64,000 nt of DNA, taken from Bacteroidota bacterium (GTDB lineage: Bacteria; Bacteroidota; Rhodothermia; Rhodothermales; UBA10348). The notes below the pieces were generated by a model. That model was not told the origin of the DNA and did not search any database. It was given only the letters and a program-made list of their open reading frames with translations. A program made the position numbers and the translations under genes. The stretch lies in NCBI GenBank assembly GCA_029262835.1, contig JAJCYQ010000043.1:97123-161122 (forward strand). Reading direction: 5' to 3'. Of the stretch, positions 1 to 64,000 are shown piece after piece; positions within the stretch are counted from its first letter, which is position 1; the number at the start of each line of letters is the position of its first letter.

Positions 1-326
1 GCCAGTTCGTCTCCGACCGTTGCGGACAGCGCAGCGCTCGATGCCTTTGAGGCGACGAGCATCCAGGCCCACGGCGGGATAATGGCATCGGTCGAGCACT
101 GGAGTGCTACGTGGGCCCCTTCGTACTGCGTCCAGTCATAGGTGCGCGCTGCATCGCGAAATGCTTTTTCGCGCAGAATGAAGCCCTTGTCCAGGAAAGC
201 GGCAAGATCGAACACGCGGAGCGCTGCACTGCCCCAGAGTTCTTCCAGATTGAAGACCTCGATGGGGCTCTCGGCCACGCGGTTTCGGATGACGGCTTCG
301 GGGGCGGAAGTAGGCAGTGTGTCCAT
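1..326 (-). CDS. DUF2480 family protein (C-terminal part outside window)
   Basis: About 108 codons read leftward from an ATG at 324-326 and run off the window edge. The N-terminal protein has the look of the DUF2480 family of Bacteroidota: an early NRVAES...EVFNLEELW segment, then RVFDLAAFLDKGFILREKAF, then DWTQYEG and CSTDAIIPPWAWM. Function is unknown. It lies 61 bp downstream of the cysteine desulfurase on the same strand, so co-transcription is possible and a link to Fe-S or sulfur metabolism is conceivable, but that is inference. The family call is from memory of the motif pattern. Confidence 0.72.
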   Translation of the reverse strand, partial: MDTLPTSAPEAVIRNRVAESPIEVFNLEELWGSAALRVFDLAAFLDKGFILREKAFRDAARTYDWTQYEGAHVALQCSTDAIIPPWAWMLVASKASSAALSATVGDEL

Positions 327-387
327 GGTAGGCGTGCTACGTGCGCAGTTCTGGCTTGTTCACGCGGGCTTGTTCACGCGGCGCCGG

Positions 388-1536
388 TCACGCCGGGACG
401 CCCGCGCCGAGCCAGGCCCCGATGGCTTCGAGGGCTTCGTCTATTTCGCTATCTGTCGTGTGGCGGCCCATCGAGAACCGGACCGTGCCCTCGCCGTCGG
501 CCGCGCCGACGCCCATGGCGGCCAGTACGTGGCTTCCTGCTCCTTTTCCCGTGTTGCAGGCGCTTCCAGTGGAGGACGCTATGGTCCCTATGCCCGCCAT
601 CATCTCCTTGGCCTTTACACCGCGGAAGGTGGCGTTCGTGGTCTGGGGGAGGCGCTCGGCCGCGGCGCCGTTAATGATGATGTCCGTTCCCGAGCGCTCT
701 GCCAGGTCCATGAGGCCAGCTTCAAACCGATCCCGGCGGGCCAGCATGTCGTCGTGGTCGCGCTCCAGGCGGGTAGCCGCAACCTGGCAGGCCGCGCCCA
801 GACCCACAATTCCAGGGACGTTGAGCGTACCCGCGCGGCGCCCGCTCTCCTGGGCGCCACCAACGAGCAGTGGGTCGACGCGTACGCGCGGCCCGCAGAT
901 GAGCGCGCCCGTGCCCTTGGGGCCATAGACCTTGTGCGCGGACAGCGTGAGCATGTCAATGCCCTGCATGGAGACCGGGAGTTTGCCGACGGCCTGCGTG
1001 GCATCGGTCAGGAAGAGCGTGCGGTGGTCGGCGAGCGCGCCAGCAATCTCCGCGACAGGCTGCACCGTGCCCGTCTCATTGTTCGCCCACATGACGGCCG
1101 TCAGGACGGTATCGGGCGTAAGTGCGGCCACAATATCGGCGGAGCTGACGCGCCCCGCCGCATCCACAGGAAGAACAGTCAGCGATATGCCTTCCTGCCC
1201 AGCGGCCCGTTCCATGGCGGCGAGGACTGCCTTGTGCTCGGTGGCGACGGTGATCAGGTGTCCGGTTTTACCGGCTCTCACGAGCGGCTCGACCACACTG
1301 CATACGGCCATGTTGATGGCTTCCGTCGCGCCGGATGTGAACGTCACCTGTTTGGGCTCGGCGGACACGAGGGCGGCGACGTCTTCCCGGGCCATTTCGA
1401 CCGCCTCGCCCGCCGCCCAACCCATGGCGTGCGTCGTGTTGGACGGGTTTCCGTAGTGCTCCGAGAAAAACGGAAGCATACGGTCAAGCACGGCGGGCTC
1501 GACGGGGGTCGTGGCGTTGGAGTCGAAATAGATCAT
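388..1536 (-). CDS. Cysteine desulfurase (NifS/IscS family)
   Basis: 382 aa class V aminotransferase-fold PLP enzyme that removes sulfur from L-cysteine and passes it on for Fe-S cluster or thio-cofactor assembly. It opens with the hallmark IYFDSNATTPV. The PLP lysine lies in LSAHKVYGPKGTGAL (around residue 195). The catalytic cysteine lies in SSTGSACNTG (around residue 325), the loop arrangement of IscS/NifS rather than SufS enzymes. Length is normal and the frame is intact. It lies 6 bp downstream of the FecA-like receptor, so the two are probably one transcript and iron control is plausible. A housekeeping IscS or a dedicated NifS-like role cannot be separated from sequence alone. Confidence 0.93.
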   Translation of the reverse strand: MIYFDSNATTPVEPAVLDRMLPFFSEHYGNPSNTTHAMGWAAGEAVEMAREDVAALVSAEPKQVTFTSGATEAINMAVCSVVEPLVRAGKTGHLITVATEHKAVLAAMERAAGQEGISLTVLPVDAAGRVSSADIVAALTPDTVLTAVMWANNETGTVQPVAEIAGALADHRTLFLTDATQAVGKLPVSMQGIDMLTLSAHKVYGPKGTGALICGPRVRVDPLLVGGAQESGRRAGTLNVPGIVGLGAACQVAATRLERDHDDMLARRDRFEAGLMDLAERSGTDIIINGAAAERLPQTTNATFRGVKAKEMMAGIGTIASSTGSACNTGKGAGSHVLAAMGVGAADGEGTVRFSMGRHTTDSEIDEALEAIGAWLGAGVPA

Positions 1537-1542
1537 GGCGTC

Positions 1543-3993
1543 TCAGAAAGTGACACGCATACCGGCAAGGATGGTTCGGGGAAGTCCCGGGCGCAGTCCT
1601 GCCGGGCGGCGGGCCACGGCGTATTCTTCGTCAAACAGGTTGCGGACAATGCCGAAGATACGCACGTTCCGGTTGACCTCGTACCCGGCCGAGAACTCGG
1701 CCACGAAGAATGACGCGACCGACTCTTCAGGCACGAAATCTCCCTGTCCGGCGACGGTCCGCATGTCGTCCACCCAGGTGCCCTGCAGAGCGAGGTCGAC
1801 AGTGCCCGTGTTCAGCCCGACATCGACCGTGAACTGGTTGCGCGGCACATACGGCAGTTCGTCATCCTTTTCGACATCGCCCCAGTTGGCAAAGTCGCTT
1901 GAAAACGACGTTTCAAATGTAGCGTCCGTGAACGTGTACGAAACGCCGACGGGGATGGAGAAGCGCCAGTCCAGGAAGCGGCCCAGGTTTTCACCTGCCG
2001 TGAGCTCAATGCCGCGAACCGTGGCTTCGCCGCCGTTGAACAGGTCGCCACTGCCGGTCCCGCCACCCGCCGCGAGGTCCGTGCCGAGCAGGTTCTCGAA
2101 GTCGTTGTAGAAGAAGGCCACCTCGGCGCGGCGTGCACCGTCATGGTAGCGCGCTCCGAGTTCATAGTTCACGCTCTTCTCGGGGTCGGTCCCGACCGTC
2201 GATCCAGGAGGCGCAAATCCGCGGTGCACGCCCCCGAAAACTGTCGCGCCGGGCCGAATTTCCGCCGAAATACCGAGGCCCGGAATCCACACATCCACCT
2301 CGTTCTCGCGCTCAGCCAGGTTGGCGCCCGTGCGCTCCACATCGTTCTTGCCGAAGTCCTCGCGGCGGATGGAAATATCCTCATAGCGCAGGCCCGGCTG
2401 GATGGTCACGCGGCCCGCGATGAGGCGTGGCTGCACGAAAAACGCGGTGGCCGTTGCGGTCTCAATGCGGTTCGAGTCCGTGCCCGGAACGCCCGGCGCG
2501 ACGAGGTCCATCCCCGATTCGGTCATCACAAAGCCGTCCACCCACTGAAAGCGGTCCATTTCATCCTCATGGATGCGCACGCCGAGCTCGACATCGAGCG
2601 CTCCGGCCTGCGTATCGGTGCTGTACTCAAGCGTTGACTGGATGCCGCGAGAGAGGTATTCCCGGTTGTTGGCCTTGACACCGAGTTGGGTCGACGGGTC
2701 GTTCGAGAGTCCCTGTACGACACTGAATTCCTGGGAGTGATCGGTAGGATTTTCAAGGAGACTGGCAATCGATATGCCGCCCACCTTGTCGAGCTTGTAC
2801 CAGTTGCGCGCAAAAGTGGAGCGGTAGGCCGTCGTGGTGACTTTGAGGTTTTCGCGCGGCACCACGAGGTGGCGCAGCATGACCTGCCGGTATTCGGTGT
2901 TCATTTCGTCCTCGGCCGATCCGGCGTAGCGACGGATGGGATTGGCGCGGAAGTCCGCATCGGTCAGCCCCAGATAGGTCTCGTCCGATACTTCGTCGGT
3001 GAAGAGCGCTTTCACGGAGAGCGCCTGGTAGACGGCCGCATTTCTATCCGTGTTGATACGACCCTTGAGCATGACGTCGGTCTTGTCAAAGCCGGTGTCC
3101 TGGCCGCCGTCAAGCTCCTTGTACCCGTTCGTCTGCGCATTGAAGGCCTGCACGAGAAAGCCTCCGTGCTTCCAGGAATTGCCGACAAAACCCTCGACGG
3201 TCAGGCTCTCTTCCTCTCCAGCCTGCACGCGGGCTTCGCCTGCGAGCGATTCAGGGATGGATTTCGAGAGCAGGTTGATGGCTCCGCCCGTGGTGTACGG
3301 GCCGTATTTGATCTGGCTCGATCCCTTCCGGATTTCAATTTCCTCCATGCGCCCGACTGTTGGAAAATAGTAGGCGGCCGATGCGGCATAGGGCGCGGGC
3401 GCGACAGGAATACCATCTTCCATGATGCTGACCTTGGAGCTGCGCTCGGCACCGCTCCCGCGAATGCCAATGTTGGGCCTCAGGCCGTATCCATCCTCTT
3501 CCTGCAGGTTCAGTCCGGGGACGCTGCGCAGCGCCCGGTTGATATCGTTGGCTTCAAACTTTTCGAGCGAGCGGGCGGTTACGCGGTGGGCAGACCCTGG
3601 AATACCTTCCATCCCGAGCGGGTGCGCCAGCATGCTCTCGCGCTCGACGATGAGCTCGGGTATGGCCAGAACGGTGGGTTCCAGGGGAATGCGGACGGTC
3701 GAGGTTTCGCCCGCCAGCACGCGGACATTGAATTCGCTCGTGACGTACCCGAGGGTCGAGACGCGGAGCATATACGGCGCGGCGGGCAGTCCGGTAATTT
3801 CAAACCGGCCGCGCATGTCTGCGGCGGCGCCGAAGGTGGTACCGACGAGCTCGATGTTGGCCCCGGGAATGGTTTCGCCGGTATCTGAGGCGAAGACGGT
3901 GCCTGAAATGCGCCCGTTCGACTGGGCTGTGGCAGACGTGGCAAGGAAGGTAATTAGCGTGGCCAGAAGGCCGATGCGTGACAGCGTGGTCAT
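1543..3993 (-). CDS. TonB-dependent receptor, FecA-like siderophore/citrate type
   Basis: 816 aa outer-membrane receptor for an iron chelate. It starts with a signal peptide ending at ATAQ (about residue 24), followed by a carboxypeptidase-regulatory-like domain (about 27-110, GTVFASDTGETIPGANI). The plug has FecA-like motifs such as RPNIGIRG, SKVSIMEDGIPV, RKGSSQIKYGP and TTGGAINL, and the last 550 residues form the barrel, ending in an aromatic residue (MRVTF). There is no STN signalling domain, so it should transport without signalling through FecR. Two metal-box-like palindromes lie directly upstream, which fits iron-repressed expression. The substrate cannot be told; ferric citrate or a hydroxycarboxylate siderophore is a guess from the plug similarity. 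Confidence 0.9.
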   Translation of the reverse strand: MTTLSRIGLLATLITFLATSATAQSNGRISGTVFASDTGETIPGANIELVGTTFGAAADMRGRFEITGLPAAPYMLRVSTLGYVTSEFNVRVLAGETSTVRIPLEPTVLAIPELIVERESMLAHPLGMEGIPGSAHRVTARSLEKFEANDINRALRSVPGLNLQEEDGYGLRPNIGIRGSGAERSSKVSIMEDGIPVAPAPYAASAAYYFPTVGRMEEIEIRKGSSQIKYGPYTTGGAINLLSKSIPESLAGEARVQAGEEESLTVEGFVGNSWKHGGFLVQAFNAQTNGYKELDGGQDTGFDKTDVMLKGRINTDRNAAVYQALSVKALFTDEVSDETYLGLTDADFRANPIRRYAGSAEDEMNTEYRQVMLRHLVVPRENLKVTTTAYRSTFARNWYKLDKVGGISIASLLENPTDHSQEFSVVQGLSNDPSTQLGVKANNREYLSRGIQSTLEYSTDTQAGALDVELGVRIHEDEMDRFQWVDGFVMTESGMDLVAPGVPGTDSNRIETATATAFFVQPRLIAGRVTIQPGLRYEDISIRREDFGKNDVERTGANLAERENEVDVWIPGLGISAEIRPGATVFGGVHRGFAPPGSTVGTDPEKSVNYELGARYHDGARRAEVAFFYNDFENLLGTDLAAGGGTGSGDLFNGGEATVRGIELTAGENLGRFLDWRFSIPVGVSYTFTDATFETSFSSDFANWGDVEKDDELPYVPRNQFTVDVGLNTGTVDLALQGTWVDDMRTVAGQGDFVPEESVASFFVAEFSAGYEVNRNVRIFGIVRNLFDEEYAVARRPAGLRPGLPRTILAGMRVTF

Positions 3994-4014
3994 GGTATTG
4001 ACAGCGAGGTCTTG

Positions 4015-4061
4015 TTTAGACTGATTCCAAATACGAAGGCTAATTTAGACGCGATCTAAAT
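4015..4061 (-). promoter_or_regulatory. Two tandem metal-box-like operators before the FecA-like receptor
   Basis: TTTAGA-cgcga-TCTAAA at 4044-4060 is a perfect palindrome, extended by one further A/T pair on each side. TTTAGA-ctgat-TCCAAA at 4015-4031 is the same half-site and 5-bp spacer with one mismatch. Starts are 29 bp apart and the nearer site lies 21 bp upstream of the receptor ATG. The shape resembles binding sites of DtxR/MntR-type metal-dependent repressors; the regulator itself is not in this window. Confidence 0.6.
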
Positions 4062-4186
4062 AAGACGCACAGCCGGAAAAATGAATTCATAATCGCCTCA
4101 TATTCATGTAGGGGAATCCCTGCGGCAGTGGCAACGTAGGATGGCCGAGTTCCACTGCCATCCTGCCACGCGCTGCGTAAACGACC

Positions 4187-5317
4187 ATGCGAATGTCATT
4201 TCAGTCGTCAATTGAACGGCTACCGTCCTCCCGGTTTGTTGCACATCTTCTTGCGCTTTTCCTTCTTCTGTCTGGATGCGACGGTGGTGGCGGCACGGGA
4301 CCGGCCCGCCTTCCGGTTGAAGTTGATACCGAAGCCGTTTTTGCACCGCCAACCCAGGCGGAGCTGGCGACCGTCGAGGCGGAGTGGGCTGTGCGTTCTG
4401 TAGCGGCCGTCGGCGTTGCCGAGCACCTCGAGACGCGGGTTTCCGTCGGCGGAACGGGCGCTACGGTCCGGATTGTATCGCACATCGTCCCTGGTCCCCC
4501 CGACACGGAGGCCGTCCAGCACTACGGCGCCATCATCACACCCGATGGGCTGGCGCCCGGCAGCGCCCCGGTCCTCGTCTACGCGCATGGGGGAGATGCA
4601 GGCGTGAGCGTCGATGAGGAAGCCTTGCAGCTGCTCGGGCTCTTTCCGGGCGTAGCGGACGGTTACGTTGTCGTGGTGCCCTCTTTTCGGGATGAACCGC
4701 TCTCGTTCGCAGGACAGACCTGGGTGTCTGACGGGCCGGCGAGTCCGTGGGATTATGACGTGGACGATGCACTTGCGCTTCTCAGCGTAGCCAGCCAGGT
4801 GGAACCGGCGGCGGACGCGGATCGAACCGTCGTGCTTGGGTTCAGCCGGGGCGCCGGCGTGGGACTGCTCATGGACGTGCGCGATCCGCGCATTGAGGGA
4901 GTTGTAGACTTTTTCGGGCCGTCGGATTTCTACGGCGAGTTCGTACAGGAGGTATTCGAGGAAGCGCTGGACGGGGCGCCGCGCGATTTGCCGGGCATTG
5001 ACGTGCTCAATTCGCGTTTTATTACCCCGCTTTCGCGCGGTGAGCTCTCGCTTGGCGTCATGCGCCTCGAATTGGCCCGCCGCTCTCCCGTACTCTGGAG
5101 CGGCGAGCTGGCGCGTCTCCAGGTGCATCATGGTACGTCCGACAGCGTCGTCCCTGTTTCCCAGTCCCAACGCCTCTCCTCCGCCATGTCGGCTATTGGC
5201 CGCACATCTCCCGACTTCGAGGCGTTCTTCTACACCGGTGGCGGCCACGACCCCTTTACGCTCAGCGGGAGCTTTTCGCGCGCCCGCGACTTTCTGTTGT
5301 CCCACCTGGCCCGGTGA
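4187..5317 (+). CDS. Alpha/beta hydrolase lipoprotein
   Basis: 376 aa. The signal peptide ends in a lipobox (LLLSGC, Cys about 30), so it is probably a membrane-anchored lipoprotein. The hydrolase core shows a nucleophile elbow GFSRG (serine about 220), an acid candidate in HHGTSDSVVP (about 322) and the catalytic histidine in GGGHDPF (about 355), with an oxyanion-type strand VLVYAHGG (about 128). It belongs to the prolyl-oligopeptidase/dienelactone-hydrolase-like group; substrate unknown. A second ATG two codons later would serve equally well as start. The next gene follows after 6 bp, so the two are probably co-transcribed. Confidence 0.78.
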   Translation: MRMSFQSSIERLPSSRFVAHLLALFLLLSGCDGGGGTGPARLPVEVDTEAVFAPPTQAELATVEAEWAVRSVAAVGVAEHLETRVSVGGTGATVRIVSHIVPGPPDTEAVQHYGAIITPDGLAPGSAPVLVYAHGGDAGVSVDEEALQLLGLFPGVADGYVVVVPSFRDEPLSFAGQTWVSDGPASPWDYDVDDALALLSVASQVEPAADADRTVVLGFSRGAGVGLLMDVRDPRIEGVVDFFGPSDFYGEFVQEVFEEALDGAPRDLPGIDVLNSRFITPLSRGELSLGVMRLELARRSPVLWSGELARLQVHHGTSDSVVPVSQSQRLSSAMSAIGRTSPDFEAFFYTGGGHDPFTLSGSFSRARDFLLSHLAR

Positions 5318-5323
5318 CACTCC

Positions 5324-5671
5324 ATGGCTGTATCGAAAGAATATGTCGCATTCGTCCTTGAGCAACTCGCTGGCGTTGGTGTCCTGAGCTCGCGGCCCAT
5401 GTTCGGCGCGGTCTCCATCTATGGCGACGGAACCATTTTCGCGATGGTCCACGACGACCAACTTTACCTGAAAGTCGGGCCGCACAATCTGGCAGATTTC
5501 GAAGCGTCCGACTCCGAGCCGTTCCGCCCATATGGCGACGAGCGGACCATGGCCTACTGGACCGTACCTCCCGACGTTCTGGAAGACCGGGAGGCCCTCG
5601 TGGCGTGGAGCAAAAAAGCCCTGGATGGTGCACAGAACGCCTCACGTGCGAAGACCCGAAGGAAACGCTGA
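5324..5671 (+). CDS. TfoX/Sxy N-terminal domain protein
   Basis: 115 aa. It has the TfoX N-terminal fold: a start like VSKEYVAFVLEQLAGVGVL, then SRPMFGAVSIYGDGTIFAMVHDD and YLKVG, then PYGDERTMAYWTVPPDVLED. The C-terminal TfoX helical domain of gamma-proteobacterial competence regulators is absent, as is usual for stand-alone family members. Function outside gamma-proteobacteria is unknown, so a competence role should not be assumed. It ends with a basic tail (KTRRKR). Confidence 0.85.
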   Translation: MAVSKEYVAFVLEQLAGVGVLSSRPMFGAVSIYGDGTIFAMVHDDQLYLKVGPHNLADFEASDSEPFRPYGDERTMAYWTVPPDVLEDREALVAWSKKALDGAQNASRAKTRRKR

Positions 5672-5761
5672 CACGTTTCGGGAGCACTTTGGAAGCGTGC
5701 GGAAAGAACGGCGGATCCCGGAACACGCTCCCCGGCATGCCGGTATATCGCGATCCCCAAC

Positions 5762-5837
5762 GCCGCGTTCGTCTAGGGGTCTAGGACGCTGGCCTCTCAC
5801 GCCGGTAACACGGGTTCAAATCCCGTACGCGGTACCA
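5762..5837 (+). tRNA. tRNA-Glu (anticodon CTC)
   Basis: 76 nt with a full cloverleaf. The acceptor stem GCCGCGT/ACGCGGT has a G-U first pair. The anticodon stem CTGGC/GCCGG encloses loop CTCTCAC with anticodon CTC, the T arm is CGGG-TTCAAAT-CCCG, the discriminator is A, and CCA is encoded. It reads GAG codons. A perfect hairpin follows at once, and the 3' end is duplicated about 200 bp downstream. Confidence 0.95.
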
Positions 5838-5838
5838 T

Positions 5839-5877
5839 GGAAAGAGGGCCGCCCCGACAGGGGACAGCCCTCTTTCC
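5839..5877 (+). terminator. Hairpin terminator after tRNA-Glu
   Basis: GGAAAGAGGGC (5839-5849) pairs perfectly with GCCCTCTTTCC (5867-5877), and the loop contains a further CCCC/GGGG pairing. There is no clear T run after it, so it may act as a processing/termination hairpin rather than a classical intrinsic terminator. Confidence 0.65.
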
Positions 5878-5930
5878 ATAATATTCAGCGGTACAGGGAG
5901 TTGAAGCCGTAGGGTTCAAACGAGCGCTGA

Positions 5931-5957
5931 GGCCCCGCGAACCCTGTTCGCGGGGCC
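5931..5957. repeat. Perfect 12-bp stem, 3-nt loop hairpin in non-coding spacer
   Basis: GGCCCCGCGAAC (5931-5942), loop cct, GTTCGCGGGGCC (5946-5957). It lies in the gene-free spacer between the tRNA and its duplicated end. There is no T tract on either side; role unknown, possibly a transcription end or a structured RNA remnant. Confidence 0.6.
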
Positions 5958-6021
5958 GAACCCGCGACTCACGAGCCTGTTTCTCGGCGGTGGCTGAATG
6001 GCTGCGATCCGACCGGCGAGT

Positions 6022-6043
6022 AAATCCCGTGCGCGGTACCATG
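6022..6043 (+). repeat. Duplicated 3' end of tRNA-Glu (attachment-site-like)
   Basis: Twenty-one of 22 bases match the tRNA 3' end plus two flanking bases (5818-5839): AAATCCCGT, then one A-to-G change, then CGCGGTACCATG. The rest of the tRNA is missing. A displaced tRNA 3' terminus is typical of integrase attachment sites, but the 180 bp between the copies holds no integrase or other gene. Confidence 0.55.
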
Positions 6044-6054
6044 CACACAAAAAC

Positions 6055-6357
6055 ATGAACCACACACAACGCGGCGTTCTCGGTACGACGGTGATTGCGC
6101 TTTTTGTCGTGGCGCTGTTCTACATTCCCTGGCGCATTGAGTCGACGGGCAATGTGATGTGGGCGCCGTTTTACCGGAACCCGGCCGTAGGCACGTCGAC
6201 ACTGAAGGGCAAAACCATCGAATCGCGGTTTGTTCGACTCAAAGGGCAGCCCATCTGGTGGCTCCACGGGCTGCAGCTCGTGAGCGTTGCGGGCGCCGGA
6301 TATGCCACATTCCATCTTGTCCGGAGGGAAGAAGAGCCGGAGGAGGTGGAGGTGTAA
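6055..6357 (+). CDS. Small two-span inner-membrane protein
   Basis: 100 aa from the ATG at 6055. The longer frame from 5998 would read through the tRNA-end duplication and is not favoured. Two hydrophobic segments (GTTVIALFVVALFYIPW at about 9-27 and LQLVSVAGAGYATFHLV at about 72-90) flank a short loop of about 45 residues, and the tail is acidic (EEEPEEVEV). I do not recognise a family. It precedes the methyltransferase by 3 bp, so they are likely translated from one mRNA. Confidence 0.65.
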   Translation: MNHTQRGVLGTTVIALFVVALFYIPWRIESTGNVMWAPFYRNPAVGTSTLKGKTIESRFVRLKGQPIWWLHGLQLVSVAGAGYATFHLVRREEEPEEVEV

Positions 6358-6360
6358 GCC

Positions 6361-7032
6361 ATGCACGCCGAGCACTGGAACGACATATTCCGAACAACGA
6401 CGGACGCCGAGTTGGGTTGGTATGAGGACAACGTCTCCCAGACGCTCAAATTCCTGGATCGTATTCCGACGACTCTTCCTCTCGAAATCTTTCTACCTGG
6501 TGCCGGGACGTCCCTCCTGGTCGATGAACTGCTTCGCCGCGGGCACAACCTTGTGCTGAACGATATCAGCCAGGCAGCGCTCGACAAATTGGAAGAGCGA
6601 CTCGCCAGCCGGAAGAGCACATGCCTGGAGGCAGGCGCAGAGGCGTGCATCCAGTGGCTTCATCACGACATATCGAGGCCGCTGCCAGCCGGGCTTCCGC
6701 CGGTCACACTCTGGCTGGATCGCGCTGTGCTGCATTTCCTGCTCCTGGAGTCGGACATCAAGGCGTATTTCGACAACCTCAGGGCCGTCGTCGAGCCGGG
6801 CGGGTATGTCCTGCTGGCCGAGTTTTCAACGGACGGAGCAAAAAAGTGTGCGGGTCTCGAACTGCACCGGTATTCAACGGGTGAAATGGCCGATCGACTT
6901 GGCGCAGACTTCGACCTCATTGCCAGCGAACACTATACGTACACCAATCCCAAAGGCGATCCTCGCCCGTATATCTACGCCTTGTTCAGGCGGCGGCCCC
7001 ACGATCCATATTCCGGATCGTATCCAGCATGA
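6361..7032 (+). CDS. Class I SAM-dependent methyltransferase (TPMT-like)
   Basis: 223 aa. It starts HAEHWNDIF and has motif I as EIFLPGAGTS (about 44), an acidic residue after strand 2 (LVLNDIS, about 68), a motif-IV-like stretch LWLDRAVLHFL (about 117) and a post-motif GGYVLLAEFS (about 146). Layout and length resemble thiopurine-S-methyltransferase-like enzymes that act on small molecules; the substrate is unknown. Its 3' end overlaps the convergent SRPBCC gene by 47 bp. Confidence 0.8.
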   Translation: MHAEHWNDIFRTTTDAELGWYEDNVSQTLKFLDRIPTTLPLEIFLPGAGTSLLVDELLRRGHNLVLNDISQAALDKLEERLASRKSTCLEAGAEACIQWLHHDISRPLPAGLPPVTLWLDRAVLHFLLLESDIKAYFDNLRAVVEPGGYVLLAEFSTDGAKKCAGLELHRYSTGEMADRLGADFDLIASEHYTYTNPKGDPRPYIYALFRRRPHDPYSGSYPA

Positions 7033-7855
7033 CCGGGCGAATCTTTTCAGCCAGCAGCGGCGCCATGAGTTCGCCGAGTAGTCCTCCCTTCATGGTGAAC
7101 TCGTACCAGATAGTGACGCGCGTTTTTCCGGACACGCGCCGGACCGTCCATCCACCATACATGGGGTGGATAGGGAAGGGAAAGCCGGGGGCCTCAGAGT
7201 CAAACCGGAGCGAGAGTTCGCGCTTCTCGTCGTCGAGCGTCGCGACTTCTTCCGACCAGCGCTGCCCCTTGTGGTTTTCACACGTACGCCGGGCGGGTAC
7301 GTCTCTGGGCTTTTCGCCGGATAAGCCACCTGAAACCTCCACGCTCCTGAGCGCCGGGTAATACTCCCCGATCCGGTCGAGCTGGCGGATTACAGACCAG
7401 ATGGCACCGGGAGATGCAGCGACCTCCTGGTGAATTTCGAACGCACTGCGGGCGGCTGTCCGCCCACGGGTGTTGCGCGTAAGGCCTCTGAGTCCAGCCA
7501 GTTGCCAAGTGGCAAGGACGAGGACGACAAGCGCGACGAAGATGACCGTCCATGCGCCGCCCGCGGACAGGGCAGGTCCCGCCACCATGAGGAGCACGGC
7601 GCTTCCCACGACCCACGCGAGGTCGGCGATCGATATCGCGAGGGCGGCCGAGGGCACAGGCCGCGCACGGCGCGTTTCTACGATGAGCAGAAGCGCAAAA
7701 AGCAGCAGGCCGGGCCCGAGAGCCAGGAGGATCCAGGGACTGAACCCACCCATCCACTTGGCGAGTGGATGGGCCCATAGTAATGCCGTAAGTCCTGACA
7801 TGGCCGAAAACGTCGCGTTCGCACGGAGTGCCGTGCGTAGTCCATTCCATTTCAT
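6986..7855 (-). CDS. Membrane protein with C-terminal SRPBCC domain
   Basis: 289 aa. Four hydrophobic segments occupy roughly residues 12-130. The cytoplasmic C-terminal half (about 140-285) looks like a START/SRPBCC (polyketide-cyclase-like) domain: FEIHQEVAASPGAIWSVI, then a long beta meander ending GKTRVTIWYEFTMKGG and a terminal helix. SRPBCC domains bind hydrophobic ligands in a deep cavity, so lipid or isoprenoid sensing or handling is possible. The fusion to a four-helix membrane part is unusual enough that I cannot assign a role. It is divergent from the XRE regulator. Confidence 0.72.
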   Translation of the reverse strand: MKWNGLRTALRANATFSAMSGLTALLWAHPLAKWMGGFSPWILLALGPGLLLFALLLIVETRRARPVPSAALAISIADLAWVVGSAVLLMVAGPALSAGGAWTVIFVALVVLVLATWQLAGLRGLTRNTRGRTAARSAFEIHQEVAASPGAIWSVIRQLDRIGEYYPALRSVEVSGGLSGEKPRDVPARRTCENHKGQRWSEEVATLDDEKRELSLRFDSEAPGFPFPIHPMYGGWTVRRVSGKTRVTIWYEFTMKGGLLGELMAPLLAEKIRPVMLDTIRNMDRGAAA

Positions 7856-7912
7856 GGGACCGTTATTCTTATTTGAAGGGTTTGAAAGCGTGTGGACCCA
7901 ATTTCACCTGTA

Positions 7913-7935
7913 GACGTAGTTGTATCAATTACGTC
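7913..7935. promoter_or_regulatory. Palindromic operator next to the XRE regulator
   Basis: GACGTAGTTG-tat-CAATTACGTC: 10-bp arms with one mismatch and a 3-bp spacer. It sits just before the preferred start of the helix-turn-helix gene and in the divergent spacer to the SRPBCC gene, as expected for an autoregulatory site controlling both. Confidence 0.6.
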
Positions 7936-7942
7936 AGAGGTA

Positions 7943-8821
7943 ATGATTTCCATGCAAACACCCGTTACGACTCACCTCCCTCCCGATGAACTCCCACCCG
8001 TTGGGACCATGCTTCGCGCGTGGCGCAAGCACCGCGGGCTGAGCCAGATGGATCTGTCGTTCGAAGCCGACCTGTCTGCGCGACACATCAGTTTCCTCGA
8101 GACCGGCCGCTCGCACCCCTCCCGGCGCGCCCTCGGGGCTCTCGCCGATGCGCTCGCCATCCCCCTGCGCGAGCGCAACGAACTGTTCGAAGCCGCTGGA
8201 TTCGCCCACCCTTACTCGGACGCCACACTTTCGGACGACGAACTCGCCTTCCACTACGATCTCGTCCGCTCCGTGCTTGAGCGGCACGAGCCGTGGTTTG
8301 CCGTCGCCATAGACCGGCACTGGAATATCCGTATGGCGAACACCGCCGCCAGGCAGTTCCTGGACCCGTTTTTCTGCGTGGGCGCCATCGAGCCGCCCCT
8401 CGCGCCCAACCTGGCCAGGCTGCTTTTCCACCCCGCCGGGCTACGGACGTGCCTGTTGAACTGGTCCGACGTCGGCCCCCACTTCATGGACCGCCTCAGC
8501 CGCGAGCTCATCCGCAATCCGATGGATACGGAGCTCGCCGCCCTCGTCGACGAAATGGCTTCGTATGGCGGCGTGACGGGCGTTGGAAGTGACGACTCGT
8601 TCCGCAGTTCGGCACAGGACCACGCGCTCGTCCTGCATCTGTCGCTCGGCGGCATGGAGGCCCGTCTGCTTGGCACCATCATGGCCTTCGACTCCGCCCG
8701 GTCACCCGCTCTTGAAGAACTCCGTATCGAGACCTTTTTCCCGGCCGATGAAGCAACGCGGATGCAGATGGAATCAGCTGTGAACGCGCCAGGCGAAGCA
8801 GCGCGCGTTGCCGCTGGATGA
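7943..8821 (+). CDS. XRE-family regulator with MmyB-like ligand domain
   Basis: About 292 aa. The N-terminal HTH is clear (GTMLRAWRKHRGLSQMDLSFEA, then SARHISFLETGRSHPSRRAL). The C-terminal part fits the MmyB-like transcription-regulator ligand-binding domain (PAS-like): PWFAVAIDRHWNIRMAN, then NLARLLFHPAGLR, NW and SYGG. These proteins typically repress a neighbouring oxidoreductase or methyltransferase gene. The frame opens at 7892, but a strong palindrome at 7913-7935 would then lie inside the gene, so I prefer ATG 7943 (or 7952, with AGAGG 11 nt upstream). The divergent SRPBCC gene is the likeliest partner or target. Confidence 0.88.
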   Translation: MISMQTPVTTHLPPDELPPVGTMLRAWRKHRGLSQMDLSFEADLSARHISFLETGRSHPSRRALGALADALAIPLRERNELFEAAGFAHPYSDATLSDDELAFHYDLVRSVLERHEPWFAVAIDRHWNIRMANTAARQFLDPFFCVGAIEPPLAPNLARLLFHPAGLRTCLLNWSDVGPHFMDRLSRELIRNPMDTELAALVDEMASYGGVTGVGSDDSFRSSAQDHALVLHLSLGGMEARLLGTIMAFDSARSPALEELRIETFFPADEATRMQMESAVNAPGEAARVAAG

Positions 8822-8876
8822 ATCGGAGCAGGTTCCGGCGAGCATTGAACACGGACATGCGCCATATTGCTGTTGC

Positions 8877-8905
8877 TAACACTTGTGTTACTAACATATA
8901 TGTTA
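8877..8905. promoter_or_regulatory. Twin 14-bp palindromic operators
   Basis: TAACACTTGTGTTA (8877-8890) and TAACATATATGTTA (8892-8905) are each perfect palindromes with TAACA...TGTTA half-sites, centres 15 bp apart. They sit just before the GTG start of the broken ATPase gene and after the XRE gene. The 15-bp spacing puts the sites on roughly opposite faces of the helix. The regulator is unknown. Confidence 0.7.
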
Positions 8906-8918
8906 GCACATTGCGCAT

Positions 8919-9931
8919 GTGAGCGGAACGACGAAAATATCTACAGGCTTGCTGCCTCCGCACAAGCCGGATGATCTGCTGGACAGGGATCGGGAGTGGA
9001 TGCGCCTCTCAGATGCGGTCTTGGCACCCGGTCCAGGACTGGTGCTTGTCCTGGGGCATCGGCGCGCCGGGAAAAGCTTCCTTTTGACACGATTCGCCCA
9101 TGCGACCGGCGGCTTTTACTACCAGGCGACGCGCAAGTCGGACCAGGAACAGCTCAAGACGCTGTCCCGGCGGCTCGTTGATCATTTCGATGACACGTCG
9201 CTGCAGCACGCGATTTTTCCGGATTGGGAGTCGCTTCTGAGCTGGCTCCGACAGAAAGTGGTCGGAGAGCCACTTACACTCATTCTCGACGAGTTTCCAT
9301 ATCTCACCGACGCATCCCCTGCGCTGACCTCTGTCCTGCAGAGCTGGTGGGATCACGATCTGACCGATTCCCGCATCACCCTCATATTGAGCGGTAGTCA
9401 CGTATCGGCCATGAAGAAACTGGTGGAAGTCGACCAGCCGCTCTACGGACGCAGGACCGGGCGCCTGGACATTCGCCCTTTTGATTTTTATGATGCGGCG
9501 CGATTCGTGCCCGACTGGTCGCCGCGGGACCAGCTTCGTCTATACGGTATTTTTGGCGGTATGCCGGGGCATTTGACGCTGGTCGATCCCGACAGGTCGC
9601 TCAAGCAGAACGTGGCCCGACAGCTGCTGGACAGCACCGGCCGTTTGCATGACGAGGCCATCCATGCGTTCGATGCGTTTGTATCGGATGCCGACGTGCA
9701 CTATTCGATTGTGGATGCTATTGCCGGGGGCGAGCGCCGTAGGAGCCGTATTTCAACTTCTGGCACACGTTCATTGCCGACATCCGGCAGCGGGGTCTCT
9801 CTGAGTTGGTGGATCCATTGGATCTGTGGGACCGGTTCATTGCACCCCGGCTGGATGATTATATGGGGGGCGTCTTCGAAATGGCGTGCCGCCAGTTCGT
9901 CATGCGAACGGAGTTCCGTCCAGCGATATGA
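8919..9931 (+). pseudogene. AAA ATPase (archaeal-ATPase/DUF234 type), internal deletion
   Basis: The first 270 codons encode an intact P-loop ATPase: Walker A GHRRAGKS, Walker B LTLILDEFPYL, sensor-like LILSGSHVSAM, then RRTGRLDIRPF and GIFGGMPGHL. The frame is then lost near 9735, after DAIAGGER. Another frame resumes after a TAG at 9740-9742 with the expected C-terminal nuclease-like part (EPYFNFWHTFIADIR, YMGGVFEMACRQFV) and stops at 9929-9931. The winged-helix segment of about 80 residues that normally lies between them is missing, so one deletion removed it and shifted the frame. The last part of the C-terminal domain is also missing, apparently at the junction with the next gene fragment. 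Confidence 0.8.
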
Positions 9932-11193
9932 ACGGGCGGTTGGACGTCTGGTATCGCCGTTCGGAGGGAGGAGACTGGAAGAAAGACCGGGTTGCCCAGA
10001 TCAGCCCGAGCTGGACCACGCCCGAAGGCTATGCCGTATTTGACATTGCGCTACAGGTGGACGATCAAGCAACAGACCGACCACTGTTCTTCACGCATTC
10101 CGCTGAGGACCCACGGAGCGGTCACGATCACTTCGGGTATTCCCTTGGGGCCGTCCCGTTCAAGCCCAGCGCGTCTGATTTCGAATTCCTGGGCAACGAA
10201 ATCTCAGACGAACAACCCTTCACACTGCTGTTGTCTCATCCACCACAATATTACATCTATGGTAGTCGTGGTCTGATCGTTCACTCTGCTCCTGCGGAGC
10301 AGGACGATTCAGTTCTGGGAAAAAGAGCGGAGCAGTTTGATCTGTATGAGGGCGTCATTAATCCGACGGGACAGCCTATCCACTTCACGGTCTCAGAAGC
10401 CGACCATGTGACGACAGCGGTGGTTGGAAGCATGCTGACCATTACGTATCCGGACTCGTGGTCGGGGCTGGATAGGCTGCGTCTTGAAATGACCCACGAC
10501 ACCGATGAATTGACGGTACGTGAGTTCAATTTCATGGTGATATCTGACGACATGAACTATCCGGATTGGACGGCTCCCAGTTCGCTGGACTACAACTACT
10601 CAATGACCATCGTGGGTACGTTCGATGAATCGGAAGGCATAAACATGGAGGACGGCCCCATGTTGGGCGTCTTCGTGAACGGTGAACTGACCGGCGTATC
10701 GAGAGCACGCGAACACGACGGCCAGGTATTTCTGGTGACAACCGTGTACAGCAATGATTCCGAGGCCCAGATTGACCTTGTCGGATACACGGTCACGGCC
10801 GACGAACAGTTTCCGATCGCACAAACGGTTACAATGCAGAACGGGGGCAGCGCCGGGATGTTGTGGAATCCGCTCAACCTGGGGGCTGTCCGCACAGATC
10901 GCGAAGTTGCTGACGAATCCATCCCAGTAGAGCTACAGATTTCGTCCGCCTACCCGAATCCGGCGTCGGACCACGTCTCACTGGAGTTGAACACGCAGCG
11001 AGCGGGCCGCGTGTCAGTCTCCGTTGTCGACATGCTGGGCCGAAGAACAATGGTTTACAGCAATCCTCATCCTGGCACCGGTCATCACAGCCTTTCCATT
11101 CCGCTGAAGGACTACGCGGCGGGAGCATACCGGATGGTGGTTGAATCAGGGGACAGCCGAACCTCCCGGTCTATCACGCTGGTCAAACGCTGA
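9928..11193 (+). pseudogene. 5'-truncated secreted protein with T9SS sorting domain
   Basis: 421 codons from the ATG at 9928. The C-terminal 80 residues form a type A T9SS sorting domain: SAYPNPASDHVSLEL, SVVDMLGRR, HSLSIPL, YAAGAYRMVVES and SRSITLVKR. The rest looks like beta-sandwich modules of a cell-surface protein. There is no signal peptide, although every T9SS cargo needs one, and the frame begins in mid-domain exactly where the ATPase relic ends. I therefore read it as a gene whose 5' part was lost in the same rearrangement. It could still be translated from the ATG, but the product would stay in the cytoplasm. Confidence 0.68.
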
Positions 11194-11223
11194 ACGTGAC
11201 TCCGTCCACAGTTTCAACGGGCC

Positions 11224-13812
11224 TTAGTCAGATCGGAGTGCCGTAGCTGGATCCGTGGCAACTGTTCGGAATGATTGGGCAGCAATTGTAACGAATGATG
11301 CCAGAAAAACGGCCCCGATCGCGAGCAGATAGACGGCCGGTCCTATGTCCGTGTGGAAGGCGTAATTTTCGAGCCATTTCTTTGAGAAGACCGCGCCCAA
11401 CGGCACGGCTATTACCGATCCCAGCAGGATGAGCCCGGCAAAACCCCGGAAAATGAGGATCACCAAGCTTGCACGTGATGCGCCGAGCACCCGACGAACA
11501 CTGAGTTCCTTCGTGCGGTTCTGGACCGTCAAGGACGTCAGCCCGAGAAGCCCGAGAAGCGCGAGCAGGATGGCAGACGTTGATGCCATATTGATGACCC
11601 GTCCCCACCTGAGGTCCGAGGCGTAGACGCGCTCCATGCGATCATCCATGAACTCGTACTCAAACGGCACATCGGTCGACACGGATTTCCAGACCGATTC
11701 AAGGCGGCCTACCACGTCATCGACGTGGCCTGGGGCCAGCCGGACGTACAGGTAGCGGAAGGACTCCGGACTTCCCACGGACATCATCAGTGGGCCGACC
11801 TCCTGATACAAGGACGCGAAACGAAAATCGGATGTGATGCCGACCACAACGGGCGCGGGCTGGATTGGAAACCATTCTGGCAGGGGTTTGCCGATTGGGT
11901 CCTCCAGCGCGAATCGCTCCACGAACGCGTGATTCACAACGACGGCCGATGAGTCCGAGGCCAGGTCAGCATTGAAGCCGCGGCCGTCTTCCATGTCAAT
12001 GTTCATGACATCCAGGAAGCGGTGGTCGGTTTCAAGCATGTCAATAGTCGACTTGGTCCCATCAAAGTCCCCGGTGAAGCCAATCGAGCCACGATATCCG
12101 AGCGACGAACTTGCGAGCGTCATGTCCACGACCGCCGCGTCATTGGCCAAGGCGTCCCGATAGCGGTCTCTTGCAACCTCGCCAGCCAGGCCATTCAGAT
12201 TGACAAGAACGACCTGATCCGTTTCGTACCCGCGATCCTGTTCCCGGATGAAATCCGCCTGCTCCCGCATGACCAATGTTGCAATAATGAGCAACACCGA
12301 TACCGTGAACTGGAACGTGACGAGCCCCTTGGTGAAGAAGTTGGATCCAGCGACGCGAACGCGGCTCTTCAGTACATCAATAGGCCGGAAAGCGGATAGG
12401 ACGACTGCCGGGTAGCTTCCGGAAATAAGCCCCGTAAGGGCGACAATCAACAGTATGCCAAGCGGGATGCTCCAATCATTAAAAAGTGAGAATGAGAGGG
12501 CTCGGTCCGTAAGGTCGTTGAACACCGGCAGCAGGTACCAGGCGGTCACCATGCCCAGCGCGGTCGCCAGCAATGTCATGAAAAACGCTTCGCCCCAGAA
12601 TTGTGCAAGGAGTTGACCCCTGACCGCTCCGACGGCCTTGCGGATGCCCACTTCCCGGCTGCGCCCCAGGCTGCGTCCAATAGCCAGGGTCATGAAATTG
12701 ATGCACGCGATGAGCAGAATCGCGATGCCGAGTCCAATCAGGATGAACGAGTATGCCGGGTCACTGGCGTTCGTCAAGTACATCTCCGACAGCGGGACGG
12801 CGCGCCACGTGGCCGGCTGAACACCGTCTGGAATGGCTTCGCGTGCTCTGAGCCGCTCCAGGTATTCAGCGCTCACCAATGCATACTGTTTAGCCAATGC
12901 ATCGTCCACCGATTCTATGTCACTGCCTGGACGCAATCGGGCGTATATCGTCACAAGCGACCACCCATATTGGTCCACGGCCTGGGGAAACCGGGCAGGA
13001 ATCCAGTCTTCGATGGGGGCCAGCACCTCGTACTGGATGGATGAATTCGGAGGCGGATTTTCCGTAACTGCCACCACGTCATATGTGCCATACGTCGTGC
13101 CGACGCGTACCTCAAGAGATGACCCGACCGCATTCTCCGTACCCAGCAAACGGACTGCGGAAGAGCGGGACAACACAACACCGTCGCCCGACGGGTCGCC
13201 CGAGATCACGGGGAACGGAAACACGGAATTGAATGCCCGGTCTGCGAACAGCGTATGCGCCTCGAAAATTTTACCGTCCCTTCGCACGAAGACTTCGTCG
13301 TCCCAAATCCGTGTGGACGCTTCAATGCCGGGCACGTCCGAAGTGAGGAAATCTGCAAGCGGAAGCGACATGTTGGTGTTTCCGGGGTTGTAGTCACCCT
13401 CGGCATCTGCTCGCCATTCCTGGATTTGAACAATGTCCTCATGCCCGTCGAGTACCTGGTCGAACGTCCATTCGTACCGGACGAATAGCAGGATGAGGAT
13501 GGCCAGGGCAATACCTATCGAGAGGCCGGACAGGTTTATGAGACCCTGGATTTTCTGCTTGTTCAGCGTGCGCAGGGCAAGGGTCGCGTAGTTCTTCAGC
13601 ATGAGGGATCTCCAGCTAAGGGATTGCAAAATGAAAGACGGGGCGGAGGCGAGGACCTGTCGGATGTACCAGGTGCGTGCCCGGACCGGTCCATCGGACC
13701 GGGAGTAGGCGGCGTACAGCTCGTCCAGGTCGCCCATGACCTCGTCACGGTCGGCCGGGTGTACGCATAATTCGAGCACGGCCCGAAGGAGGTAGGGTGG
13801 ACGTGCGTTCAT
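11224..13812 (-). CDS. Orphan FtsX/MacB-type ABC permease (ADOP-like)
   Basis: 862 aa from ATG 13812. An N-terminal cytoplasmic helical domain (PPYLLRAVLELC, EVMGDLDELY) of the PadR-associated type is followed by two FtsX permease units. Each unit has a MacB-like periplasmic domain (about 110-290 and about 520-660) and three to four membrane helices (for example IGIALAILILLFVRYEWTFDQ and LLAFRPI-like linker ALRTLNK). No ATPase gene is adjacent. The start codon overlaps the padR stop (ATGA), so translation is coupled to PadR. PadR-ADOP pairs are common in Acidobacteria and Rhodothermales-like genomes; the transported substrate is unknown (antimicrobial or lipoprotein export suspected for the family). 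Confidence 0.88.
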   Translation of the reverse strand: MNARPPYLLRAVLELCVHPADRDEVMGDLDELYAAYSRSDGPVRARTWYIRQVLASAPSFILQSLSWRSLMLKNYATLALRTLNKQKIQGLINLSGLSIGIALAILILLFVRYEWTFDQVLDGHEDIVQIQEWRADAEGDYNPGNTNMSLPLADFLTSDVPGIEASTRIWDDEVFVRRDGKIFEAHTLFADRAFNSVFPFPVISGDPSGDGVVLSRSSAVRLLGTENAVGSSLEVRVGTTYGTYDVVAVTENPPPNSSIQYEVLAPIEDWIPARFPQAVDQYGWSLVTIYARLRPGSDIESVDDALAKQYALVSAEYLERLRAREAIPDGVQPATWRAVPLSEMYLTNASDPAYSFILIGLGIAILLIACINFMTLAIGRSLGRSREVGIRKAVGAVRGQLLAQFWGEAFFMTLLATALGMVTAWYLLPVFNDLTDRALSFSLFNDWSIPLGILLIVALTGLISGSYPAVVLSAFRPIDVLKSRVRVAGSNFFTKGLVTFQFTVSVLLIIATLVMREQADFIREQDRGYETDQVVLVNLNGLAGEVARDRYRDALANDAAVVDMTLASSSLGYRGSIGFTGDFDGTKSTIDMLETDHRFLDVMNIDMEDGRGFNADLASDSSAVVVNHAFVERFALEDPIGKPLPEWFPIQPAPVVVGITSDFRFASLYQEVGPLMMSVGSPESFRYLYVRLAPGHVDDVVGRLESVWKSVSTDVPFEYEFMDDRMERVYASDLRWGRVINMASTSAILLALLGLLGLTSLTVQNRTKELSVRRVLGASRASLVILIFRGFAGLILLGSVIAVPLGAVFSKKWLENYAFHTDIGPAVYLLAIGAVFLASFVTIAAQSFRTVATDPATALRSD

Positions 13813-14123
13813 GGGGCCCAGGACAATGCGGACACGTCCTGCCACATGGACTCGTATTCGGCCCGGGACCGCTCAAGCGCCGCCACCCCGTTGGCCGTCA
13901 ATCGGTACATGCGTTTCCGGCGTCCGCCGCGTTCGGCCGTTGGACGGCCTGTGTGCGATCGGAGGAGCCCTGCACGCGCGAGCCGCTTCAGCGGAGCATA
14001 GACGCCCGCAATGGACCATTCTTCGGATGTCGATTGCTGTAAATGGTCCAGGACGGACGCGCCATACGCATCGTCCTGCAGCTTCCAGACGGCCAGCAAT
14101 ATGAGTTCATCGGATCGTGACAT
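13809..14123 (-). CDS. PadR-family transcriptional regulator
   Basis: 104 aa compact winged helix: ELILLAVWKLQDDAYGASVLDHL, then WSIAGVYAPLKRLARAGLL, the wing GRPTAERGGRRKRMYRLT and a short C-terminal helix. It is translationally coupled by ATGA overlap to the orphan FtsX permease, the usual partner. A 13-bp perfect palindrome touches the start codon and is a natural autoregulatory operator. Note the divergent broken paralogue at 14230-14508. Confidence 0.92.
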   Translation of the reverse strand: MSRSDELILLAVWKLQDDAYGASVLDHLQQSTSEEWSIAGVYAPLKRLARAGLLRSHTGRPTAERGGRRKRMYRLTANGVAALERSRAEYESMWQDVSALSWAP

Positions 14124-14124
14124 G

Positions 14125-14137
14125 GCATAACTTATGC
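14125..14137. promoter_or_regulatory. Palindrome at padR start, candidate operator
   Basis: GCATAA-c-TTATGC is a perfect 13-bp palindrome whose left edge is 1 bp from the padR start codon (14121-14123). PadR proteins commonly autorepress from such sites. Confidence 0.55.
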
Positions 14138-14229
14138 GAGGCGAAACAAATAAGGTTGCAACGACTCACAACTTTTCCTGCGTCCCTGTTTGATGAGTGA
14201 GGCGACTGAAACTTCATACTATTCGTTCA

Positions 14230-14508
14230 GAAAAATTGCTGCTGCTCACCATCTGGCGTCTGCAGGACGATGCCTACGGTGTGCGGATTCTGGAATCCAT
14301 GTACCGATCCACCGGTCGTGACTGGTCGATTGGTTCCATATAGGCCCCGTTGCACAGGTTGCAGAGAAAGAACCTCGTTAAGACAACGGAGGGTGCCGTG
14401 GACCCCGACCGGGGAGGGCGGCCAACGGTCCTGTATCATCTGACGATTGCATCCCAGTTCCGCAAGATTGCCAACACAAACCCGGCCGTCGAGTTGCGCG
14501 GTGACTGA
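14230..14508 (+). pseudogene. PadR relic with in-frame amber codon
   Basis: The plus-strand frame reads EKLLLLTIWRLQDDAYGVRI, then RDWSIGSI, then TAG at 14341-14343, then APLHRLQRKNLVKTTEG and RGGRPTVLYHLT, with a stop at 14506-14508. Aligned with the intact PadR (SIAGVYAPLKRL), the amber replaces the conserved tyrosine. No good start codon is visible. It is oriented away from padR; the permease expected beside it is missing, so this is the remnant of a second PadR-permease module. Confidence 0.82.
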
Positions 14509-14527
14509 GCCAGCGGCGACATTCAGA

Positions 14528-15301
14528 TCATTCCCGGGAACGCCGCGGCATCTTTGAATCCAAGATTCCGGAGTCGATGTGTCCCGATTCCAGATCCAAC
14601 AGAGGTTCAGCGTCGGCCTGCTGGTCCTGGACCAGGCTGGATTGCGAGCTTCCCTGAAGTTTGGCGGTAAGCGCTCGGAGTTTTGAGACCCCATTTTTCA
14701 TGTGGCGTCTCAGAGCCCAGCGGCCAGCCGCGAAGGTCACGCCCATGGATAGCGCGACAAATGATAGCCCGGGAACGGCGCCCAATCCCATAAACTCGGA
14801 CGCGAAAAAGAGCGCACCAATCCCAACGAGGGGAATGGGTAGATAAAATGGCAGCGCGGTGAGCGGTCCGTTCCAGCTGACACTGATTTTGGTTTTGGCC
14901 TGATCTTTCAAGGCTGTTACGTGAGCGGCATTCGTCGTGCCCCACGGTGAGCTCCATTCATAAACAGAGTCTCTGACGGAAATCTCACCCTTGGACTGAA
15001 AGAACTCCCGGAATGACGCAAGCAGAACTTCCCACTCCGCAGCTGTTATTTCGTGATCCACCTGGACTTGGTCATAGAATGAGAACGGTCCTCCCCAAAA
15101 CGTCTGTTCAGGACGGAGGCGTTGCAACTCGATGTCTTGAATCGCTCTGCTGATTTGTTTCGGGTTTATTCCCGACTCCGAGGCGATTTCCTCCAGCTCT
15201 TGAAGAGTCAACCCGAGGCTATCCTCTGCCGTGGTGTGATGGGATTTCACAGCAGCCCTTTTGAGGATTTCAGCCGTTTCCTTCTCGTTGAACACTTTCA
15301 T
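14528..15301 (-). CDS. Conserved membrane protein of unknown function
   Basis: 257 aa from ATG 15301 (MKVFNEKE...). The N-terminal helical module is EILKRAAV, then GLTLQELEEIASESGINPKQISRAI, a pattern I have seen in many uncharacterised membrane-associated proteins. The middle (about 75-150) looks like a beta-rich START-like stretch (SWNGPLTALP). Two close hydrophobic helices follow at about 153-195 (LVGIGALFFASEF, SFVALSMGVTFAAG), then a basic helix and an acidic tail. Function is not recognised. It stands alone between two pseudogenes. Confidence 0.6.
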   Translation of the reverse strand: MKVFNEKETAEILKRAAVKSHHTTAEDSLGLTLQELEEIASESGINPKQISRAIQDIELQRLRPEQTFWGGPFSFYDQVQVDHEITAAEWEVLLASFREFFQSKGEISVRDSVYEWSSPWGTTNAAHVTALKDQAKTKISVSWNGPLTALPFYLPIPLVGIGALFFASEFMGLGAVPGLSFVALSMGVTFAAGRWALRRHMKNGVSKLRALTAKLQGSSQSSLVQDQQADAEPLLDLESGHIDSGILDSKMPRRSRE

Positions 15302-15629
15302 TAACGTCGCTTGTCGGGTGTGCAATAGTGGACCCATACGTCTGAGTAGATCCGAGGGTACAAGGTCGAGGTTATTTGTGTCCTACGCACGACGATCGTT
15401 GTCAATCCACTTGTGTTTAGGAGGCGATACAGTTTTCCCGGCGGCAACAGGCCGCCTGAGCGATAGCGAGTGGGCGATAGATTCAGGGAAATGGCCCAAA
15501 ACGGGCGTTCGGGGCCGTTATGGCTCTGAATCCGTGGAAGATCGAGATGGGTGTGCCAGAACCGGCTTCTGTTAGCACGGCCGTTGCAAGAGAAGGGGAC
15601 AGTAACCAACCCAAACGCTCTCCAAGACC
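15302..15629. other. Gene-free spacer
   Basis: 328 bp between the minus-strand membrane protein and the plus-strand secreted-protein relic. The only open frame is a short minus-strand one (15301-15609) with no recognisable features. I see no tRNA, repeat or strong hairpin here. Confidence 0.5.
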
Positions 15630-16276
15630 ATGAAAAACGTCGCCACTCTCGCTCTCCACGACCGCCTTCGCCCAGTCCAACACGGCCACGCAGAATGTAT
15701 CCATCAACGTTGCTGAAATCGCCGTTATCGAGGTGAGTGGCAATGTCTCGATGACCACCAGTTCAGCGACCGCTGGTCAGGCCCCCGACGCCGCCACGGC
15801 TTCCGGTTCTTACAATGTGACCACTAAAAGCGTGTTGAAAAACCATCGCACACCCTTCTGCGGCGACGAAACGCCATCTGCTGCGTTGTCCCTCCTTCGA
15901 ATAGCGTTGCTATTCGGCGTCGGGACGCCTTGCATCTGTCATTCCGGCGCTCGCATCTTTGCGCACGCTGGTTCTTCAACACGCTTCTAACGGCACCGAC
16001 AAGAAGATCACCGCCGAGCACGACTCCAGAATGCCGAACGGCCTCTCGCTCACCGCAACGATGGCCGCTCCGGAAGGCAAGAAGGAACTGTCGCTCAATG
16101 CCGTCACGCTCGTCTCCAACATCACCCAGGTCCGCGGAACAGGTCTCTCAATGAGCTACGAAGCCGTAGCCACAGTGGACGCCAAGCCTGACTCCTACAC
16201 CCGAATGGTTACCTACACGATCACGGAGAGTGGAGCGAATGGACCTGCACGTGACCGCGGCAACCGCGTATTCTAG
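15630..16276 (+). pseudogene. Secreted/surface protein gene broken by a MITE
   Basis: The frame begins ATG at 15630 with a signal-peptide-like MKNVATLAL. A one-base surplus near 15657 breaks the join to TTAFAQSNTATQNVSINVAEI, and a 161-bp MITE interrupts the gene at SGSYNVTT. Removing the element and one TA gives VTTNGTDKKITAEHD in one frame and continues to the stop at 16274-16276. Repetitive short beta strands (SLTATMAAPEGKKELSLNAVTLV) suggest a secreted or envelope beta-sandwich protein of about 160 residues; family not recognised. Confidence 0.8.
15827..15987. mobile_element. MITE copy 1, 161 bp, TA target duplication
   Basis: Bounded by TA at 15825-15826 and 15988-15989. Imperfect terminal inverted repeats: left AAAGCGTGTTGAAAAACCA, right (reverse complement) GAAGCGTGTTGAAGAACCA. 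It has no coding capacity. TA duplication and these ends suggest mobilisation by an IS630/Tc1-mariner-type transposase located elsewhere. Confidence 0.85.
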
Positions 16277-16289
16277 GACACGCCCCGCC

Positions 16290-17810
16290 CTAGGGCATGG
16301 ACAGCTCCATTTTCGGAGCGCTGACATTGACCCGGTCGAGTAGCGTGGCGCTCGCCGCATTGAGGCCAATGACATCCACCTGAATATCGCGTTTTCGGAA
16401 CTTCAGAACGGCTTTGTCAATGGCCGCCACGGCCGACGCATCCCAGATGTGGGCGGTCGACAGGTCGAGTACGATGCGGTCAACGTCCTCCTGGAAGTCA
16501 AAGTGGGCTATGAAACCCGTGACGGTCACGAAAAAGAGATCGCCGTTCACGGTGTACGTCCGGACGCGACCGTCCGGGCTGAGGGTATCTTCCATGAACG
16601 CCAGGTCAGCCACTTTTCGGGCAAACAGCAGCGCGCTAAGGATGACGCCTACGAAGACGCCCATGGCCAGGTCGTGCGTGAAGACGACGGTGCCGACCGT
16701 CACCACCATGACGAATGTTTCGCTGAGCGGCATGGTCCGCATGGTGCGCAGCGATGCCCAGTCGAAGGTGCCGATCGATACCATGAACATTACGGCCACC
16801 AGTGCTCCCATCGGAATCAGGACCAGCCAATCGGCCAGCACCAGGATGAAAAAGAGCAGGAAGAGGCCCGATGCGAGGGTTGACAGGCGGCCGCGTCCAC
16901 CTGAATTGATGTTGATGACGGACTGACCAATCATGGCGCAGCCGGCCATGCCGCCGAAAAACCCGGTGACGATGTTGGCAATGCCCTGGCCCGTCGATTC
17001 CCGATTCTTGTCGCTCGGCGTATCGGTCATTTCGTCGACAATGGAGGCGGTGAGCAGTGATTCGATGAGACCCACCATGGCGAGCGCCACCGATACAGGA
17101 AAAATGATGCGGAGCGTATCTATCGAAAAAGGAACAGACGGAAGACTGAAAAGCGGCAGGGCCGTTGGCAGTGCTCCCATGTCACCGACGCGGCTCAGGC
17201 CCTCGGGCAGGAGGAGAGAGGCGGCCGTCAGGACCAGTATGGCCACGAGAGGCGATGGGACAAGACTTGTCACGCGCGGCAGAAGGTAGATGATGGCCAG
17301 GCCGGCGCCGACAACAGCGTACATTATCCACCCGGCACCCACGAACAGCGGCAGCTGCGCCATGAAGATGAGAATGGCGAGCGAGTTTACGAACCCGACC
17401 ATGACCGACTTCGGGACGAACTTCATGTACCGGCCCAGTTTGAACCAGCCGAATACGATCTGGAGGATGCCCGTCAGGATGGTGGCTGCGAAAAGATATT
17501 CCAGCCCGTGATCCCGCACGAGCACGATCATGAGGAGGGCCATGGCGCCCGTCGCCGCCGATATCATGCCCGGACGGCCACCCACGAACGCGGTAACGAC
17601 GGCAATCGAGAACGATGCGTAGAGTCCAACTTTCGGGTCCACGCCCGCGATGATGGAAAACGCAATGGCTTCAGGAATCAGGGCGAGGGCCACGACGACG
17701 CCGGCGAGCAGGTCACCGCGGACGTTTGAAAACCATTGCTCCTGGAGCGATCGGGTACTGGGAATGGAGAGGCCGTAGCGGCGGTCCCCAAGAATGGAAC
17801 GGAGATTCAA
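16290..17810 (-). CDS. SulP-family anion transporter with STAS domain
   Basis: 506 aa. It has 10-14 hydrophobic helices with SulP marks: [35 protein letters not shown] (N-terminal signature), [15 protein letters not shown], and [21 protein letters not shown]. The C-terminal cytoplasmic STAS domain runs from about residue 420 ([36 protein letters not shown]). It probably carries sulfate or bicarbonate; the compact size and unsplit STAS fit bacterial bicarbonate/sulfate types. No carbonic anhydrase or sulfate-assimilation gene is adjacent to settle the substrate. Confidence 0.93.
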
Positions 17811-17937
17811 AGAGGTTCTGGGTCAGGATCAGGGCAGGTGAAAGAGCGCCCCAACCATGTGCCGCGCACTCAGATCCTCCGTTCGCGCTGGAAGCGCTAT
17901 CATTCACGGTATCCGCACTCGGCCGCTTGTTCAACTC

Positions 17938-18145
17938 TTATTTCGGGCCCAGAAACACCTCCATGTCCGGATAATCCTGGAGCAGCCCGTCCTGGGCCAT
18001 CCAGGCTTCGATGGCGTCGATGTCCATGGGCACGAAGTCCGAGATGATTTCTGCGTGGTCCTCGTGGATAATGATGAGGTCCTCGAGTCGGATATAGATC
18101 TGTTCTTCCGGCTCGCGGAGCGCCGTCTCGATTTTGACTCCCCAT
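17938..18145 (-). pseudogene. Short conserved-looking ORF with 1-bp frameshift at its start
   Basis: A well-composed 65-residue frame (VKIETALREPEEQIYIRLED, then IIIHEDHAEIISDFVPMD, then DYPDMEVFLGPK) ends at 17938 but lacks a start codon. An ATG at 18143-18145 is one base out of frame. Deleting one G from the GGGG run after it gives MGVKIETAL and a 68-residue protein. Either a recent frameshift, a base-calling slip in a homopolymer, or initiation at a CTG further upstream. Function unknown. It lies head-to-head with the SEC-C gene. Confidence 0.45.
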
Positions 18146-18162
18146 GGCAGTATATTTGCCCT

Positions 18163-18405
18163 ATGGCAAAGAAACCAAGACGCAACGACCCCTGCTACTG
18201 CGGAAGCGGTGAGAAGTACAAACACTGCTGCCAGGAGAAGGACGAGTCCTCGGCACTCAAGTCGAACCTGGCCATGATAGCCATTGCGGCGGCGCTGCTC
18301 ATTGGGCTGGCGCTCGCGTGGAATTCGTTCTCGGGTGGTGGCGGTGGTGCCGGAAACTGCCCGTCTGGAACGGTCTGGTCACCGGAGCATCAGCACTGTC
18401 ATTGA
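18163..18405 (+). CDS. SEC-C motif protein with membrane anchor
   Basis: 80 aa. The N-terminal SEC-C zinc-binding motif is RRNDPCYCGSGEKYKHCC (residues 5-22), as in the SecA C-terminus. One hydrophobic helix follows (LAMIAIAAALLIGLALAW, about 37-54), then a glycine stretch and a second Cys/His-containing end (CPSGTVWSPEHQHCH) that may bind another metal or form a disulfide. Small SEC-C proteins are often adaptors to ribosomes or SecB-like partners. I chose ATG 18163 over the upstream extension because the motif then begins at the expected position. Confidence 0.75.
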   Translation: MAKKPRRNDPCYCGSGEKYKHCCQEKDESSALKSNLAMIAIAAALLIGLALAWNSFSGGGGGAGNCPSGTVWSPEHQHCH

Positions 18406-18509
18406 CCGCGCAGGTCATTGTCCCACAGGAACTTTCGCGTGACGTGATTTGACATGTGCCCGGGCACGAGTGTACATTCGGCTACCCGAACCACCCACCC
18501 GAGCCTGCC

Positions 18510-19931
18510 GTGCTCTTCAACTCACTGACGTTCGTCGCGTTTTTCGCGATCGTCCTGGCTTTTCACAACCTGCCGGTTGCGTGGCGCACCAAGAAGATCT
18601 TTCTGCTCCTGGCGAGCTATGTGTTCTATGCCGCCTGGAGTCCCCCCTTCGTGCTTCTGCTTTGGCTGTCAACGCTTGTTGACTGGCACGTGGCGAAAGC
18701 GCTGTTTCGCGCATCGACCCAGACCCGGCGCAGGCTTCTTCTGTTCGTGAGTGTGGCCGTCAACCTTGGCGTACTTGGCTATTTCAAGTACGGCGGGTTC
18801 CTGCTGGAGAACTTCGTGGCACTCATGGCGCTCATCGGCGTGGACTACCAGCCCGCGGCGCCGTCCATCATCCTGCCTGTCGGCATCAGCTTTTACACGT
18901 TCCAGACCATGGCCTATACCATGGATGTGTACCTTCGCCGGGCGGAGCCCACCCGTTCGGTATTGGACTTTGCGCTCTTTGTGACGTTCTTTCCGCAGCT
19001 TGTTGCCGGGCCCATTGTCAGGCCCACACATCTCATTCCGCAGTTTGCCAAGCCAAGGCGGGCGAGTGCCCAGCAGCTCCTCTGGGGACTCGGTCTCATG
19101 ACGCTCGGCCTGTTCCAGAAAGTCGTCGTTGCCGACGGCATGCTGGCCCATGCTTCCGATACCGTCTTCGGCGCTACGGGGGCCGTGCCCTTCATCGATG
19201 CGTGGCTGGGTACGCTCGCGTTTGCCGGGCAGATTTTCAGCGACTTTGCCGGGTACTCCACGACGGCGATAGGCGCCGCGCTGTGCCTCGGCTTCTCGCT
19301 GCCGAACAACTTCCGCTTTCCCTATGCCGCCATTGGTTTTTCTGATTTCTGGCGACGATGGCATATATCCCTGTCGACCTGGCTGAGGGACTATCTGTAT
19401 ATCCCGCTCGGCGGCAACCGGAAAGGGCCGGCCAGGACGTACGTGAACCTGATGATCACGATGTTGCTGGGCGGACTCTGGCACGGGGCCGCCTGGACGT
19501 TCATCGTCTGGGGTGGTCTGCATGGCCTTTATCTCATGGCCGAGCGTTTCCTGCAGCGCCGGTTCGGCGATCCGGAGCGGACGACGGGGCTCGCGCATCA
19601 GATCTTCGTTGGCATCGTGACGTATTTCCTGGTGCAGATCACGTGGGTCTTTTTCCGCGCACCGGACTTCACTACAGCCTGGAGCCTCATCACGTCCATG
19701 TTCGGTTTTGCGAGCGGCGCTACGCCCGTTTTGGCGACCGTCCATATGATCCAGGTGGTAGTCGTTACGGTTTCCATGCTCGCCGTGCACGCGTACATGC
19801 GCTCCAGGACGCTCGAAGAGGTAGTCGGCCGCGCGCACTGGGCCGTTGTCGGCGTGGTTTGGGCCGCCATGCTCTTCGCCCTTGTCATCACACAGGGCTC
19901 CGGAAGTTCGTTCATCTATTTCCAGTTCTGA
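18510..19931 (+). CDS. MBOAT-family O-acyltransferase (AlgI-like)
   Basis: 473 aa from GTG 18510, which gives the family start VLFNSLTFVAFF. It is a polytopic membrane enzyme. Family marks are FKYGGFLLENF, LPVGISFYTFQTMAY, VTFFPQLVAGPIVRP, FSDFWRRWHISLSTWLRDY, and the catalytic histidine in LGGLWHGAAWTF. It transfers acyl groups to extracytoplasmic sugars or glycans, usually with an SGNH-fold partner, which here is the next gene 2 bp away. The exact acceptor (exopolysaccharide or cell-wall glycan) is not shown by context. Confidence 0.92.
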   Translation: MLFNSLTFVAFFAIVLAFHNLPVAWRTKKIFLLLASYVFYAAWSPPFVLLLWLSTLVDWHVAKALFRASTQTRRRLLLFVSVAVNLGVLGYFKYGGFLLENFVALMALIGVDYQPAAPSIILPVGISFYTFQTMAYTMDVYLRRAEPTRSVLDFALFVTFFPQLVAGPIVRPTHLIPQFAKPRRASAQQLLWGLGLMTLGLFQKVVVADGMLAHASDTVFGATGAVPFIDAWLGTLAFAGQIFSDFAGYSTTAIGAALCLGFSLPNNFRFPYAAIGFSDFWRRWHISLSTWLRDYLYIPLGGNRKGPARTYVNLMITMLLGGLWHGAAWTFIVWGGLHGLYLMAERFLQRRFGDPERTTGLAHQIFVGIVTYFLVQITWVFFRAPDFTTAWSLITSMFGFASGATPVLATVHMIQVVVVTVSMLAVHAYMRSRTLEEVVGRAHWAVVGVVWAAMLFALVITQGSGSSFIYFQF

Positions 19932-19933
19932 TT

Positions 19934-20971
19934 ATGATGCACACGGACGGTACAGATCGCACCATACCCACTCTTGCCTACGCGCGAGCCGGAGCGCTCA
20001 TGCTGCTCCTGGTCGTCGTTGCCATCGGTGCCTGGGAAATCAACTGGCGGGCTCGCGGCTACAACCCGATGGTCGCGGACAGTCCGGCCTTCTGGGCTAT
20101 CCAGCGCCGGGCGGCAACGGCCGCCGAAGATCCTGTGGTTATCGTGGGCTCGTCGCGCGCTCTTTTCGACATCAATCTCGAAGTCTGGGAGCGTCTTGAC
20201 GGGCGGCGCCCAATCCAGCTGTCGCTCGAGGGTACGTCGGGATTGCTTGGCCTGAAGCACCTGGCCGAGGATCCGGAGTTCTCCGGAACGGTGATCGTAG
20301 GCGTCACGCCTCCGCTCTATTTCACCGGATTTGCTTTCAGGGGCAACGTTTTTGAACACTACGAGTCCGAGACGCCGTCTGAGTGGGTGGGCAAACAACT
20401 GTCCATGCCCCTGGAAAGCGTTTTCGCATTCATTGAATTTGAGAACCTGCCTCTTTTCGAGCTTTTGCAGGATATTCCGATGCCGAACCGCGCTGGCGTG
20501 AATCCTCCCCACATGGAAATCCGGAAACTGTCCGAAAGTGACTTCAGCCGAAATACCTGGATGTGGCCTCACGTCGAGGAAGACAGCACGTACCGGGAGG
20601 GATCGCGCGCTATCTGGCTACACACGCTGGAGCAGATGGCCCCACCCCCAGGCACACCACCTGCCGACCCGGAGCCCATGATTGAAGAGACGATTGCCCA
20701 TGTAGCGGCCATCCGCGAACGGGGCGGTGATGTGGTATTCATTCGAGCGCCGAGCGCCGGTCCGTGGCGGGAGGTGGAGGCAGGTGGCTTCCCGCGCGAA
20801 AAATACTGGGACCTGCTCATGCAGCGGGTCGATGCGGGAGGAGTACACTTCGAGGACCATCCGGAACTCATGGGGCTGGACCTGCCCGAATGGTCGCATC
20901 TGAGCCGCGATAGTGCTGTGCGCTACACAGAGGCCATTCATCCACTCATAAGGGAAGCCCTGTGGAGGTGA
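19934..20971 (+). CDS. SGNH-like membrane-anchored partner of the MBOAT enzyme
   Basis: 345 aa from the ATG at 19934 (a second ATG follows directly). One N-terminal membrane helix (AGALMLLLVVVAIGAWEINW) is followed by an extracytoplasmic domain with a block-I-like serine (VVIVGSSRALFDI, about 77), a block around VIVGVTPPLYF (about 115) and a C-terminal Asp/His pair candidate (DLPEWSHLSRDSAVRYTEAIHP). This fits the AlgJ/DltD-like SGNH proteins that work with MBOAT acyltransferases. It completes the two-gene acylation module. Confidence 0.75.
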   Translation: MMHTDGTDRTIPTLAYARAGALMLLLVVVAIGAWEINWRARGYNPMVADSPAFWAIQRRAATAAEDPVVIVGSSRALFDINLEVWERLDGRRPIQLSLEGTSGLLGLKHLAEDPEFSGTVIVGVTPPLYFTGFAFRGNVFEHYESETPSEWVGKQLSMPLESVFAFIEFENLPLFELLQDIPMPNRAGVNPPHMEIRKLSESDFSRNTWMWPHVEEDSTYREGSRAIWLHTLEQMAPPPGTPPADPEPMIEETIAHVAAIRERGGDVVFIRAPSAGPWREVEAGGFPREKYWDLLMQRVDAGGVHFEDHPELMGLDLPEWSHLSRDSAVRYTEAIHPLIREALWR

Positions 20972-20975
20972 AACC

Positions 20976-21413
20976 ATGAACATTCTGGTCCCCATCGATT
21001 TTTCGGACGCTACGCAGGGGGTGTGCCACCAGGCAGGCCAATTGGCGCGCGATCGCGGGGCGCATGTGCGCCTTGTTCACGTGGCCGAGCCGGATCCGAA
21101 TTTCGTAGGATATGACGCGGGTCCAGATGTGGTGCGTGGGCAGGTCGCCTCGGAGTACCGCAAGGAGCATGAACGGCTTCGCGAACTGGCCGACGCCATG
21201 CGCGCGTCGTTCGACGTAGAGGTTACGCCGCTCCTCGTGCAGGGCGAGACGGTGTCGTCTATTATGGATCTTGCCGCACGGCACGACGCCGATTACATTG
21301 TGATGGGCACGCATGGCCGCGGCGTCGTCTACCAGGTACTCATTGGCAGCACGAGCGAAGGTGTCCTGCGGCGGGCATCATGTCCCGTTCTGCTCATCCC
21401 GACACGCATATGA
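20976..21413 (+). CDS. Universal stress protein (UspA family)
   Basis: 145 aa single Usp domain. It starts NILVPIDFSDA and ends with the ATP-binding signature G-2x-G-9x-G-S/T seen as MGTHGRGVVYQVLIGSTSEGVLRRASCPVLLI, so it probably binds ATP. It begins 4 bp after the SGNH gene and its stop overlaps the next start (ATGA), so all four genes from the MBOAT gene on look like one operon. Confidence 0.93.
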   Translation: MNILVPIDFSDATQGVCHQAGQLARDRGAHVRLVHVAEPDPNFVGYDAGPDVVRGQVASEYRKEHERLRELADAMRASFDVEVTPLLVQGETVSSIMDLAARHDADYIVMGTHGRGVVYQVLIGSTSEGVLRRASCPVLLIPTRI

Positions 21414-21826
21414 CAGGTACAAAGCACTTATGGTTCGAGCCGGACGCCGAGCCACTCACGAGCACGGTCCGTGCAACGCTGACACCAGAGGCAGGTGGAT
21501 CGTTTTACGCGCTCCGCTACGAGTGGACGAAGGGCGACGAGCCACACGCAGGTGTCATGCTTGTCCACAGGACGGCGAGCATTGGAGCGCCAGCCATTTC
21601 ATGGGCCGATTCCTTCCACCAGTCGGGTGCTCTGATGGTACTCACGTGTGAAGCCGCCCCGGCGTCGGGCGTCGTTGGCCTCGGCGCGTACGCGGCACCT
21701 CCAGGACCCGACTGGGGATGGAGAATTGCCGTAGAGTGGCCGTCCGATGGAGGACTCGACATCCACATGACGAACATCTGGCCGAGTGGTCAGGAAGATC
21801 GTGCAGTCAGGATTATGCTCCGCTGA
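21410..21826 (+). CDS. Small DUF1579-like protein
   Basis: 138 aa from ATG 21410, overlapping the usp stop. A beta-rich soluble protein (SFYALRYEWTKGDEPHAGVMLVHRT, then GLGAYAAPPGPDWGWRIAVEW). The alternating tryptophans and pattern resemble DUF1579-type lipocalin-like barrels, but I am not certain. No signal peptide, so cytoplasmic. Function unknown. Confidence 0.55.
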   Translation: MTGTKHLWFEPDAEPLTSTVRATLTPEAGGSFYALRYEWTKGDEPHAGVMLVHRTASIGAPAISWADSFHQSGALMVLTCEAAPASGVVGLGAYAAPPGPDWGWRIAVEWPSDGGLDIHMTNIWPSGQEDRAVRIMLR

Positions 21827-21843
21827 ACGCGCGTCTGCGCCGC

Positions 21844-22359
21844 TCAGATGAAAATGATCTGCGTGTTCGGACCGTCGGCGAGCGCATACATGTCGCCCAC
21901 CGTAATGATACCCTTCACGTCGTCAATGAGGTCGTCCTCCTCCAGATGGAACATCTCGGCTGCGAGCTGGCAGGCATAGATTTCGCCGCCGCCCGCCACG
22001 ATCATGTCGAAGAACTCGGACACAGGCGGGATGTCCATCTTGTCCATTTCTTTCTTCATCATCGCGCTGGCGAGCGCTTCCATGCCTGGCAGGCCTGCAA
22101 TCATGGTGGGCACATGTTCCATCATGGCCGGGTTTCCGACCGTTGCCGTATGCAGCTTGTCCTGTTTGCCTTTTCGAATGGCGTTCAGGCCGAAAAACGT
22201 GAAGAACATTTTGGCTTCTATGCCTTCCATGACGGCGCCGTTGGCCATCACCAGACCCGCATAGACGTCTTCAATGGTGCCCTTCGATACAATGATGAGC
22301 ACTTTTTCGACCTTGTGGTGCTTCGTTTGCACGTCTTTTTTGAATGCTGTGGCTTCCAT
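21844..22359 (-). CDS. DsrE/DsrF-like sulfur-relay protein
   Basis: 171 aa from ATG 22359. The DsrE fold is visible: KVLIIVSKGTIEDVYAGLVMANGAV, AKMFFTFFG, and EIYACQLAAEMF with a candidate persulfide cysteine, then DVKGIITVGDMYALADG. It resembles the DsrE2/peroxiredoxin-like group that trades persulfide sulfur in sulfide oxidation and tRNA thiolation. It is the third gene after sqr and the DsrC-like gene; together they suggest handling of sulfane sulfur made by the quinone oxidoreductase. Confidence 0.83.
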   Translation of the reverse strand: MEATAFKKDVQTKHHKVEKVLIIVSKGTIEDVYAGLVMANGAVMEGIEAKMFFTFFGLNAIRKGKQDKLHTATVGNPAMMEHVPTMIAGLPGMEALASAMMKKEMDKMDIPPVSEFFDMIVAGGGEIYACQLAAEMFHLEEDDLIDDVKGIITVGDMYALADGPNTQIIFI

Positions 22360-22363
22360 GGTC

Positions 22364-22672
22364 TTATACGTAGCTTGCTGGTTTGGGAATACCGGCCAGT
22401 TTGGAGGCCAGCTTGAGCGGAGCACCCGGGAAGAGAGCATAGAAGCCCTTGATATCCACGATACCTGACTTTCCAATGCGTCGAATGGACAGCTTTTCGC
22501 CATCCATCGTTGCCTTGCGCAGGAATTCGAGCACCTCGAAGTGTTTGTCGGTCAGCTCGATATCGTTCGCGCGGGCCAGTTCACGGGCTACATCGCGTGA
22601 CCACTCGTCAGGGTTGGTCATGTAGCCTTCCTCGTTGAACGAGATGTCGGATAGGGTCATTTCGTCGGTCAT
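22364..22672 (-). CDS. DsrC/TusE-like protein lacking the redox cysteines
   Basis: 102 aa. DsrC fold marks are GYMTNPDEWSRDVARELAR, ELTDKHFEVLEFLR and GIVDIKGFYALFPGAPLKLASKLAGIPKPASYV. DsrC and TusE end in a flexible arm with a penultimate Cys and often a second Cys about 11 residues earlier. Here the end is SYV and the earlier position is Ser, so neither cysteine is present. Such proteins cannot carry a trisulfide or persulfide and may be regulatory (RspA-like in one published classification, from memory). The start overlaps the sqr stop. Confidence 0.83.
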   Translation of the reverse strand: MTDEMTLSDISFNEEGYMTNPDEWSRDVARELARANDIELTDKHFEVLEFLRKATMDGEKLSIRRIGKSGIVDIKGFYALFPGAPLKLASKLAGIPKPASYV

Positions 22673-23916
22673 GATGCCACCTTGTCTTGTTTTCCTGTCA
22701 TGGTCATTCTGGTCGATACGGGCAGGTGCCTGCCGGGAAGCAGCATGTTCCAGTACACCCACTTGAAGGCAAGCTTGCCCATGTGATTCATGCGGGTTTC
22801 CTTCAGCAGTCGCATGGGGCCGGCCACTGGAAGGGGGAAGGATCCCGGCAGAGGTTCGGTATCGTAATTGAAGTCGATGAGCGTGGCCTTCCCGCGGCCC
22901 GTTTCTATGAAGCAGTTGGCGTGTCCGTCGAAGTCGGGGAGCAGATTCTGGCCTTCGATATGGCGAAGAATGTTCTCCTCCAGCACTTCGGCCTCAAAGT
23001 GGGCCACCGATCCGGCTTTGGACGTGGGCACGTTGGTGGCGTCACCAATGACGAAGATATCGGCGTGCTCCTTGGCCGCGAGCGTGTGCTTGTCGGTCGG
23101 AATAAAATTCAGATCATCTGCATCGCCCATATCCGAGGCGTCGACCATGTCGGCGCCCATGTTGACGGGTACGGAGACGAGCAGATCGAAAGGAACCTCG
23201 CGCTCGTCATACGAGACCAGGACCTTTCTATCGTTGTCCACGCGTTCCAGGTAGAAGTCGGGGACCACCTCAATGTCCTTCTCTTCCATCAACTGTCCCA
23301 GGACGCGTGTGGCGATGGGCTTCGTGAAGGCTCCCGAGAGTGGTGTCACGTAGACGATGTCCACCTTGTCGCGCATGCCACGTTCAGTAAAGAAGCTGTC
23401 GGCCAGGAAGGCGAACTCGAGAGGGGCGACCGGGCACTTGAAAATGCTCTCGGCCAGATTGATGACCAGCCGGCCACCCTGCCAGTCCTCGAGTTTGTCG
23501 GCGAGCGCGCATGCGCCCTCAAACGTGTAGAAGTCGAATATGTCCTTGTACCAGAGTTCTTCCTTCAGGCCGGGCGTTTCCTCGGGCCGGGGCGTCGTTC
23601 CGGTGGCGATAAGCAGCACATCGTAGGACAGTTCGTCGCCGCCGGTGAGGCGAACACGTTTCTCGTCGGGCTCCACTTTTTCTACCTCAGCCAAGCGGAA
23701 CGTTACGCCCTTCGGAAACAGGTCCACCTTCGGCCGGACCACATCTGCCGGTTCGTACATCCTGAACGGAATAAAGAGAAAACCAGGTTGATAGTAGTGC
23801 TTTGGATCCTTGTCAATGACGGTGATGGACCACTCCTCCGCGTCCAGCTTCCGGCGAAGCTTGTTCGCCATCATGGTCCCGGCTGTGCCGCCGCCCAGTA
23901 TTAAGAAATGTTTCAT
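22669..23916 (-). CDS. sqr: Sulfide:quinone oxidoreductase
   Basis: 415 aa flavoprotein. The N-terminal FAD site is FLILGGGTAGTMMANKL, the middle GTG motif is LLIATGTTPRP, and the C-terminal FAD motif is DIFVIGDATNVPTSKAG. The redox cysteines match SQRs: Cys161 in SIFKCPVAP and Cys335 in GHANCFIETG. It oxidises sulfide at the inner membrane, passes electrons to quinone and leaves sulfane sulfur. It heads an operon with the DsrC-like and DsrE-like genes (ATGA overlap, then 4 bp). The two-cysteine core is compatible with SQR rather than flavocytochrome c sulfide dehydrogenase, which has a different partner. Confidence 0.88.
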   Translation of the reverse strand: MKHFLILGGGTAGTMMANKLRRKLDAEEWSITVIDKDPKHYYQPGFLFIPFRMYEPADVVRPKVDLFPKGVTFRLAEVEKVEPDEKRVRLTGGDELSYDVLLIATGTTPRPEETPGLKEELWYKDIFDFYTFEGACALADKLEDWQGGRLVINLAESIFKCPVAPLEFAFLADSFFTERGMRDKVDIVYVTPLSGAFTKPIATRVLGQLMEEKDIEVVPDFYLERVDNDRKVLVSYDEREVPFDLLVSVPVNMGADMVDASDMGDADDLNFIPTDKHTLAAKEHADIFVIGDATNVPTSKAGSVAHFEAEVLEENILRHIEGQNLLPDFDGHANCFIETGRGKATLIDFNYDTEPLPGSFPLPVAGPMRLLKETRMNHMGKLAFKWVYWNMLLPGRHLPVSTRMTMTGKQDKVAS

Positions 23917-24055
23917 CGTGGTACGGGCTATGATTCTGAACGTACTTTACGGCAACTCGGGTGCGTTCGCTGTATGACGGTTACGATCTGGGGCGTGGGT
24001 TCTCCCACGACGCGCCATGTAGGTAAAACCCCTATAAAATCCAGTCCAGCATATC

Positions 24056-25015
24056 ATGACGAGAAAAGAATGGCTCAAAGCAGTGGGCCTGTCCACGGTC
24101 GCCATGGCCTCTGGACCGTTCCAGGTATTTCGCGGCGAACGCATCTACCCATCCTCCAATCACAGTGGAAGGGAGCCTGCGTCGGAGCGTGTACTCCGGA
24201 TTGCCCACCTCACAGACTCGCATCTCGAGAAAGCGGGCTCGGATGGCTGGATGCGCACGTGTATTCGCCATGCCCAGGCGCTCAGCGACCCGCCCGACGT
24301 CTTCTTTATGGGGGGTGATATCATCAACGATGCGCTTCGAAGGGATGCCGACGAGATCGAGGCCCAATGGGATCTCTGGCGCGGTGTCAAGCAGGAGCTG
24401 GCGCGGCCGGCCGTGTACTGCATTGGCAACCACGATGTGTGGGGGAAAGCAGAGCACCGCGACGACCCCCGCTGGGGCAAGACGTGGGCCATGCAGGAAT
24501 TCGGCCTGGAGAGACCGTACTATGATTTCGAGCAGGCAGGTTGGCACTTCATCGTGCTCGACAGCACACACACGAACGAGGATGGCTCGTGGTATACAGG
24601 CCGTCTCGACGATGTCCAGTTCGAGTGGCTCGAACACACGCTCGGCCAGATTGACCCGGCAACTCCCGTTTTCGTTCTGTCCCACATTCCCATCATGTGC
24701 GCCGCCGCGTTTTTCGATGGTGACAATGAGGAAAGTGGAAACTGGCAGATACCGGGTGCCTGGGTGCATATCGATGCGCGCCGGATTGTTGAGCTTTTCC
24801 ATCGGCACCCGAACGTACGGGTGGCCATCAGCGGGCATATCCACCTTCTCGACACCGTCGTATACAACGATGTGACCTACTACTGCAATGGCGCCGTGTG
24901 TGGCGCGTGGTGGGGCGGCGACTATCACCAGACGCATCCAGGGTACGCGCTGATCAATCTGTATGCGGACGGATCGTTCGAGCGGGAATATTTGGCGTAC
25001 GGATGGGCAGAATAA
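24056..25015 (+). CDS. Metallophosphoesterase (calcineurin-like, exported)
   Basis: 319 aa. The di-metal motifs are in order: LTDSHL (DxH, about 52), MGGDIIND (GD, about 85), CIGNHDVWG (GNHD, about 123), LSHIPI (about 209) and ISGHIHLLD (GHxH, about 260). The N-terminus KEWLKAVGLSTVAMASG resembles a secretion or Tat-like signal with a single Arg-Lys instead of two arginines. CpdA/purple-phosphatase-like; the substrate is unknown. The gene stands alone, followed 67 bp later by a peptidase. Confidence 0.85.
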   Translation: MTRKEWLKAVGLSTVAMASGPFQVFRGERIYPSSNHSGREPASERVLRIAHLTDSHLEKAGSDGWMRTCIRHAQALSDPPDVFFMGGDIINDALRRDADEIEAQWDLWRGVKQELARPAVYCIGNHDVWGKAEHRDDPRWGKTWAMQEFGLERPYYDFEQAGWHFIVLDSTHTNEDGSWYTGRLDDVQFEWLEHTLGQIDPATPVFVLSHIPIMCAAAFFDGDNEESGNWQIPGAWVHIDARRIVELFHRHPNVRVAISGHIHLLDTVVYNDVTYYCNGAVCGAWWGGDYHQTHPGYALINLYADGSFEREYLAYGWAE

Positions 25016-25082
25016 GCCGCAGGAAGTAGCTGCTGAACGGCCTTTGGGGAGTATATTGGGCGGAGCCAGCAATACGCCTCCA

Positions 25083-26120
25083 ATGGACGAATACATTGAC
25101 CTGCTCAAGGCGCTGATCCGTCAGCCGAGTGTTGTAGGCAGCGAACACTCTTTCTTCCGGGTCCTGCAACGGGAGCTGGAGGAGCGGGGTGCAGATGTGT
25201 ACTGGTACGAGGGGGTCCTTGTAGCGCAGGGCCGGAATCCCCGCGGTGCCTACTTCTCCGCCCACATTGACCGCCACGGACTCGTGTGCACGGGTCCCGA
25301 CGAGTATCAGTATGCGGCATTTGTCGCGGCCAACCGGTCGGACCTGCTGGACAACGCTGTATCAGAGGAGCTGATGGAGCGTGTGACCGAACGGTTCCAG
25401 TCGGAAACCGTCTTCGCCTACGACCCCTGGTCGGGTGGGTACCGCGGTAGTGGGACCATCGAGGGAGCCTACATCTGCGAGTATCGAAACAACCTGATTT
25501 TTGAGGTCTCGGGACTTTCGGGCATTGTAGCGGGCATCCCGGTGGCCTTTTCCGACCGGCTGACCATTGACAACGGATACCTGGAGGGACAGCTCGACAA
25601 TGTGTTGACCGCAGCGGCGCTCGTGCACGCCTTCAGAATGGGATTTGAGGGTACGGCCTTCTTTACGGCCCAGGAAGAGGCTGGAAAAAGCTGGAGATAC
25701 CTGCTCGAATGGTTTCGGCGCTTTGGCGACTCGACCAACAACCTGTACGTACTCGATACGAGTCCTTTTCCGGTAGATGCGGCGGCCGAGCAGCTTCTCG
25801 TCCTCCGGCGCCGGGACGCCAACGCGCTGTTCAATATCGATGCCACGGCACGCGTGGAGGCGTGCTGCACGCGCCATGGTTTCGGGTACGTGTACAAGGA
25901 TGCCTTCGTGGAAGCCATGAATGCCGAGCGGGCGGCGCGCGGTGAGACGCCGCGGTCACTTGGCAGTACGGAACTCGGCCGGATCATCGATGCGGGAGAA
26001 GGTCTGGTCGATGGTACGACCATCCAGGTGCCTACAACCGGATACCACACCATGAACGAGTCGGCCCGCCTGGAGTCGGTTCGTGCGCTGCTGACTGTCA
26101 TGACGGAACTCGGCGGCTGA
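25083..26120 (+). CDS. M42/M20-like zinc aminopeptidase
   Basis: 345 aa from ATG 25083 (MDEYIDLLKAL); the longer frame overlaps the previous stop and is not favoured. Metal ligands are recognisable: SAHIDRHG (first His-x-Asp), GQLDNVLTAAALV (bridging Asp), TAQEEAG (catalytic Glu pair), VLDTSPF (Asp) and TTGYHTMNE (terminal His). The order fits M42 glutamyl-aminopeptidase-type enzymes, cytosolic and cobalt- or zinc-dependent. The 345-aa length is normal. Confidence 0.82.
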   Translation: MDEYIDLLKALIRQPSVVGSEHSFFRVLQRELEERGADVYWYEGVLVAQGRNPRGAYFSAHIDRHGLVCTGPDEYQYAAFVAANRSDLLDNAVSEELMERVTERFQSETVFAYDPWSGGYRGSGTIEGAYICEYRNNLIFEVSGLSGIVAGIPVAFSDRLTIDNGYLEGQLDNVLTAAALVHAFRMGFEGTAFFTAQEEAGKSWRYLLEWFRRFGDSTNNLYVLDTSPFPVDAAAEQLLVLRRRDANALFNIDATARVEACCTRHGFGYVYKDAFVEAMNAERAARGETPRSLGSTELGRIIDAGEGLVDGTTIQVPTTGYHTMNESARLESVRALLTVMTELGG

Positions 26121-26247
26121 GATCGACATGGGCAGGTTACGCTTGGCTGAAACATGAATTCGGGCGCCCAGATGCTGTGCAAGGCGGCATGACTCCCGAT
26201 CAGTCCGTATTCTTTGCCCCCCACCAACACATTCCCCCCAGTTTGTC

Positions 26248-28683
26248 ATGTCAATGTTGCTACATAAGGACAACCCGTCCCGTTTATTGACCATATTGCC
26301 TGCCCTCATGCTGACCTGTTTCGTGCTCGTCGGAGCGCCAATGTCTACCCTGGCACAGTCACAGGCGGACGGAAACCAGTCGGCCCAGCTCGGCTTCGGC
26401 TCCGTGCTGGAATTTGCTGGCAGTGAACTGCTCGTGGGCTCGGCGCCCGTTGACTGGCCATCCGGTTCTGATCCAGCCGGGCAGGTCTATCGGTACGTAC
26501 AGCGTCCCGATGGAACCTGGCAGGAGGCGGGCCGCCTGGGCGCTCCCGATGGCGAACACGGCGATGAATTCGGACGGTCCATTCTGGCAGCTGGCGGCCT
26601 GTTGTACGTGGGAGCACCCGCCATGGGTGCTGTCTACGTTTTCCAGCCGGCCGCAGATTTCAGTGGCGGCTCGTCGTGGTCTTTCGCTCGCTCGCTTACG
26701 GCGGGCGAGCTACCGGATGGTTTTGAACTGGGCGGTGCCTACGCACGTGGCGGTTTTCGGACGCAGACCCTGGCCCGCTCGGGCGATACATTTTTCGTGA
26801 CGTCATTCAATGGTGACACGTCTGAAGGCGCGGTCCACATGGGCACCGGCAATCAGACCATGCTCAGTACGCTCGTACAGGCACCGGCATGGGCCATCAC
26901 GGCCACAGAAACAACGCTTTTCGTAGGCGCGCCCACGATGAATGACAATGCGGGTGCCGTCATGACGTTCGAGCGCGGCGATGACGGTTCGTGGCGCCAG
27001 ACAGCGACACTCAGCGCAGCAGATGCAACTTCAGGGGCACTGTTCGGCCGTGCGTTGGCAGCAGACAGCGACCGACTCTTCGTCGGTGCACCCGGCGAAG
27101 ATGGACAGGGGGTTGTCCACGTGTACGAGTCCACGGGGGAGGGGAACTGGCAGGAAATCCACGTATTGCGGCAAGCTGCGGCGGAGGGTGCCGACGCGCC
27201 CTCGCCAGCGCCCATGTTCGGCCAGGGGCTGGATATTTCGGGCATGCATCTCGCTGTAGCGGCCCGGGGGACTGCGTTCATAGTTGACCTGGACGTAATG
27301 GATCGGGAGCCGGTTCGACTGGGCGCTCCCTCCGATCAACGCGGACGCAATTACGGCGTGGGCATTGCAATCCATGGTACTTCGTTGGCGGTTGGTGCGC
27401 CGAGTGCCGACTACGGGTCGGGCCGCGCCATCCTGTATGAGCGCCAGCGCGACGGGTCGTGGGCAGAAACGTCCGATGCAACGAGCGACGTGGTTCGCTT
27501 CGAATCGGTCACGGGTGGCCGCGTCGACTGCGAGGATGGTCAGGTGAACGAACTCTACCCGTGTGACAACGTGGACCTGGTATCCATGATCAGCACGGAC
27601 GAACTCGCCTCAGACCGCGGTGCCAACCTGAATGACATCTGGGGCTGGGAAGACCCGGAAACGGGCCGCGAATATGTGCTGGCGGGCCGAACCGATGGGA
27701 CGAGCTTCATTGACATCACGGATCCGGAAAACCCGGTTGTGGTTGGCCAACTCATGCGGACGGCCGGATCGCCAGGAAGCTGGTGGCGCGATATCAAGGT
27801 GTATGCCGATCATGCGTATATCGTAGCGGACGGCGCGGAGGATCACGGCATGCAGGTGCTCGATCTGACGCAGTTCCGGGATATCGACCGTGCCGATATG
27901 CCGGTCGATTTTGAGCCGACATACGTGTATGACAGATTGTCCAGCGCCCACAACCTGGTCATCAATGAAGCTTCTGGGATTCTGTACGCGACGGGTGCCC
28001 GCTCGGGCGGCGAATCGTGCGGCGGACAGCTGCACATGATTTCGCTGGCGGACCCGGCGCGACCAGAATTCCTTGGCTGTTACACCCACCCGGACTTCGG
28101 TGGTACGCACGATGCGCAATGTGTCATCTACAATGGACCAGATGCCGACTACAGTGGTCGTGAAATCTGCTTCAACTCCAATGGCAACGCCCTCATCCTG
28201 GCCGACGTGACTGACAAGTCCGCACCGAAGACCATCGCCGTTGCCGAGTATCCGAATACGGCCTACACGCACCAGGGGTGGCTCACGGAAGATCAACGCT
28301 GGTTCTACATGAACGATGAGCTCGACGAAATGAACAAGATCGTCGACCGTACGCGTACGCTGATCTGGGACATGAGTGATCTTGACGAGCCCATCCTTGC
28401 CGATGAGTTCTATCACGACAACGGGGCCAGTGACCATAACCTCTACGTGAAGGGTAACCTGATGTACCAGTCCAACTACCAGGCGGGGCTGCGGGTATTC
28501 GACGTGTCCAATCCTCTCGAGCCGGTTCAGGTCGGTCATTTCGACACGGCACCCTATGCCGACAATATCTACGGTTTTGCGGGCTCCTGGAGCAACTACC
28601 CGTATTTCAAGAGCGGCATTATTGCCGTAAGCAGCCAGGCCGAAGGGGTGTTTCTGCTGCGTAAACGGGAAGTGGATCTTTAG
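26248..28683 (+). CDS. Choice-of-anchor B surface protein with FG-GAP-like N-terminus
   Basis: 811 aa. A signal peptide (MLTCFVLVGAPMSTLAQS) precedes six to seven FG-GAP-like blades at about 45-400 (DGEHGDEFGRSIL, VGAPTMNDNAGAV, VGAPGEDGQG, VGAPSADYGSGRA). From about 440 the LVIVD-type repeat domain of the choice-of-anchor B family starts (NLNDIWGWEDPETGREYVL, SFIDITDPENPVVVG, HNLVINEA, TYTHQGWLTED-like, SDHNLYVKGNLMYQSNYQAGLRVFDVSNP). These proteins sit on the cell surface. No sorting domain follows: the protein ends at FLLRKREVDL, where a MITE supplies the stop codon. Confidence 0.85.
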   Translation: MSMLLHKDNPSRLLTILPALMLTCFVLVGAPMSTLAQSQADGNQSAQLGFGSVLEFAGSELLVGSAPVDWPSGSDPAGQVYRYVQRPDGTWQEAGRLGAPDGEHGDEFGRSILAAGGLLYVGAPAMGAVYVFQPAADFSGGSSWSFARSLTAGELPDGFELGGAYARGGFRTQTLARSGDTFFVTSFNGDTSEGAVHMGTGNQTMLSTLVQAPAWAITATETTLFVGAPTMNDNAGAVMTFERGDDGSWRQTATLSAADATSGALFGRALAADSDRLFVGAPGEDGQGVVHVYESTGEGNWQEIHVLRQAAAEGADAPSPAPMFGQGLDISGMHLAVAARGTAFIVDLDVMDREPVRLGAPSDQRGRNYGVGIAIHGTSLAVGAPSADYGSGRAILYERQRDGSWAETSDATSDVVRFESVTGGRVDCEDGQVNELYPCDNVDLVSMISTDELASDRGANLNDIWGWEDPETGREYVLAGRTDGTSFIDITDPENPVVVGQLMRTAGSPGSWWRDIKVYADHAYIVADGAEDHGMQVLDLTQFRDIDRADMPVDFEPTYVYDRLSSAHNLVINEASGILYATGARSGGESCGGQLHMISLADPARPEFLGCYTHPDFGGTHDAQCVIYNGPDADYSGREICFNSNGNALILADVTDKSAPKTIAVAEYPNTAYTHQGWLTEDQRWFYMNDELDEMNKIVDRTRTLIWDMSDLDEPILADEFYHDNGASDHNLYVKGNLMYQSNYQAGLRVFDVSNPLEPVQVGHFDTAPYADNIYGFAGSWSNYPYFKSGIIAVSSQAEGVFLLRKREVDL

Positions 28684-28911
28684 AAGCGTGTTGAATAAGT
28701 AGCGGGCCTCTCGAGCGAGGGTATTGCGAGGCGGAGCCATGATGCAGTATTCGCCCGCAACCCCCTCGCTCCCTTCGGGTTCGGGCGGCATGGCAGCATC
28801 TTCTGTGTCGTCACTCCTATGCGTAGCTACGGCTATGCAGACGTCGTGACTTCTTGAATCTGCTGCCATGGCGCTCCGAACGAGAGACCGTCTACTTGTT
28901 CAACACGCTTC
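28683..28911. mobile_element. MITE copy 2, 229 bp, at the stop codon of the surface protein
   Basis: Bounded by TA at 28681-28682 and 28912-28913. The 33-bp ends (including TA) start TAGAAGCGTGTTGAA, CAAGTAG or TAAGTAG, and CTCTCG, and match at 29 of 33 positions. The internal sequence differs from copy 1. The TA plus first G form the TAG stop of the upstream gene; without the element the stop would be TAA. Confidence 0.82.
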
Positions 28912-28913
28912 TA

Positions 28914-28975
28914 AAAGCCCGTTGGAAAACCATCGCGCACCCTTCTGCGGCGTCGGGACGGCTTGCATCCAGGGT
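28914..28975. mobile_element. Degenerate MITE copy 3 (left part)
   Basis: AAAGCCCGTTGGAAAACC followed by ATCGCGCACCCTTCTGCGGCG and GTCGGGACGGCTTGCATC matches the left end and an internal piece of copy 1, with about 45 bp missing between them. It lies directly against copy 2, which appears to have inserted at its terminal TA. No right end is visible before the subtilase stop. Confidence 0.7.
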
Positions 28976-29017
28976 CTTCCGATGCTACAGTACGGTTCCC
29001 GGTAGCTTCAGCAGGTC

Positions 29018-32000
29018 CTACCTTCCTACCGTTATAAGCTGCCGGTACGTGCCATCGGGCGTTGTAAGGACCAACGCATAGACGCCGGGGGATAGTGGCC
29101 GGCCCGGTGCAATTCGAAAGGCGTGCGCGCCGCTCGGCGTGTGGCCCGCGCTCCCGCGGGCCACACGCCGAGCGGCGACGTCGAACAGATTCCAGGAAAC
29201 ACGGCCTGCCGACGCGAGCACGACTTCGGCCGTGAAATGACCTCCGGGCGCAGGAACGGGATAGACAGCGCGGATGCCAGGAGCGGCCTGTGCCGGCAGG
29301 TCGGTGGCATGCCGATCTTCGGTGGATGTGACGGTAGATTCCAGCCGGAAATGACGTGTCGTACTCGCAGCCGAGCGCGCGAGTCCATCCGACGCCGTCA
29401 CGTTCCACGCATACCACGCATCGGGCACGAAATCGTCGACCGTGAGCGCCCCGGTGATGAACGTGTCCGGATCGCCCAGGTCCAGATTGGTGCTCTCTCG
29501 CACAACGAACGTCGTATCCAGCCCCGGTCCGCGCATATGTACTTCGTGAAATACGAGATCGCCCGGGTCGGTGTCGATTCCATCCTCCCATCGGAGAGTG
29601 GGCAATACGTCTGTCGTCAGGCTGTCGGCTGGAGCCGCGGGGCGCGCCTCCCCAGGGACCGTATTGTTGGCTGCATTCCGCTGCCCCACGAAGAAGAAGG
29701 GAGATGTTACCACTTCCGTGGTCGTGCCAACAGCATCGCGGAGCTGCACGCGCAGGTCGTAGAATCCCCTGCTCAGCCCGCGCCCGACAGTGGCTGTTGC
29801 AACGGGGCGCTCGACGGCGTTCGCCGTTTGATTCACTGTTTCGACGGCCAAGGTTTCCCAGCGTTGCATGCCCGTGCGACGAATGGCGACATCGGCCTCA
29901 TACCCAACGTCATGGAAAAACGACACCTGGCCCTCCACTCCCTCGCGCAGTTCGGAGACCGGCAATCCCCCGCTGTCGGTCAGGCGGAGCTGCGTGAAAA
30001 TGGCCGGTGGCTGGGGCTCGAGAAGCGAGTTGAACCGGAGCCGAATCTGCATGAGACCAGGAATACCGTGCATCAGGTAGGGCTCCGCGTCGAACGTCAT
30101 ACCATGCTCACCGGGCGCGAATTCAATGGTATTGCGAAAACCGCGTTGATCCGCATTATGAAGCAGAAGTTGCTGATCGACCGTCCGGCCCTCTCCCGAG
30201 AGCAGTCGGAAGCGGAAGGGAATGAGGGCGGCCTCAAAATCCTGCCCGCGAATGAAGGGCGGTTGGGCAAAATAGCTGCGACCCAGCGTAAGTTGGAACA
30301 TGCGGCCATTCCAGAAGGGAGCCGTCCCACCGTAGCGCAGCCGGAGTGGTCGTTCCGTGCGGACCCACGGAATAGGTGTATTGGTTGTCATTCCGAGCGC
30401 GGGTCCGTCCGGCGTCCATGACACCAGCGGTCCGTCGTAGAGACGTCGACCGCTGGCCGCCTGCTCGTGAACGTTCATCTGAAAAAATGAAAAATCGTGA
30501 TCGGGCGGTGGCGTTCCGTGCCACATTCTGTGGACCGGTGCGGAGTTCAGGCGCTGTTTCGACGGCTCATCAAGTACGAGTTCCAGACCCGTGCCATCGT
30601 GCGTCCAGTGGATTTCGGCGACGTGCAGCGGACGTGCTGCGCCTCGAGGCGTCAACACGCCCCGCTCCACGGAGAGGTCAATTGGAAGCAGATCAAGGGC
30701 ACTGTTTGTGGCCAGGAGAGCGCTCGGGGCAATAGTCAGCGGAATCCACGCGGGCTCGGCCGTGGGTCCGACCTCCACGCGGCCCATCCAGTCCATACGG
30801 ACGCCGACCTCGCCAGGACTGAATCCAACGGCGTCCCAGGAGGCATCGTCAATGAGCAGAAGCCGCGTATCTGATGCCAGATCCCGGATGACCTCGAAGT
30901 CGCTGACGATGTCGGCCGTTCGGTCCGTCGGGCCCACGGGCTGGAGCGGAATCCACCGCGACACGTTGGTGGCATCGAGTGAGATGGGTGTAGCCCCGCT
31001 TACCTCAACGCCGCGCCGCGTAATTACGGAGCGTCTCACCTCGCCCGTTGTGGCATCTTCAAGCTCAAAGGCGGCTACGACATCGTACGTTCCTTCCTCG
31101 AGGAGTACCGACGCCTGGGCGCCGGGATTGAGCAATTGCGATCGGGTCGGACTGAGTACGGCCACCTGGAGCGGAACGCGCGTCGACTCAAGTTGGAGTA
31201 CGTTTCCCTTGACCGCCGAGAAGGGAAGGCGCAGCCGGGTCGGCCCCGAGGTCAAGCTCGCAACCGACTCGGCGACAAGCCACCCGGCAACGCGTGGCGG
31301 GACCGCAGAATTACCCAGTTCCGCCGTGTTCGCTGTGAGAATGAGTTCGGCCTCGGCCACGGAACCGGCCGCGATAGTCAGTTCCGTAGGTTCAACACGC
31401 ACGGAAGCGCCCACCGGCAGGCCGCCAGGCTGGAGTTCAATGCGGAGCGTCATGTCGTGGCTCGTCCCGGCCGTGTTTCGCAGCGAGACTGGGACACGGC
31501 GCTCAATAATGCCCTGGTCGCCCCCGATCAGCCCGAGATTGAGACTCGTAGCCGATGGAACGAGTGCTCCCCTGATGGCCAGATCCACCCGAAGCAGCCC
31601 TGCCCCCTGTTCGAAGACGCCATTTCCTGTAGATACGGCGCTCGCTGCCAGCAGATGACGCACATCGTTTGCCCGGAGGTCGGGTCGCGCCTCCATAAGC
31701 AGGGCGACTGCTCCCGCCACGTGCGGAGCCGACATGGATGTGCCGGAAAAGACCTGGAAGCCACCACCAGGGCGCGCCGAGAGTATCTGCTCACCGGGAG
31801 CTACAATCTCCGGCTTGATGGCGAATGTATTCAGGGTCGGGCCACGCGCGGAGAAAGACGAGACTACGCCTGCCCGCGAAATAGATCCGACGCCGAGTGC
31901 TCCGGCTGCGGCCGCCGGCGTGCCGACATCCTGGAACTGTCCGCTGTTACCCGTCGCGGCGACCACCACGACGCCGGCGGCCGCAGCCGCGTTGACGGCC

Positions 32001-32920
32001 TGTCCCAACAGGTCATCCGGGTGACCGGCGCCGCCCAGGCTGAGGTTGATGATATCGGCTCCTTCACTGACGGCCCAGTCAATGCCAGCCAGGATGTGCG
32101 ACTCCCGGCCCGTACCCGTATGGTCGAGCACCTTACCGATGAGGAGGGCGGCGGCGGGCGCGACGCCCGCGATCAGCGGATCGACACCCGCCGCAATGCC
32201 CGCAACGTGTGTGCCATGGCCGTTGTCATCCATCGGGTCTTCGTCGCCGTTTACGAAATCATACCCACCGCGTACGCGCGCATCCGGTCCGATGGCGCCA
32301 CCGAAGGCCGGGTGCGTGTAGTCGAGGCCCGAGTCGAGCACGGCAATCGTGACGCCAGCGCCAGACACCCCGAATTCCTGCCATGCTGTTTCGGCACCGA
32401 TGGTTTCGACGCTGACACTGTCCCGCTCTGCAACGCGCGTTTCGAAGGCCTGGACCGGATCGTCGGTTTCCACGTGTATGACACCCGGCGCACGGCGAAT
32501 GAGAGGTAGCACGTCGGGCGTGATGGTCATGGCCACGCCGGGCGCGGGCAGCGAGAATTGCCGGTGTACGACCGGGCCCCGTTTGCCGGGCGGAAGGCGC
32601 TTTGAAAGGTGTTCGAGGAATGCCGCTACGGCGCGTTCGGCCGACTCGGCGCGCGCTGCGTGGCGCGCCGCTCCGCGTTTCGCCTGTGCGGCATCGGGCG
32701 CATATGACTCGCCGTCCCGTTCGAGCGCGACAATGATATGGACCTCGCCCGTGGATTCACCACCGAGCATCGCATCTACCAGAACACCATTCTGCAGGAG
32801 AACACCGCCCGCCCGAATCGATGTCACCGTTCCATCGGCTTCCGTCAGTCGAACCTGCTGCGCCGAGGACGACGCAGTCAGGAGGATCGCGAGCGGGAGA
32901 GCCGACAGGAGGTGGTGCAC
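29018..32920 (-). CDS. Secreted S8 serine peptidase with T9SS sorting domain
   Basis: 1300 aa from GTG 32920. Signal peptide (ALPLAILLTASSSAQ), inhibitor-like prodomain (about 55-165), then the subtilisin domain with Asp in VLDSGLDYTHP (about 205), His in NGHGTHVAGIAAG (about 245) and Ser in FSGTSMSAPHVAG (about 405). Long beta-rich modules follow, and the last 85 residues form a type A sorting domain (AVYPVPAPGGHF, SWNLFDVAARRVAR, SPGVYALVLTT, YRQLITVGR). It should be exported by Sec, then secreted and attached by T9SS. A 23-bp perfect hairpin lies inside the sorting-domain coding region. Confidence 0.92.
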   Translation of the reverse strand: MHHLLSALPLAILLTASSSAQQVRLTEADGTVTSIRAGGVLLQNGVLVDAMLGGESTGEVHIIVALERDGESYAPDAAQAKRGAARHAARAESAERAVAAFLEHLSKRLPPGKRGPVVHRQFSLPAPGVAMTITPDVLPLIRRAPGVIHVETDDPVQAFETRVAERDSVSVETIGAETAWQEFGVSGAGVTIAVLDSGLDYTHPAFGGAIGPDARVRGGYDFVNGDEDPMDDNGHGTHVAGIAAGVDPLIAGVAPAAALLIGKVLDHTGTGRESHILAGIDWAVSEGADIINLSLGGAGHPDDLLGQAVNAAAAAGVVVVAATGNSGQFQDVGTPAAAAGALGVGSISRAGVVSSFSARGPTLNTFAIKPEIVAPGEQILSARPGGGFQVFSGTSMSAPHVAGAVALLMEARPDLRANDVRHLLAASAVSTGNGVFEQGAGLLRVDLAIRGALVPSATSLNLGLIGGDQGIIERRVPVSLRNTAGTSHDMTLRIELQPGGLPVGASVRVEPTELTIAAGSVAEAELILTANTAELGNSAVPPRVAGWLVAESVASLTSGPTRLRLPFSAVKGNVLQLESTRVPLQVAVLSPTRSQLLNPGAQASVLLEEGTYDVVAAFELEDATTGEVRRSVITRRGVEVSGATPISLDATNVSRWIPLQPVGPTDRTADIVSDFEVIRDLASDTRLLLIDDASWDAVGFSPGEVGVRMDWMGRVEVGPTAEPAWIPLTIAPSALLATNSALDLLPIDLSVERGVLTPRGAARPLHVAEIHWTHDGTGLELVLDEPSKQRLNSAPVHRMWHGTPPPDHDFSFFQMNVHEQAASGRRLYDGPLVSWTPDGPALGMTTNTPIPWVRTERPLRLRYGGTAPFWNGRMFQLTLGRSYFAQPPFIRGQDFEAALIPFRFRLLSGEGRTVDQQLLLHNADQRGFRNTIEFAPGEHGMTFDAEPYLMHGIPGLMQIRLRFNSLLEPQPPAIFTQLRLTDSGGLPVSELREGVEGQVSFFHDVGYEADVAIRRTGMQRWETLAVETVNQTANAVERPVATATVGRGLSRGFYDLRVQLRDAVGTTTEVVTSPFFFVGQRNAANNTVPGEARPAAPADSLTTDVLPTLRWEDGIDTDPGDLVFHEVHMRGPGLDTTFVVRESTNLDLGDPDTFITGALTVDDFVPDAWYAWNVTASDGLARSAASTTRHFRLESTVTSTEDRHATDLPAQAAPGIRAVYPVPAPGGHFTAEVVLASAGRVSWNLFDVAARRVARGSAGHTPSGAHAFRIAPGRPLSPGVYALVLTTPDGTYRQLITVGR
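29128..29177. repeat. Perfect 23-bp inverted repeat inside the subtilase gene
   Basis: Arms 29128-29150 and 29155-29177 around a 4-nt loop (CTCC) pair at all 23 positions and are very GC-rich (core CTCGGCGTGTGGCCCGC). On the coding strand it encodes part of the sorting domain (ARRVARGSAGHTPSG). Confidence 0.85.
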
Positions 32921-32950
32921 AGGCCTGGTGTCGAAGTGAGGGCCGGGAGC

Positions 32951-33769
32951 CTACATCTGTGGAGGGGAAAACATGCTGTCCGGCCAGGGCTCGGTGAGGA
33001 AGTCGACGTTCGTGAAGTTCATTTCGTAGCGCTCTTCGCCGAGCGTGCGTTCCTCAGCATTCCACGTGCGGCCGAAGTAGCGCGCGGGGACCATGAGCCC
33101 ATCGACTTCCTGGTAGTCCCGATACTCGAGGGCGCTGTAGCGGTCGCTGGGCTCACCGGAATTGAATGTGACGGTGTAGAGCAGGACCTTCATGAGCCCT
33201 GTATCGGGGTCGAAGTGGGCAATGTAGCTGTCCTTCGGAGACTCGCCGACACCCGCTTCGTAGGTTACCTTGACGGCGTGGTAGGTCTTGCCGTCAATGA
33301 CCTGCTCGCCCAGGTCTTCGTGCACCGTACCCTCGTCGGCCAGTACGAACGGCGACTGGAAAAAATAGAAGTGCAGCCCGTTGTAGAACCGGGGATTGCC
33401 GAAGAACGCCTCTTCCGAGGGGCTCACCCACACGCTGTCACCGTCGTAGCCAAGCGTGAATCCATCTCCAATCCAGTGTGTCCGGCGCGTCCACAGGTCA
33501 ATATGCTGGGTTTCGGTTCCTCCAGCACGGTTGAAATCAAATTGCAGGGCTGGAAACGATTGCCATGTGTCGAGGCCGCCGTGGGCAGCCAGTCCTTCCT
33601 GCATGGCGGCTGGTAGTGCCGCCACGCGGTCCGTTGCGTCAGCGTGGGGAGTTGCAGCTCCATCAGGCGCCTGGCCCGAGGGATTACTTTCTCCGCCAGC
33701 GCATGCCGACGCAAAAAGCGCGATGAGGAGTGCAAAGAAGGGAAAGTGGATGCGGTGGGTGTGCGGCAT
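32951..33769 (-). CDS. Lipoprotein, DUF6503-like
   Basis: 272 aa. Signal peptide with lipobox FASAC (Cys about 23) followed by Gly-Gly-Glu. The mature part is a curved beta sheet of LolA/outer-membrane-lipoprotein-sorting type: GGLDTWQSFPALQFDF, HWIGDGFTLGYDGDSVWV, FYFFQSPFVLADEG, KTYHAVKVTYEAGVGE, HFDPDTGLMKVLLYTVTF, then LMVPARYFGRTWN. The pattern fits DUF6503 lipoproteins of Bacteroidota (family name from memory). It may bind lipid. The DPDTG turn is typical. Confidence 0.75.
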   Translation of the reverse strand: MPHTHRIHFPFFALLIALFASACAGGESNPSGQAPDGAATPHADATDRVAALPAAMQEGLAAHGGLDTWQSFPALQFDFNRAGGTETQHIDLWTRRTHWIGDGFTLGYDGDSVWVSPSEEAFFGNPRFYNGLHFYFFQSPFVLADEGTVHEDLGEQVIDGKTYHAVKVTYEAGVGESPKDSYIAHFDPDTGLMKVLLYTVTFNSGEPSDRYSALEYRDYQEVDGLMVPARYFGRTWNAEERTLGEERYEMNFTNVDFLTEPWPDSMFSPPQM

Positions 33770-33866
33770 GGTGCGGAGTACGGTCTGGATGCCTGCCGAA
33801 GCAGGTCACGAGTTCACGGAACTTGACTCCGTGTAGTGTACCATGCCCGCCGGTTCGTTACAAACC

Positions 33867-34562
33867 CTACTCCGGCTTCGCGGCCTTGTCGCTTCCTGGC
33901 GTGAGCACATTGTCGAGCAGACCGTACTCCTTGGCCTCGGCCGCACTCATCCAGAAATCCCGGTCGCCATCGTCTTCAATGCGCTCGGGCGTCTGGCCCG
34001 TGTGGTCGGCCAGGATCTTGTAGAGCGTCTGCTTCATCTTGACAATCTCTCGCGCGTGGATCTCAATGTCGGAGGCCTGTCCCTGGACGCCGCCCATCCA
34101 TGGCTGATGGATCATGATGCGTGAATTTGGCAGCCCGGCGCGCTTGCCCGGTGCACCAGCGGCCAACAGTACCGAACCCATGGACGCGGCCAGGCCCACG
34201 CAGATGGTCGATACATCGGGCTTGATGTACTGCATGGTGTCGTAGATGGCCAGTCCGCTGTCAATGGAGCCGCCGGGGGAATTGATATAGATATTGATGT
34301 CCCGGTCCGGGTCTTCGCTCGTCAGGTAGAGCAGCTGCGCGACCATCAGGTTGGCTACAGCGTCGTTGATGGGCGTACCCAACATGATGATCCGCTCCTT
34401 GAGCAGCCGGCTGAAAATGTCGTAGGCACGTTCGCCCCGGCTGGATTGCTCGACCACCATGGGTACAAGCGTGCTCATGGGCATGGCCTCCGATGGTCCG
34501 GAATAGATGTCGGATGGGAGCTTGCCGAGACCGCGGCTGAATTTGAGGAAGTCGTCCATCAT
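33867..34562 (-). CDS. clpP: ATP-dependent Clp protease proteolytic subunit
   Basis: 231 aa from ATG 34562 (next ATG 34559 equally possible). The ClpP core is complete: [37 protein letters not shown], catalytic Ser in [11 protein letters not shown], His in [10 protein letters not shown], Asp in the [18 protein letters not shown] region. It forms the barrel chamber that works with ClpX or ClpA. It lies downstream of tig as in many bacteria; clpX is not next to it here. Confidence 0.96.
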
Positions 34563-34602
34563 GGAAGTGGTTGGGGCGTGAAAGGGAGTGCGGGAGGGCA
34601 AA

Positions 34603-34620
34603 CCCCTCCTCCCGGAGGGG
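34603..34620. promoter_or_regulatory. Hairpin between tig and clpP
   Basis: CCCCTCC-tccc-GGAGGGG in the 84-bp spacer upstream of clpP. There is no T run in the transcript direction, so it is more likely an mRNA processing or attenuation structure than a full terminator. Confidence 0.4.
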
Positions 34621-34646
34621 AGTTCCGTCGCCACAGCAACAGGAGA

Positions 34647-35975
34647 TCAGTCCTGGTCAGCGGCTGGGTTTTCAGCAGCTTTGTCCGCCGCTGCCTTCTG
34701 GTACTCTTCAACGTCCGCGTCCACTACAGTCACTTTGTCCACGATCCAGGCGAAGACTTTGTCTGAGAGCATGCGCTCGCGCACGTTCTGCAGCATCTGC
34801 GGCATGGACTCGTAATACTGTTTGAGCATGTCGGCGGGGAAACCGGCACCTTCAGCCATCTCCTCATAGTGCTTCTCCATGTCACCGTCCGTCACCTCGA
34901 TGCCTTCGGATTCGATGATTCGGTCTCGGATGAACATCCAGCGGGCCTGGAGTTCAGCCTCATCGCGGCGGGAGGCCTTGTAGGCTTCCACATCGAAGCC
35001 TTCGGGCAGTTTGTCGTCCTTGCCACGCTTCTTCAACTCCTCGACATAGGCGTCCTGGTACATTTCGACGACAGATGCCGGGATCTGAAATGTATGCCGC
35101 TCGCACAACGTGTCGATCACGTCGCCCTCGAAGAGTTCTCTGGATCGCTTGTTCCAGCCCTCCTCAAGTTGTTTGCGCACCTCTTCCTGTAGGCCATCGA
35201 CCGTGTCGACCTTTCCGTCGGTAATCTCGACGACGAGTTCATCGGTCAACTCCGGAAGTTCGCGGCGCTTGATCTCCTTGACGGTGATGGCGTACGTGCG
35301 CTCCTCGCCATCCTGTCCCGGAAACGAGACGACCGTTTCATCACCAGCCGACACACCGGTCAACGCCTCCTTGAGCTGGGGCATCAGGTTCTCGTCAGAG
35401 AGGAGGAAAGGGACGTCGCCCTGGCGCGTTCCCTCGACCAGCTCCCCTTCTTCCATGCGTTCCAGGTCGACCACCACATACGACTCCGCTGTGGATGGGC
35501 CCTCGTCCGGGATGAGATCAGCGTGGCTGGCACGCAGCGCATCGATTTCCTTCTGGATATCCTCCTCTGTCACATCGTGCTTCAGCCGGTGCAGCGTGAC
35601 GTCAGAAATGTCCTTGAGTTCAACGGCGGGCCGGACGCCGAAAGTGACCACGGCGCGGAGGTCTCCCTTTGCTTCATAGTCGAAATCAAGTTCCGAAATC
35701 GTGGGCTGCCCCATGATGTCGTGCGTGTCGCCATGGACCACTTCGTCGTGGAATGTGCGCTGCACCAGGTCCTCCGCAACGCCGTAGGAAAGGGCTTTGC
35801 CGTAGATTTTCTTGACCAGGTGGACTGGTACCTTGCCAGGTCGAAAGCCCTTCATGGTCGTACGCACGCGCTGTGCACGAATAGCTTTGTCAATGTCCCC
35901 CGCCATGTCCTCGAACGTGGCTGTGATCTCGAACTGGCGCTCGACGTCGGAGGTATTCGTAATTTCTGTCTTCAT
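34647..35975 (-). CDS. tig: Trigger factor
   Basis: 442 aa from ATG 35975. The N-terminal ribosome-binding domain has the signature MKGFRPGKVPVHLVKKIYG (GFRxGKxP loop, about 45). The PPIase (FKBP-like) domain lies at about 150-250 (ESYVVVDLERMEEGELVEG, VSAGDETVVSFPG), and the C-terminal helical chaperone arms follow (DAYVEELKKRGKDDKLPEGFD, EGIEVTDGDMEKHYEEMAE). It binds nascent chains at the ribosomal exit tunnel. Upstream frame extension (to 36065) is rejected because the family start KTEITNTSD fits. Confidence 0.94.
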   Translation of the reverse strand: MKTEITNTSDVERQFEITATFEDMAGDIDKAIRAQRVRTTMKGFRPGKVPVHLVKKIYGKALSYGVAEDLVQRTFHDEVVHGDTHDIMGQPTISELDFDYEAKGDLRAVVTFGVRPAVELKDISDVTLHRLKHDVTEEDIQKEIDALRASHADLIPDEGPSTAESYVVVDLERMEEGELVEGTRQGDVPFLLSDENLMPQLKEALTGVSAGDETVVSFPGQDGEERTYAITVKEIKRRELPELTDELVVEITDGKVDTVDGLQEEVRKQLEEGWNKRSRELFEGDVIDTLCERHTFQIPASVVEMYQDAYVEELKKRGKDDKLPEGFDVEAYKASRRDEAELQARWMFIRDRIIESEGIEVTDGDMEKHYEEMAEGAGFPADMLKQYYESMPQMLQNVRERMLSDKVFAWIVDKVTVVDADVEEYQKAAADKAAENPAADQD

Positions 35976-36016
35976 GGGGCTCGGTGGCTTGGGCTGTATG
36001 ACGTATAAGCCATGCA

Positions 36017-36042
36017 CAACCACAGGGGTCCCCGTGTGGTTG
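36017..36042. terminator. Hairpin between the BamA-like fusion gene and tig
   Basis: CAACCACAGGGG (36017-36028) and CCCGTGTGGTTG (36031-36042) form a 12-bp stem with one mismatch. It lies between the end of the minus-strand fusion gene (36121) and tig, and may act as a terminator or as part of the tig leader. No T tract. Confidence 0.45.
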
Positions 36043-36109
36043 CGGTGTAGACCGCGTTGGCACACCTATTCATGAATTTTACAAGGCGGGGACCGCTCAA
36101 TGGTGGCCA

Positions 36110-36123
36110 TCAACACGCTTCTA
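36110..36123. mobile_element. MITE end (copy 4) at the stop codon of the BamA-like fusion gene
   Basis: Plus-strand TCAACACGCTTCTA equals the right end of copies 1 and 2 (reverse complement TAGAAGCGTGTTGA). TA at 36122-36123 with the first element G forms the TAG stop (36121-36123) of the minus-strand gene. A degenerate opposite end may lie near 36048 (TAGACCGCGTTGG), which would make a remnant of about 75 bp. Confidence 0.6.
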
Positions 36124-39100
36124 GAAATCGACCCCGACAGAGAGGTGGGTCGTGCGATCACCGAAGGAAATCCCGTCAAAGGGCCATGCCAGGTCGAGTC
36201 GGACCGGAAATCCCAGTACGAATGTGCGCATACCAAAACCCGATCCGACCAGCAGGTCATCGAGTCGAGAGCGCCCGGTGGCGTCCTTGCTGGTCAGCTT
36301 GAATGAGCCTGTCGTACCCCGCTCGCCCCACAGTCCGCCAACATCGAGGAAGGTTACGCCCTGCAGCCGGGACAGGAAGAGCGGACCTGGCAGCAGGCTG
36401 GCTGCCATTGGAAACCGGAATTCGGCGTTGAAGAGCGCAAAGTTCGATCCGTTGGCGGCATTGATGTCAAACCCCCGGAGTGGCATGACGGGTGTGGCGA
36501 AGACGAAGTCCGTCACATCTTCTATCGGGAAGCCATTCACCTCATCAAAGTCATTGTTGATCCAGTTCTGTACGCCGGACGAATAGAATACCTGCTTGTC
36601 TGGGCCGAATGACGTGGCACCCGACAGGCGGAGCGCCCACACGAGGCGGTTGCGGGCCGCCGAAAAGTAGGTCCGCGCATCGACCAGAAGCGTTCCGAAC
36701 AGGATGTTTTCGCGCTCAAGGGAGAGCGGGCTGCCAGACAGGCTGGCAGCGAAGCGGGATCCTGCCACCGGGAAGAGGAACCCGGGTACCGTTTTGTCCC
36801 GAGTAAATGTAACGCGGGGTACGAGTAGCGTGCGCGTGCGCGAGGGCCGCGCCACATCCGTAATGTCCGCCTGGCTTACGCCGAGCACTCCGGCCCCGAA
36901 CTCAAGACGCCGGAATTTGTCAATGGGCCACTGGGCCGCCAGGCGCGCGCCAAACTGGCGATAGCGGAAGTACGTGGGAGAGGACAGGTCCTCAAAATCG
37001 GCCAGCAGGCGTGAAAAGTGGAAGGTTGAAACGGCCCAGTCCGTCCGCCCCCCAAGATATTCGTAGGAGAAAATATAGTCGGAGTTGCGAAGGTCCAGCA
37101 GCAGGTTCGTTGAGATCGAAACCCGGTGGTCACCGAGCATGTCGCTGAAGAGCATCTGCGTCACACCCTGAACCCCGTACAGGGCATCGTACCCGGCTGC
37201 GCCGGTCACGATATCGGGAGAGAAGCGGAGTTTGTAGCGCCGGGGCAGGTAGGTCCCGTCGTCGTCCACATAGGCGCGGTCCTCCGCTGGCTCGCTGAGC
37301 GCCTCGACTTCGCGGGAGGGGGGACGCCGTCCGACATTGCGGAGCGTTTCAAAATCAACGCGGACGCCGCAGAACAGGGAGTCGGCTGGCTCGGCGCGGA
37401 ATCCCGGATCGGACGATGCCAATGAGGAGTCGTCGCCGTCCGGGTCGGTGGACCGTGGGCGCAGCCTGTCTCTTCCCCGAAGATATGGCCGACCTGCGAT
37501 CGTGTTGCGCAGGAATGGATTCTGGGCTTTGATCGATTCATTTGCCACCTTCGTGACGGGGGCTTCATGCAGTGAATCGGGCGCCACGCGTTCTGCCCAT
37601 ATGTTCGGGGCGGGTCGATCAATACGGCGATCGGCCATGTCCCGCAGCACATAGATCGAGGGAACACCCTCAAGCAGCGACACCGCGGCCAGGCTCTCGC
37701 CGTCGCCCGACATGGCAATCTGCATGACGCCCACGTCCAGATCTGTAATGGCACGGGCCTCGCCTGAGGCCAGGTTCATATGATAGATGTTGGGCACGCC
37801 GTTGTGGTCGGCTATGTAGAAGAGGTCGTCTGCGTGCGCTCCGTAGCGGGCACTGTATGCATCCCACGTTGTGTTGGTCGTCAGCCGCCGGGCATTCGGG
37901 AAGTCGGTTGTCCTGGTGTTGGCATCGTACGACACGCGGTACAGGTCATATCTCCCAAAGTCTTCCAGGAAAATGTCGATATCCGAGGCCGCATACCGGC
38001 CGAGACGGGTATGATGTCTGCGGTCCGAGTGGAAAACCAGTGCCTGTCCGTCCGGCTGCCAGGACGGTTCATGGTCGCTGAAAATATCGTCTGTCAGGTT
38101 ATGGACGGCGCCGCTCGTCAGGTCCATGACGTAGATATCGCTCTGCTGGCCATTGGTTGCTCCGAGTGCGATCTGATTTCCGGTCGGGCTCCACGCCAGG
38201 CTCAGGATCTGCTCAACCGCCGGGACGTCCAGGTGCTGGATGAGCCGCGTGCGTACATCCACGATAGCAATCGACTCCACGTCACCGCGCCGGACGGCTA
38301 CGGCCACGCGCGAACCGTCCGGACTCCAGGTCAGACCCGGCGTCAGGATGGGCAGTGCCTCGAAATCACGTGAAGTCTGCCCGGCAATAAGGCGCTCCGG
38401 TTCGCCCGTTCCATCGGTTGGTTTCATGTATACATCGAAGAGGCCCTGCGTCGTGCTGACGTATACCACCCGGTCTCCGAGGGGAGACAGTGTCGGGCTC
38501 ACATTGTAGAACCCGTCTTCACCGGAAACGACGAGGCGGCCCAGATCTCCCAGATTCTCCCGTGCGGCGACTTCCGGGAAATGGATCTCACGCAGTGCGC
38601 GGTGCCAGCGCGACGACAACTCTGCCAGCGAGAGCCCAATGGAGCGCTCGAACGCCGCATCTACACTGCGCATGGTGCGCAGCCGGCTCAGGATTTCACC
38701 AATCTTTTCCTGCCCGTACTGCTCCGCCACGTAATCCCAGACGCTCTGGCCTCCGCGGTAGGCAAAAAAACCGCGCAGTTCCGGAATGGGTGCCAGGTGG
38801 TCGTTCAGAATGGCTTCGCGTACGAACATGTCGGACTGGGTATCCCAGCCGAGGGCCGCGTATTCGGCGAGTCCCTCGTTGAACCAGAGCGGGATGCGCG
38901 CACGGGGACCGCCAGAAATAATGGCCTGGAGTGTTCCTTCGTAGAAATACTCGTTCACCATCGCGTGCACCAGTTCATGGTGGATGACGTGGCGCAGCGC
39001 ACGGAAGTCGCCAGTGAATGGAATGGCAATCCGGTTCTTGAAGAGCTCGGTTACACCACCTATCCCGTCGCTGAACGTAGGCAGGTTGACCGCATTGGTG

Positions 39101-39402
39101 ACCGAAAAGTCGCCGTGATCTTCGTAGACGATGATGGCCAGCGATGAACTGGGCCTGAAGTTGAACATGTCGGCCACCTGCTCATAGGCTTCCTCGGCCG
39201 CTCGAATGGTGAACTGGGCCAGGTGGTCGGCGCCGTCATGGTGAAAAACGGTGAAGTGACGGCTCTCGAGGTAGTACCACGTGCGGTCCTCGTAGTGGAC
39301 CTTGTTCTTTCCGAAGCGGAAATACTGGGCATGAGCCGGGTTCTGCATGGAGAACCCGCCCGCGATGACAGCCATGAGGAGTATGTAGCGCAAAGCGTCC
39401 AT
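36121..39402 (-). CDS. Peptidase-MA-like / TolB-propeller / BamA-type barrel fusion
   Basis: 1093 aa. Signal peptide (about 1-25, AHAQ). A gluzincin-type metallopeptidase domain has HHELVHAMVNEY (about 140) and the downstream glutamate in WFNEGLAEYAALG (about 175). A six-blade TolB/PD40 propeller spans about 295-590 (repeats such as GLTWSPDGSRVAVAV, SLAWSPTGNQIAL, EPSWQPDGQALVFHSD). A linker precedes an Omp85/surface-antigen barrel from about 720 (PRVTFTRDKTVPGFLFPVAGSRF, ALFNAEFRFPM, VTFLDVGGLWGE, ends SVGVDF). It probably sits in the outer membrane with the peptidase and propeller in the periplasm. No POTRA repeats are obvious. Confidence 0.86.
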   Translation of the reverse strand: MDALRYILLMAVIAGGFSMQNPAHAQYFRFGKNKVHYEDRTWYYLESRHFTVFHHDGADHLAQFTIRAAEEAYEQVADMFNFRPSSSLAIIVYEDHGDFSVTNAVNLPTFSDGIGGVTELFKNRIAIPFTGDFRALRHVIHHELVHAMVNEYFYEGTLQAIISGGPRARIPLWFNEGLAEYAALGWDTQSDMFVREAILNDHLAPIPELRGFFAYRGGQSVWDYVAEQYGQEKIGEILSRLRTMRSVDAAFERSIGLSLAELSSRWHRALREIHFPEVAARENLGDLGRLVVSGEDGFYNVSPTLSPLGDRVVYVSTTQGLFDVYMKPTDGTGEPERLIAGQTSRDFEALPILTPGLTWSPDGSRVAVAVRRGDVESIAIVDVRTRLIQHLDVPAVEQILSLAWSPTGNQIALGATNGQQSDIYVMDLTSGAVHNLTDDIFSDHEPSWQPDGQALVFHSDRRHHTRLGRYAASDIDIFLEDFGRYDLYRVSYDANTRTTDFPNARRLTTNTTWDAYSARYGAHADDLFYIADHNGVPNIYHMNLASGEARAITDLDVGVMQIAMSGDGESLAAVSLLEGVPSIYVLRDMADRRIDRPAPNIWAERVAPDSLHEAPVTKVANESIKAQNPFLRNTIAGRPYLRGRDRLRPRSTDPDGDDSSLASSDPGFRAEPADSLFCGVRVDFETLRNVGRRPPSREVEALSEPAEDRAYVDDDGTYLPRRYKLRFSPDIVTGAAGYDALYGVQGVTQMLFSDMLGDHRVSISTNLLLDLRNSDYIFSYEYLGGRTDWAVSTFHFSRLLADFEDLSSPTYFRYRQFGARLAAQWPIDKFRRLEFGAGVLGVSQADITDVARPSRTRTLLVPRVTFTRDKTVPGFLFPVAGSRFAASLSGSPLSLERENILFGTLLVDARTYFSAARNRLVWALRLSGATSFGPDKQVFYSSGVQNWINNDFDEVNGFPIEDVTDFVFATPVMPLRGFDINAANGSNFALFNAEFRFPMAASLLPGPLFLSRLQGVTFLDVGGLWGERGTTGSFKLTSKDATGRSRLDDLLVGSGFGMRTFVLGFPVRLDLAWPFDGISFGDRTTHLSVGVDF

Positions 39403-39459
39403 ACCCTATAGTATGCCCGAGCGGGGAAAATGTCACAGGCAGAACGGCGTGCCAGGTGC

Positions 39460-40740
39460 TCAGGCCTGACGCACCCAGCGCGCCAGATCGCGCAGCGTAG
39501 GCTTCTTGCCGTAGGAAAGGATTCCGACGCGATAAATGCGGCCGGCCATCCAGATGGCACCGTAAATGAACAGCACCATGAGTGCAAGTGACGCGGTTAG
39601 TTCCCAGACGGGTACGTCAATCATGGCGACGCGCACCACCATGGGGATGGGAGACGTGAAGGGGATCAGCGACAGCACAACAGCCAGCGTGGAATCCGGC
39701 TTCTCAATCACGGTCTGCATGAACATGATGGACAGTATGATCGGCAGCATGACCGGGAGCATGATGCCCTGGGCGTCCTGTTGCTGCTCGACGCTCGATC
39801 CAATGGCGGCGAACAGCGTGGCGTACAGCAGGTAGCCCCCCAGGAAGTACACGACGAACAGCACGAAAACAATGGGATCCAGTGCCGGAATCTGGAAGTC
39901 CATGGCGGCCAGCACCTCCTGGTTCGATGCACTTGCCGGGAGCTGGACGGAGACCGGATCGACGACAAGCCCCACAATGACCCCCGAGAGCAGTGTGCCT
40001 CCAGCGATCAGTATGGCCCAGAATGTCATCTGGACGAGTCCCATCGCGCCGATGCCGAGCACCTTGCCCATGAGTAGTTCGCTCGGGCGCAGCGAGGACA
40101 CCATGATCTCGACCACGCGGTTCTGCTTCTCCTGCATGACACCCTGCATGACCACGCTCCCGTAAATCAGCATGGCCATGTACAGCAGGAAGCCCATGAT
40201 GCCTCCTATGACCGCGTACGCACCCACATTCCCACGCTCGTCACCATCCTGGGTAAGTTGGACGCTGCTGATGGGTACGTCCGCCGTGATGGCGTCGTAC
40301 ACGACAGGGTCTACCTCCTGCTCATCAACGCGAAGCGCGCGAACGGCCGAGCGCAGGGTGCCGCGAAGATCCCCGTTCATCAGGGAGCCGCCGCCCGAAT
40401 CCGAATACCAGACGATTTCCTCGCCGTTCGATACGTCGTCCGGTATGACCAGAAAGCCGTCAATGTCGCCCCGGAGGACGTGTTGGCGGAGGGAGTCGGG
40501 TGGCTCGGTGGCCCTGGTGAATGTGATCTGATCATGCTCAAGGCGGGACAGGAGCACACCCGAGTTATCAACGACGGCGATTTCCTGTTCACCGGTCTCC
40601 AGCGAGTTGATACTCACGAGCGCCACAACCACGAAAAAACCGATCAGGGCGATCGGGCCGAGGAGCGTTGTGAGAATAAACCACCGGGACCGAACCCGTG
40701 TCATGAACTCGCTACGGGCTATAACCATCATCTTGTTCAT
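39460..40740 (-). CDS. ABC-2 type permease (NatB-like)
   Basis: 426 aa. N-terminal helix near RSRWFILTTLLGPIALIGFF, then an extracytoplasmic domain of about 130 residues (EQEIAVVDNSGVL, FLVIPDDV, VWYSDSGGG) and five C-terminal helices, with the family stretch GSVVMQGVMQEKQNRVVEIMVSSLRPSELLMGKVLG. This matches the NatB/DUF3526-type exporter permease. Its start overlaps the ATPase stop; together they form an efflux pump whose substrate (Na+ in Bacillus NatAB) is not established here. Confidence 0.9.
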   Translation of the reverse strand: MNKMMVIARSEFMTRVRSRWFILTTLLGPIALIGFFVVVALVSINSLETGEQEIAVVDNSGVLLSRLEHDQITFTRATEPPDSLRQHVLRGDIDGFLVIPDDVSNGEEIVWYSDSGGGSLMNGDLRGTLRSAVRALRVDEQEVDPVVYDAITADVPISSVQLTQDGDERGNVGAYAVIGGIMGFLLYMAMLIYGSVVMQGVMQEKQNRVVEIMVSSLRPSELLMGKVLGIGAMGLVQMTFWAILIAGGTLLSGVIVGLVVDPVSVQLPASASNQEVLAAMDFQIPALDPIVFVLFVVYFLGGYLLYATLFAAIGSSVEQQQDAQGIMLPVMLPIILSIMFMQTVIEKPDSTLAVVLSLIPFTSPIPMVVRVAMIDVPVWELTASLALMVLFIYGAIWMAGRIYRVGILSYGKKPTLRDLARWVRQA

Positions 40741-41687
40741 GCGGCACCTCCAGCGTTTTCGGCTACGGCATCGGCTCCCTGTGTACGGGTTACGGCCTGG
40801 ACAAAAATTTCCCGCATGGGCAGTTCCATGAGCTCGAACCGGATGAGTTCACCCACATCGGACAGCGCCAGGTTCAGGATGTCCCGCGGCCGGGCGCCTT
40901 CCGCGAGTTGAAACTGAGCGTGACGTCGGCTCCGGGCAGAAACGCGGGCCGAGCCCGACGCTTCGACCTTGTCAATGAATGCGTCCCCGTCTTCGAAGTC
41001 GATCTCGAGTGTATTCCGGCCAAAGCGTTTCTTGACTTCATTCAGCGTGCCCTGGAGAACGATCTGGCCCTTCGAAACGAGACAGATATCGTCGCACAAC
41101 TGCTCCACCTGCTCCATGCGGTGACTGGCAAAGACAATGGTGCAACCCGAATCCTTGAGCTCCATGATCACAGACTGCAGGAGATCGGCGTTGATGGGGT
41201 CGAGGCCGCCGAAGGGCTCATCCAGAATAAGCAGCTCCGGGCGGTGCAGAATGGTTGCAATGAACTGGATTTTCTGCTGCATGCCCTTGGAGAGCTCGTT
41301 CGTGGCCTTGTCGACCCACGAGCGGGCATCGAAACGATCCAGCCAGGCGGCGGCCTGATCCTTTGCCTGCTGCCGTGTGAGTCCCTTCAGTTCGCCGAAG
41401 AGAACGAGCTGTTCGCCCACTTTCATTTTCGGATACAGCCCGCGTTCCTCGGGCAGGTAGCCCATGCGCGACTGCGTTCCAGGTCCGACTTCCTCGCCTC
41501 CGAAACGTATGCGTCCGGCGTCGGGCGTCGTGATGTAGGTGATCATGCGGATGGTGGAGCTCTTTCCGGCTCCGTTGGGTCCGAGCAGACCGAGAATCCG
41601 GCCGGGCCGCGCCTCAAAGGAGACGTTGTCCACGGCAAGTGTGTCCTCGTACTGCTTCCGGACCTCCTCAACGTTCAGCGTGTGCAT
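40737..41687 (-). CDS. ABC transporter ATP-binding protein (NatA-like)
   Basis: 316 aa from ATG 41687 (MHTLNVEEV). Walker A LGPNGAGKSS (about 38), Q-loop/ABC region LPEERGLYPKM, signature LSKGMQQKIQ (about 135), Walker B ELLILDEPFGGLD (about 155), switch His in VFASHRMEQV. A C-terminal extension of about 90 residues (DFEDGDAFIDKVEAS) is typical of the DUF4162-type NatA proteins. It powers the following permease (4-bp overlap). Confidence 0.94.
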   Translation of the reverse strand: MHTLNVEEVRKQYEDTLAVDNVSFEARPGRILGLLGPNGAGKSSTIRMITYITTPDAGRIRFGGEEVGPGTQSRMGYLPEERGLYPKMKVGEQLVLFGELKGLTRQQAKDQAAAWLDRFDARSWVDKATNELSKGMQQKIQFIATILHRPELLILDEPFGGLDPINADLLQSVIMELKDSGCTIVFASHRMEQVEQLCDDICLVSKGQIVLQGTLNEVKKRFGRNTLEIDFEDGDAFIDKVEASGSARVSARSRRHAQFQLAEGARPRDILNLALSDVGELIRFELMELPMREIFVQAVTRTQGADAVAENAGGAA

Positions 41688-41694
41688 GGGTGGG

Positions 41695-42315
41695 TTATTC
41701 AGGTTCGGAACGGTAGAACCGGACATCGTCGACGGCGAGCGTGTACGGTCCATATCCACTACTGAAAACAGCCACGTGGGTTACGTCCGTTCCGGAAAAA
41801 ACTACTTCCCGGCCGAATCCTTCCTGGGAAAACCGCTCGAACGGAATGCGGAAGCGGGTCCACTCGTCGTTGGCGACCACGTAGGCGTTATAATAGTCGA
41901 AGTCCTTGACCGATGCCGTGGCCAGTTGGATGACGAACGTCTGCTGCTGTCCCTGCAGTTCACGCAGGGCGATTTCAAGGCCGTCATACGTCGAGACGTC
42001 GACGGCTGACTCCCCGTCGCCAAGCAGCGCCCGGGCGCCCGACACCTGGTTGCCGGCACTGCCCGCCGGTCGCGTGCCACCTACCGTCAGGTGGTAAATG
42101 GATCCGGGGCGGTTGCCCGCCGTGTCAATGAAAATGGTCGATGTTGTTTCACCGCCGTCGGCGACCGCTTCCCAGGGTGTGCCGAGCAGGGTGCTGGCAT
42201 CTCCGTCCTCGAAGTCGTCTACCTCACCGCCAATCATGGGACGGATTTCGGGTCCGCCTCCACAGGCAGACAGGGTGAACACGACAAGAAGCAAAAGCGC
42301 GGTACGTAATGGCAT
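41695..42315 (-). CDS. Small lipoprotein with CIA30/CBM11-like jelly roll
   Basis: 206 aa. Lipobox FTLSAC (Cys about 18). The mature part starts DDFEDGDASTLLGTPWEAVADGG and contains SIYHLTVGGTRPAGSAG, STYDGLEIALREL, DEWTRFRIPFERFSQEGFG and TLAVDDVRFYRS, the layout of CBM11/CIA30-like beta sandwiches that bind glycans or act as assembly factors. It starts where the upstream small ORF stops (1-base overlap) and ends 7 bp before the ABC ATPase gene, so one transcript is likely. Confidence 0.75.
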   Translation of the reverse strand: MPLRTALLLLVVFTLSACGGGPEIRPMIGGEVDDFEDGDASTLLGTPWEAVADGGETTSTIFIDTAGNRPGSIYHLTVGGTRPAGSAGNQVSGARALLGDGESAVDVSTYDGLEIALRELQGQQQTFVIQLATASVKDFDYYNAYVVANDEWTRFRIPFERFSQEGFGREVVFSGTDVTHVAVFSSGYGPYTLAVDDVRFYRSEPE

Positions 42316-42587
42316 CAGAGCAGATTCATGGTGGATGAGGGCACGGGTATCAGATACTCAGGCCGGAACATGTCCTCATGTACGCCGAACTGTCCGGTCC
42401 CTCTGAAATCGACCGATACGAAACCGTCCACGGTAGCCCGGACTTCCCCTATTCCGTAATACGTCGGCATGGGGCCGTAGTACACCAGTTGTCCGTGATC
42501 GAAGTCCATGAGACGGCGTGCCCGCCGATGAAAGGCGGGAATGGCTGGCAGCAGCTCAAGGCGATATGGACTGACGGTTCTCTTCAC
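42315..42587 (-). CDS. Small hypothetical protein
   Basis: Up to 90 aa; a better start may be ATG 42509 (MDFDHGQLVYY), giving 64 aa. A beta-rich short protein (GQLVYYGPMPTYYGIGEVRATVDGFVSVDFRGTGQFGVHEDMF) that looks like a small SH3-like barrel. Its stop TGA overlaps the lipoprotein start by one base (TGATG), supporting that it is translated. No family recognised. Confidence 0.55.
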   Translation of the reverse strand: MKRTVSPYRLELLPAIPAFHRRARRLMDFDHGQLVYYGPMPTYYGIGEVRATVDGFVSVDFRGTGQFGVHEDMFRPEYLIPVPSSTMNLL

Positions 42588-42653
42588 AGGTCAAAACTCT
42601 GGCCATCCCCTATATTACTGATTACAATATTTGTGTGACACATACTTTCCCGC

Positions 42654-42941
42654 ATGAACCATCAGGAAAAAATGATCGACCGTCAGGTCGGCCGCAATGC
42701 TGAACTGTTCGCCCACAAGATAGGGTCCATGCCCACGAAGGCCGAGCGCTATGGGTACATCCGCATCCTGGTTGCCATTATTGAGCAGGCACACAGCGAA
42801 TGGAACCAGACGCCCCAGAAGCCGGACCAGGTGGCCCATCTTGTGCATCGCCTCAGCAGGGGCGAGGTCGACAAGGACGAGGTCAAGGAAATCGTCCGCC
42901 TTCGCGACGAGGAGCGTGGCTACGTGCCGAAAAAGAACTGA
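42654..42941 (+). CDS. DUF4290-like small protein
   Basis: 95 aa, all-helical and charged: KMIDRQVGRNAELFAHKIGSMPTKAERYGYIRILVAIIEQAHSEWNQ, then VAHLVHRLSRGEVDKDEV. The ...YGRNxxxMxxxAxxIxxxxER... pattern resembles the Bacteroidota DUF4290 family, though this copy is shorter. Function unknown. It is divergent from the minus-strand operon and convergent with ruvC. Confidence 0.6.
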   Translation: MNHQEKMIDRQVGRNAELFAHKIGSMPTKAERYGYIRILVAIIEQAHSEWNQTPQKPDQVAHLVHRLSRGEVDKDEVKEIVRLRDEERGYVPKKN

Positions 42942-42962
42942 CCAACGCCCGCACGAGAGATC

Positions 42963-43502
42963 CTACCGCGTCCGTTCCGGGTTGTCCTTGACAAAATCTG
43001 CCCAGTTGCGGTAGCTCCCACCCGGCGTCTCCGGCCCGCGGTGCGCATGACAGAGCGCAACGGCGACTGCATCGGAGGCATCGAGCGGCAATGCACTCAC
43101 GTCTCCAAGCGACAGGATGGACGCAATCATGTAGCGGACCTGCTCCTTCGAGGCGTTTCCATTGCCGGTCACCGACTTCTTGACCTGCTTCGGGGAGTAC
43201 TCGACAACCGGAATTTCCCGGTTCAGCGCCGCGAGCATGGCCGCCGCCTGCACGCGCCCGAGTTTCAGCATGGACTGCGGGTTACTTCCGTAGACCGGCA
43301 TTTCCACCGCGCAATAGTCGGGTCGATGCGACGCAATCAGCTCCGAGAGCGCCTCGTAGATCTGTTTCAGGCGCAGTTGATGCGTATCATCGGTGCTCAC
43401 GCGGATGATACCCGCATCTACGAGCACTTCCGATGCGCCACTGCATCTAACGACAGCAAATCCTGAAATCCGACTGCCCGGGTCGACGCCGAGAATAATC
43501 AC
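42963..43502 (-). CDS. ruvC: Crossover junction endodeoxyribonuclease RuvC
   Basis: 179 aa. It resolves Holliday junctions together with RuvAB. Acidic catalytic residues are visible: Asp7 in LGVDPGSR, Glu in YCAVEMPVYGSNPQSMLKLGRVQG-like region (about 67), and the Asp pair in LPLDASDAVAVALCHAH (about 142-145). The KKSVTGNGNASKEQVRYM stretch is diagnostic. It is translated just after yebC with a 4-base overlap, the common yebC-ruvC arrangement. Confidence 0.96.
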   Translation of the reverse strand: MIILGVDPGSRISGFAVVRCSGASEVLVDAGIIRVSTDDTHQLRLKQIYEALSELIASHRPDYCAVEMPVYGSNPQSMLKLGRVQAAAMLAALNREIPVVEYSPKQVKKSVTGNGNASKEQVRYMIASILSLGDVSALPLDASDAVAVALCHAHRGPETPGGSYRNWADFVKDNPERTR

Positions 43503-44245
43503 GAGATGGCCTCGAGCGTCGACGCGTCAAGCTCCATCGTGGAGTAGACCGCCTGCACATCCTGCAGGTCTTCCAGTTTGTCAATGAGCAGGGCGACTTT
43601 CTGGGCCGTGGCCGCGTCGACCGCTGTCGTGGTTGTCGGAATGCGCTGCAGCGAGGCCTCGGCCACTTCGATGCCAGCCTCATCGAGTGCAGTCTGGACG
43701 CTACCGAAGGCCTCGACCGGCGTGGTCACAATGAACTGGTCGTCTTCGAGCTCCAGATTCTCGGCCCCTGCATCGACCACCAGCAGGAACAGGTCCTCCT
43801 CGCTGCGCCCGGCGGCCGGAATTTCAAATACCCCCTTTCGGTCGAAATGGAACGCGACACTGCCCGACTGACCCATGCTTCCACCGGCCTTGCTGAAGAG
43901 CGCGCGGACGTCGGCAACGGTGCGGTTGGTGTTGTCCGTGAGCGCGTCAATGAAGAGGGCGATGCCGCCGGGGGCATACCCTTCATAGGTCATCTCCACG
44001 TAATCGCTGCCCTGGATTTCGCCGGTACCTCGCTTGATGGCCCGTTCAATATTGTCCTTGGGCATATTCTCCGACTTCGCTTTCTCTACAGCGAGCGCAA
44101 GGCGGGCGTTCATGCCCACATCGCCCCCACCCTCACGGGCGGCGACCATGATGTCCCGCGTAATACGCGCCCACGCTTTTGATCGGCGGGCGTCGGTGAC
44201 GGCTTTCTGCCGCTTTATTTTTGACCATTTATTGTGGCCGGCCAT
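43499..44245 (-). CDS. YebC/PmpR-family protein (TACO1-like)
   Basis: 248 aa from ATG 44245, giving the exact family start MAGHNKWSKIKRQK. Other marks are ARITRDIMVAAREGGGD, NARLALAVEKAKSENMPKDNIERAIKRGTG, YEGYAPGGIALFIDALTDNTNRT and GGSMGQSGSVAFHF. Originally described as a transcriptional regulator, the family is now linked to translation of difficult (proline-rich) stretches. Length is normal. Confidence 0.95.
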   Translation of the reverse strand: MAGHNKWSKIKRQKAVTDARRSKAWARITRDIMVAAREGGGDVGMNARLALAVEKAKSENMPKDNIERAIKRGTGEIQGSDYVEMTYEGYAPGGIALFIDALTDNTNRTVADVRALFSKAGGSMGQSGSVAFHFDRKGVFEIPAAGRSEEDLFLLVVDAGAENLELEDDQFIVTTPVEAFGSVQTALDEAGIEVAEASLQRIPTTTTAVDAATAQKVALLIDKLEDLQDVQAVYSTMELDASTLEAIS

Positions 44246-44364
44246 AAGGTGCCTGTGCTGTTTGTTAGTCGTTGATACGCCTGCTACGGTATGGTAAGCC
44301 CTGCAACGCATATACAAAGCCACGGGATTCGGAACATGACATTTTGTCGGGTATTCCACGCGAC

Positions 44365-45753
44365 ATGCAAGCACTCAATGATATTCCCGTCCTGGACGAC
44401 CTGGATGCGCCCAAGCAGGTCGCGGTCACGTCGTCCGGTAAGCGAAACGTATATCTGGAAACGTACGGTTGCCAGATGAATGTTTCAGATTCTGAGATCG
44501 TAGCCTCGGTGCTGCGCGAGAACGGCTATGGCCTGACGCACGATGAGTCCGAAGCCGACATCGTGCTCATCAACACGTGCGCCATCCGTGAGAACGCGGA
44601 GCAGAAAGTGCGTCGGAGGCTCGATGAACTGCGCTCGCGCAAGAAGCGCCACAACCCGGACCTGCGTCTCGGCGTGCTCGGCTGCATGGCCGAGCGGTTG
44701 CGCCACAGGCTACTCGAGGAAGAAAAACTGGTCGATCTGGTCGTGGGCCCGGATGCCTATCGGGACCTTCCGAACCTGCTGTCCCAGGCGCACGACTCGG
44801 GGCAGGCGGCGGTCAACGTGCAGCTTTCCAGAGAGGAGACGTATGATGATATTTCGCCGGTCCGCTACGACTCGAACGGCGTCTCGGCGTTCGTGTCCAT
44901 CATGCGGGGATGCGACAACATGTGCTCTTTCTGCGTCGTTCCGTTCACGCGCGGCCGGGAGCGCAGCCGATCGGCCACGAGTATTCTCGATGAGTGCAGC
45001 CGCCTCGTGGACGAAGGCTTCCGGGAGGTCACGGTGCTCGGCCAGAATGTGAACTCGTATGCGGCCGATGGTGTCGGGTTTGCCGAGCTGCTCTATCGGA
45101 TCAGCCAGATATCGCCGGAGCTCCGGATCCGCTACTCGACGTCGCATCCAAAGGATTGTTCGGACGAACTGCTGCACGTACACGCCGAGCGGGAGAATGT
45201 GTGCAACTACATCCACCTTCCTGTGCAGCATGGAAATACAGCCATGCTCGAGCGCATGCGTCGGACCTATACACGGGACGAATACCTCTCGCTCGTCGAG
45301 CGTGCGAGGCTCATTGTGCCGGGTGTATCGCTCTCGACAGATATCATTGCCGGCTTCTGCGACGAAACGGAAGAGGAGCACCGCGATACGCTTTCGCTCA
45401 TGGAGGCTGTCCGCTATGACCATGCCTACATGTTCATGTATTCCGAGCGCCCCACAACGTATGCGGCGCGCAAGTACGAGGACAACGTGCCGGAGGAGGT
45501 CAAAAAGCGTCGTCTGACGGAAATCATCCAGCTCCAGTCGCAGATTTCGCTCGGCAGCAACCAGGCGGAGATAGGGTGCGAACATGTGGTGCTCGTCGAG
45601 GGAACGTCCCGGCGCTCGGATGCCCAGCTTGCGGGGCGTACGGACAGCAATAAGATGGTCGTATTTGACCGGGGAGACTACGAAAAAGGGCAATACGTGC
45701 GCGTTCGGATCACGGACTGCACGTCAGCAACGCTGATCGGCGAACCGGTATAA
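44365..45753 (+). CDS. miaB: tRNA-2-methylthio-N6-dimethylallyladenosine synthase MiaB
   Basis: 462 aa from ATG 44365. UPF0004 domain cysteines in [17 protein letters not shown] and GVLGCMAE bind the auxiliary cluster. The radical-SAM CxxxCxxC is [17 protein letters not shown] (about 170). Further marks are [37 protein letters not shown] and a C-terminal TRAM domain (about 395-460). It methylthiolates i6A37 in tRNAs reading UNN codons. Confidence 0.95.
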
Positions 45754-45768
45754 ACAGGAGGGCGACAG

Positions 45769-47142
45769 GTGGACAGGCAATCCATGCAGGAACGCTTCGG
45801 CATTGTGGGATCGTCTCCGGGAATCCGGCACGTGCTGGACCGGGTGCGCCTCATTGCAGGAACCGGTATCACAGCGCTCATCGAAGGCGAGAGTGGTGTC
45901 GGCAAGGAGCTGATTGCTCAGGCCATCCACGAACTGAGTCCGCGGCGGCACAAGAAAATGCTCATCGTCAACTGCGGGGCCATTCCGGAAGGGCTCATTG
46001 AATCGGAATTGTTCGGTGCGGAGAAAGGGGCCTATACGGGCGCCGTCGAACGCCGGAGCGGGTACTTCGAGGAGGCCAACGGGTCGACCATTTTTCTGGA
46101 TGAGATCGGGGAAATGCCGCTCACGGCCCAGGTCCGTCTGCTGCGCGTACTTGAAATCGGGGAATTCTCGCGCGTCGGGTCGTCGACCGTCCTGCGGACC
46201 GATGTGCGCGTCATCGCGGCGACCAACAAGGATTTGGCGCGCGAAGTCGAGGCCGGTCGATTCCGCGAGGATCTGTATTACCGGCTCAGCACGGTCATTA
46301 TCCGCGTGCCGCCACTCAGGGAGCGCCGGGACGATATCCTGCCTATTTTCGGACATCTGCAGCACCGCTTCGCGCAGAAATACAACACGGCGGGTCCGCG
46401 CCTCACAGACAGCGCGAAGGACCTTTTTCTGCGCTACCGCTGGCCGGGCAATATCCGTGAGCTCCGAAACGTGGCCGAGCAGACCGTCGTGCTGCTTGGC
46501 AAGAGCGAACTCTCGGCCGAGGACGTGCGGCCACTGCTTCGCGGCGTTGGCTCGGCGGGTGGCGGCATGGGACTCGTGCGTGCCGGTGACGGCCGGGAGC
46601 ACGATTCGTTCACCGGGGAAGCTGGTTCGGGTGGTAAAGAGCGGGAAATCATTTACCGGACGCTGCTCGAGCTGCGTACGGAGGTGGGGGAGATGGGGCA
46701 GCACATTCGCACGCTCACGCGCCTCATGCGCGGTCAGGCGGGCGCCGCGGGCGACGTGGTGTCCGAAGACGAGGCCCCGCCCGCGGCGCCCACCCGCTAC
46801 CTCATGATGCCGCCGGGACAGGACGTGCCGCCGGACGGCGACATGCGCACAGATCGCGACATGCGCACGGACCGAGACATGCGCACAGGCCGAGACATGC
46901 GTGCTGGCCGTGACATACCGACCAGCACCCAGGAAGACGGGCGGTTCATTGAGGACGTGCCGTACGAGCTCGACGCAGACTCCGAGCCGCTTCCGACACT
47001 CGAGGAGGCCGAGCACCTGCTCATCCAGAAGGCCCTTGACCGCTTCGACGGGAACCGCCGTCAGACGGCCGAAGCGCTCGGTATCAGCGAGCGGACCCTG
47101 TATCGAAAAATCAAGGACTACGAAGGGGGCGAACGGCCATGA
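45769..47142 (+). CDS. Sigma-54-dependent activator without receiver domain
   Basis: 457 aa. The AAA+ activator domain starts at once: ERFGIVGSSPGIRHVL, Walker A EGESGVGKELIAQAIH (about 40), the GAFTGA-type sigma-54 loop as KGAYTGAVERRSGYFEEA (about 86), Walker B TIFLDEIGEMPL, and YRWPGNIRELRN. No N-terminal sensing domain exists. A linker with a hexapeptide repeat (about 358-385) precedes the Fis-type HTH (NRRQTAEALGISERTLYRKI). In Bacteroidota such activators precede lptE, as here (ATGA overlap); their signal and targets are unknown. Confidence 0.92.
   Translation: MDRQSMQERFGIVGSSPGIRHVLDRVRLIAGTGITALIEGESGVGKELIAQAIHELSPRRHKKMLIVNCGAIPEGLIESELFGAEKGAYTGAVERRSGYFEEANGSTIFLDEIGEMPLTAQVRLLRVLEIGEFSRVGSSTVLRTDVRVIAATNKDLAREVEAGRFREDLYYRLSTVIIRVPPLRERRDDILPIFGHLQHRFAQKYNTAGPRLTDSAKDLFLRYRWPGNIRELRNVAEQTVVLLGKSELSAEDVRPLLRGVGSAGGGMGLVRAGDGREHDSFTGEAGSGGKEREIIYRTLLELRTEVGEMGQHIRTLTRLMRGQAGAAGDVVSEDEAPPAAPTRYLMMPPGQDVPPDGDMRTDRDMRTDRDMRTGRDMRAGRDIPTSTQEDGRFIEDVPYELDADSEPLPTLEEAEHLLIQKALDRFDGNRRQTAEALGISERTLYRKIKDYEGGERP
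46840..46917 (+). repeat. 18-bp tandem repeat in the activator linker
   Basis: Four full units of GACATGCGCACAGATCGC-type sequence plus a partial fifth (46840-46857, -46875, -46893, -46911, then GACATA). Encodes (DMRTDR)n with drift at the last copies, in frame. Confidence 0.85.
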
Positions 47143-47687
47143 GGTACACGACGTGGTCACGGGTGCCTGGCGCACGCGCCGGATGGGCACCAGGGGGGCT
47201 GTTGGCGCTCCTGCTTTTCGCGCTGGTCGCGCCGGGCTGCCGGTACTACTCCTTCACGGGCGCTACCATCGAGGAGCATCTGGCGACGATTGCCATTCCG
47301 CTCGTGGACGATGCCAGCCTGTCGACCGTCACGGGTCTCGAAGACGAATTGACGGAGCTTTTCGTTGACCGGTTCGTGCGGCAGACCCGCCTGGCGCTCG
47401 AGCAGGATGATTTTGAGGCCGACTCGGTACTGCGGGCCCGCATTGCGCGGTATGAGAATATGCCGACGTCGGTCTCGGGCGACGAACAGGCTACGCGCAA
47501 CCGGGTGACCATTACGGTGGAGGTGACGTGGCAGGATCGGGTGAAGAATGCTGCCCTTGTCGAGCGCACGTTCTCTGCATTCGAGGACTACGATCCAGCC
47601 AATCCTGCGAGCGAGGAGGAGGCGGCCCGCGATGCGCTGGTCAAAATTGCCGATGACGTATTTACTGCGGCGACGTCGAATTGGTAA
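47139..47687 (+). CDS. lptE: LptE-type LPS-assembly lipoprotein
   Basis: 182 aa. Signal peptide with lipobox VAPGC (Cys about 34). The mature part has the LptE pattern YYSFTGATIEEHLATIAIPLVDDAS, DELTELFVDRFVRQTRL, FEADSVLRARIARYENMP, RNRVTITVEVTWQDRVKN and ERTFSAFEDYDPA. It would plug the LptD barrel and guide lipopolysaccharide to the outer leaflet. The preceding sigma-54 activator and overlap support the assignment; the family is divergent, so confidence is not absolute. Confidence 0.85.
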   Translation: MRYTTWSRVPGARAGWAPGGLLALLLFALVAPGCRYYSFTGATIEEHLATIAIPLVDDASLSTVTGLEDELTELFVDRFVRQTRLALEQDDFEADSVLRARIARYENMPTSVSGDEQATRNRVTITVEVTWQDRVKNAALVERTFSAFEDYDPANPASEEEAARDALVKIADDVFTAATSNW

Positions 47688-49216
47688 TTGAAGCATTCGC
47701 CATAGCTGTAGCCGCCGTATATGCACTCTCCATGGTCGTGCTCGTCGGATTCGGGGCGCACCTGGGCGTGTTGGCGGTCGTTGGCGGGCGGACACTCCGC
47801 CGGAGCCAGCGGGTCACACGTGGACCGGACGCCGCTGATACGGACGCCGCACAGCGCCGCATGCCCGGCGACGTGGCCGACTGGCCACGCGTCACAGTAC
47901 AGATTCCGCTCTTCAACGAGCAGCTTGTGGCCGAGCGCATTATCGGGGCTACGTGCGAACTGGACTACCCCGCTGATCGCCTGCACGTCCAGGTCCTGGA
48001 CGACTCTACCGACGAAACGAGCGCTATCGTGGCGCGCTGCGTAGCCGAATGGCGCGCGCGTGGCATGCACATTGACCATGTACAGCGTCCGCACCGGGAG
48101 GGCTACAAGGCGGGTGCGCTCGCTCACGGCCTGGCCCACTCCAGAGCCGAGTTTGTGGCCATCCTTGACGCGGACTTCGTGCCCGATTCGGACTTCCTGG
48201 TGCGGCTCTTGCCACTTTTCGAGGAGGGGATCGGGCTTGTCCAGGCACGGTGGGGGCATCTCAATGAACACGAATCGCTACTCACGCGCGTGCAGGCGTT
48301 CGGGCTCGACGCCCATTTCAACGTAGAGCAGCGCATGCGTCAGGCGCTCGGCTGCTTCATCAACTTCAACGGTACCGCCGGAATCTGGCGCCGAGCCGCC
48401 ATCGACGAGGCAGGCGGGTGGGAGAGTGACACGCTGACCGAGGATCTGGACCTGAGCTACCGCGCACAGCTGTGTGGGTGGCGTCTCCTGTACGATGCCC
48501 AAACCGCCGTACCGGCAGAACTGCCCGTGTCGGTGAATGCGTTTCGGACGCAGCAGCACCGCTGGACGAAGGGGGGTGTGCAGACGGCTGTCAAGACGCT
48601 GTCGCGGCTCTGGGCCGCCAACGTCCCCCTGCCTGCGCGCCTTGAGGGCACCATGCATCTGACCGCCAACATGGTGTTTCCATTCATTCTCACGGCCGCT
48701 CTGCTGCACGGACCGCTTCTCGGCCTGTCGGCGCGGGGCCTGGGGCCCGGCCCGGTCTATTTTGGGGTGCTCGCCACAGGGCTCGTCGGATTTCTTGGCT
48801 TCTTCTGGGCCCACATTACATCCCAACGCACCATTCATCGCGACTGGATGCGGCGCCTCCTGCTGTTCCCGGTCTTCCTTGCTGGCAGCGTGGGAATTTC
48901 GTTGTCGAACTCCGTAGGCGTATGGGAAGTGATTCGCGGCCGCCAGACGCCCTTCAACCGGACACCCAAGTTTTCGGGCGGTACCCGTGCGCCGGCCGCC
49001 TGGTGGACACTGCCCTACGCCACGCTCCGCGTTCCGCGCGTTGTATGGGCAGAACTGGCGCTCGGGGCGTGGTCCATTTTCTGGCTCATGGAGCTCATTC
49101 GGCTCGACCAGTGGATGGGCGTCGGCTTTCAGTTGCTGTTTGCCTCTGGTTTTTTGTTCGTGGCTGTGTATAATCTGGCACAGACCTTCATACCGAGCCG
49201 GCATGACCCACGATGA
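47681..49216 (+). CDS. Family 2 glycosyltransferase, processive membrane type
   Basis: 511 aa; the frame opens with TTG 47681 overlapping lptE by 7 bases. The first helix is AFAIAVAAVYALSMVVLVGFGAHLGVLAVV. The GT-A domain has VTVQIPLFNEQ, VLDDSTDET, FVAILDADFVPD, DTLTEDLDLSYRAQLCGW and the QQHRW motif of processive beta-glycan synthases. Four to five helices follow. It resembles glucomannan/cellulose-synthase-like enzymes, so beta-linked polysaccharide synthesis is the best guess. Context (lptE, TPR, anmK) points to envelope work. Confidence 0.87.
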   Translation: MVIEAFAIAVAAVYALSMVVLVGFGAHLGVLAVVGGRTLRRSQRVTRGPDAADTDAAQRRMPGDVADWPRVTVQIPLFNEQLVAERIIGATCELDYPADRLHVQVLDDSTDETSAIVARCVAEWRARGMHIDHVQRPHREGYKAGALAHGLAHSRAEFVAILDADFVPDSDFLVRLLPLFEEGIGLVQARWGHLNEHESLLTRVQAFGLDAHFNVEQRMRQALGCFINFNGTAGIWRRAAIDEAGGWESDTLTEDLDLSYRAQLCGWRLLYDAQTAVPAELPVSVNAFRTQQHRWTKGGVQTAVKTLSRLWAANVPLPARLEGTMHLTANMVFPFILTAALLHGPLLGLSARGLGPGPVYFGVLATGLVGFLGFFWAHITSQRTIHRDWMRRLLLFPVFLAGSVGISLSNSVGVWEVIRGRQTPFNRTPKFSGGTRAPAAWWTLPYATLRVPRVVWAELALGAWSIFWLMELIRLDQWMGVGFQLLFASGFLFVAVYNLAQTFIPSRHDPR

Positions 49217-49958
49217 CTCCGCCCTCCGCGGCGACCCTTCCCCGAACCCTCTGGAACAGGCAGCCAGGCATATCGATGCCGGCGAGCTGTCCGAGGCCCG
49301 CCACATTCTCCAGGATCAGATATCGCGCATACCATGGGCGGTCTCGGCCCGCGTCCTGCTGGCCCGCGTGTCGGCCAGGCAGGGCCGCCACGACGAATGC
49401 CTGCGGATTTGGCGCGAAGCAGCGGCGCTCTGTCCGTCGAGCCCGGTTGTACGGGAGGGTCTGCAGGGGGCCGTGTTCCGCCGTTATTACGGCGACGAGA
49501 CGGTCGATCTGTCCGCGTATGAAGACCTCGACAACCTGATCCAGGAGCTCGAAAACGCCAAAATCGTACCCGACCCCGACACGTCGTCCATTTCGCTCGA
49601 CGCCCCGGTCGAGGACGACCACGACGTGGTCTCTGAAACCCTGGCGCGGATCTACGAGAACCAGAACTACCTCGAGGAAGCCGCCGACGTGTACGACAAG
49701 CTGGCCGGGCAGCAGCCGGATCGCAGCGAGGAGTTTGCCGCCCGGGCCGCCGCATTGCGGGGTGGTGGCAGGAAGGAGGAAGCCCACAAGCAGACGGGCG
49801 ACAAGACCGAAGGCAGCGAGCAGACGGGCGACAAGATCGGAGGCAGCGAGCATGCAGGCGACAAGATCGGAGGCGGCGAACAGACGGGCGAACAGACGGG
49901 CGACAAGATGGGGGCCAGCGAGAGGCCAGCCGACAGCAGATCGGCCTCCGAGGAATGA
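49203..49958 (+). CDS. TPR-repeat protein with low-complexity tail
   Basis: 251 aa from ATG 49203 (overlaps the glycosyltransferase by 14 bases). Two or three TPR-like units: PLEQAARHIDAGELSEARHILQDQISRIP, AVSARVLLARVSARQGRHDECLRIWREA, and later SETLARIYENQNYLEEAADVYDKLAGQQP. The last 60 residues are a ten-residue tandem repeat (QTGDKIGGSE type), hydrophilic and charged. Cytoplasmic scaffold-like; partner unknown. It is coupled to anmK by ATGA overlap. Confidence 0.8.
   Translation: MTHDDSALRGDPSPNPLEQAARHIDAGELSEARHILQDQISRIPWAVSARVLLARVSARQGRHDECLRIWREAAALCPSSPVVREGLQGAVFRRYYGDETVDLSAYEDLDNLIQELENAKIVPDPDTSSISLDAPVEDDHDVVSETLARIYENQNYLEEAADVYDKLAGQQPDRSEEFAARAAALRGGGRKEEAHKQTGDKTEGSEQTGDKIGGSEHAGDKIGGGEQTGEQTGDKMGASERPADSRSASEE
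49791..49922 (+). repeat. 30-bp tandem repeat encoding QTGDKxxGSE
   Basis: Units at 49791-49820, 49821-49850, 49851-49880, a 12-bp partial, then 49893-49922. In frame; the units differ at several bases, so the array is not freshly amplified. Confidence 0.85.
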
Positions 49959-51145
49959 AGATGGTCGCCGGCGTCATGACCGGCACGTCGGTGGACGGCA
50001 TCGATGTCGTGCTGGCGCGTCTTGCAGGCTCGGGCCGCGCACTGCGCGCCGAGGTGGTGGCGTTCTCTGGGCATCCCATGCCCGATGACGTGCGCATCCG
50101 TGTGGAGGCGCTCATTGCAGGCCAGACCACGACCGCGCGCCAGCTGGCCGTGCTGCATGCCGACCTGGGGCGCATGACCGCCCGCGCCGTGGAGGCGGCT
50201 GTTCGGGCGGCAGGCGGAGAAGGCGCCATGCCGCAGCTCGTGGGCATGCACGGCCAGACGGTCTGGCACGCCCCGCGCGAAGGCGCGACACTTCAATTGG
50301 GAGATGCGTCCGTTGCGGCGCACCTGCTCGGTGTGCCCGTGGTGGGCGACTTCCGGACGGGTGATGTCGCGCTCGGCGGCGAGGGGGCTCCACTCGTTCC
50401 GTACGCCGACTGGGCGCTCTACGTGGACGACGACGAGGACCGCGTTCTCGTCAATCTGGGCGGTATGGCCAATATTACCGTGCTCCCGGCACGTGCCGGC
50501 CGGGATGATGTGGTGGCATTCGATACCGGTCCGGCGAACGTACTCCTTGATGGGGCGGCGCGGAAGCTGCTCGGCGAGCCGTTTGACCGGGATGGGCGGT
50601 GTGCGCTCGGTGGGCGCGCCCACGGGGGGCTTCTCTCGCGCTGGCTCGCCCACGACTACTTCCGCGCCGCCCCCCCGAAATCGACCGGGCGGGAGCTGTT
50701 CTCGGAATCGTATCTTCATGCACGCCTTGAAGAAGGAGCGGCCGAGGGGCTCGGCACGGAAGATCTCATGGCAACCCTTGTGGCGCTTACCGTGCAGACG
50801 GTTTCGCGCGCCGTGGAGCAATACGCGCCGCCGTCGGCCCGCGTCTACGTGGGCGGTGGCGGCGCGCACAACCGGGCCGTAATGCACGGCCTGGAAGCGG
50901 CCCTGGGGCGGAGCGGTCCTGGGCGCTCCGAAGGGGCTGGTGCCGGGCACGCTGAAGGGGCTGGTGCCGGGCACGCCCTGGATCGTTTTGCCGCGCTCGG
51001 CGTGGACGGAGATGCGCGCGAAGCCCTGGCCTTCGCCGTCCTTGCACACGAAGCCATGAACCACGTGGCCACCGGGATGCCGCGCGTGACGGGCGCGTCA
51101 GCCCGTGCCTTCCAGGGCAAAATATGCTATCCAGGGACGTATTGA
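49955..51145 (+). CDS. anmK: Anhydro-N-acetylmuramic acid kinase
   Basis: 396 aa. It phosphorylates and opens 1,6-anhydro-MurNAc in peptidoglycan recycling. Family marks are MVAGVMTGTSVDGIDVVLA, GMHGQTVWHAP, LQLGDASVAAHLLGVPVVGDFRTGDVALGGEGAPLVPYAD, NLGGMANITVLP, FDTGPANVLLDG and VYVGGGGAHNRAVM. Near residue 325 a loop is extended by a 24-bp tandem duplication (GAGAGHAE), an insertion not expected in the family. Otherwise length and motifs are normal. Confidence 0.94.
   Translation: MKMVAGVMTGTSVDGIDVVLARLAGSGRALRAEVVAFSGHPMPDDVRIRVEALIAGQTTTARQLAVLHADLGRMTARAVEAAVRAAGGEGAMPQLVGMHGQTVWHAPREGATLQLGDASVAAHLLGVPVVGDFRTGDVALGGEGAPLVPYADWALYVDDDEDRVLVNLGGMANITVLPARAGRDDVVAFDTGPANVLLDGAARKLLGEPFDRDGRCALGGRAHGGLLSRWLAHDYFRAAPPKSTGRELFSESYLHARLEEGAAEGLGTEDLMATLVALTVQTVSRAVEQYAPPSARVYVGGGGAHNRAVMHGLEAALGRSGPGRSEGAGAGHAEGAGAGHALDRFAALGVDGDAREALAFAVLAHEAMNHVATGMPRVTGASARAFQGKICYPGTY
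50930..50977 (+). repeat. 24-bp perfect-core tandem duplication inside anmK
   Basis: GAAGGGGCTGGTGCCGGGCA... occurs at 50930-50953 and again at 50954-50977, differing only at the last base. In frame, adds (EGAGAGHA)2 to a surface loop. Confidence 0.85.
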
Positions 51146-51172
51146 CGCCTTTGATCGGCCGGATGAAGGCTG

Positions 51173-51202
51173 ATATATCATAAATATATCAATAATATAT
51201 CA
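51173..51202. promoter_or_regulatory. Three helically phased ATATATCA direct repeats before thiL
   Basis: ATATATCA at 51173-51180, 51184-51191 and 51195-51202, an exact 11-bp period, in the 66-bp AT-rich spacer 9 bp upstream of the thiL ATG. One repeat per helical turn suggests an oligomeric DNA-binding protein or a bent promoter. Confidence 0.6.
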
Positions 51203-51211
51203 CGACTTGAC

Positions 51212-52312
51212 ATGAGTACGTTCACGCCTGTATCGACCATTGGAGAATTCGGACTGATTGGTCGGCTCCGCGCCCTGATTGAGGCCGATGCACCGCCCGA
51301 AGGCCTGATCATGGGCATCGGAGATGATGCCGCCGTCTACCGGACGTCCGATACGATGGCACATGTCGTGACGACCGATGCGCTGATCGAGGCGGTGCAC
51401 TTCGACCGGGCCTTCGCGCCCATGCAACATCTGGGATGGAAGGCCATTTCCGTGAATGCGAGCGATGTCGTGGCCATGAATGCCGACCCGAAGTGGGCGA
51501 CCGTTACGCTGGGTATTCCAAGAAACATGTCGGTGGAAATGATCGATGCCCTGTATGAGGGCATGGTGGCCGCCTGCGCGGCGTATGACATGCAGATCGT
51601 AGGAGGAGATACAACGACGGCGCACGCGCTGTACCTGTCCGTGACGGTCGTTGGAGAGGCGCCGCTTTCCCAGGTGGTATTCCGCCGGGGCGCACAGGTG
51701 GGCGACATGGTCTGCGTCACCGGCGACGTGGGCGGCGCCTATGCGGGGCTCAAAGTGCTCCTTGACCAGCGCCAGGCGCTCAATGACCTCGGCGATGCCT
51801 ACGAGCCGGAGTTGGACGGCCTGCGCTACGTGATTGGCCGGCAGCTGCGTCCCAAAGCCCGGCTCGATATGGTGCGGGCGCTTCGCAAGGCGGGCGTCAA
51901 GCCGACGTCCATGATTGACGTATCTGACGGCATCGGATCCGAGATCCACCATATCGCCGCCGCCAGTCAGGTCGGCGCCACCATCCGGGTGCCTGCACTG
52001 CCGTTCGATCCTGAGACGCGCGCCGTCGCGGACCAGTTCATGGAGGATGTCGACGCCTGGGCCCTGTTCGGCGGCGAAGACTACGAGCTGCTTTTCACCG
52101 TACGCCCGGACGACGTAGCACGTGTGGACGCCATTGGTGGTATTTCAGTAGTAGGCACGATCGAAGAGGCGACGAAGGGCGTTCGCTCCTACAGTCCGGA
52201 AACCGGCCTCATTCCGCTCTCCTCGGCTGGATACCAGCACTCGTTCGGCGACGACACGGGCGCGGAAGAGGGCGGCATGGACGACGGCGGCATGGACGAC
52301 GGCGGCGCATAG
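51212..52312 (+). CDS. thiL: Thiamine-monophosphate kinase
   Basis: 366 aa. It phosphorylates thiamine monophosphate to the diphosphate cofactor. PurM-fold motifs are GEFGLIGRL, MGIGDDAAVYR (Mg/ATP-binding Asp pair, about 35), TTDALIEAVHFDRAF, LGWKAISVNASDVVAMNADPKWATVTLGIP, IVGGDTTTA, KPTSMIDVSDGIGSEIHHIA and LFGGEDYELLFTV. The C-terminus carries a short GGMDD tandem repeat (15-bp units, 52271-52300) not part of the family. Confidence 0.95.
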   Translation: MSTFTPVSTIGEFGLIGRLRALIEADAPPEGLIMGIGDDAAVYRTSDTMAHVVTTDALIEAVHFDRAFAPMQHLGWKAISVNASDVVAMNADPKWATVTLGIPRNMSVEMIDALYEGMVAACAAYDMQIVGGDTTTAHALYLSVTVVGEAPLSQVVFRRGAQVGDMVCVTGDVGGAYAGLKVLLDQRQALNDLGDAYEPELDGLRYVIGRQLRPKARLDMVRALRKAGVKPTSMIDVSDGIGSEIHHIAAASQVGATIRVPALPFDPETRAVADQFMEDVDAWALFGGEDYELLFTVRPDDVARVDAIGGISVVGTIEEATKGVRSYSPETGLIPLSSAGYQHSFGDDTGAEEGGMDDGGMDDGGA

Positions 52313-52400
52313 CGAGTCGTCCACAGCCTTATCAGGCGGACCTGCTACATGTTTTTTCGATAGGCGGAGTTATTCCGATGCTCTCCATGTGTCAAGGGCG

Positions 52401-52422
52401 GTGTGCATGGGCACACTTTTTT
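52401..52422 (+). terminator. Intrinsic terminator after thiL
   Basis: GTGTGC-atgg-GCACAC followed immediately by TTTTTT. It ends 25 bp before the next start codon, so its leader overlaps this structure or begins just after it. Confidence 0.75.
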
Positions 52423-52447
52423 ATAACCCCTCAAACTGGAGAACATC

Positions 52448-53095
52448 ATGAAATCGAAAATCATCACCATCAGAACCGCGGTCATGTCGGCCGTCCTGCT
52501 CATCGCCGTTGTCACCGCAGGTTGTGATCAGCAGGCGCCCGTGTCGGAGGCGCCACATTCAGCCGAACAGATTTCCATTTACGAAACGCCCGCTGTGCTC
52601 AATGCTGCTATTGAACAGAAAGCAGTGCCACGGGCTACGCTTGACGATTCGTTTCGCGACTTCCAGGATGCCATTGACTGGAAACGCCTGATGAAGAGTG
52701 CCGTTATCGAGATCCGGAACGGGAAGAAGGAGTTGGACCCATCCACGATGTTGACCGATGTGGAATTCGCGGCTGTACAGCGGTTTTATATGACCACTCT
52801 TGCCTGGAACAGGGAGGAATTCGATGCAGAATATGGCGGAAGTTTCGTCAGATTGTTCTCAGAGCACCCGGATGCCATTTCCTGCACTGATTTCAAGAAC
52901 AAGAGTGTCCTCGGCAAAGTACCCGGTCCCTGTGATGCAGAATGCGCCGGGATGATTGTGTCAATGGCAGGTATGTTCATTGGCTCAGCTTCCCTCGTGG
53001 GGGGCGCCGTTGGAGCCGTTGGATTCGCACTTGCCACCGAGGCTGTCGGTGACTGCCTCGAAGAAAACAATATGGACCAATGCTGGGGAAATTGA
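52448..53095 (+). CDS. Lipoprotein with Gly-rich hydrophobic, Cys-paired C-terminus
   Basis: 215 aa. Lipobox VVTAGC (Cys about 26). The middle is helical and charged (TLDDSFRDFQDAIDWKRLMKSAVIEIRNGKKEL, DVEFAAVQRFYMTTLAWNREEFD). The C-terminal 70 residues contain five cysteines (SCTDFK, GPCDAECAG, GDCLEENNMDQCWGN) around a Gly/Ala-rich hydrophobic stretch (MAGMFIGSASLVGGAVGAVGFALA). That layout recalls two-peptide or leaderless bacteriocin cores, but a structural membrane-inserted lipoprotein is equally possible. No family recognised. Confidence 0.6.
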   Translation: MKSKIITIRTAVMSAVLLIAVVTAGCDQQAPVSEAPHSAEQISIYETPAVLNAAIEQKAVPRATLDDSFRDFQDAIDWKRLMKSAVIEIRNGKKELDPSTMLTDVEFAAVQRFYMTTLAWNREEFDAEYGGSFVRLFSEHPDAISCTDFKNKSVLGKVPGPCDAECAGMIVSMAGMFIGSASLVGGAVGAVGFALATEAVGDCLEENNMDQCWGN

Positions 53096-53307
53096 TGACT
53101 CCTGGAAACTACATTGCACTGGCTCTGCTCATCACGAACGCCGTTTTAGCGCTGTCTCTGGCGGAGCAACATGTGCTCTTTCCGGTACCGGCATGGGCGC
53201 TACTCATCTGGTATGTGGCGCGCCTGCTGCGGCATGCGCGACAAAAACGGCGGGAGCAGCCAGGGGCGGCGTCGGGTCGCGGCCAGCAGGGTGGTCCTCA
53301 TTCCTGA
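53095..53307 (+). CDS. Small two-span membrane protein
   Basis: 70 aa from ATG 53095, overlapping the lipoprotein stop by one base (TGATG). Two hydrophobic spans (YIALALLITNAVLALSLA and FPVPAWALLIWYVARLL) and a basic tail (RHARQKRRE). Coupling to the Cys-rich lipoprotein suggests a partner or immunity-like role, unproven. The 3' end overlaps the convergent metalloprotease gene by 10 bp. Confidence 0.6.
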   Translation: MTPGNYIALALLITNAVLALSLAEQHVLFPVPAWALLIWYVARLLRHARQKRREQPGAASGRGQQGGPHS

Positions 53308-55781
53308 CCAATCGGGGATCCGGGCGGGATGACCACATCGGGCGATGGGGTCTCGGCGGGCTGCCAGGGGCGGAAGAGCCAGCGATCGACCATGTCGAAA
53401 AGGTCCATGCGGTGCGCCTGCGTTTCCGGGCTGCCGTCGGTCATGCTTTCCTGGAGTGCGCTGTGAAGCGTACGCAGGTGGTAAACGATCTGGCTCCTGG
53501 CGGCCGCCGCCGTTCCGCCCCTGCCTGGCGCCTGACCGGCGGCCTGGAGGAGGTGCTCGGTCCAGTCGCGCTGCACCTGGCGTTGCAGTTCGGCCTCGTA
53601 GGCATCCTCGGGCACAGGCTCGCCCCATACGCGCTCGGTGACGGTATCGAGCGCGTCCAGAAGTCCGGGCAAACTGCCGTCGAAATCATCCTGGTAGGCG
53701 AGACGTGCCGTACGTGCGGGATCGAGCAGCAGGCTGAACACGAGGCGCGATACGCTGGCTGCCGGTGTGTACGGGTCGAAAATCAGGCCGGTATCGCGAT
53801 CGAACAGTTCGCGGTGCCGGCCGAAGCCCGGCGGGCGCGGCGGTATGCTGGTTCGCAGGTGGGGTGGGAGCGCGAGCTGGCGCGGTGAAAGGACATCGAG
53901 AAGCGCGCCGAGCGCTGCCCGCTGACGGTCCGCGGCCACGGGGCTCGGGAGCGGTTGCCCGTCGCCTTTGACAGCGTAGGTGTAATGGACGCCGCCTACG
54001 AGCTTGCTGACCGCCTCGACCTGGTAGCGGTGTCCGAGGTAGAGCGGCACGAGCACTTCTTCTAGCAACGCCACGGGCCGGCCATCCCGGAGGTTGGCGG
54101 ATCCGAAACGGCCCAGTGCGGTCTCGCGCACCGCCATCTGGCTCCGCAGCGCTTCTACGGGATCGGCCAGGTTGTCCCAGAGATGGGCGTCGGGGTGCGC
54201 GCCGCCCGCTGGCCGGGCGTCACTGTCGGTGATGAAGCCGTACCCGGCACGACGCATTTCGCTCAGGATATCCGCGAGCGCTTCGGCTTCATTGACCGAG
54301 TCAGGAAAGTGCGTGTAGCCGTAGCGCACCTGGTACGTGTCCCACTCCCCGATGCCGGTGTCATACGCCTGGCTGAGATCAATCTGCCCGTCGGGCGAGA
54401 GCGTGGCGAGCGGCGCTGGGTAGTCCATGACGGAGGCGCGGCTGTTGGTCGATGCAGCGAAGTTGTGCATGATTCCGATGGTGTGCCCGACTTCATGGGC
54501 GGACAGCTGGCGGATGCGCGCGAGCGCCATGTCGAGCATGGGATCGGTCCCCGGCGGTGGCGCCTGCTCGCCGTAGGGGGCCAGCAGACCTTCGGCAATC
54601 AGGTAGTCCTGCCGGACGCGGAGCGATCCGAGAAGCACGTGGCCTTTGATGATTTCGCCCGTGCGGGGGTCCGTCACGCTCGATCCGTAGCTCCAGCCGC
54701 GGGTTGAGCGGTGTACCCAGTTGATCATGTTGTAGCGCACATCCATCGGGTCGGCATCGTCAGGCAGCATGCGGACCTGGAAGGCGTCAATGAAGCCCGC
54801 GGACTCGAAGGCTTCGTTCCACCAGCGCGCGCCCTCAAGCAGTGCCGTGCGGACCGGCTCCGGCGTACCGGCGTCGAGCCAGTAGACAATGGGCTCTACG
54901 GCCTCGCTGCGCTCGGCCCCTGGATTTTTCTTCTCAAGCCGATGCCGCGCAATGTAGCGCACGCGCATATCGCTTCCGATTTCCGAAGAGTAGTCGGCAA
55001 AGGAAGGGCCGAAGAAGCCCGCGCGGGGATCGGCCAGGCGGGGTTGGTACCCGGGCGGGGGCAGCTCAATGAACGAGTGGCGCTGGCGCACGGTGAAGGA
55101 GCCGGGTTCGGATGCCACGCTGCGCACCAGGCCGCCGGGGCTGTCGCTTGTGAAGGTGAGCAGCATTTCAACTTCCGTGTTCTTCGGGAAACCCTTGATC
55201 ATGTCCGTGTACGGCGCGCTGCGCGTGGCATCGACCCGGAAGGTGCCCTGTCCGCTCTGGCGAAGCCGCGAAATCACCCCGTGGGCGTCGCGCATGAGGA
55301 AGTCCGTCGCATCTACCAGAAAACGTCCCTCCGATTCGGCAACCACCTTGAACCCGTCGAGCACGCCGCTGGCAAAAGCATCGCGGACAGAGCGGCGTTC
55401 GCTTTCGTTGTCGGTCAGGGCCCGATAATCGAGGTTGGGCACGTGCAGGAGCGCCTTGCGCCCGAAGCGCTCAAAATGGACCACGCGTTCGCCGCCGAGC
55501 TGGTTGCGGTCCAGTCCGATATCGTTCGATCCGAGGCCTGCGGGAAGGGAGACGACATAGAGGAATTCTTCGCCCGGGCGCGCCACCTCCAGGAAGAGCT
55601 TGCCTCCGTCCATGTCCAGGTAGACATCCATGAACCCGTCAATGTGGGTCATGTCGCCGGTGAAATCGGCAATCGAAGGCAGCGGATCGGCCTGTTGGGC
55701 GCTGCCCGATGCTGGCGGGATGAAAGCCGGGGACAGCGCGAAGGCGATGATGGCGACGAAGGAGGCAGCGATGTAACGCAT
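53298..55781 (-). CDS. Secreted zinc metalloprotease (DUF5117/DUF4953 type)
   Basis: 827 aa from ATG 55781 (signal peptide ending SGSAQQA). DUF5117-like N-terminal region (DGFMDVYLDMDGGKLFLEV, LYVVSLPAGLGSNDIGLDRNQLG, VHFERFGRKALLHVPNLDYRA). The catalytic part has the metzincin-like HEVGHTIGIMHNF (about 450) followed by SVMDYPAPL (Met-turn-like). Two flanking conserved stretches, GARWWNEAFESAGF and MDVRYNMINWVHRSTRGWSYGSSVTDPRTGEI, are diagnostic for this Bacteroidota family. Envelope or extracellular protease; target unknown. Confidence 0.88.
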   Translation of the reverse strand: MRYIAASFVAIIAFALSPAFIPPASGSAQQADPLPSIADFTGDMTHIDGFMDVYLDMDGGKLFLEVARPGEEFLYVVSLPAGLGSNDIGLDRNQLGGERVVHFERFGRKALLHVPNLDYRALTDNESERRSVRDAFASGVLDGFKVVAESEGRFLVDATDFLMRDAHGVISRLRQSGQGTFRVDATRSAPYTDMIKGFPKNTEVEMLLTFTSDSPGGLVRSVASEPGSFTVRQRHSFIELPPPGYQPRLADPRAGFFGPSFADYSSEIGSDMRVRYIARHRLEKKNPGAERSEAVEPIVYWLDAGTPEPVRTALLEGARWWNEAFESAGFIDAFQVRMLPDDADPMDVRYNMINWVHRSTRGWSYGSSVTDPRTGEIIKGHVLLGSLRVRQDYLIAEGLLAPYGEQAPPPGTDPMLDMALARIRQLSAHEVGHTIGIMHNFAASTNSRASVMDYPAPLATLSPDGQIDLSQAYDTGIGEWDTYQVRYGYTHFPDSVNEAEALADILSEMRRAGYGFITDSDARPAGGAHPDAHLWDNLADPVEALRSQMAVRETALGRFGSANLRDGRPVALLEEVLVPLYLGHRYQVEAVSKLVGGVHYTYAVKGDGQPLPSPVAADRQRAALGALLDVLSPRQLALPPHLRTSIPPRPPGFGRHRELFDRDTGLIFDPYTPAASVSRLVFSLLLDPARTARLAYQDDFDGSLPGLLDALDTVTERVWGEPVPEDAYEAELQRQVQRDWTEHLLQAAGQAPGRGGTAAAARSQIVYHLRTLHSALQESMTDGSPETQAHRMDLFDMVDRWLFRPWQPAETPSPDVVIPPGSPIGQE

Positions 55782-55816
55782 GGCGCAGAGCGGTTTTTGG
55801 AAGAACGCGTATGTGA

Positions 55817-57436
<1,620 letters not shown>

Positions 57437-57444
57437 TACGCTCC

Positions 57445-57867
57445 ATGTCCAAGTATCTACACGTAGATATCGTGAGCCCGGCGGGAAGCGTCTTCAGTGG
57501 AAACGCGCTCGGTGTGCGTGCGCCGGGTACGGCAGGTTCGTTTGAGGTGCTGTTCAACCACGCGCCGATGGTGGCCACCATTGACGTGGGCCGCCTCGTG
57601 GTGACGAGCGACACGGACGAGCGCATTGAAGTTGCAGCGAGTGGCGGTTTCCTGGAGGTCTCGGCCAACCGGGTGACAGTGCTCGCCGAAACGGCGGAGC
57701 TGGCGACGGACATTGATGTGGCGCGGGCGCAGAAGGCCGAGGAACGCGCCGTGAAGGCGCTGTCTAATGAACCCACGTCCGAGGAACGTACGCGCTACGA
57801 AGCGGCGCTCGACCGCGCACGCAACCGCCTGCGCGTCGCGATGGGCGCGGTGGGGCACCAGGCGTAG
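57445..57867 (+). CDS. atpC: F1F0 ATP synthase subunit epsilon
   Basis: 140 aa. N-terminal beta sandwich ([45 protein letters not shown], then GGFLEVSANRVTVLAETAE) and a C-terminal helical hairpin (IDVARAQKAEERAVKAL, RYEAALDRARNRLRVA). It couples rotation to catalysis and can inhibit ATP hydrolysis. The split atpDC pair, apart from the other F1F0 genes, is common in Bacteroidota. An intrinsic terminator follows. Confidence 0.95.
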   Translation: MSKYLHVDIVSPAGSVFSGNALGVRAPGTAGSFEVLFNHAPMVATIDVGRLVVTSDTDERIEVAASGGFLEVSANRVTVLAETAELATDIDVARAQKAEERAVKALSNEPTSEERTRYEAALDRARNRLRVAMGAVGHQA

Positions 57868-57929
57868 CGTTCGGGAATTTTTCTGCAGAGGGGCGTAGGG
57901 TAGGCCAGGGGGATAGCCGTATTGCATGT

Positions 57930-57966
57930 GAAGGGCGCCGTGAGAGGCAGTCAGCGCCTTCTTTTT
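57930..57966 (+). terminator. Intrinsic terminator after atpC
   Basis: GAAGGGCGC and GCGCCTTC pair with a single bulged G, loop of about 15 nt, followed by TTTTT (57962-57966). Confidence 0.75.
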
Positions 57967-57990
57967 CACTCAACGCAATACCTCTGATCC

Positions 57991-58938
57991 ATGAAAGCAT
58001 TCAAACTCTCTTTCCTCCCACTTCTTCTGATTGCCTTCGGGCTCATGGGATGTGACTCCGGCAGTTCACTTACGGGCGCTGCATCCGAAGGTGCCACCGA
58101 TGCGCCTGTTTCGCTGTCTCTGTCCGTCGTAGACGGCACTGCCCTCGCCGGTTCAGACGGGGCAACACCCGCATTCGGCAAGTCCGGCACGATAGATCTG
58201 ACGCGAGTACGCCTGCTTCTTCGCACCATACAGCTTCACTCGGACGACGACGATCGATACGCTGATTTTCGGACGGCGCCAACGGTTGTTGAACTGAATA
58301 TGGATGGTTTCGCGACAGAGGTAGAAGTCGCGGATATCCCACAGGGTACGTATGAGAAGGTGTCATTTCGAATCCACAAGCCCGAAGATGATGGTGCACT
58401 TCCTGAAGGCGCCGAAGACTTCCGCGAGGGAACGAGTGGCAATGAGCGCTTCTCGATGATCATCGAGGGTACATACGACGGGACTCCGTTTGTGTACCGC
58501 TCGAGCAAGTCCATGCAGCAGCGAGTTGATCTTGACCCTGACCTCGTCGTGGACGACGCGTTTGCCGGCCCGTTGAACGTGGCTCTCCAGGTAGACGTAA
58601 GCCGTTGGTTCACCGACCGCGACGGGAATACGTTGGATCCGAGGAATGCGTCGGAGCGCACAGCGAATGAGATTGATCGCTCCATCCGCGAATCGTTCCG
58701 GGCCTTCCCTGACCACGACAACGACCGTCGCCGCGACGAGGACCGTCGCCGCGATGACGACGACCGCCGCGACCGGGACGATGACGACCGCCGCGATGAT
58801 GACGACTCGGACGACGACGGCAGCGATGACTCGGACGACGACGGCAACGACGACTCGGACGACGACGGCAACGACGACTCGGACGACGACGGCAACGACG
58901 ACTCGGACGACGACAGCTCCGACGACGACGACAACTGA
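57991..58938 (+). CDS. DUF4382-like lipoprotein with Asp-rich repeat tail
   Basis: 315 aa. Lipobox FGLMGC (Cys about 21). Residues about 35-225 form a beta domain that looks like DUF4382 (VSLSLSVVDG, IDLTRVRLLLRTIQLHSDDD, TVVELNMDGF, IPQGTYEKVSFRIHKPED, GTPFVYRSSKSMQQRVDLD, NVALQVDVSRWF). The tail from about 240 is almost entirely Asp with Arg, then an eight-residue repeat (DSDDDGND). Such acidic tails often bind calcium or other cations. It lies 114 bp upstream of the sigma-receptor fusion gene, whose barrel has a similar acidic tract. Confidence 0.75.
   Translation: MKAFKLSFLPLLLIAFGLMGCDSGSSLTGAASEGATDAPVSLSLSVVDGTALAGSDGATPAFGKSGTIDLTRVRLLLRTIQLHSDDDDRYADFRTAPTVVELNMDGFATEVEVADIPQGTYEKVSFRIHKPEDDGALPEGAEDFREGTSGNERFSMIIEGTYDGTPFVYRSSKSMQQRVDLDPDLVVDDAFAGPLNVALQVDVSRWFTDRDGNTLDPRNASERTANEIDRSIRESFRAFPDHDNDRRRDEDRRRDDDDRRDRDDDDRRDDDDSDDDGSDDSDDDGNDDSDDDGNDDSDDDGNDDSDDDSSDDDDN
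58804..58914 (+). repeat. 24-bp tandem repeat encoding the acidic tail
   Basis: Four full 24-bp units (58804, 58828, 58852, 58876; GACTCGGACGACGACGGCAA core) and a partial fifth to 58914. Only a few base differences among units, so it is a likely site of length change between strains. Confidence 0.88.
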
Positions 58939-59012
58939 TGACGTTCGCGGATGGATCTGCCTATCACGCCGTGAGTAATGACCCCATTCGTTACCCGGTC
59001 CGGCAATCCAAT

Positions 59013-59042
59013 AGCGGCAGGGCGCCGAGGCGCTCTGCCGCT
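59013..59042 (+). promoter_or_regulatory. Leader hairpin before the sigma-receptor fusion gene
   Basis: AGCGGCAGGGCGC (59013-59025), loop CGAG, GCGCTCTGCCGCT (59030-59042): 13-bp stem with one mismatch, ending 10 bp before ATG 59053. It could mask the initiation region. If the upstream ATG 58978 were the start it would lie in coding sequence. Confidence 0.5.
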
Positions 59043-59052
59043 CCGCTCGTTG

Positions 59053-62000
59053 ATGACCCACTCCGCGACACATGCTCTTTCAGCCCGAATCCGGGATGGC
59101 GATCGCGAGGCCTTCCAGAAGTTCTTCCAAGAAGTATATCCGCAGGTGGTTCGTTTCGCGGAGAGTCGGATTGGAGGCAGGCAGCCGGCCGAGGACATGG
59201 TGCAGGACGCTTTCGTCCGCATCTGGGAAGATCGCCGGCGCATTGCACCCGAGAAGGCGCTGAAGGCGTACGTTTTCAAACTGGTCGCCAATGCCATCAT
59301 TGATTACTACAGGCACGAGACGGTGAAGCAGCGACACGCCGAACATATTCAGGTAGATGGCCACGCAGTGGCACCTGCGCACGATCCGACGCAGGAGGCG
59401 GAAATCCTGCGCGCGATAGACGAACTTCCCGAAAAAGAGAGCACCGTTTTCAGGCTGAATCGATTTTCGGGTCTCACTTACGCGGAGACTGCCAAGTACC
59501 TCGGGGTGTCTCCCAAGACTGTGGAAAAGTACATGTCACGCGCCCTCGCTCGGCTTGGTACGTCGCTTCGCGACTTCCTTGTGCTTGTCGCCGCGCTGAT
59601 GACGTTGTTGGCGGCCCGTTCGGCCGACGGGCAGAATCGGGGCTCGGCGCCGGTCGCAGCGGAGTTCACCGCATCTACCATGACAATCCGCGTTGAAGGA
59701 ATGCCACTGCGGACGGCGCTGAATCGCATTGCGGAAGCGGCGGGCGCTGGCGTGGTCTATGACGACCGCATGGTGGAAAGCCTGTTGGCGGGTGCGCATT
59801 GTACGGGTTGCCCACTACAGGACGTTCTCCGCGAACTGCTTGAGCCGCATGGGCTCACGTATGACATACTGGAAGGACCAGTGATTGTGATCATGCGCGG
59901 CAGTGATCGCCACGTGACGGGGCGAATCATAGATGCGGAGACTGGTGAATCGCTGCCCCTGGCGCAGGTCTGGAGCGGATCTACGGGCGATGTGGCCAAT
60001 GCTGACGGTGTTTTTACGCTCATGATTCCGCCCTCGAAGGCGGCCGATGTGACGGTGAGTTTTATGGGATACGAGCATCAGACGGTGCGGGTGGGATCCG
60101 AGCGTGGAGAGCGGCTTGGTACGATTGCCCTCGTCCCCCGCAGCGTCATGGTGGGAGAAGTCACGGTATTGGCTGAGCCCGTGATTCCAGTTTCCGGCGA
60201 TGGGAGTGGGGCCCGCGTCATGGGAGATGGGACCATGGGGCACATTCCGTCGGTCGGCGGGGACGACCCGCTGCTTGCCATGCAGATGCTTCCCGGTCTT
60301 GATAATACAGGGGAGCGGGCCGGCGAATTGTTCATTCGTGGGGCGACGCCGCGGACGAACCTCGTGACGTGGGATGGGATTCCCGTGTTCAGTGCGGACC
60401 ACTTTTTCGGGATGATATCGACGTTTTCACCGCAGGCCGTCGGCAAAGTCAGCACGTATCCGCGCGGCGCACCGGCCCACTTGGGAGGGCGTGCCGGAAC
60501 GGTCGTGGAGATGACGTCTCCAACGGGCCTCGGGAGCGCACAGGCGCTCGCGCATTCCTCCGTATTGGTCTCTGGCGGTAGCATCCGTATTCCACTCGGT
60601 GCCCGCGTGGGAGGTTGGATCTCCGCACGGCGTTCCACGCCGGCCATTGAACAGGAAACTGCATACAGCTCGTTCTTTGACAGCGCCATCGGAGAGGGAT
60701 TCGCGGCGAACCGGCCAGGGTTTACGTTCAACGATGTGAGCGCACGCCTGGACGTGCTGCCGACAGGTCGGCATCACGTTTCGTTGAGTGTGCACACGAG
60801 CAGCGATGGCCTGGACCGCAGTACGGACGACGTGTTTCGGCAACTCGCCATCGTCAATGTGCAGACGGAGGAAGAAGAGGATGAGAATGACAATCGTGGA
60901 CGCGGTCGGGATGACGACGACGGTGACGATGAAGACGACCGGGATGACGACGCGCGCGATGATGCGGACGACGCGCGCGATGATGCGGACGATGCGCGCG
61001 ATGATGCGCGTGATGATGCCTCCGACAGCGCTCGAAGCGACGACGAGCCGGATCTCATCGAGACGCGGGTGACCGAGCGCGAAAGGACGAACAATGACTG
61101 GAGCATGGAGGGCGCGGCCGTCAATTGGACCGCCCGCTGGGCACGCGGCGCACCCATGCACGTCCAACTCACACACTCGGAGTCAAAAAGCGCTTTTACA
61201 GCCGATTTGACGGAGTTCGAAAGCGATACACTCGCCTTTTCAGAGCTCCAGGATCGGCGCCACTCTATTGAGCAACAGGCTGTTCGCGTGCGCCAGCAGA
61301 TTCCATCCTCGTTGGGTACGACGTCGATCGGGGCATTCTACGAATCGGCCCGATCCACGTTTGCTGTCTCGACGATTGTGAACGAAGCGACAGGCCGTGA
61401 CTCTACGGCGTCCCAGGACATGGAATTGGCCGGATGGCATTTTGCGCAGAACCTGGAGCAGGGGCCAATCCGGATGGATGCGGGCCTCCGCCTGACGCGC
61501 CTCTCTACAAACAGTTCGTGGTACGCGGCCCCACGGGTGGCGGCCAACCTGGCCGTGTCGGATCGCGTCTCTGCGCAGATTTTCTGGGGACAGTACCACC
61601 AGTATATGCTGCGTTCGCTCGATTCGGATATTCTGGTCGAGCGTCGCGACAATTGGACGGTCCTGGGACCAGGGCAGGAGCCAGCCCGCTCGCGGCAGTT
61701 CGGCGCATCGATTGCAGCGAGCGGTCGTGCCTGGAGCCTGTCTACCGACATCTGGCGGCGAACAAGCCGCGGCGTACCCGTACTTCCTGAAGCCACTCCA
61801 CGAGCCGACGTCGCTCCGTTCAACGGGGACGAGACACGTGCAACCGGTGTGGACGTTGGCGGGCAGGTGACCCGATCCGGTTTCGTGGCACTCGTCAACT
61901 ATACCTATACGCGAAGCGAAGCCAACAGCTCTGCCTTCCCGGAGGTCGGCTGGTTCCGAGCGCTCTCCGAACGCCCACATGCGGTAAAAGGTATCGTGTC

Positions 62001-62367
62001 GGCGCCGCTCGGGCCAGTCCGGCTGGGCGTGTCGTATACCGCCGCGAGCGGCCGCCCCGTCGGCGTGCTGCTTGACGCCCGGCGCTTCGTAGCGGCAGAC
62101 GGCTCGCAACTTCTTGGAAGCGCGGCGGCTTCACTGGGCGGCGAACGCCTGGCTCCGTACCGTCGAATGGATGTTGAAATGGAGTGGACGAGCCGCATCG
62201 GCGGTCTGGATTTTGCGGCGGCGGTAACTGCCGTGAATGTCTTCAACCGCGACAACGTGCGCTATCAGCGTATCGTGACCGACGGCACTTCGGTGCTGCT
62301 TCGAGACGTGACCATGCTCGGTTTCACCCCGACCGCCTCGCTCCGGATAGGACTTTACAGGCCGTAA
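59053..62367 (+). CDS. ECF sigma factor fused to STN-containing TonB receptor
   Basis: 1104 aa from ATG 59053 (an upstream ATG at 58978 is possible). Residues 18-88: sigma-70 region 2 (AFQKFFQEVYPQVVRFAESR, AEDMVQDAFVRIWED). 115-168: region 4 (LPEKESTVFRL, LTYAETAKYLGVSPKTVEKYMSRAL). 174-188: hydrophobic FLVLVAALMTLLAA, then ADGQ, like a signal peptide. 207-283: STN domain. 287-365: carboxypeptidase-regulatory-like domain. 370-505: TonB box-like GEVTVLAE and plug (IRGATPRTNLVTWDGIPVF). Then the barrel to the C-terminus, with an Asp/Arg-rich tract at about 606-668. The frame is open throughout. FecI-type sigma factors and FecA-type receptors are normally separate. fecR follows after 2 bp. Confidence 0.9.
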   Translation: MTHSATHALSARIRDGDREAFQKFFQEVYPQVVRFAESRIGGRQPAEDMVQDAFVRIWEDRRRIAPEKALKAYVFKLVANAIIDYYRHETVKQRHAEHIQVDGHAVAPAHDPTQEAEILRAIDELPEKESTVFRLNRFSGLTYAETAKYLGVSPKTVEKYMSRALARLGTSLRDFLVLVAALMTLLAARSADGQNRGSAPVAAEFTASTMTIRVEGMPLRTALNRIAEAAGAGVVYDDRMVESLLAGAHCTGCPLQDVLRELLEPHGLTYDILEGPVIVIMRGSDRHVTGRIIDAETGESLPLAQVWSGSTGDVANADGVFTLMIPPSKAADVTVSFMGYEHQTVRVGSERGERLGTIALVPRSVMVGEVTVLAEPVIPVSGDGSGARVMGDGTMGHIPSVGGDDPLLAMQMLPGLDNTGERAGELFIRGATPRTNLVTWDGIPVFSADHFFGMISTFSPQAVGKVSTYPRGAPAHLGGRAGTVVEMTSPTGLGSAQALAHSSVLVSGGSIRIPLGARVGGWISARRSTPAIEQETAYSSFFDSAIGEGFAANRPGFTFNDVSARLDVLPTGRHHVSLSVHTSSDGLDRSTDDVFRQLAIVNVQTEEEEDENDNRGRGRDDDDGDDEDDRDDDARDDADDARDDADDARDDARDDASDSARSDDEPDLIETRVTERERTNNDWSMEGAAVNWTARWARGAPMHVQLTHSESKSAFTADLTEFESDTLAFSELQDRRHSIEQQAVRVRQQIPSSLGTTSIGAFYESARSTFAVSTIVNEATGRDSTASQDMELAGWHFAQNLEQGPIRMDAGLRLTRLSTNSSWYAAPRVAANLAVSDRVSAQIFWGQYHQYMLRSLDSDILVERRDNWTVLGPGQEPARSRQFGASIAASGRAWSLSTDIWRRTSRGVPVLPEATPRADVAPFNGDETRATGVDVGGQVTRSGFVALVNYTYTRSEANSSAFPEVGWFRALSERPHAVKGIVSAPLGPVRLGVSYTAASGRPVGVLLDARRFVAADGSQLLGSAAASLGGERLAPYRRMDVEMEWTSRIGGLDFAAAVTAVNVFNRDNVRYQRIVTDGTSVLLRDVTMLGFTPTASLRIGLYRP

Positions 62368-62369
62368 CC

Positions 62370-63422
62370 ATGAACGAATACCCTCACTCAGAGCACGAAC
62401 TGCTGGCTCGCCTGTTCGACGGCAGCCTGACCGAGGCCGATCGGCGTGCGCTTGCCGAGCGCATGCGGGGAGATGCGGACCTCGCCGCTACCGTCCAGAC
62501 CGTACAGCGGTTGGCGGAGATCATTCCTCCCGTAGATACCGATGCCGTACGCGCGGCTGTCGCCGATGTCGATACGCGCGCAGCCTGGAAGCGCGTCGAG
62601 GCGCGGCTTGAGCGCAAGGCGCCGGCGACTTCGCTGGCCGCTGGTCGGCCCGCATCCGCACCTTTCCAGGCCACCCGAGGGCCTGCCGCCACCATATACC
62701 AGTTCCGGTACATGGCAATCGCCGCTTCCGTGGTGCTCATAGCCGTCTTCGTCTCGCTGCTTCTGCGGCCAGAGCAGGTACCCACGTGGGAATCCATCCG
62801 CGTGCCCCGCGGAGAAATCCGCACCGTGGAGCTCGGGGACGGCTCGCGCGTCGTGCTCAATGCGGACAGCCATCTCGAGCATGCCGTTGCCGAGGATGCC
62901 CCGACCCGCACGGTTCAGCTTCGCGGCGAAGCGCGTTTCGAGGTGGCTTCCGATGGGCGCGCGTTCGTTGTAGAAACGACCGAAGCGCGCGTCCGCGTCC
63001 TGGGCACCACGTTTTCGGTCCGCGCGCGGGGTGACGTGACGTCTGTCGCCGTGCAGAAGGGGCGCGTCGCGGTGGAAACTGGAACTGATGCCACGGAGCT
63101 GGCCCCGGATGAGGCCGTTGAGGTGGTCGCGGGAGGGGCCGTGCGCGCCCTGGCACAAGACGTGGCGCGCGCTGCCGACGACTGGACGCGCGGCGTGCTC
63201 ACCTTTCAGCGCGTAGCTCTCGCAGACGCCCTGGCCGATGTCGAGCGCACGTTCGACGTCGAAGTCGCCCTGTCTGGATCGTGGACAGGCGACGAGACCG
63301 TATCTGGTTCGTTCCCGGGCCAGGAAGTGGACGAGGTGCTCGGCAGCCTGTGCAGTATTTATGCATGTGACGTGCGGGAGCGCTCGGCCGGCGTCGTCCG
63401 CGGATTCGACCTCGTGCGCTGA
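62370..63422 (+). CDS. FecR-family anti-sigma factor/signal transducer
   Basis: 350 aa. Cytoplasmic N-terminal anti-sigma helices (HELLARLFDGSLTEADRRALAERM), one membrane helix (YMAIAASVVLIAVFVSLLL, about 110-130), the periplasmic FecR domain (IRVPRGEIRTVELGDGSRVVLNADSHLE, TVQLRGEARFEVASDGRAFVVET, VLGTTFSVRA) and a C-terminal STN-like/DUF4974 domain (WTRGVLTFQRVALADALADVERTFDVEVALSG). It starts 2 bp after the fusion gene. It should bind the sigma part in the cytoplasm and the receptor STN domain in the periplasm. Order sigma-receptor-anti-sigma differs from the usual sigma-fecR-receptor. Confidence 0.93.
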   Translation: MNEYPHSEHELLARLFDGSLTEADRRALAERMRGDADLAATVQTVQRLAEIIPPVDTDAVRAAVADVDTRAAWKRVEARLERKAPATSLAAGRPASAPFQATRGPAATIYQFRYMAIAASVVLIAVFVSLLLRPEQVPTWESIRVPRGEIRTVELGDGSRVVLNADSHLEHAVAEDAPTRTVQLRGEARFEVASDGRAFVVETTEARVRVLGTTFSVRARGDVTSVAVQKGRVAVETGTDATELAPDEAVEVVAGGAVRALAQDVARAADDWTRGVLTFQRVALADALADVERTFDVEVALSGSWTGDETVSGSFPGQEVDEVLGSLCSIYACDVRERSAGVVRGFDLVR

Positions 63423-63516
63423 ACCGAACCCGGCGCCCGCGTCTCTCGCCGGGAACCTGTGCGTGATTATGTCATCAGATGATTACGTATTTGATGCATA
63501 CATACAACTCATTGTC

Positions 63517-63714
63517 ATGCGAACGACTATCAACCTGGACGACGACCTGCTGGCTGAAGCGACACGACTACTGGGCATCACGGAAAAAACAGCCCTCGTA
63601 CGTGAAGGGTTGAAGTCGCTCATTGAACGTGAGAGCGCCCGCAGATTGGCGGCTCTGCATGGCTCGGCGCCCAACATGAAGCCCGTGGCACGACGCCGGA
63701 GTGACGGAGAGTGA
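63517..63714 (+). CDS. VapB-type antitoxin
   Basis: 65 aa from ATG 63517. N-terminal ribbon-helix-helix DNA-binding part (MRTTINLDDDLLAEATRLLGI), then TEKTALVREGLKSLIERESARRLAALHGS, the pattern of the DUF2191/VapB group whose C-terminus wraps the PIN toxin. The stop overlaps the toxin start (GTGA). An 11-bp palindrome TCATC-A-GATGA at 63472-63482 upstream could be the operator. Function may persist although the toxin is broken. Confidence 0.82.
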   Translation: MRTTINLDDDLLAEATRLLGITEKTALVREGLKSLIERESARRLAALHGSAPNMKPVARRRSDGE

Positions 63715-63884
63715 CGCTTGTCGACACCAGCGTATGGATTGAGCACTTTCGGGCGGGTAACCCCGAACTGGCCGATCTACTGATGGAAGGGAGCGTCCTC
63801 ATGCATCCATTCGTCGTAGGTGAGCTGGCCTGCGGGAATCTGCCCGATCGCGTTCGGACATTAGACGGTATGCTAAAGAAGTAA
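63711..63884 (+). pseudogene. VapC PIN-domain toxin, truncated by an insertion sequence
   Basis: 57 codons from GTG 63711. First PIN acidic motif in TLVDTSVWIEHFR (Asp5), then FVVGELACGNLPDR with the second acidic residue, then DGMLKK and a TAA stop supplied by the IS end. VapC proteins are about 130 aa, so the second half with the other catalytic aspartates is missing. The remaining part probably lies beyond the IS outside the window. No nuclease activity is expected. Confidence 0.88.
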
Positions 63885-63953
63885 GCCTCAGATGCTGGTA
63901 AGGTAAATTGGGTTAACCGATCCAATTCCCTTCCCTACACCACGAGGCTTACT
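63880..63953 (+). repeat. 10-bp inverted repeat spanning the IS leader, abutting the transposase ATG
   Basis: AGTAAGCCTC (63880-63889) and GAGGCTTACT (63944-63953), perfect, 54 nt apart; the right arm ends at the base before ATG 63954. In RNA this would fold the leader into a stem covering the transposase initiation region. Confidence 0.75.
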
Positions 63954-64000
63954 ATGAAAGATCAAGCTCAAGAGCTCGACTTCACCGGAGAAGATATCTA
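63954..64000 (+). mobile_element. IS110-like transposase, first 16 codons
   Basis: MKDQAQELDFTGEDI then the window ends. The LDFT...IY pattern preceding an expected GIDVHK-type motif is one I know from IS110-family transposases of Bacteroidota (recollection, not a search). It encodes a DEDD-type recombinase in that family. The left flank (IS end) starts near 63880 inside vapC. Confidence 0.55.

What the first reader, a model, noticed from the sequence alone, without database searches (positions are those of the whole stretch)
59053..62367. One protein combines an ECF sigma factor with a complete STN TonB receptor
The frame runs 1104 codons without a stop and contains sigma regions 2 and 4 (residues about 18-168) and then STN, plug and barrel domains. 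In FecI/FecR/FecA signalling these are separate polypeptides in different compartments. Co-translation would fix sigma and receptor at one-to-one and place the sigma factor in the cytoplasm and the STN domain in the periplasm of the same chain until it is cut. I know of no described sigma-TonB-receptor fusion, but I could not search.
Basis: partly seen in the sequence, partly recalled or inferred. Interest (0 to 1): 0.93.

Follow-up and report, generated by a model that had tools for sequence, protein, structure and literature searches.

The report
Sigma factor fused to TonB receptor
In a genus of Rhodothermales bacteria, a gene-switch protein (a sigma factor) and the outer-membrane receptor that would tell it when to act are encoded as one protein, which is likely cut in two during export, so that making the receptor would also deliver its own gene switch to the inner membrane.

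Summary
Window 59053-62367 (+) is one open frame of 1104 codons: ECF sigma regions 2 and 4, one hydrophobic segment, an STN-type signalling domain, a carboxypeptidase-like domain, plug and barrel. It is not an assembly slip: all 4 genomes held of the genus carry it, two further fused proteins exist (six in all; the others are 43-76% identical to this one), and sigma region 4 is under purifying selection. None of the other 240 genomes of the class matched at E 1e-20. A FecR anti-sigma gene starts 2 bp downstream. Three unfused relatives keep the order sigma, receptor, FecR, the first two touching or overlapping as read from the first start codon; there sigma factor and receptor each have a hydrophobic segment. 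In the fusions one segment stands for both and ends in a signal-peptidase-like site in 6 of 6. Best reading: a cell-surface-signalling polyprotein, split by signal peptidase into a membrane-tethered sigma factor and an exported receptor. Cut, stoichiometry and sigma release are predicted, not shown. Main rival: an internal start at codon 161. Eight literature searches found no sigma-receptor fusion; IutY (sigma plus anti-sigma) is the nearest precedent.

The parts
57991..58938 (+). Lipoprotein gene (315 aa, lipobox-like LMGC, Asp-rich tail), first gene of the likely unit
   Evidence: Present 114-120 bp upstream of the fusion start in 4 of 4 genomes of the genus; 36-47 Asp/Glu in the last 60 residues; weak sub-cut-off Pfam MbnP match, 21.7 against 27 bits
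59013..59042 (+). RNA hairpin, 13-bp stem, ending 10 nt before the start codon
   Evidence: Folds with z -3.3; stem kept in window, G002 and G003 with three two-sided changes, 31 of 500 shuffles as good; G001 has a different, longer hairpin
59053..62367 (+). Sigma-receptor fusion gene, 1104 codons and stop
   Evidence: six fused homologues counting this one
59125..59319 (+). Sigma region 2 (residues 25-89)
   Evidence: Pfam 50.4 bits; model pLDDT mostly about 90
59401..59556 (+). Sigma region 4 (residues 117-168)
   Evidence: Pfam 62.8 bits; dN 0.03-0.10 among window, G002 and G003
59533..59535 (+). ATG codon 161, possible internal start of the receptor (rival reading)
   Evidence: weak local structure but no support against synonymous recoding except in G002; ATG at this place in 16 of 17 unfused sigma genes
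59563..59622 (+). Single hydrophobic segment (residues 171-190), predicted sigma tail and signal peptide in one
   Evidence: hydropathy, helix 173-192 in the model
59623..59634 (+). Predicted signal peptidase site A-D-G|Q, cut after residue 193 (codon end 59631)
   Evidence: A-x-(A/G)-Q at this place in 6 of 6 fusions; 93 of 5126 overlapping 40-residue stretches elsewhere in the same proteins
59671..59904 (+). STN signalling domain (residues 207-284)
   Evidence: structure match to FoxA and FpvA; sub-cut-off Pfam
59914..60168 (+). CarboxypepD_reg-like domain (residues 288-372)
   Evidence: Pfam 45.2 bits
60277..60492 (+). TonB plug (residues 409-480)
   Evidence: Pfam 27.6 bits
60541..62355 (+). 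Outer-membrane barrel (about residues 497-1101), with an acidic stretch at 605-670 (60865-61062)
   Evidence: strands in the model, Foldseek to transducers, homology to receptors with a Pfam barrel match; acidic stretch
62370..63422 (+). FecR anti-sigma gene (350 aa), 2 bp after the fusion's stop
   Evidence: Pfam FecR 71.2 bits and FecR_C 29.8 bits; hydrophobic segment from residue 120; FecR gene at the same place in 4 of 4 genomes of the genus

Best explanation
The gene encodes one polypeptide in which an ECF sigma factor is joined through a single hydrophobic segment to a TonB-dependent signalling receptor, and that segment would act both as the sigma factor's membrane tail and as the receptor's signal peptide, so that signal peptidase likely cuts the chain into an inner-membrane-tethered sigma factor and an exported receptor. 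SHOWN from sequence: one frame; sigma regions 2 and 4; one strong hydrophobic segment between region 4 and the signalling domain; an A-x-(A/G)|Q site after it; carboxypeptidase-like domain and plug; a FecR gene directly downstream; recurrence in the genus; abutting unfused genes in relatives. PREDICTED by models: signalling domain and barrel folds. INFERRED from established cell-surface signalling (FecI/FecR/FecA, IutY): the sigma half stays in the cytoplasm with the segment N-in; the receptor half is exported by Sec and built into the outer membrane; FecR, a single-pass anti-sigma factor, holds the tethered sigma factor and reads the receptor's STN domain in the periplasm; on signal, proteolysis of FecR would free the sigma factor to transcribe its targets, perhaps its own unit. 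Whether the remnant signal peptide is clipped off the sigma factor by a site-2 protease is open.
For: Fusion in 4 of 4 genomes of the genus and two more proteins. Region 4 conserved while silent sites change: window against G003 dN 0.097, dS 1.94. One hydrophobic segment with A-x-(A/G)-Q behind it in 6 of 6 fusions, the motif being in 93 of 5126 overlapping 40-residue stretches elsewhere; the site lies where the model's helix ends and a disordered stretch begins. In 3 of 3 unfused relatives the sigma factor has a hydrophobic tail and the receptor a segment of its own, so one was lost at fusion. FecR kept next to the fusion in 4 of 4. Genome encodes a signal peptidase I, two M50 proteases and three Prc-type proteases over cut-off. 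Precedents: IutY is a sigma factor tied through one membrane segment to a periplasmic domain and freed by Prc and RseP (PMC5411451, passages); RseP removes remnant signal peptides after leader peptidase has cut (PMC8144685, passages).
Against: No processing datum exists; no signal-peptide predictor was available, only hydropathy and a motif. A 19-kDa folded head before a signal peptide is unusual for an outer-membrane protein. One sigma factor per receptor would be far more than CSS normally needs (recalled), unless FecR, the hairpin or turnover limits it. The tail segment is less conserved than region 4 (dN/dS 0.13-0.59 where computable). The G003 protein lacks about 15 residues at the start of sigma region 2, so the sigma part may be weakened there. 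TIGR02985 is missed by 0.6 bits.
Confidence: 0.6

Rival explanations
1. Two products by internal initiation: ribosomes also start at ATG codon 161 and make a receptor with an ordinary signal peptide (MSRALARLGTSLRD plus the hydrophobic segment), so receptor outnumbers sigma; the full-length chain is a minor product.
For: The ATG is in all 4 genomes with DNA held and in all six proteins. Structure around it is weak: only 0.13, 0.03, 0.01 and 0.09 of codons of the same frame are weaker, against a median of 0.43 in 17 unfused sigma genes, 3 of which reach 0.13 or less. A strong hairpin before the first start might hold down full-length synthesis. It would solve the stoichiometry problem.
Against: ATG stands at this place in 16 of 17 unfused sigma genes, so it is a sigma-family residue. 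With amino acids fixed and codons redrawn the share at least as open is 0.28, 0.69, 0.014 and 0.23: only G002 stands out, and 4 of 17 unfused genes are below 0.06. Silent change around it is not reduced (0.58 at residues 151-175 against a mean of 0.53 in three genomes). No shared ribosome-binding motif: GGAG-like only in G001.
Confidence: 0.22
2. The sigma half is a passenger: it no longer acts in transcription and serves only as an N-terminal extension of the receptor precursor.
For: About 15 residues at the start of region 2 are missing in P0005; a sigma factor made with every receptor seems wasteful.
Against: Region 4 is among the best-kept parts (dN 0.03-0.10 with silent sites near saturation), region 2 and 4 score well over Pfam cut-offs in the three fusions tested, and FecR stays beside it in 4 of 4.
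Confidence: 0.08
3. Artefact: a missed stop or indel in the assembly joins two ordinary genes.
For: Assemblies are draft; at least two are metagenome-assembled (record titles); in relatives the genes abut, so one indel would join them.
Against: Four assemblies and two further proteins show the same join with continuous homology across it, and the fusions lack the receptor's own hydrophobic segment, which an indel would have left in place.
Confidence: 0.02

Closest known systems
IutY of Pseudomonas putida (sigma/anti-sigma hybrid, ECF243)
   Same: A CSS sigma factor joined through one membrane segment to a periplasmic CSS partner in one chain; active after proteolysis by Prc and RseP (PMC5411451, PMC8999054, PMC9249621; passages)
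   Different: Its partner is the anti-sigma domain, and the receptor IutA is separate; here the partner is the outer-membrane receptor and the anti-sigma factor is separate
FecI/FecR/FecA and FoxI/FoxR/FoxA type cell-surface signalling
   Same: Same three components: ECF sigma factor, FecR anti-sigma factor, STN-bearing TonB-dependent transducer
   Different: There sigma factor and receptor are separate proteins; here they are one frame
Unfused sigma-receptor-FecR loci of G008, G057 and G055
   Same: Same gene order and homologous parts; sigma factors with hydrophobic tails
   Different: Two genes that touch or overlap, each product with its own hydrophobic segment
ECF groups with fused membrane anti-sigma extensions (ECF48, ECF52, ECF53, ECF36)
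   Same: Sigma factor and membrane segment(s) in one chain (PMC8999054, passages)
   Different: Extensions act as anti-sigma factors; none is described there as a TonB-dependent receptor ('TonB' occurs 0 times in that paper)
Proteins P0011-P0016: sigma factor plus CarboxypepD_reg-like extension
   Same: Long proteins beginning with an ECF sigma factor
   Different: No plug domain listed and weak similarity (E 2e-6 to 4e-4) confined to the sigma part for most

Membership tests
ECF sigma factor | regions 2 and 4 without region 3 | tested here: met
   Pfam r2 and r4_2 over cut-off; fold matches to SigW, CnrH, sigmaE
ECF sigma factor | NCBIfam subfamily TIGR02985 (Bacteroidota sigma factors) cut-off | tested here: not met
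   125.8 bits against 126.4
ECF sigma factor | binds RNA polymerase and directs transcription | not testable with these tools
   no experiment
TonB-dependent transducer | N-terminal signalling (STN) domain | tested here: met
TonB-dependent transducer | plug and 22-strand barrel | tested here: inconclusive
   plug over Pfam cut-off; barrel by low-confidence model and Foldseek and by homology; no Pfam barrel match in this protein; strands not counted
TonB-dependent transducer | TonB box | not tested
   not looked for
TonB-dependent transducer | signal peptide at the N-terminus of the protein | tested here: not met
   the only signal-peptide-like segment is internal, residues 171-193
Cell-surface signalling (FecI/FecR/FecA) system | FecR-type anti-sigma gene beside sigma and receptor | tested here: met
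   FecR and FecR_C over cut-off; 4 of 4 genomes of the genus
Cell-surface signalling (FecI/FecR/FecA) system | three separate proteins | tested here: not met
   sigma factor and receptor share one frame
IutY-type sigma/anti-sigma hybrid (ECF243) | anti-sigma domain fused C-terminal to the sigma factor | tested here: not met
   C-terminal part is receptor; FecR is a separate gene

The most novel reading that the evidence does not exclude
A secretion-coupled transcription factor: the sigma factor is carried as the cytoplasmic head of its receptor's precursor, signal peptidase leaves it hanging on the remnant signal peptide, and a site-2 protease that clears such remnants sets it free, so that each receptor exported yields one sigma factor and the cell counts receptor export in units of sigma factor, with FecR adding the ligand signal.
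Probability: 0.25. Interest if true: 0.92.

Novelty: new variant of a known kind. Interest (0 to 1): 0.78.

Why it matters
A cytoplasmic transcription factor and an outer-membrane receptor in one chain would span every compartment of a Gram-negative cell and must be resolved by a cut or by a second start. It offers a natural test of whether the C-terminal hydrophobic tail that 14 of 17 unfused Bacteroidota sigma factors sampled here also have (the sample is biased towards tails because the search profile contains the tail) is a membrane anchor. It suggests a plain evolutionary route: abutting sigma and receptor genes, then one shared segment serving as tail and signal peptide. If signal-peptide processing frees the sigma factor, receptor export itself would be a transcription signal.

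Tried and rejected
Assembly error: rejected by recurrence and by loss of the second hydrophobic segment. Wider occurrence: the junction profile matched only the 4 genomes of the genus among 244 of the class at E 1e-20. Among 394 genomes of the phylum at E 1e-13 (8 candidates scored per genome), 37 genomes matched, 3 of them of the genus; the 44 matches listed for the other 34 lie in sigma frames of 145-234 aa. For TIGR02985 in 238 class genomes the list is cut and does not reach the fusions; open frames of the rows listed are 170-367 aa. These searches would miss fusions with distant sigma factors. The genome-contig scan gave only G002's record; no plasmid match. P0006 and P0011-P0016 are sigma factors with other extensions (HEAT repeats; CarboxypepD_reg-like domains), not receptors. 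Selection for an open internal start: suggestive, not upheld against synonymous recoding. Rfam for the hairpin: one chance-level match, 17 against 82 bits. Promoter and terminator scans over the unit were within the range of shuffles and did not list the hairpin. The 8-row full-length model is used only for fold class.

Own slips, mended: FecR first given from 62409 instead of 62370 (redone); minus-strand loci misread (redone); G003 lipoprotein misframed (redone); one search stopped on a script error (redone); one search stopped because one stretch contained a stop (my end coordinate ran past the G002 FecR gene; redone with a shorter stretch).

Full report
THE THING. Window 59053-62367 (+) is a single frame of 1104 codons. 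Pfam places sigma region 2 at residues 25-89, region 4 at 117-168, a CarboxypepD_reg-like domain at 288-372 and a TonB plug at 409-480, all over their cut-offs; NCBIfam's best match is the Bacteroidota sigma subfamily TIGR02985, 0.6 bits under its cut-off. Pfam STN is found only in the cut-out piece and below its cut-off. A model of residues 1-290 built on 19 sequences (mean pLDDT 79.6; pTM 0.38, so the placement of domains is not predicted) shows both sigma domains, a helix at 173-192, low confidence at 195-206 and an alpha-beta domain whose residues 207-284 align with the signalling domains of FoxA and FpvA. The whole-length model is poor (pLDDT 57.4), but FpvA, BauA, FoxA and FecA are among its ten best solved matches. 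Pfam's barrel model does not match the fusion but does match the unfused relatives of G057 and G055.

IT IS REAL. The same fusion stands in all 4 genomes of the genus among 27 genomes of the family, and database searches gave two more, P0004 and P0017: six distinct fused proteins, the other five 76, 75, 73, 48 and 43% identical to the window's. The record of P0005, the protein of G003, is titled 'MAG: RNA polymerase sigma-70 factor [Rhodothermales bacterium]', so it lies in public data under the name of its first half. The four genes for which DNA is held have no stop across the join. Region 4 of the sigma part is strongly conserved in protein while silent sites are saturated or nearly so: window against G003 dN 0.097, dS 1.94; window against G002 dN 0.027 with 75% of silent sites changed. 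The tail segment itself is less constrained (dN/dS 0.13-0.59 where computable). One caveat: P0005 lacks about 15 residues at its N-terminus.

WHERE IT CAME FROM. With G008's receptor as query, 7 of 244 class genomes match at E 1e-45: the four of the genus, G008 itself (same family), and G057 and G055 (another family of the order). In these three the sigma gene, the receptor gene and a FecR gene follow one another, each identified by Pfam except that the G008 receptor's plug is below cut-off, 19.9 against 23.9 bits: G008 with a 7-nt overlap of sigma and receptor, G057 with 1 nt between them, G055 with a 13-nt overlap. These distances use the first possible start codon; the true receptor starts may lie further in. 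The order differs from two other loci of the window's own genome, where FecR lies between sigma factor and receptor (L024 and L025). In the three unfused pairs the sigma factor ends in a hydrophobic tail and the receptor begins with a hydrophobic segment of its own; in the six fusions there is one strong hydrophobic segment between region 4 and STN, followed by A-x-(A/G)|Q. Of 17 unfused Bacteroidota sigma factors fetched with the junction profile, G008's among them, 14 have such a tail and 3 do not; because the profile contains the tail this share is biased upward. The simplest history is that abutting genes fused in an ancestor of the genus and the sigma tail took over as signal peptide. I infer this from gene order and hydropathy; no tree was made.

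HOW IT LIKELY WORKS. The sigma head would fold in the cytoplasm, the segment would enter the Sec channel N-in, the receptor would go out and signal peptidase would cut after residue 193. That would leave a sigma factor held at the inner membrane by a remnant signal peptide, next to FecR, whose gene starts 2 bp after the fusion's stop in the window and in G002, 5 bp after it in G001, and overlaps it by 4 nt in G003. FecR would hold the sigma factor and read the STN domain, as in FecA/FecR/FecI (review PMC9249621, passages) and FoxA/FoxR (PMC11637429, passages). E. coli FecI is described as associated with the inner membrane (PMC12037070, passages). IutY shows that a sigma factor tied through one membrane segment to a periplasmic partner works and is freed by Prc and RseP (PMC5411451, passages; PMC8999054, passages). 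RseP also removes remnant signal peptides once leader peptidase has cut (PMC8144685, passages), so the predicted sigma remnant is of a kind that site-2 proteases accept. The genome encodes a signal peptidase I, two M50 proteases and three Prc-type proteases over cut-off. None of this shows the steps in this organism.

THE MAIN RIVAL. ATG codon 161 could start a receptor with an ordinary signal peptide. Local RNA structure there is weak in all four fusions with DNA and less so in 17 unfused sigma genes (median share 0.43), which looked promising; but with amino acids held fixed and codons redrawn only G002 stands out, the ATG is common to the sigma family (16 of 17), and silent sites around it change as often as elsewhere. 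I keep it as a rival. A strong hairpin ends 10 nt before the first start codon of the window; its 13-bp stem is kept in the window, G002 and G003 with three two-sided changes (only three sequences; 31 of 500 shuffles do as well; no slid version comes near), and G001 has a different, longer hairpin whose predicted stem reaches the start codon. It may regulate the fusion's translation, and would favour the rival if it holds down the first start.

WHAT IT IS NOT. Not a IutY-type hybrid: the chain has no anti-sigma domain. Not found elsewhere: none of the other 240 class genomes matched the junction at E 1e-20. Other long proteins that begin with a sigma factor (P0006, P0011-P0016) carry HEAT-repeat or CarboxypepD_reg-like extensions and no listed plug.

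LITERATURE. Eight searches of the held PMC library turned up no description of a sigma factor fused to a TonB-dependent receptor; I judged by listings and by passages of six papers (PMC12037070, PMC9249621, PMC8999054, PMC5411451, PMC11637429, PMC8144685), and read none whole. The library lacks most subscription papers and all preprints.

VERDICT. A real, conserved fusion, found only in one genus (and in two proteins of unknown host), of two components of cell-surface signalling that are otherwise separate. New variant of a known kind; mechanism predicted.

Noticed in passing
window 59013-59042; L021, L022, L020: Strong RNA hairpin directly before the fusion's start codon: 13-bp stem with three two-sided changes among window, G002 and G003; a different, longer hairpin at the same place in G001. 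No Rfam family over cut-off. Possibly a translation or decay control.
   Followed up: partly
window 57991-58938: Lipoprotein gene with an Asp-rich tail, upstream of the fusion in 4 of 4 genomes of the genus; weak match to MbnP below cut-off. Likely part of the same unit; ligand unknown.
   Followed up: partly
window 60865-61062: Acidic repeat-like stretch in the receptor part: 23-26 Asp/Glu of 40 in five fusions, 11 of 40 in P0017; 27 of 40 in G008 and 19 of 40 in G057, 11 of 40 in G055. Together with the lipoprotein's tail this hints at a cation ligand; untested.
   Followed up: partly
L022 (G003) 7272 onward: The G003 fusion lacks about 15 codons at the start of sigma region 2, with a stop directly before its ATG; its sigma half may be weakened.
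   Followed up: no
L033, L045, L046: The 3 of 17 unfused sigma factors without a C-terminal hydrophobic tail begin instead with a hydrophobic N-terminus (first residues shown); perhaps another way to the membrane.
   Followed up: no
window, fusion residues 51-100: Silent codon change at invariant residues is lower here (0.33 and 0.28, 34 columns) than the gene's mean of 0.53 among window, G002 and G003; cause unknown, small sample.
   Followed up: no
P0006, P0011-P0016 (database proteins): Other long proteins that start with an ECF sigma factor and continue into HEAT-repeat or CarboxypepD_reg-like domains.
   Followed up: no
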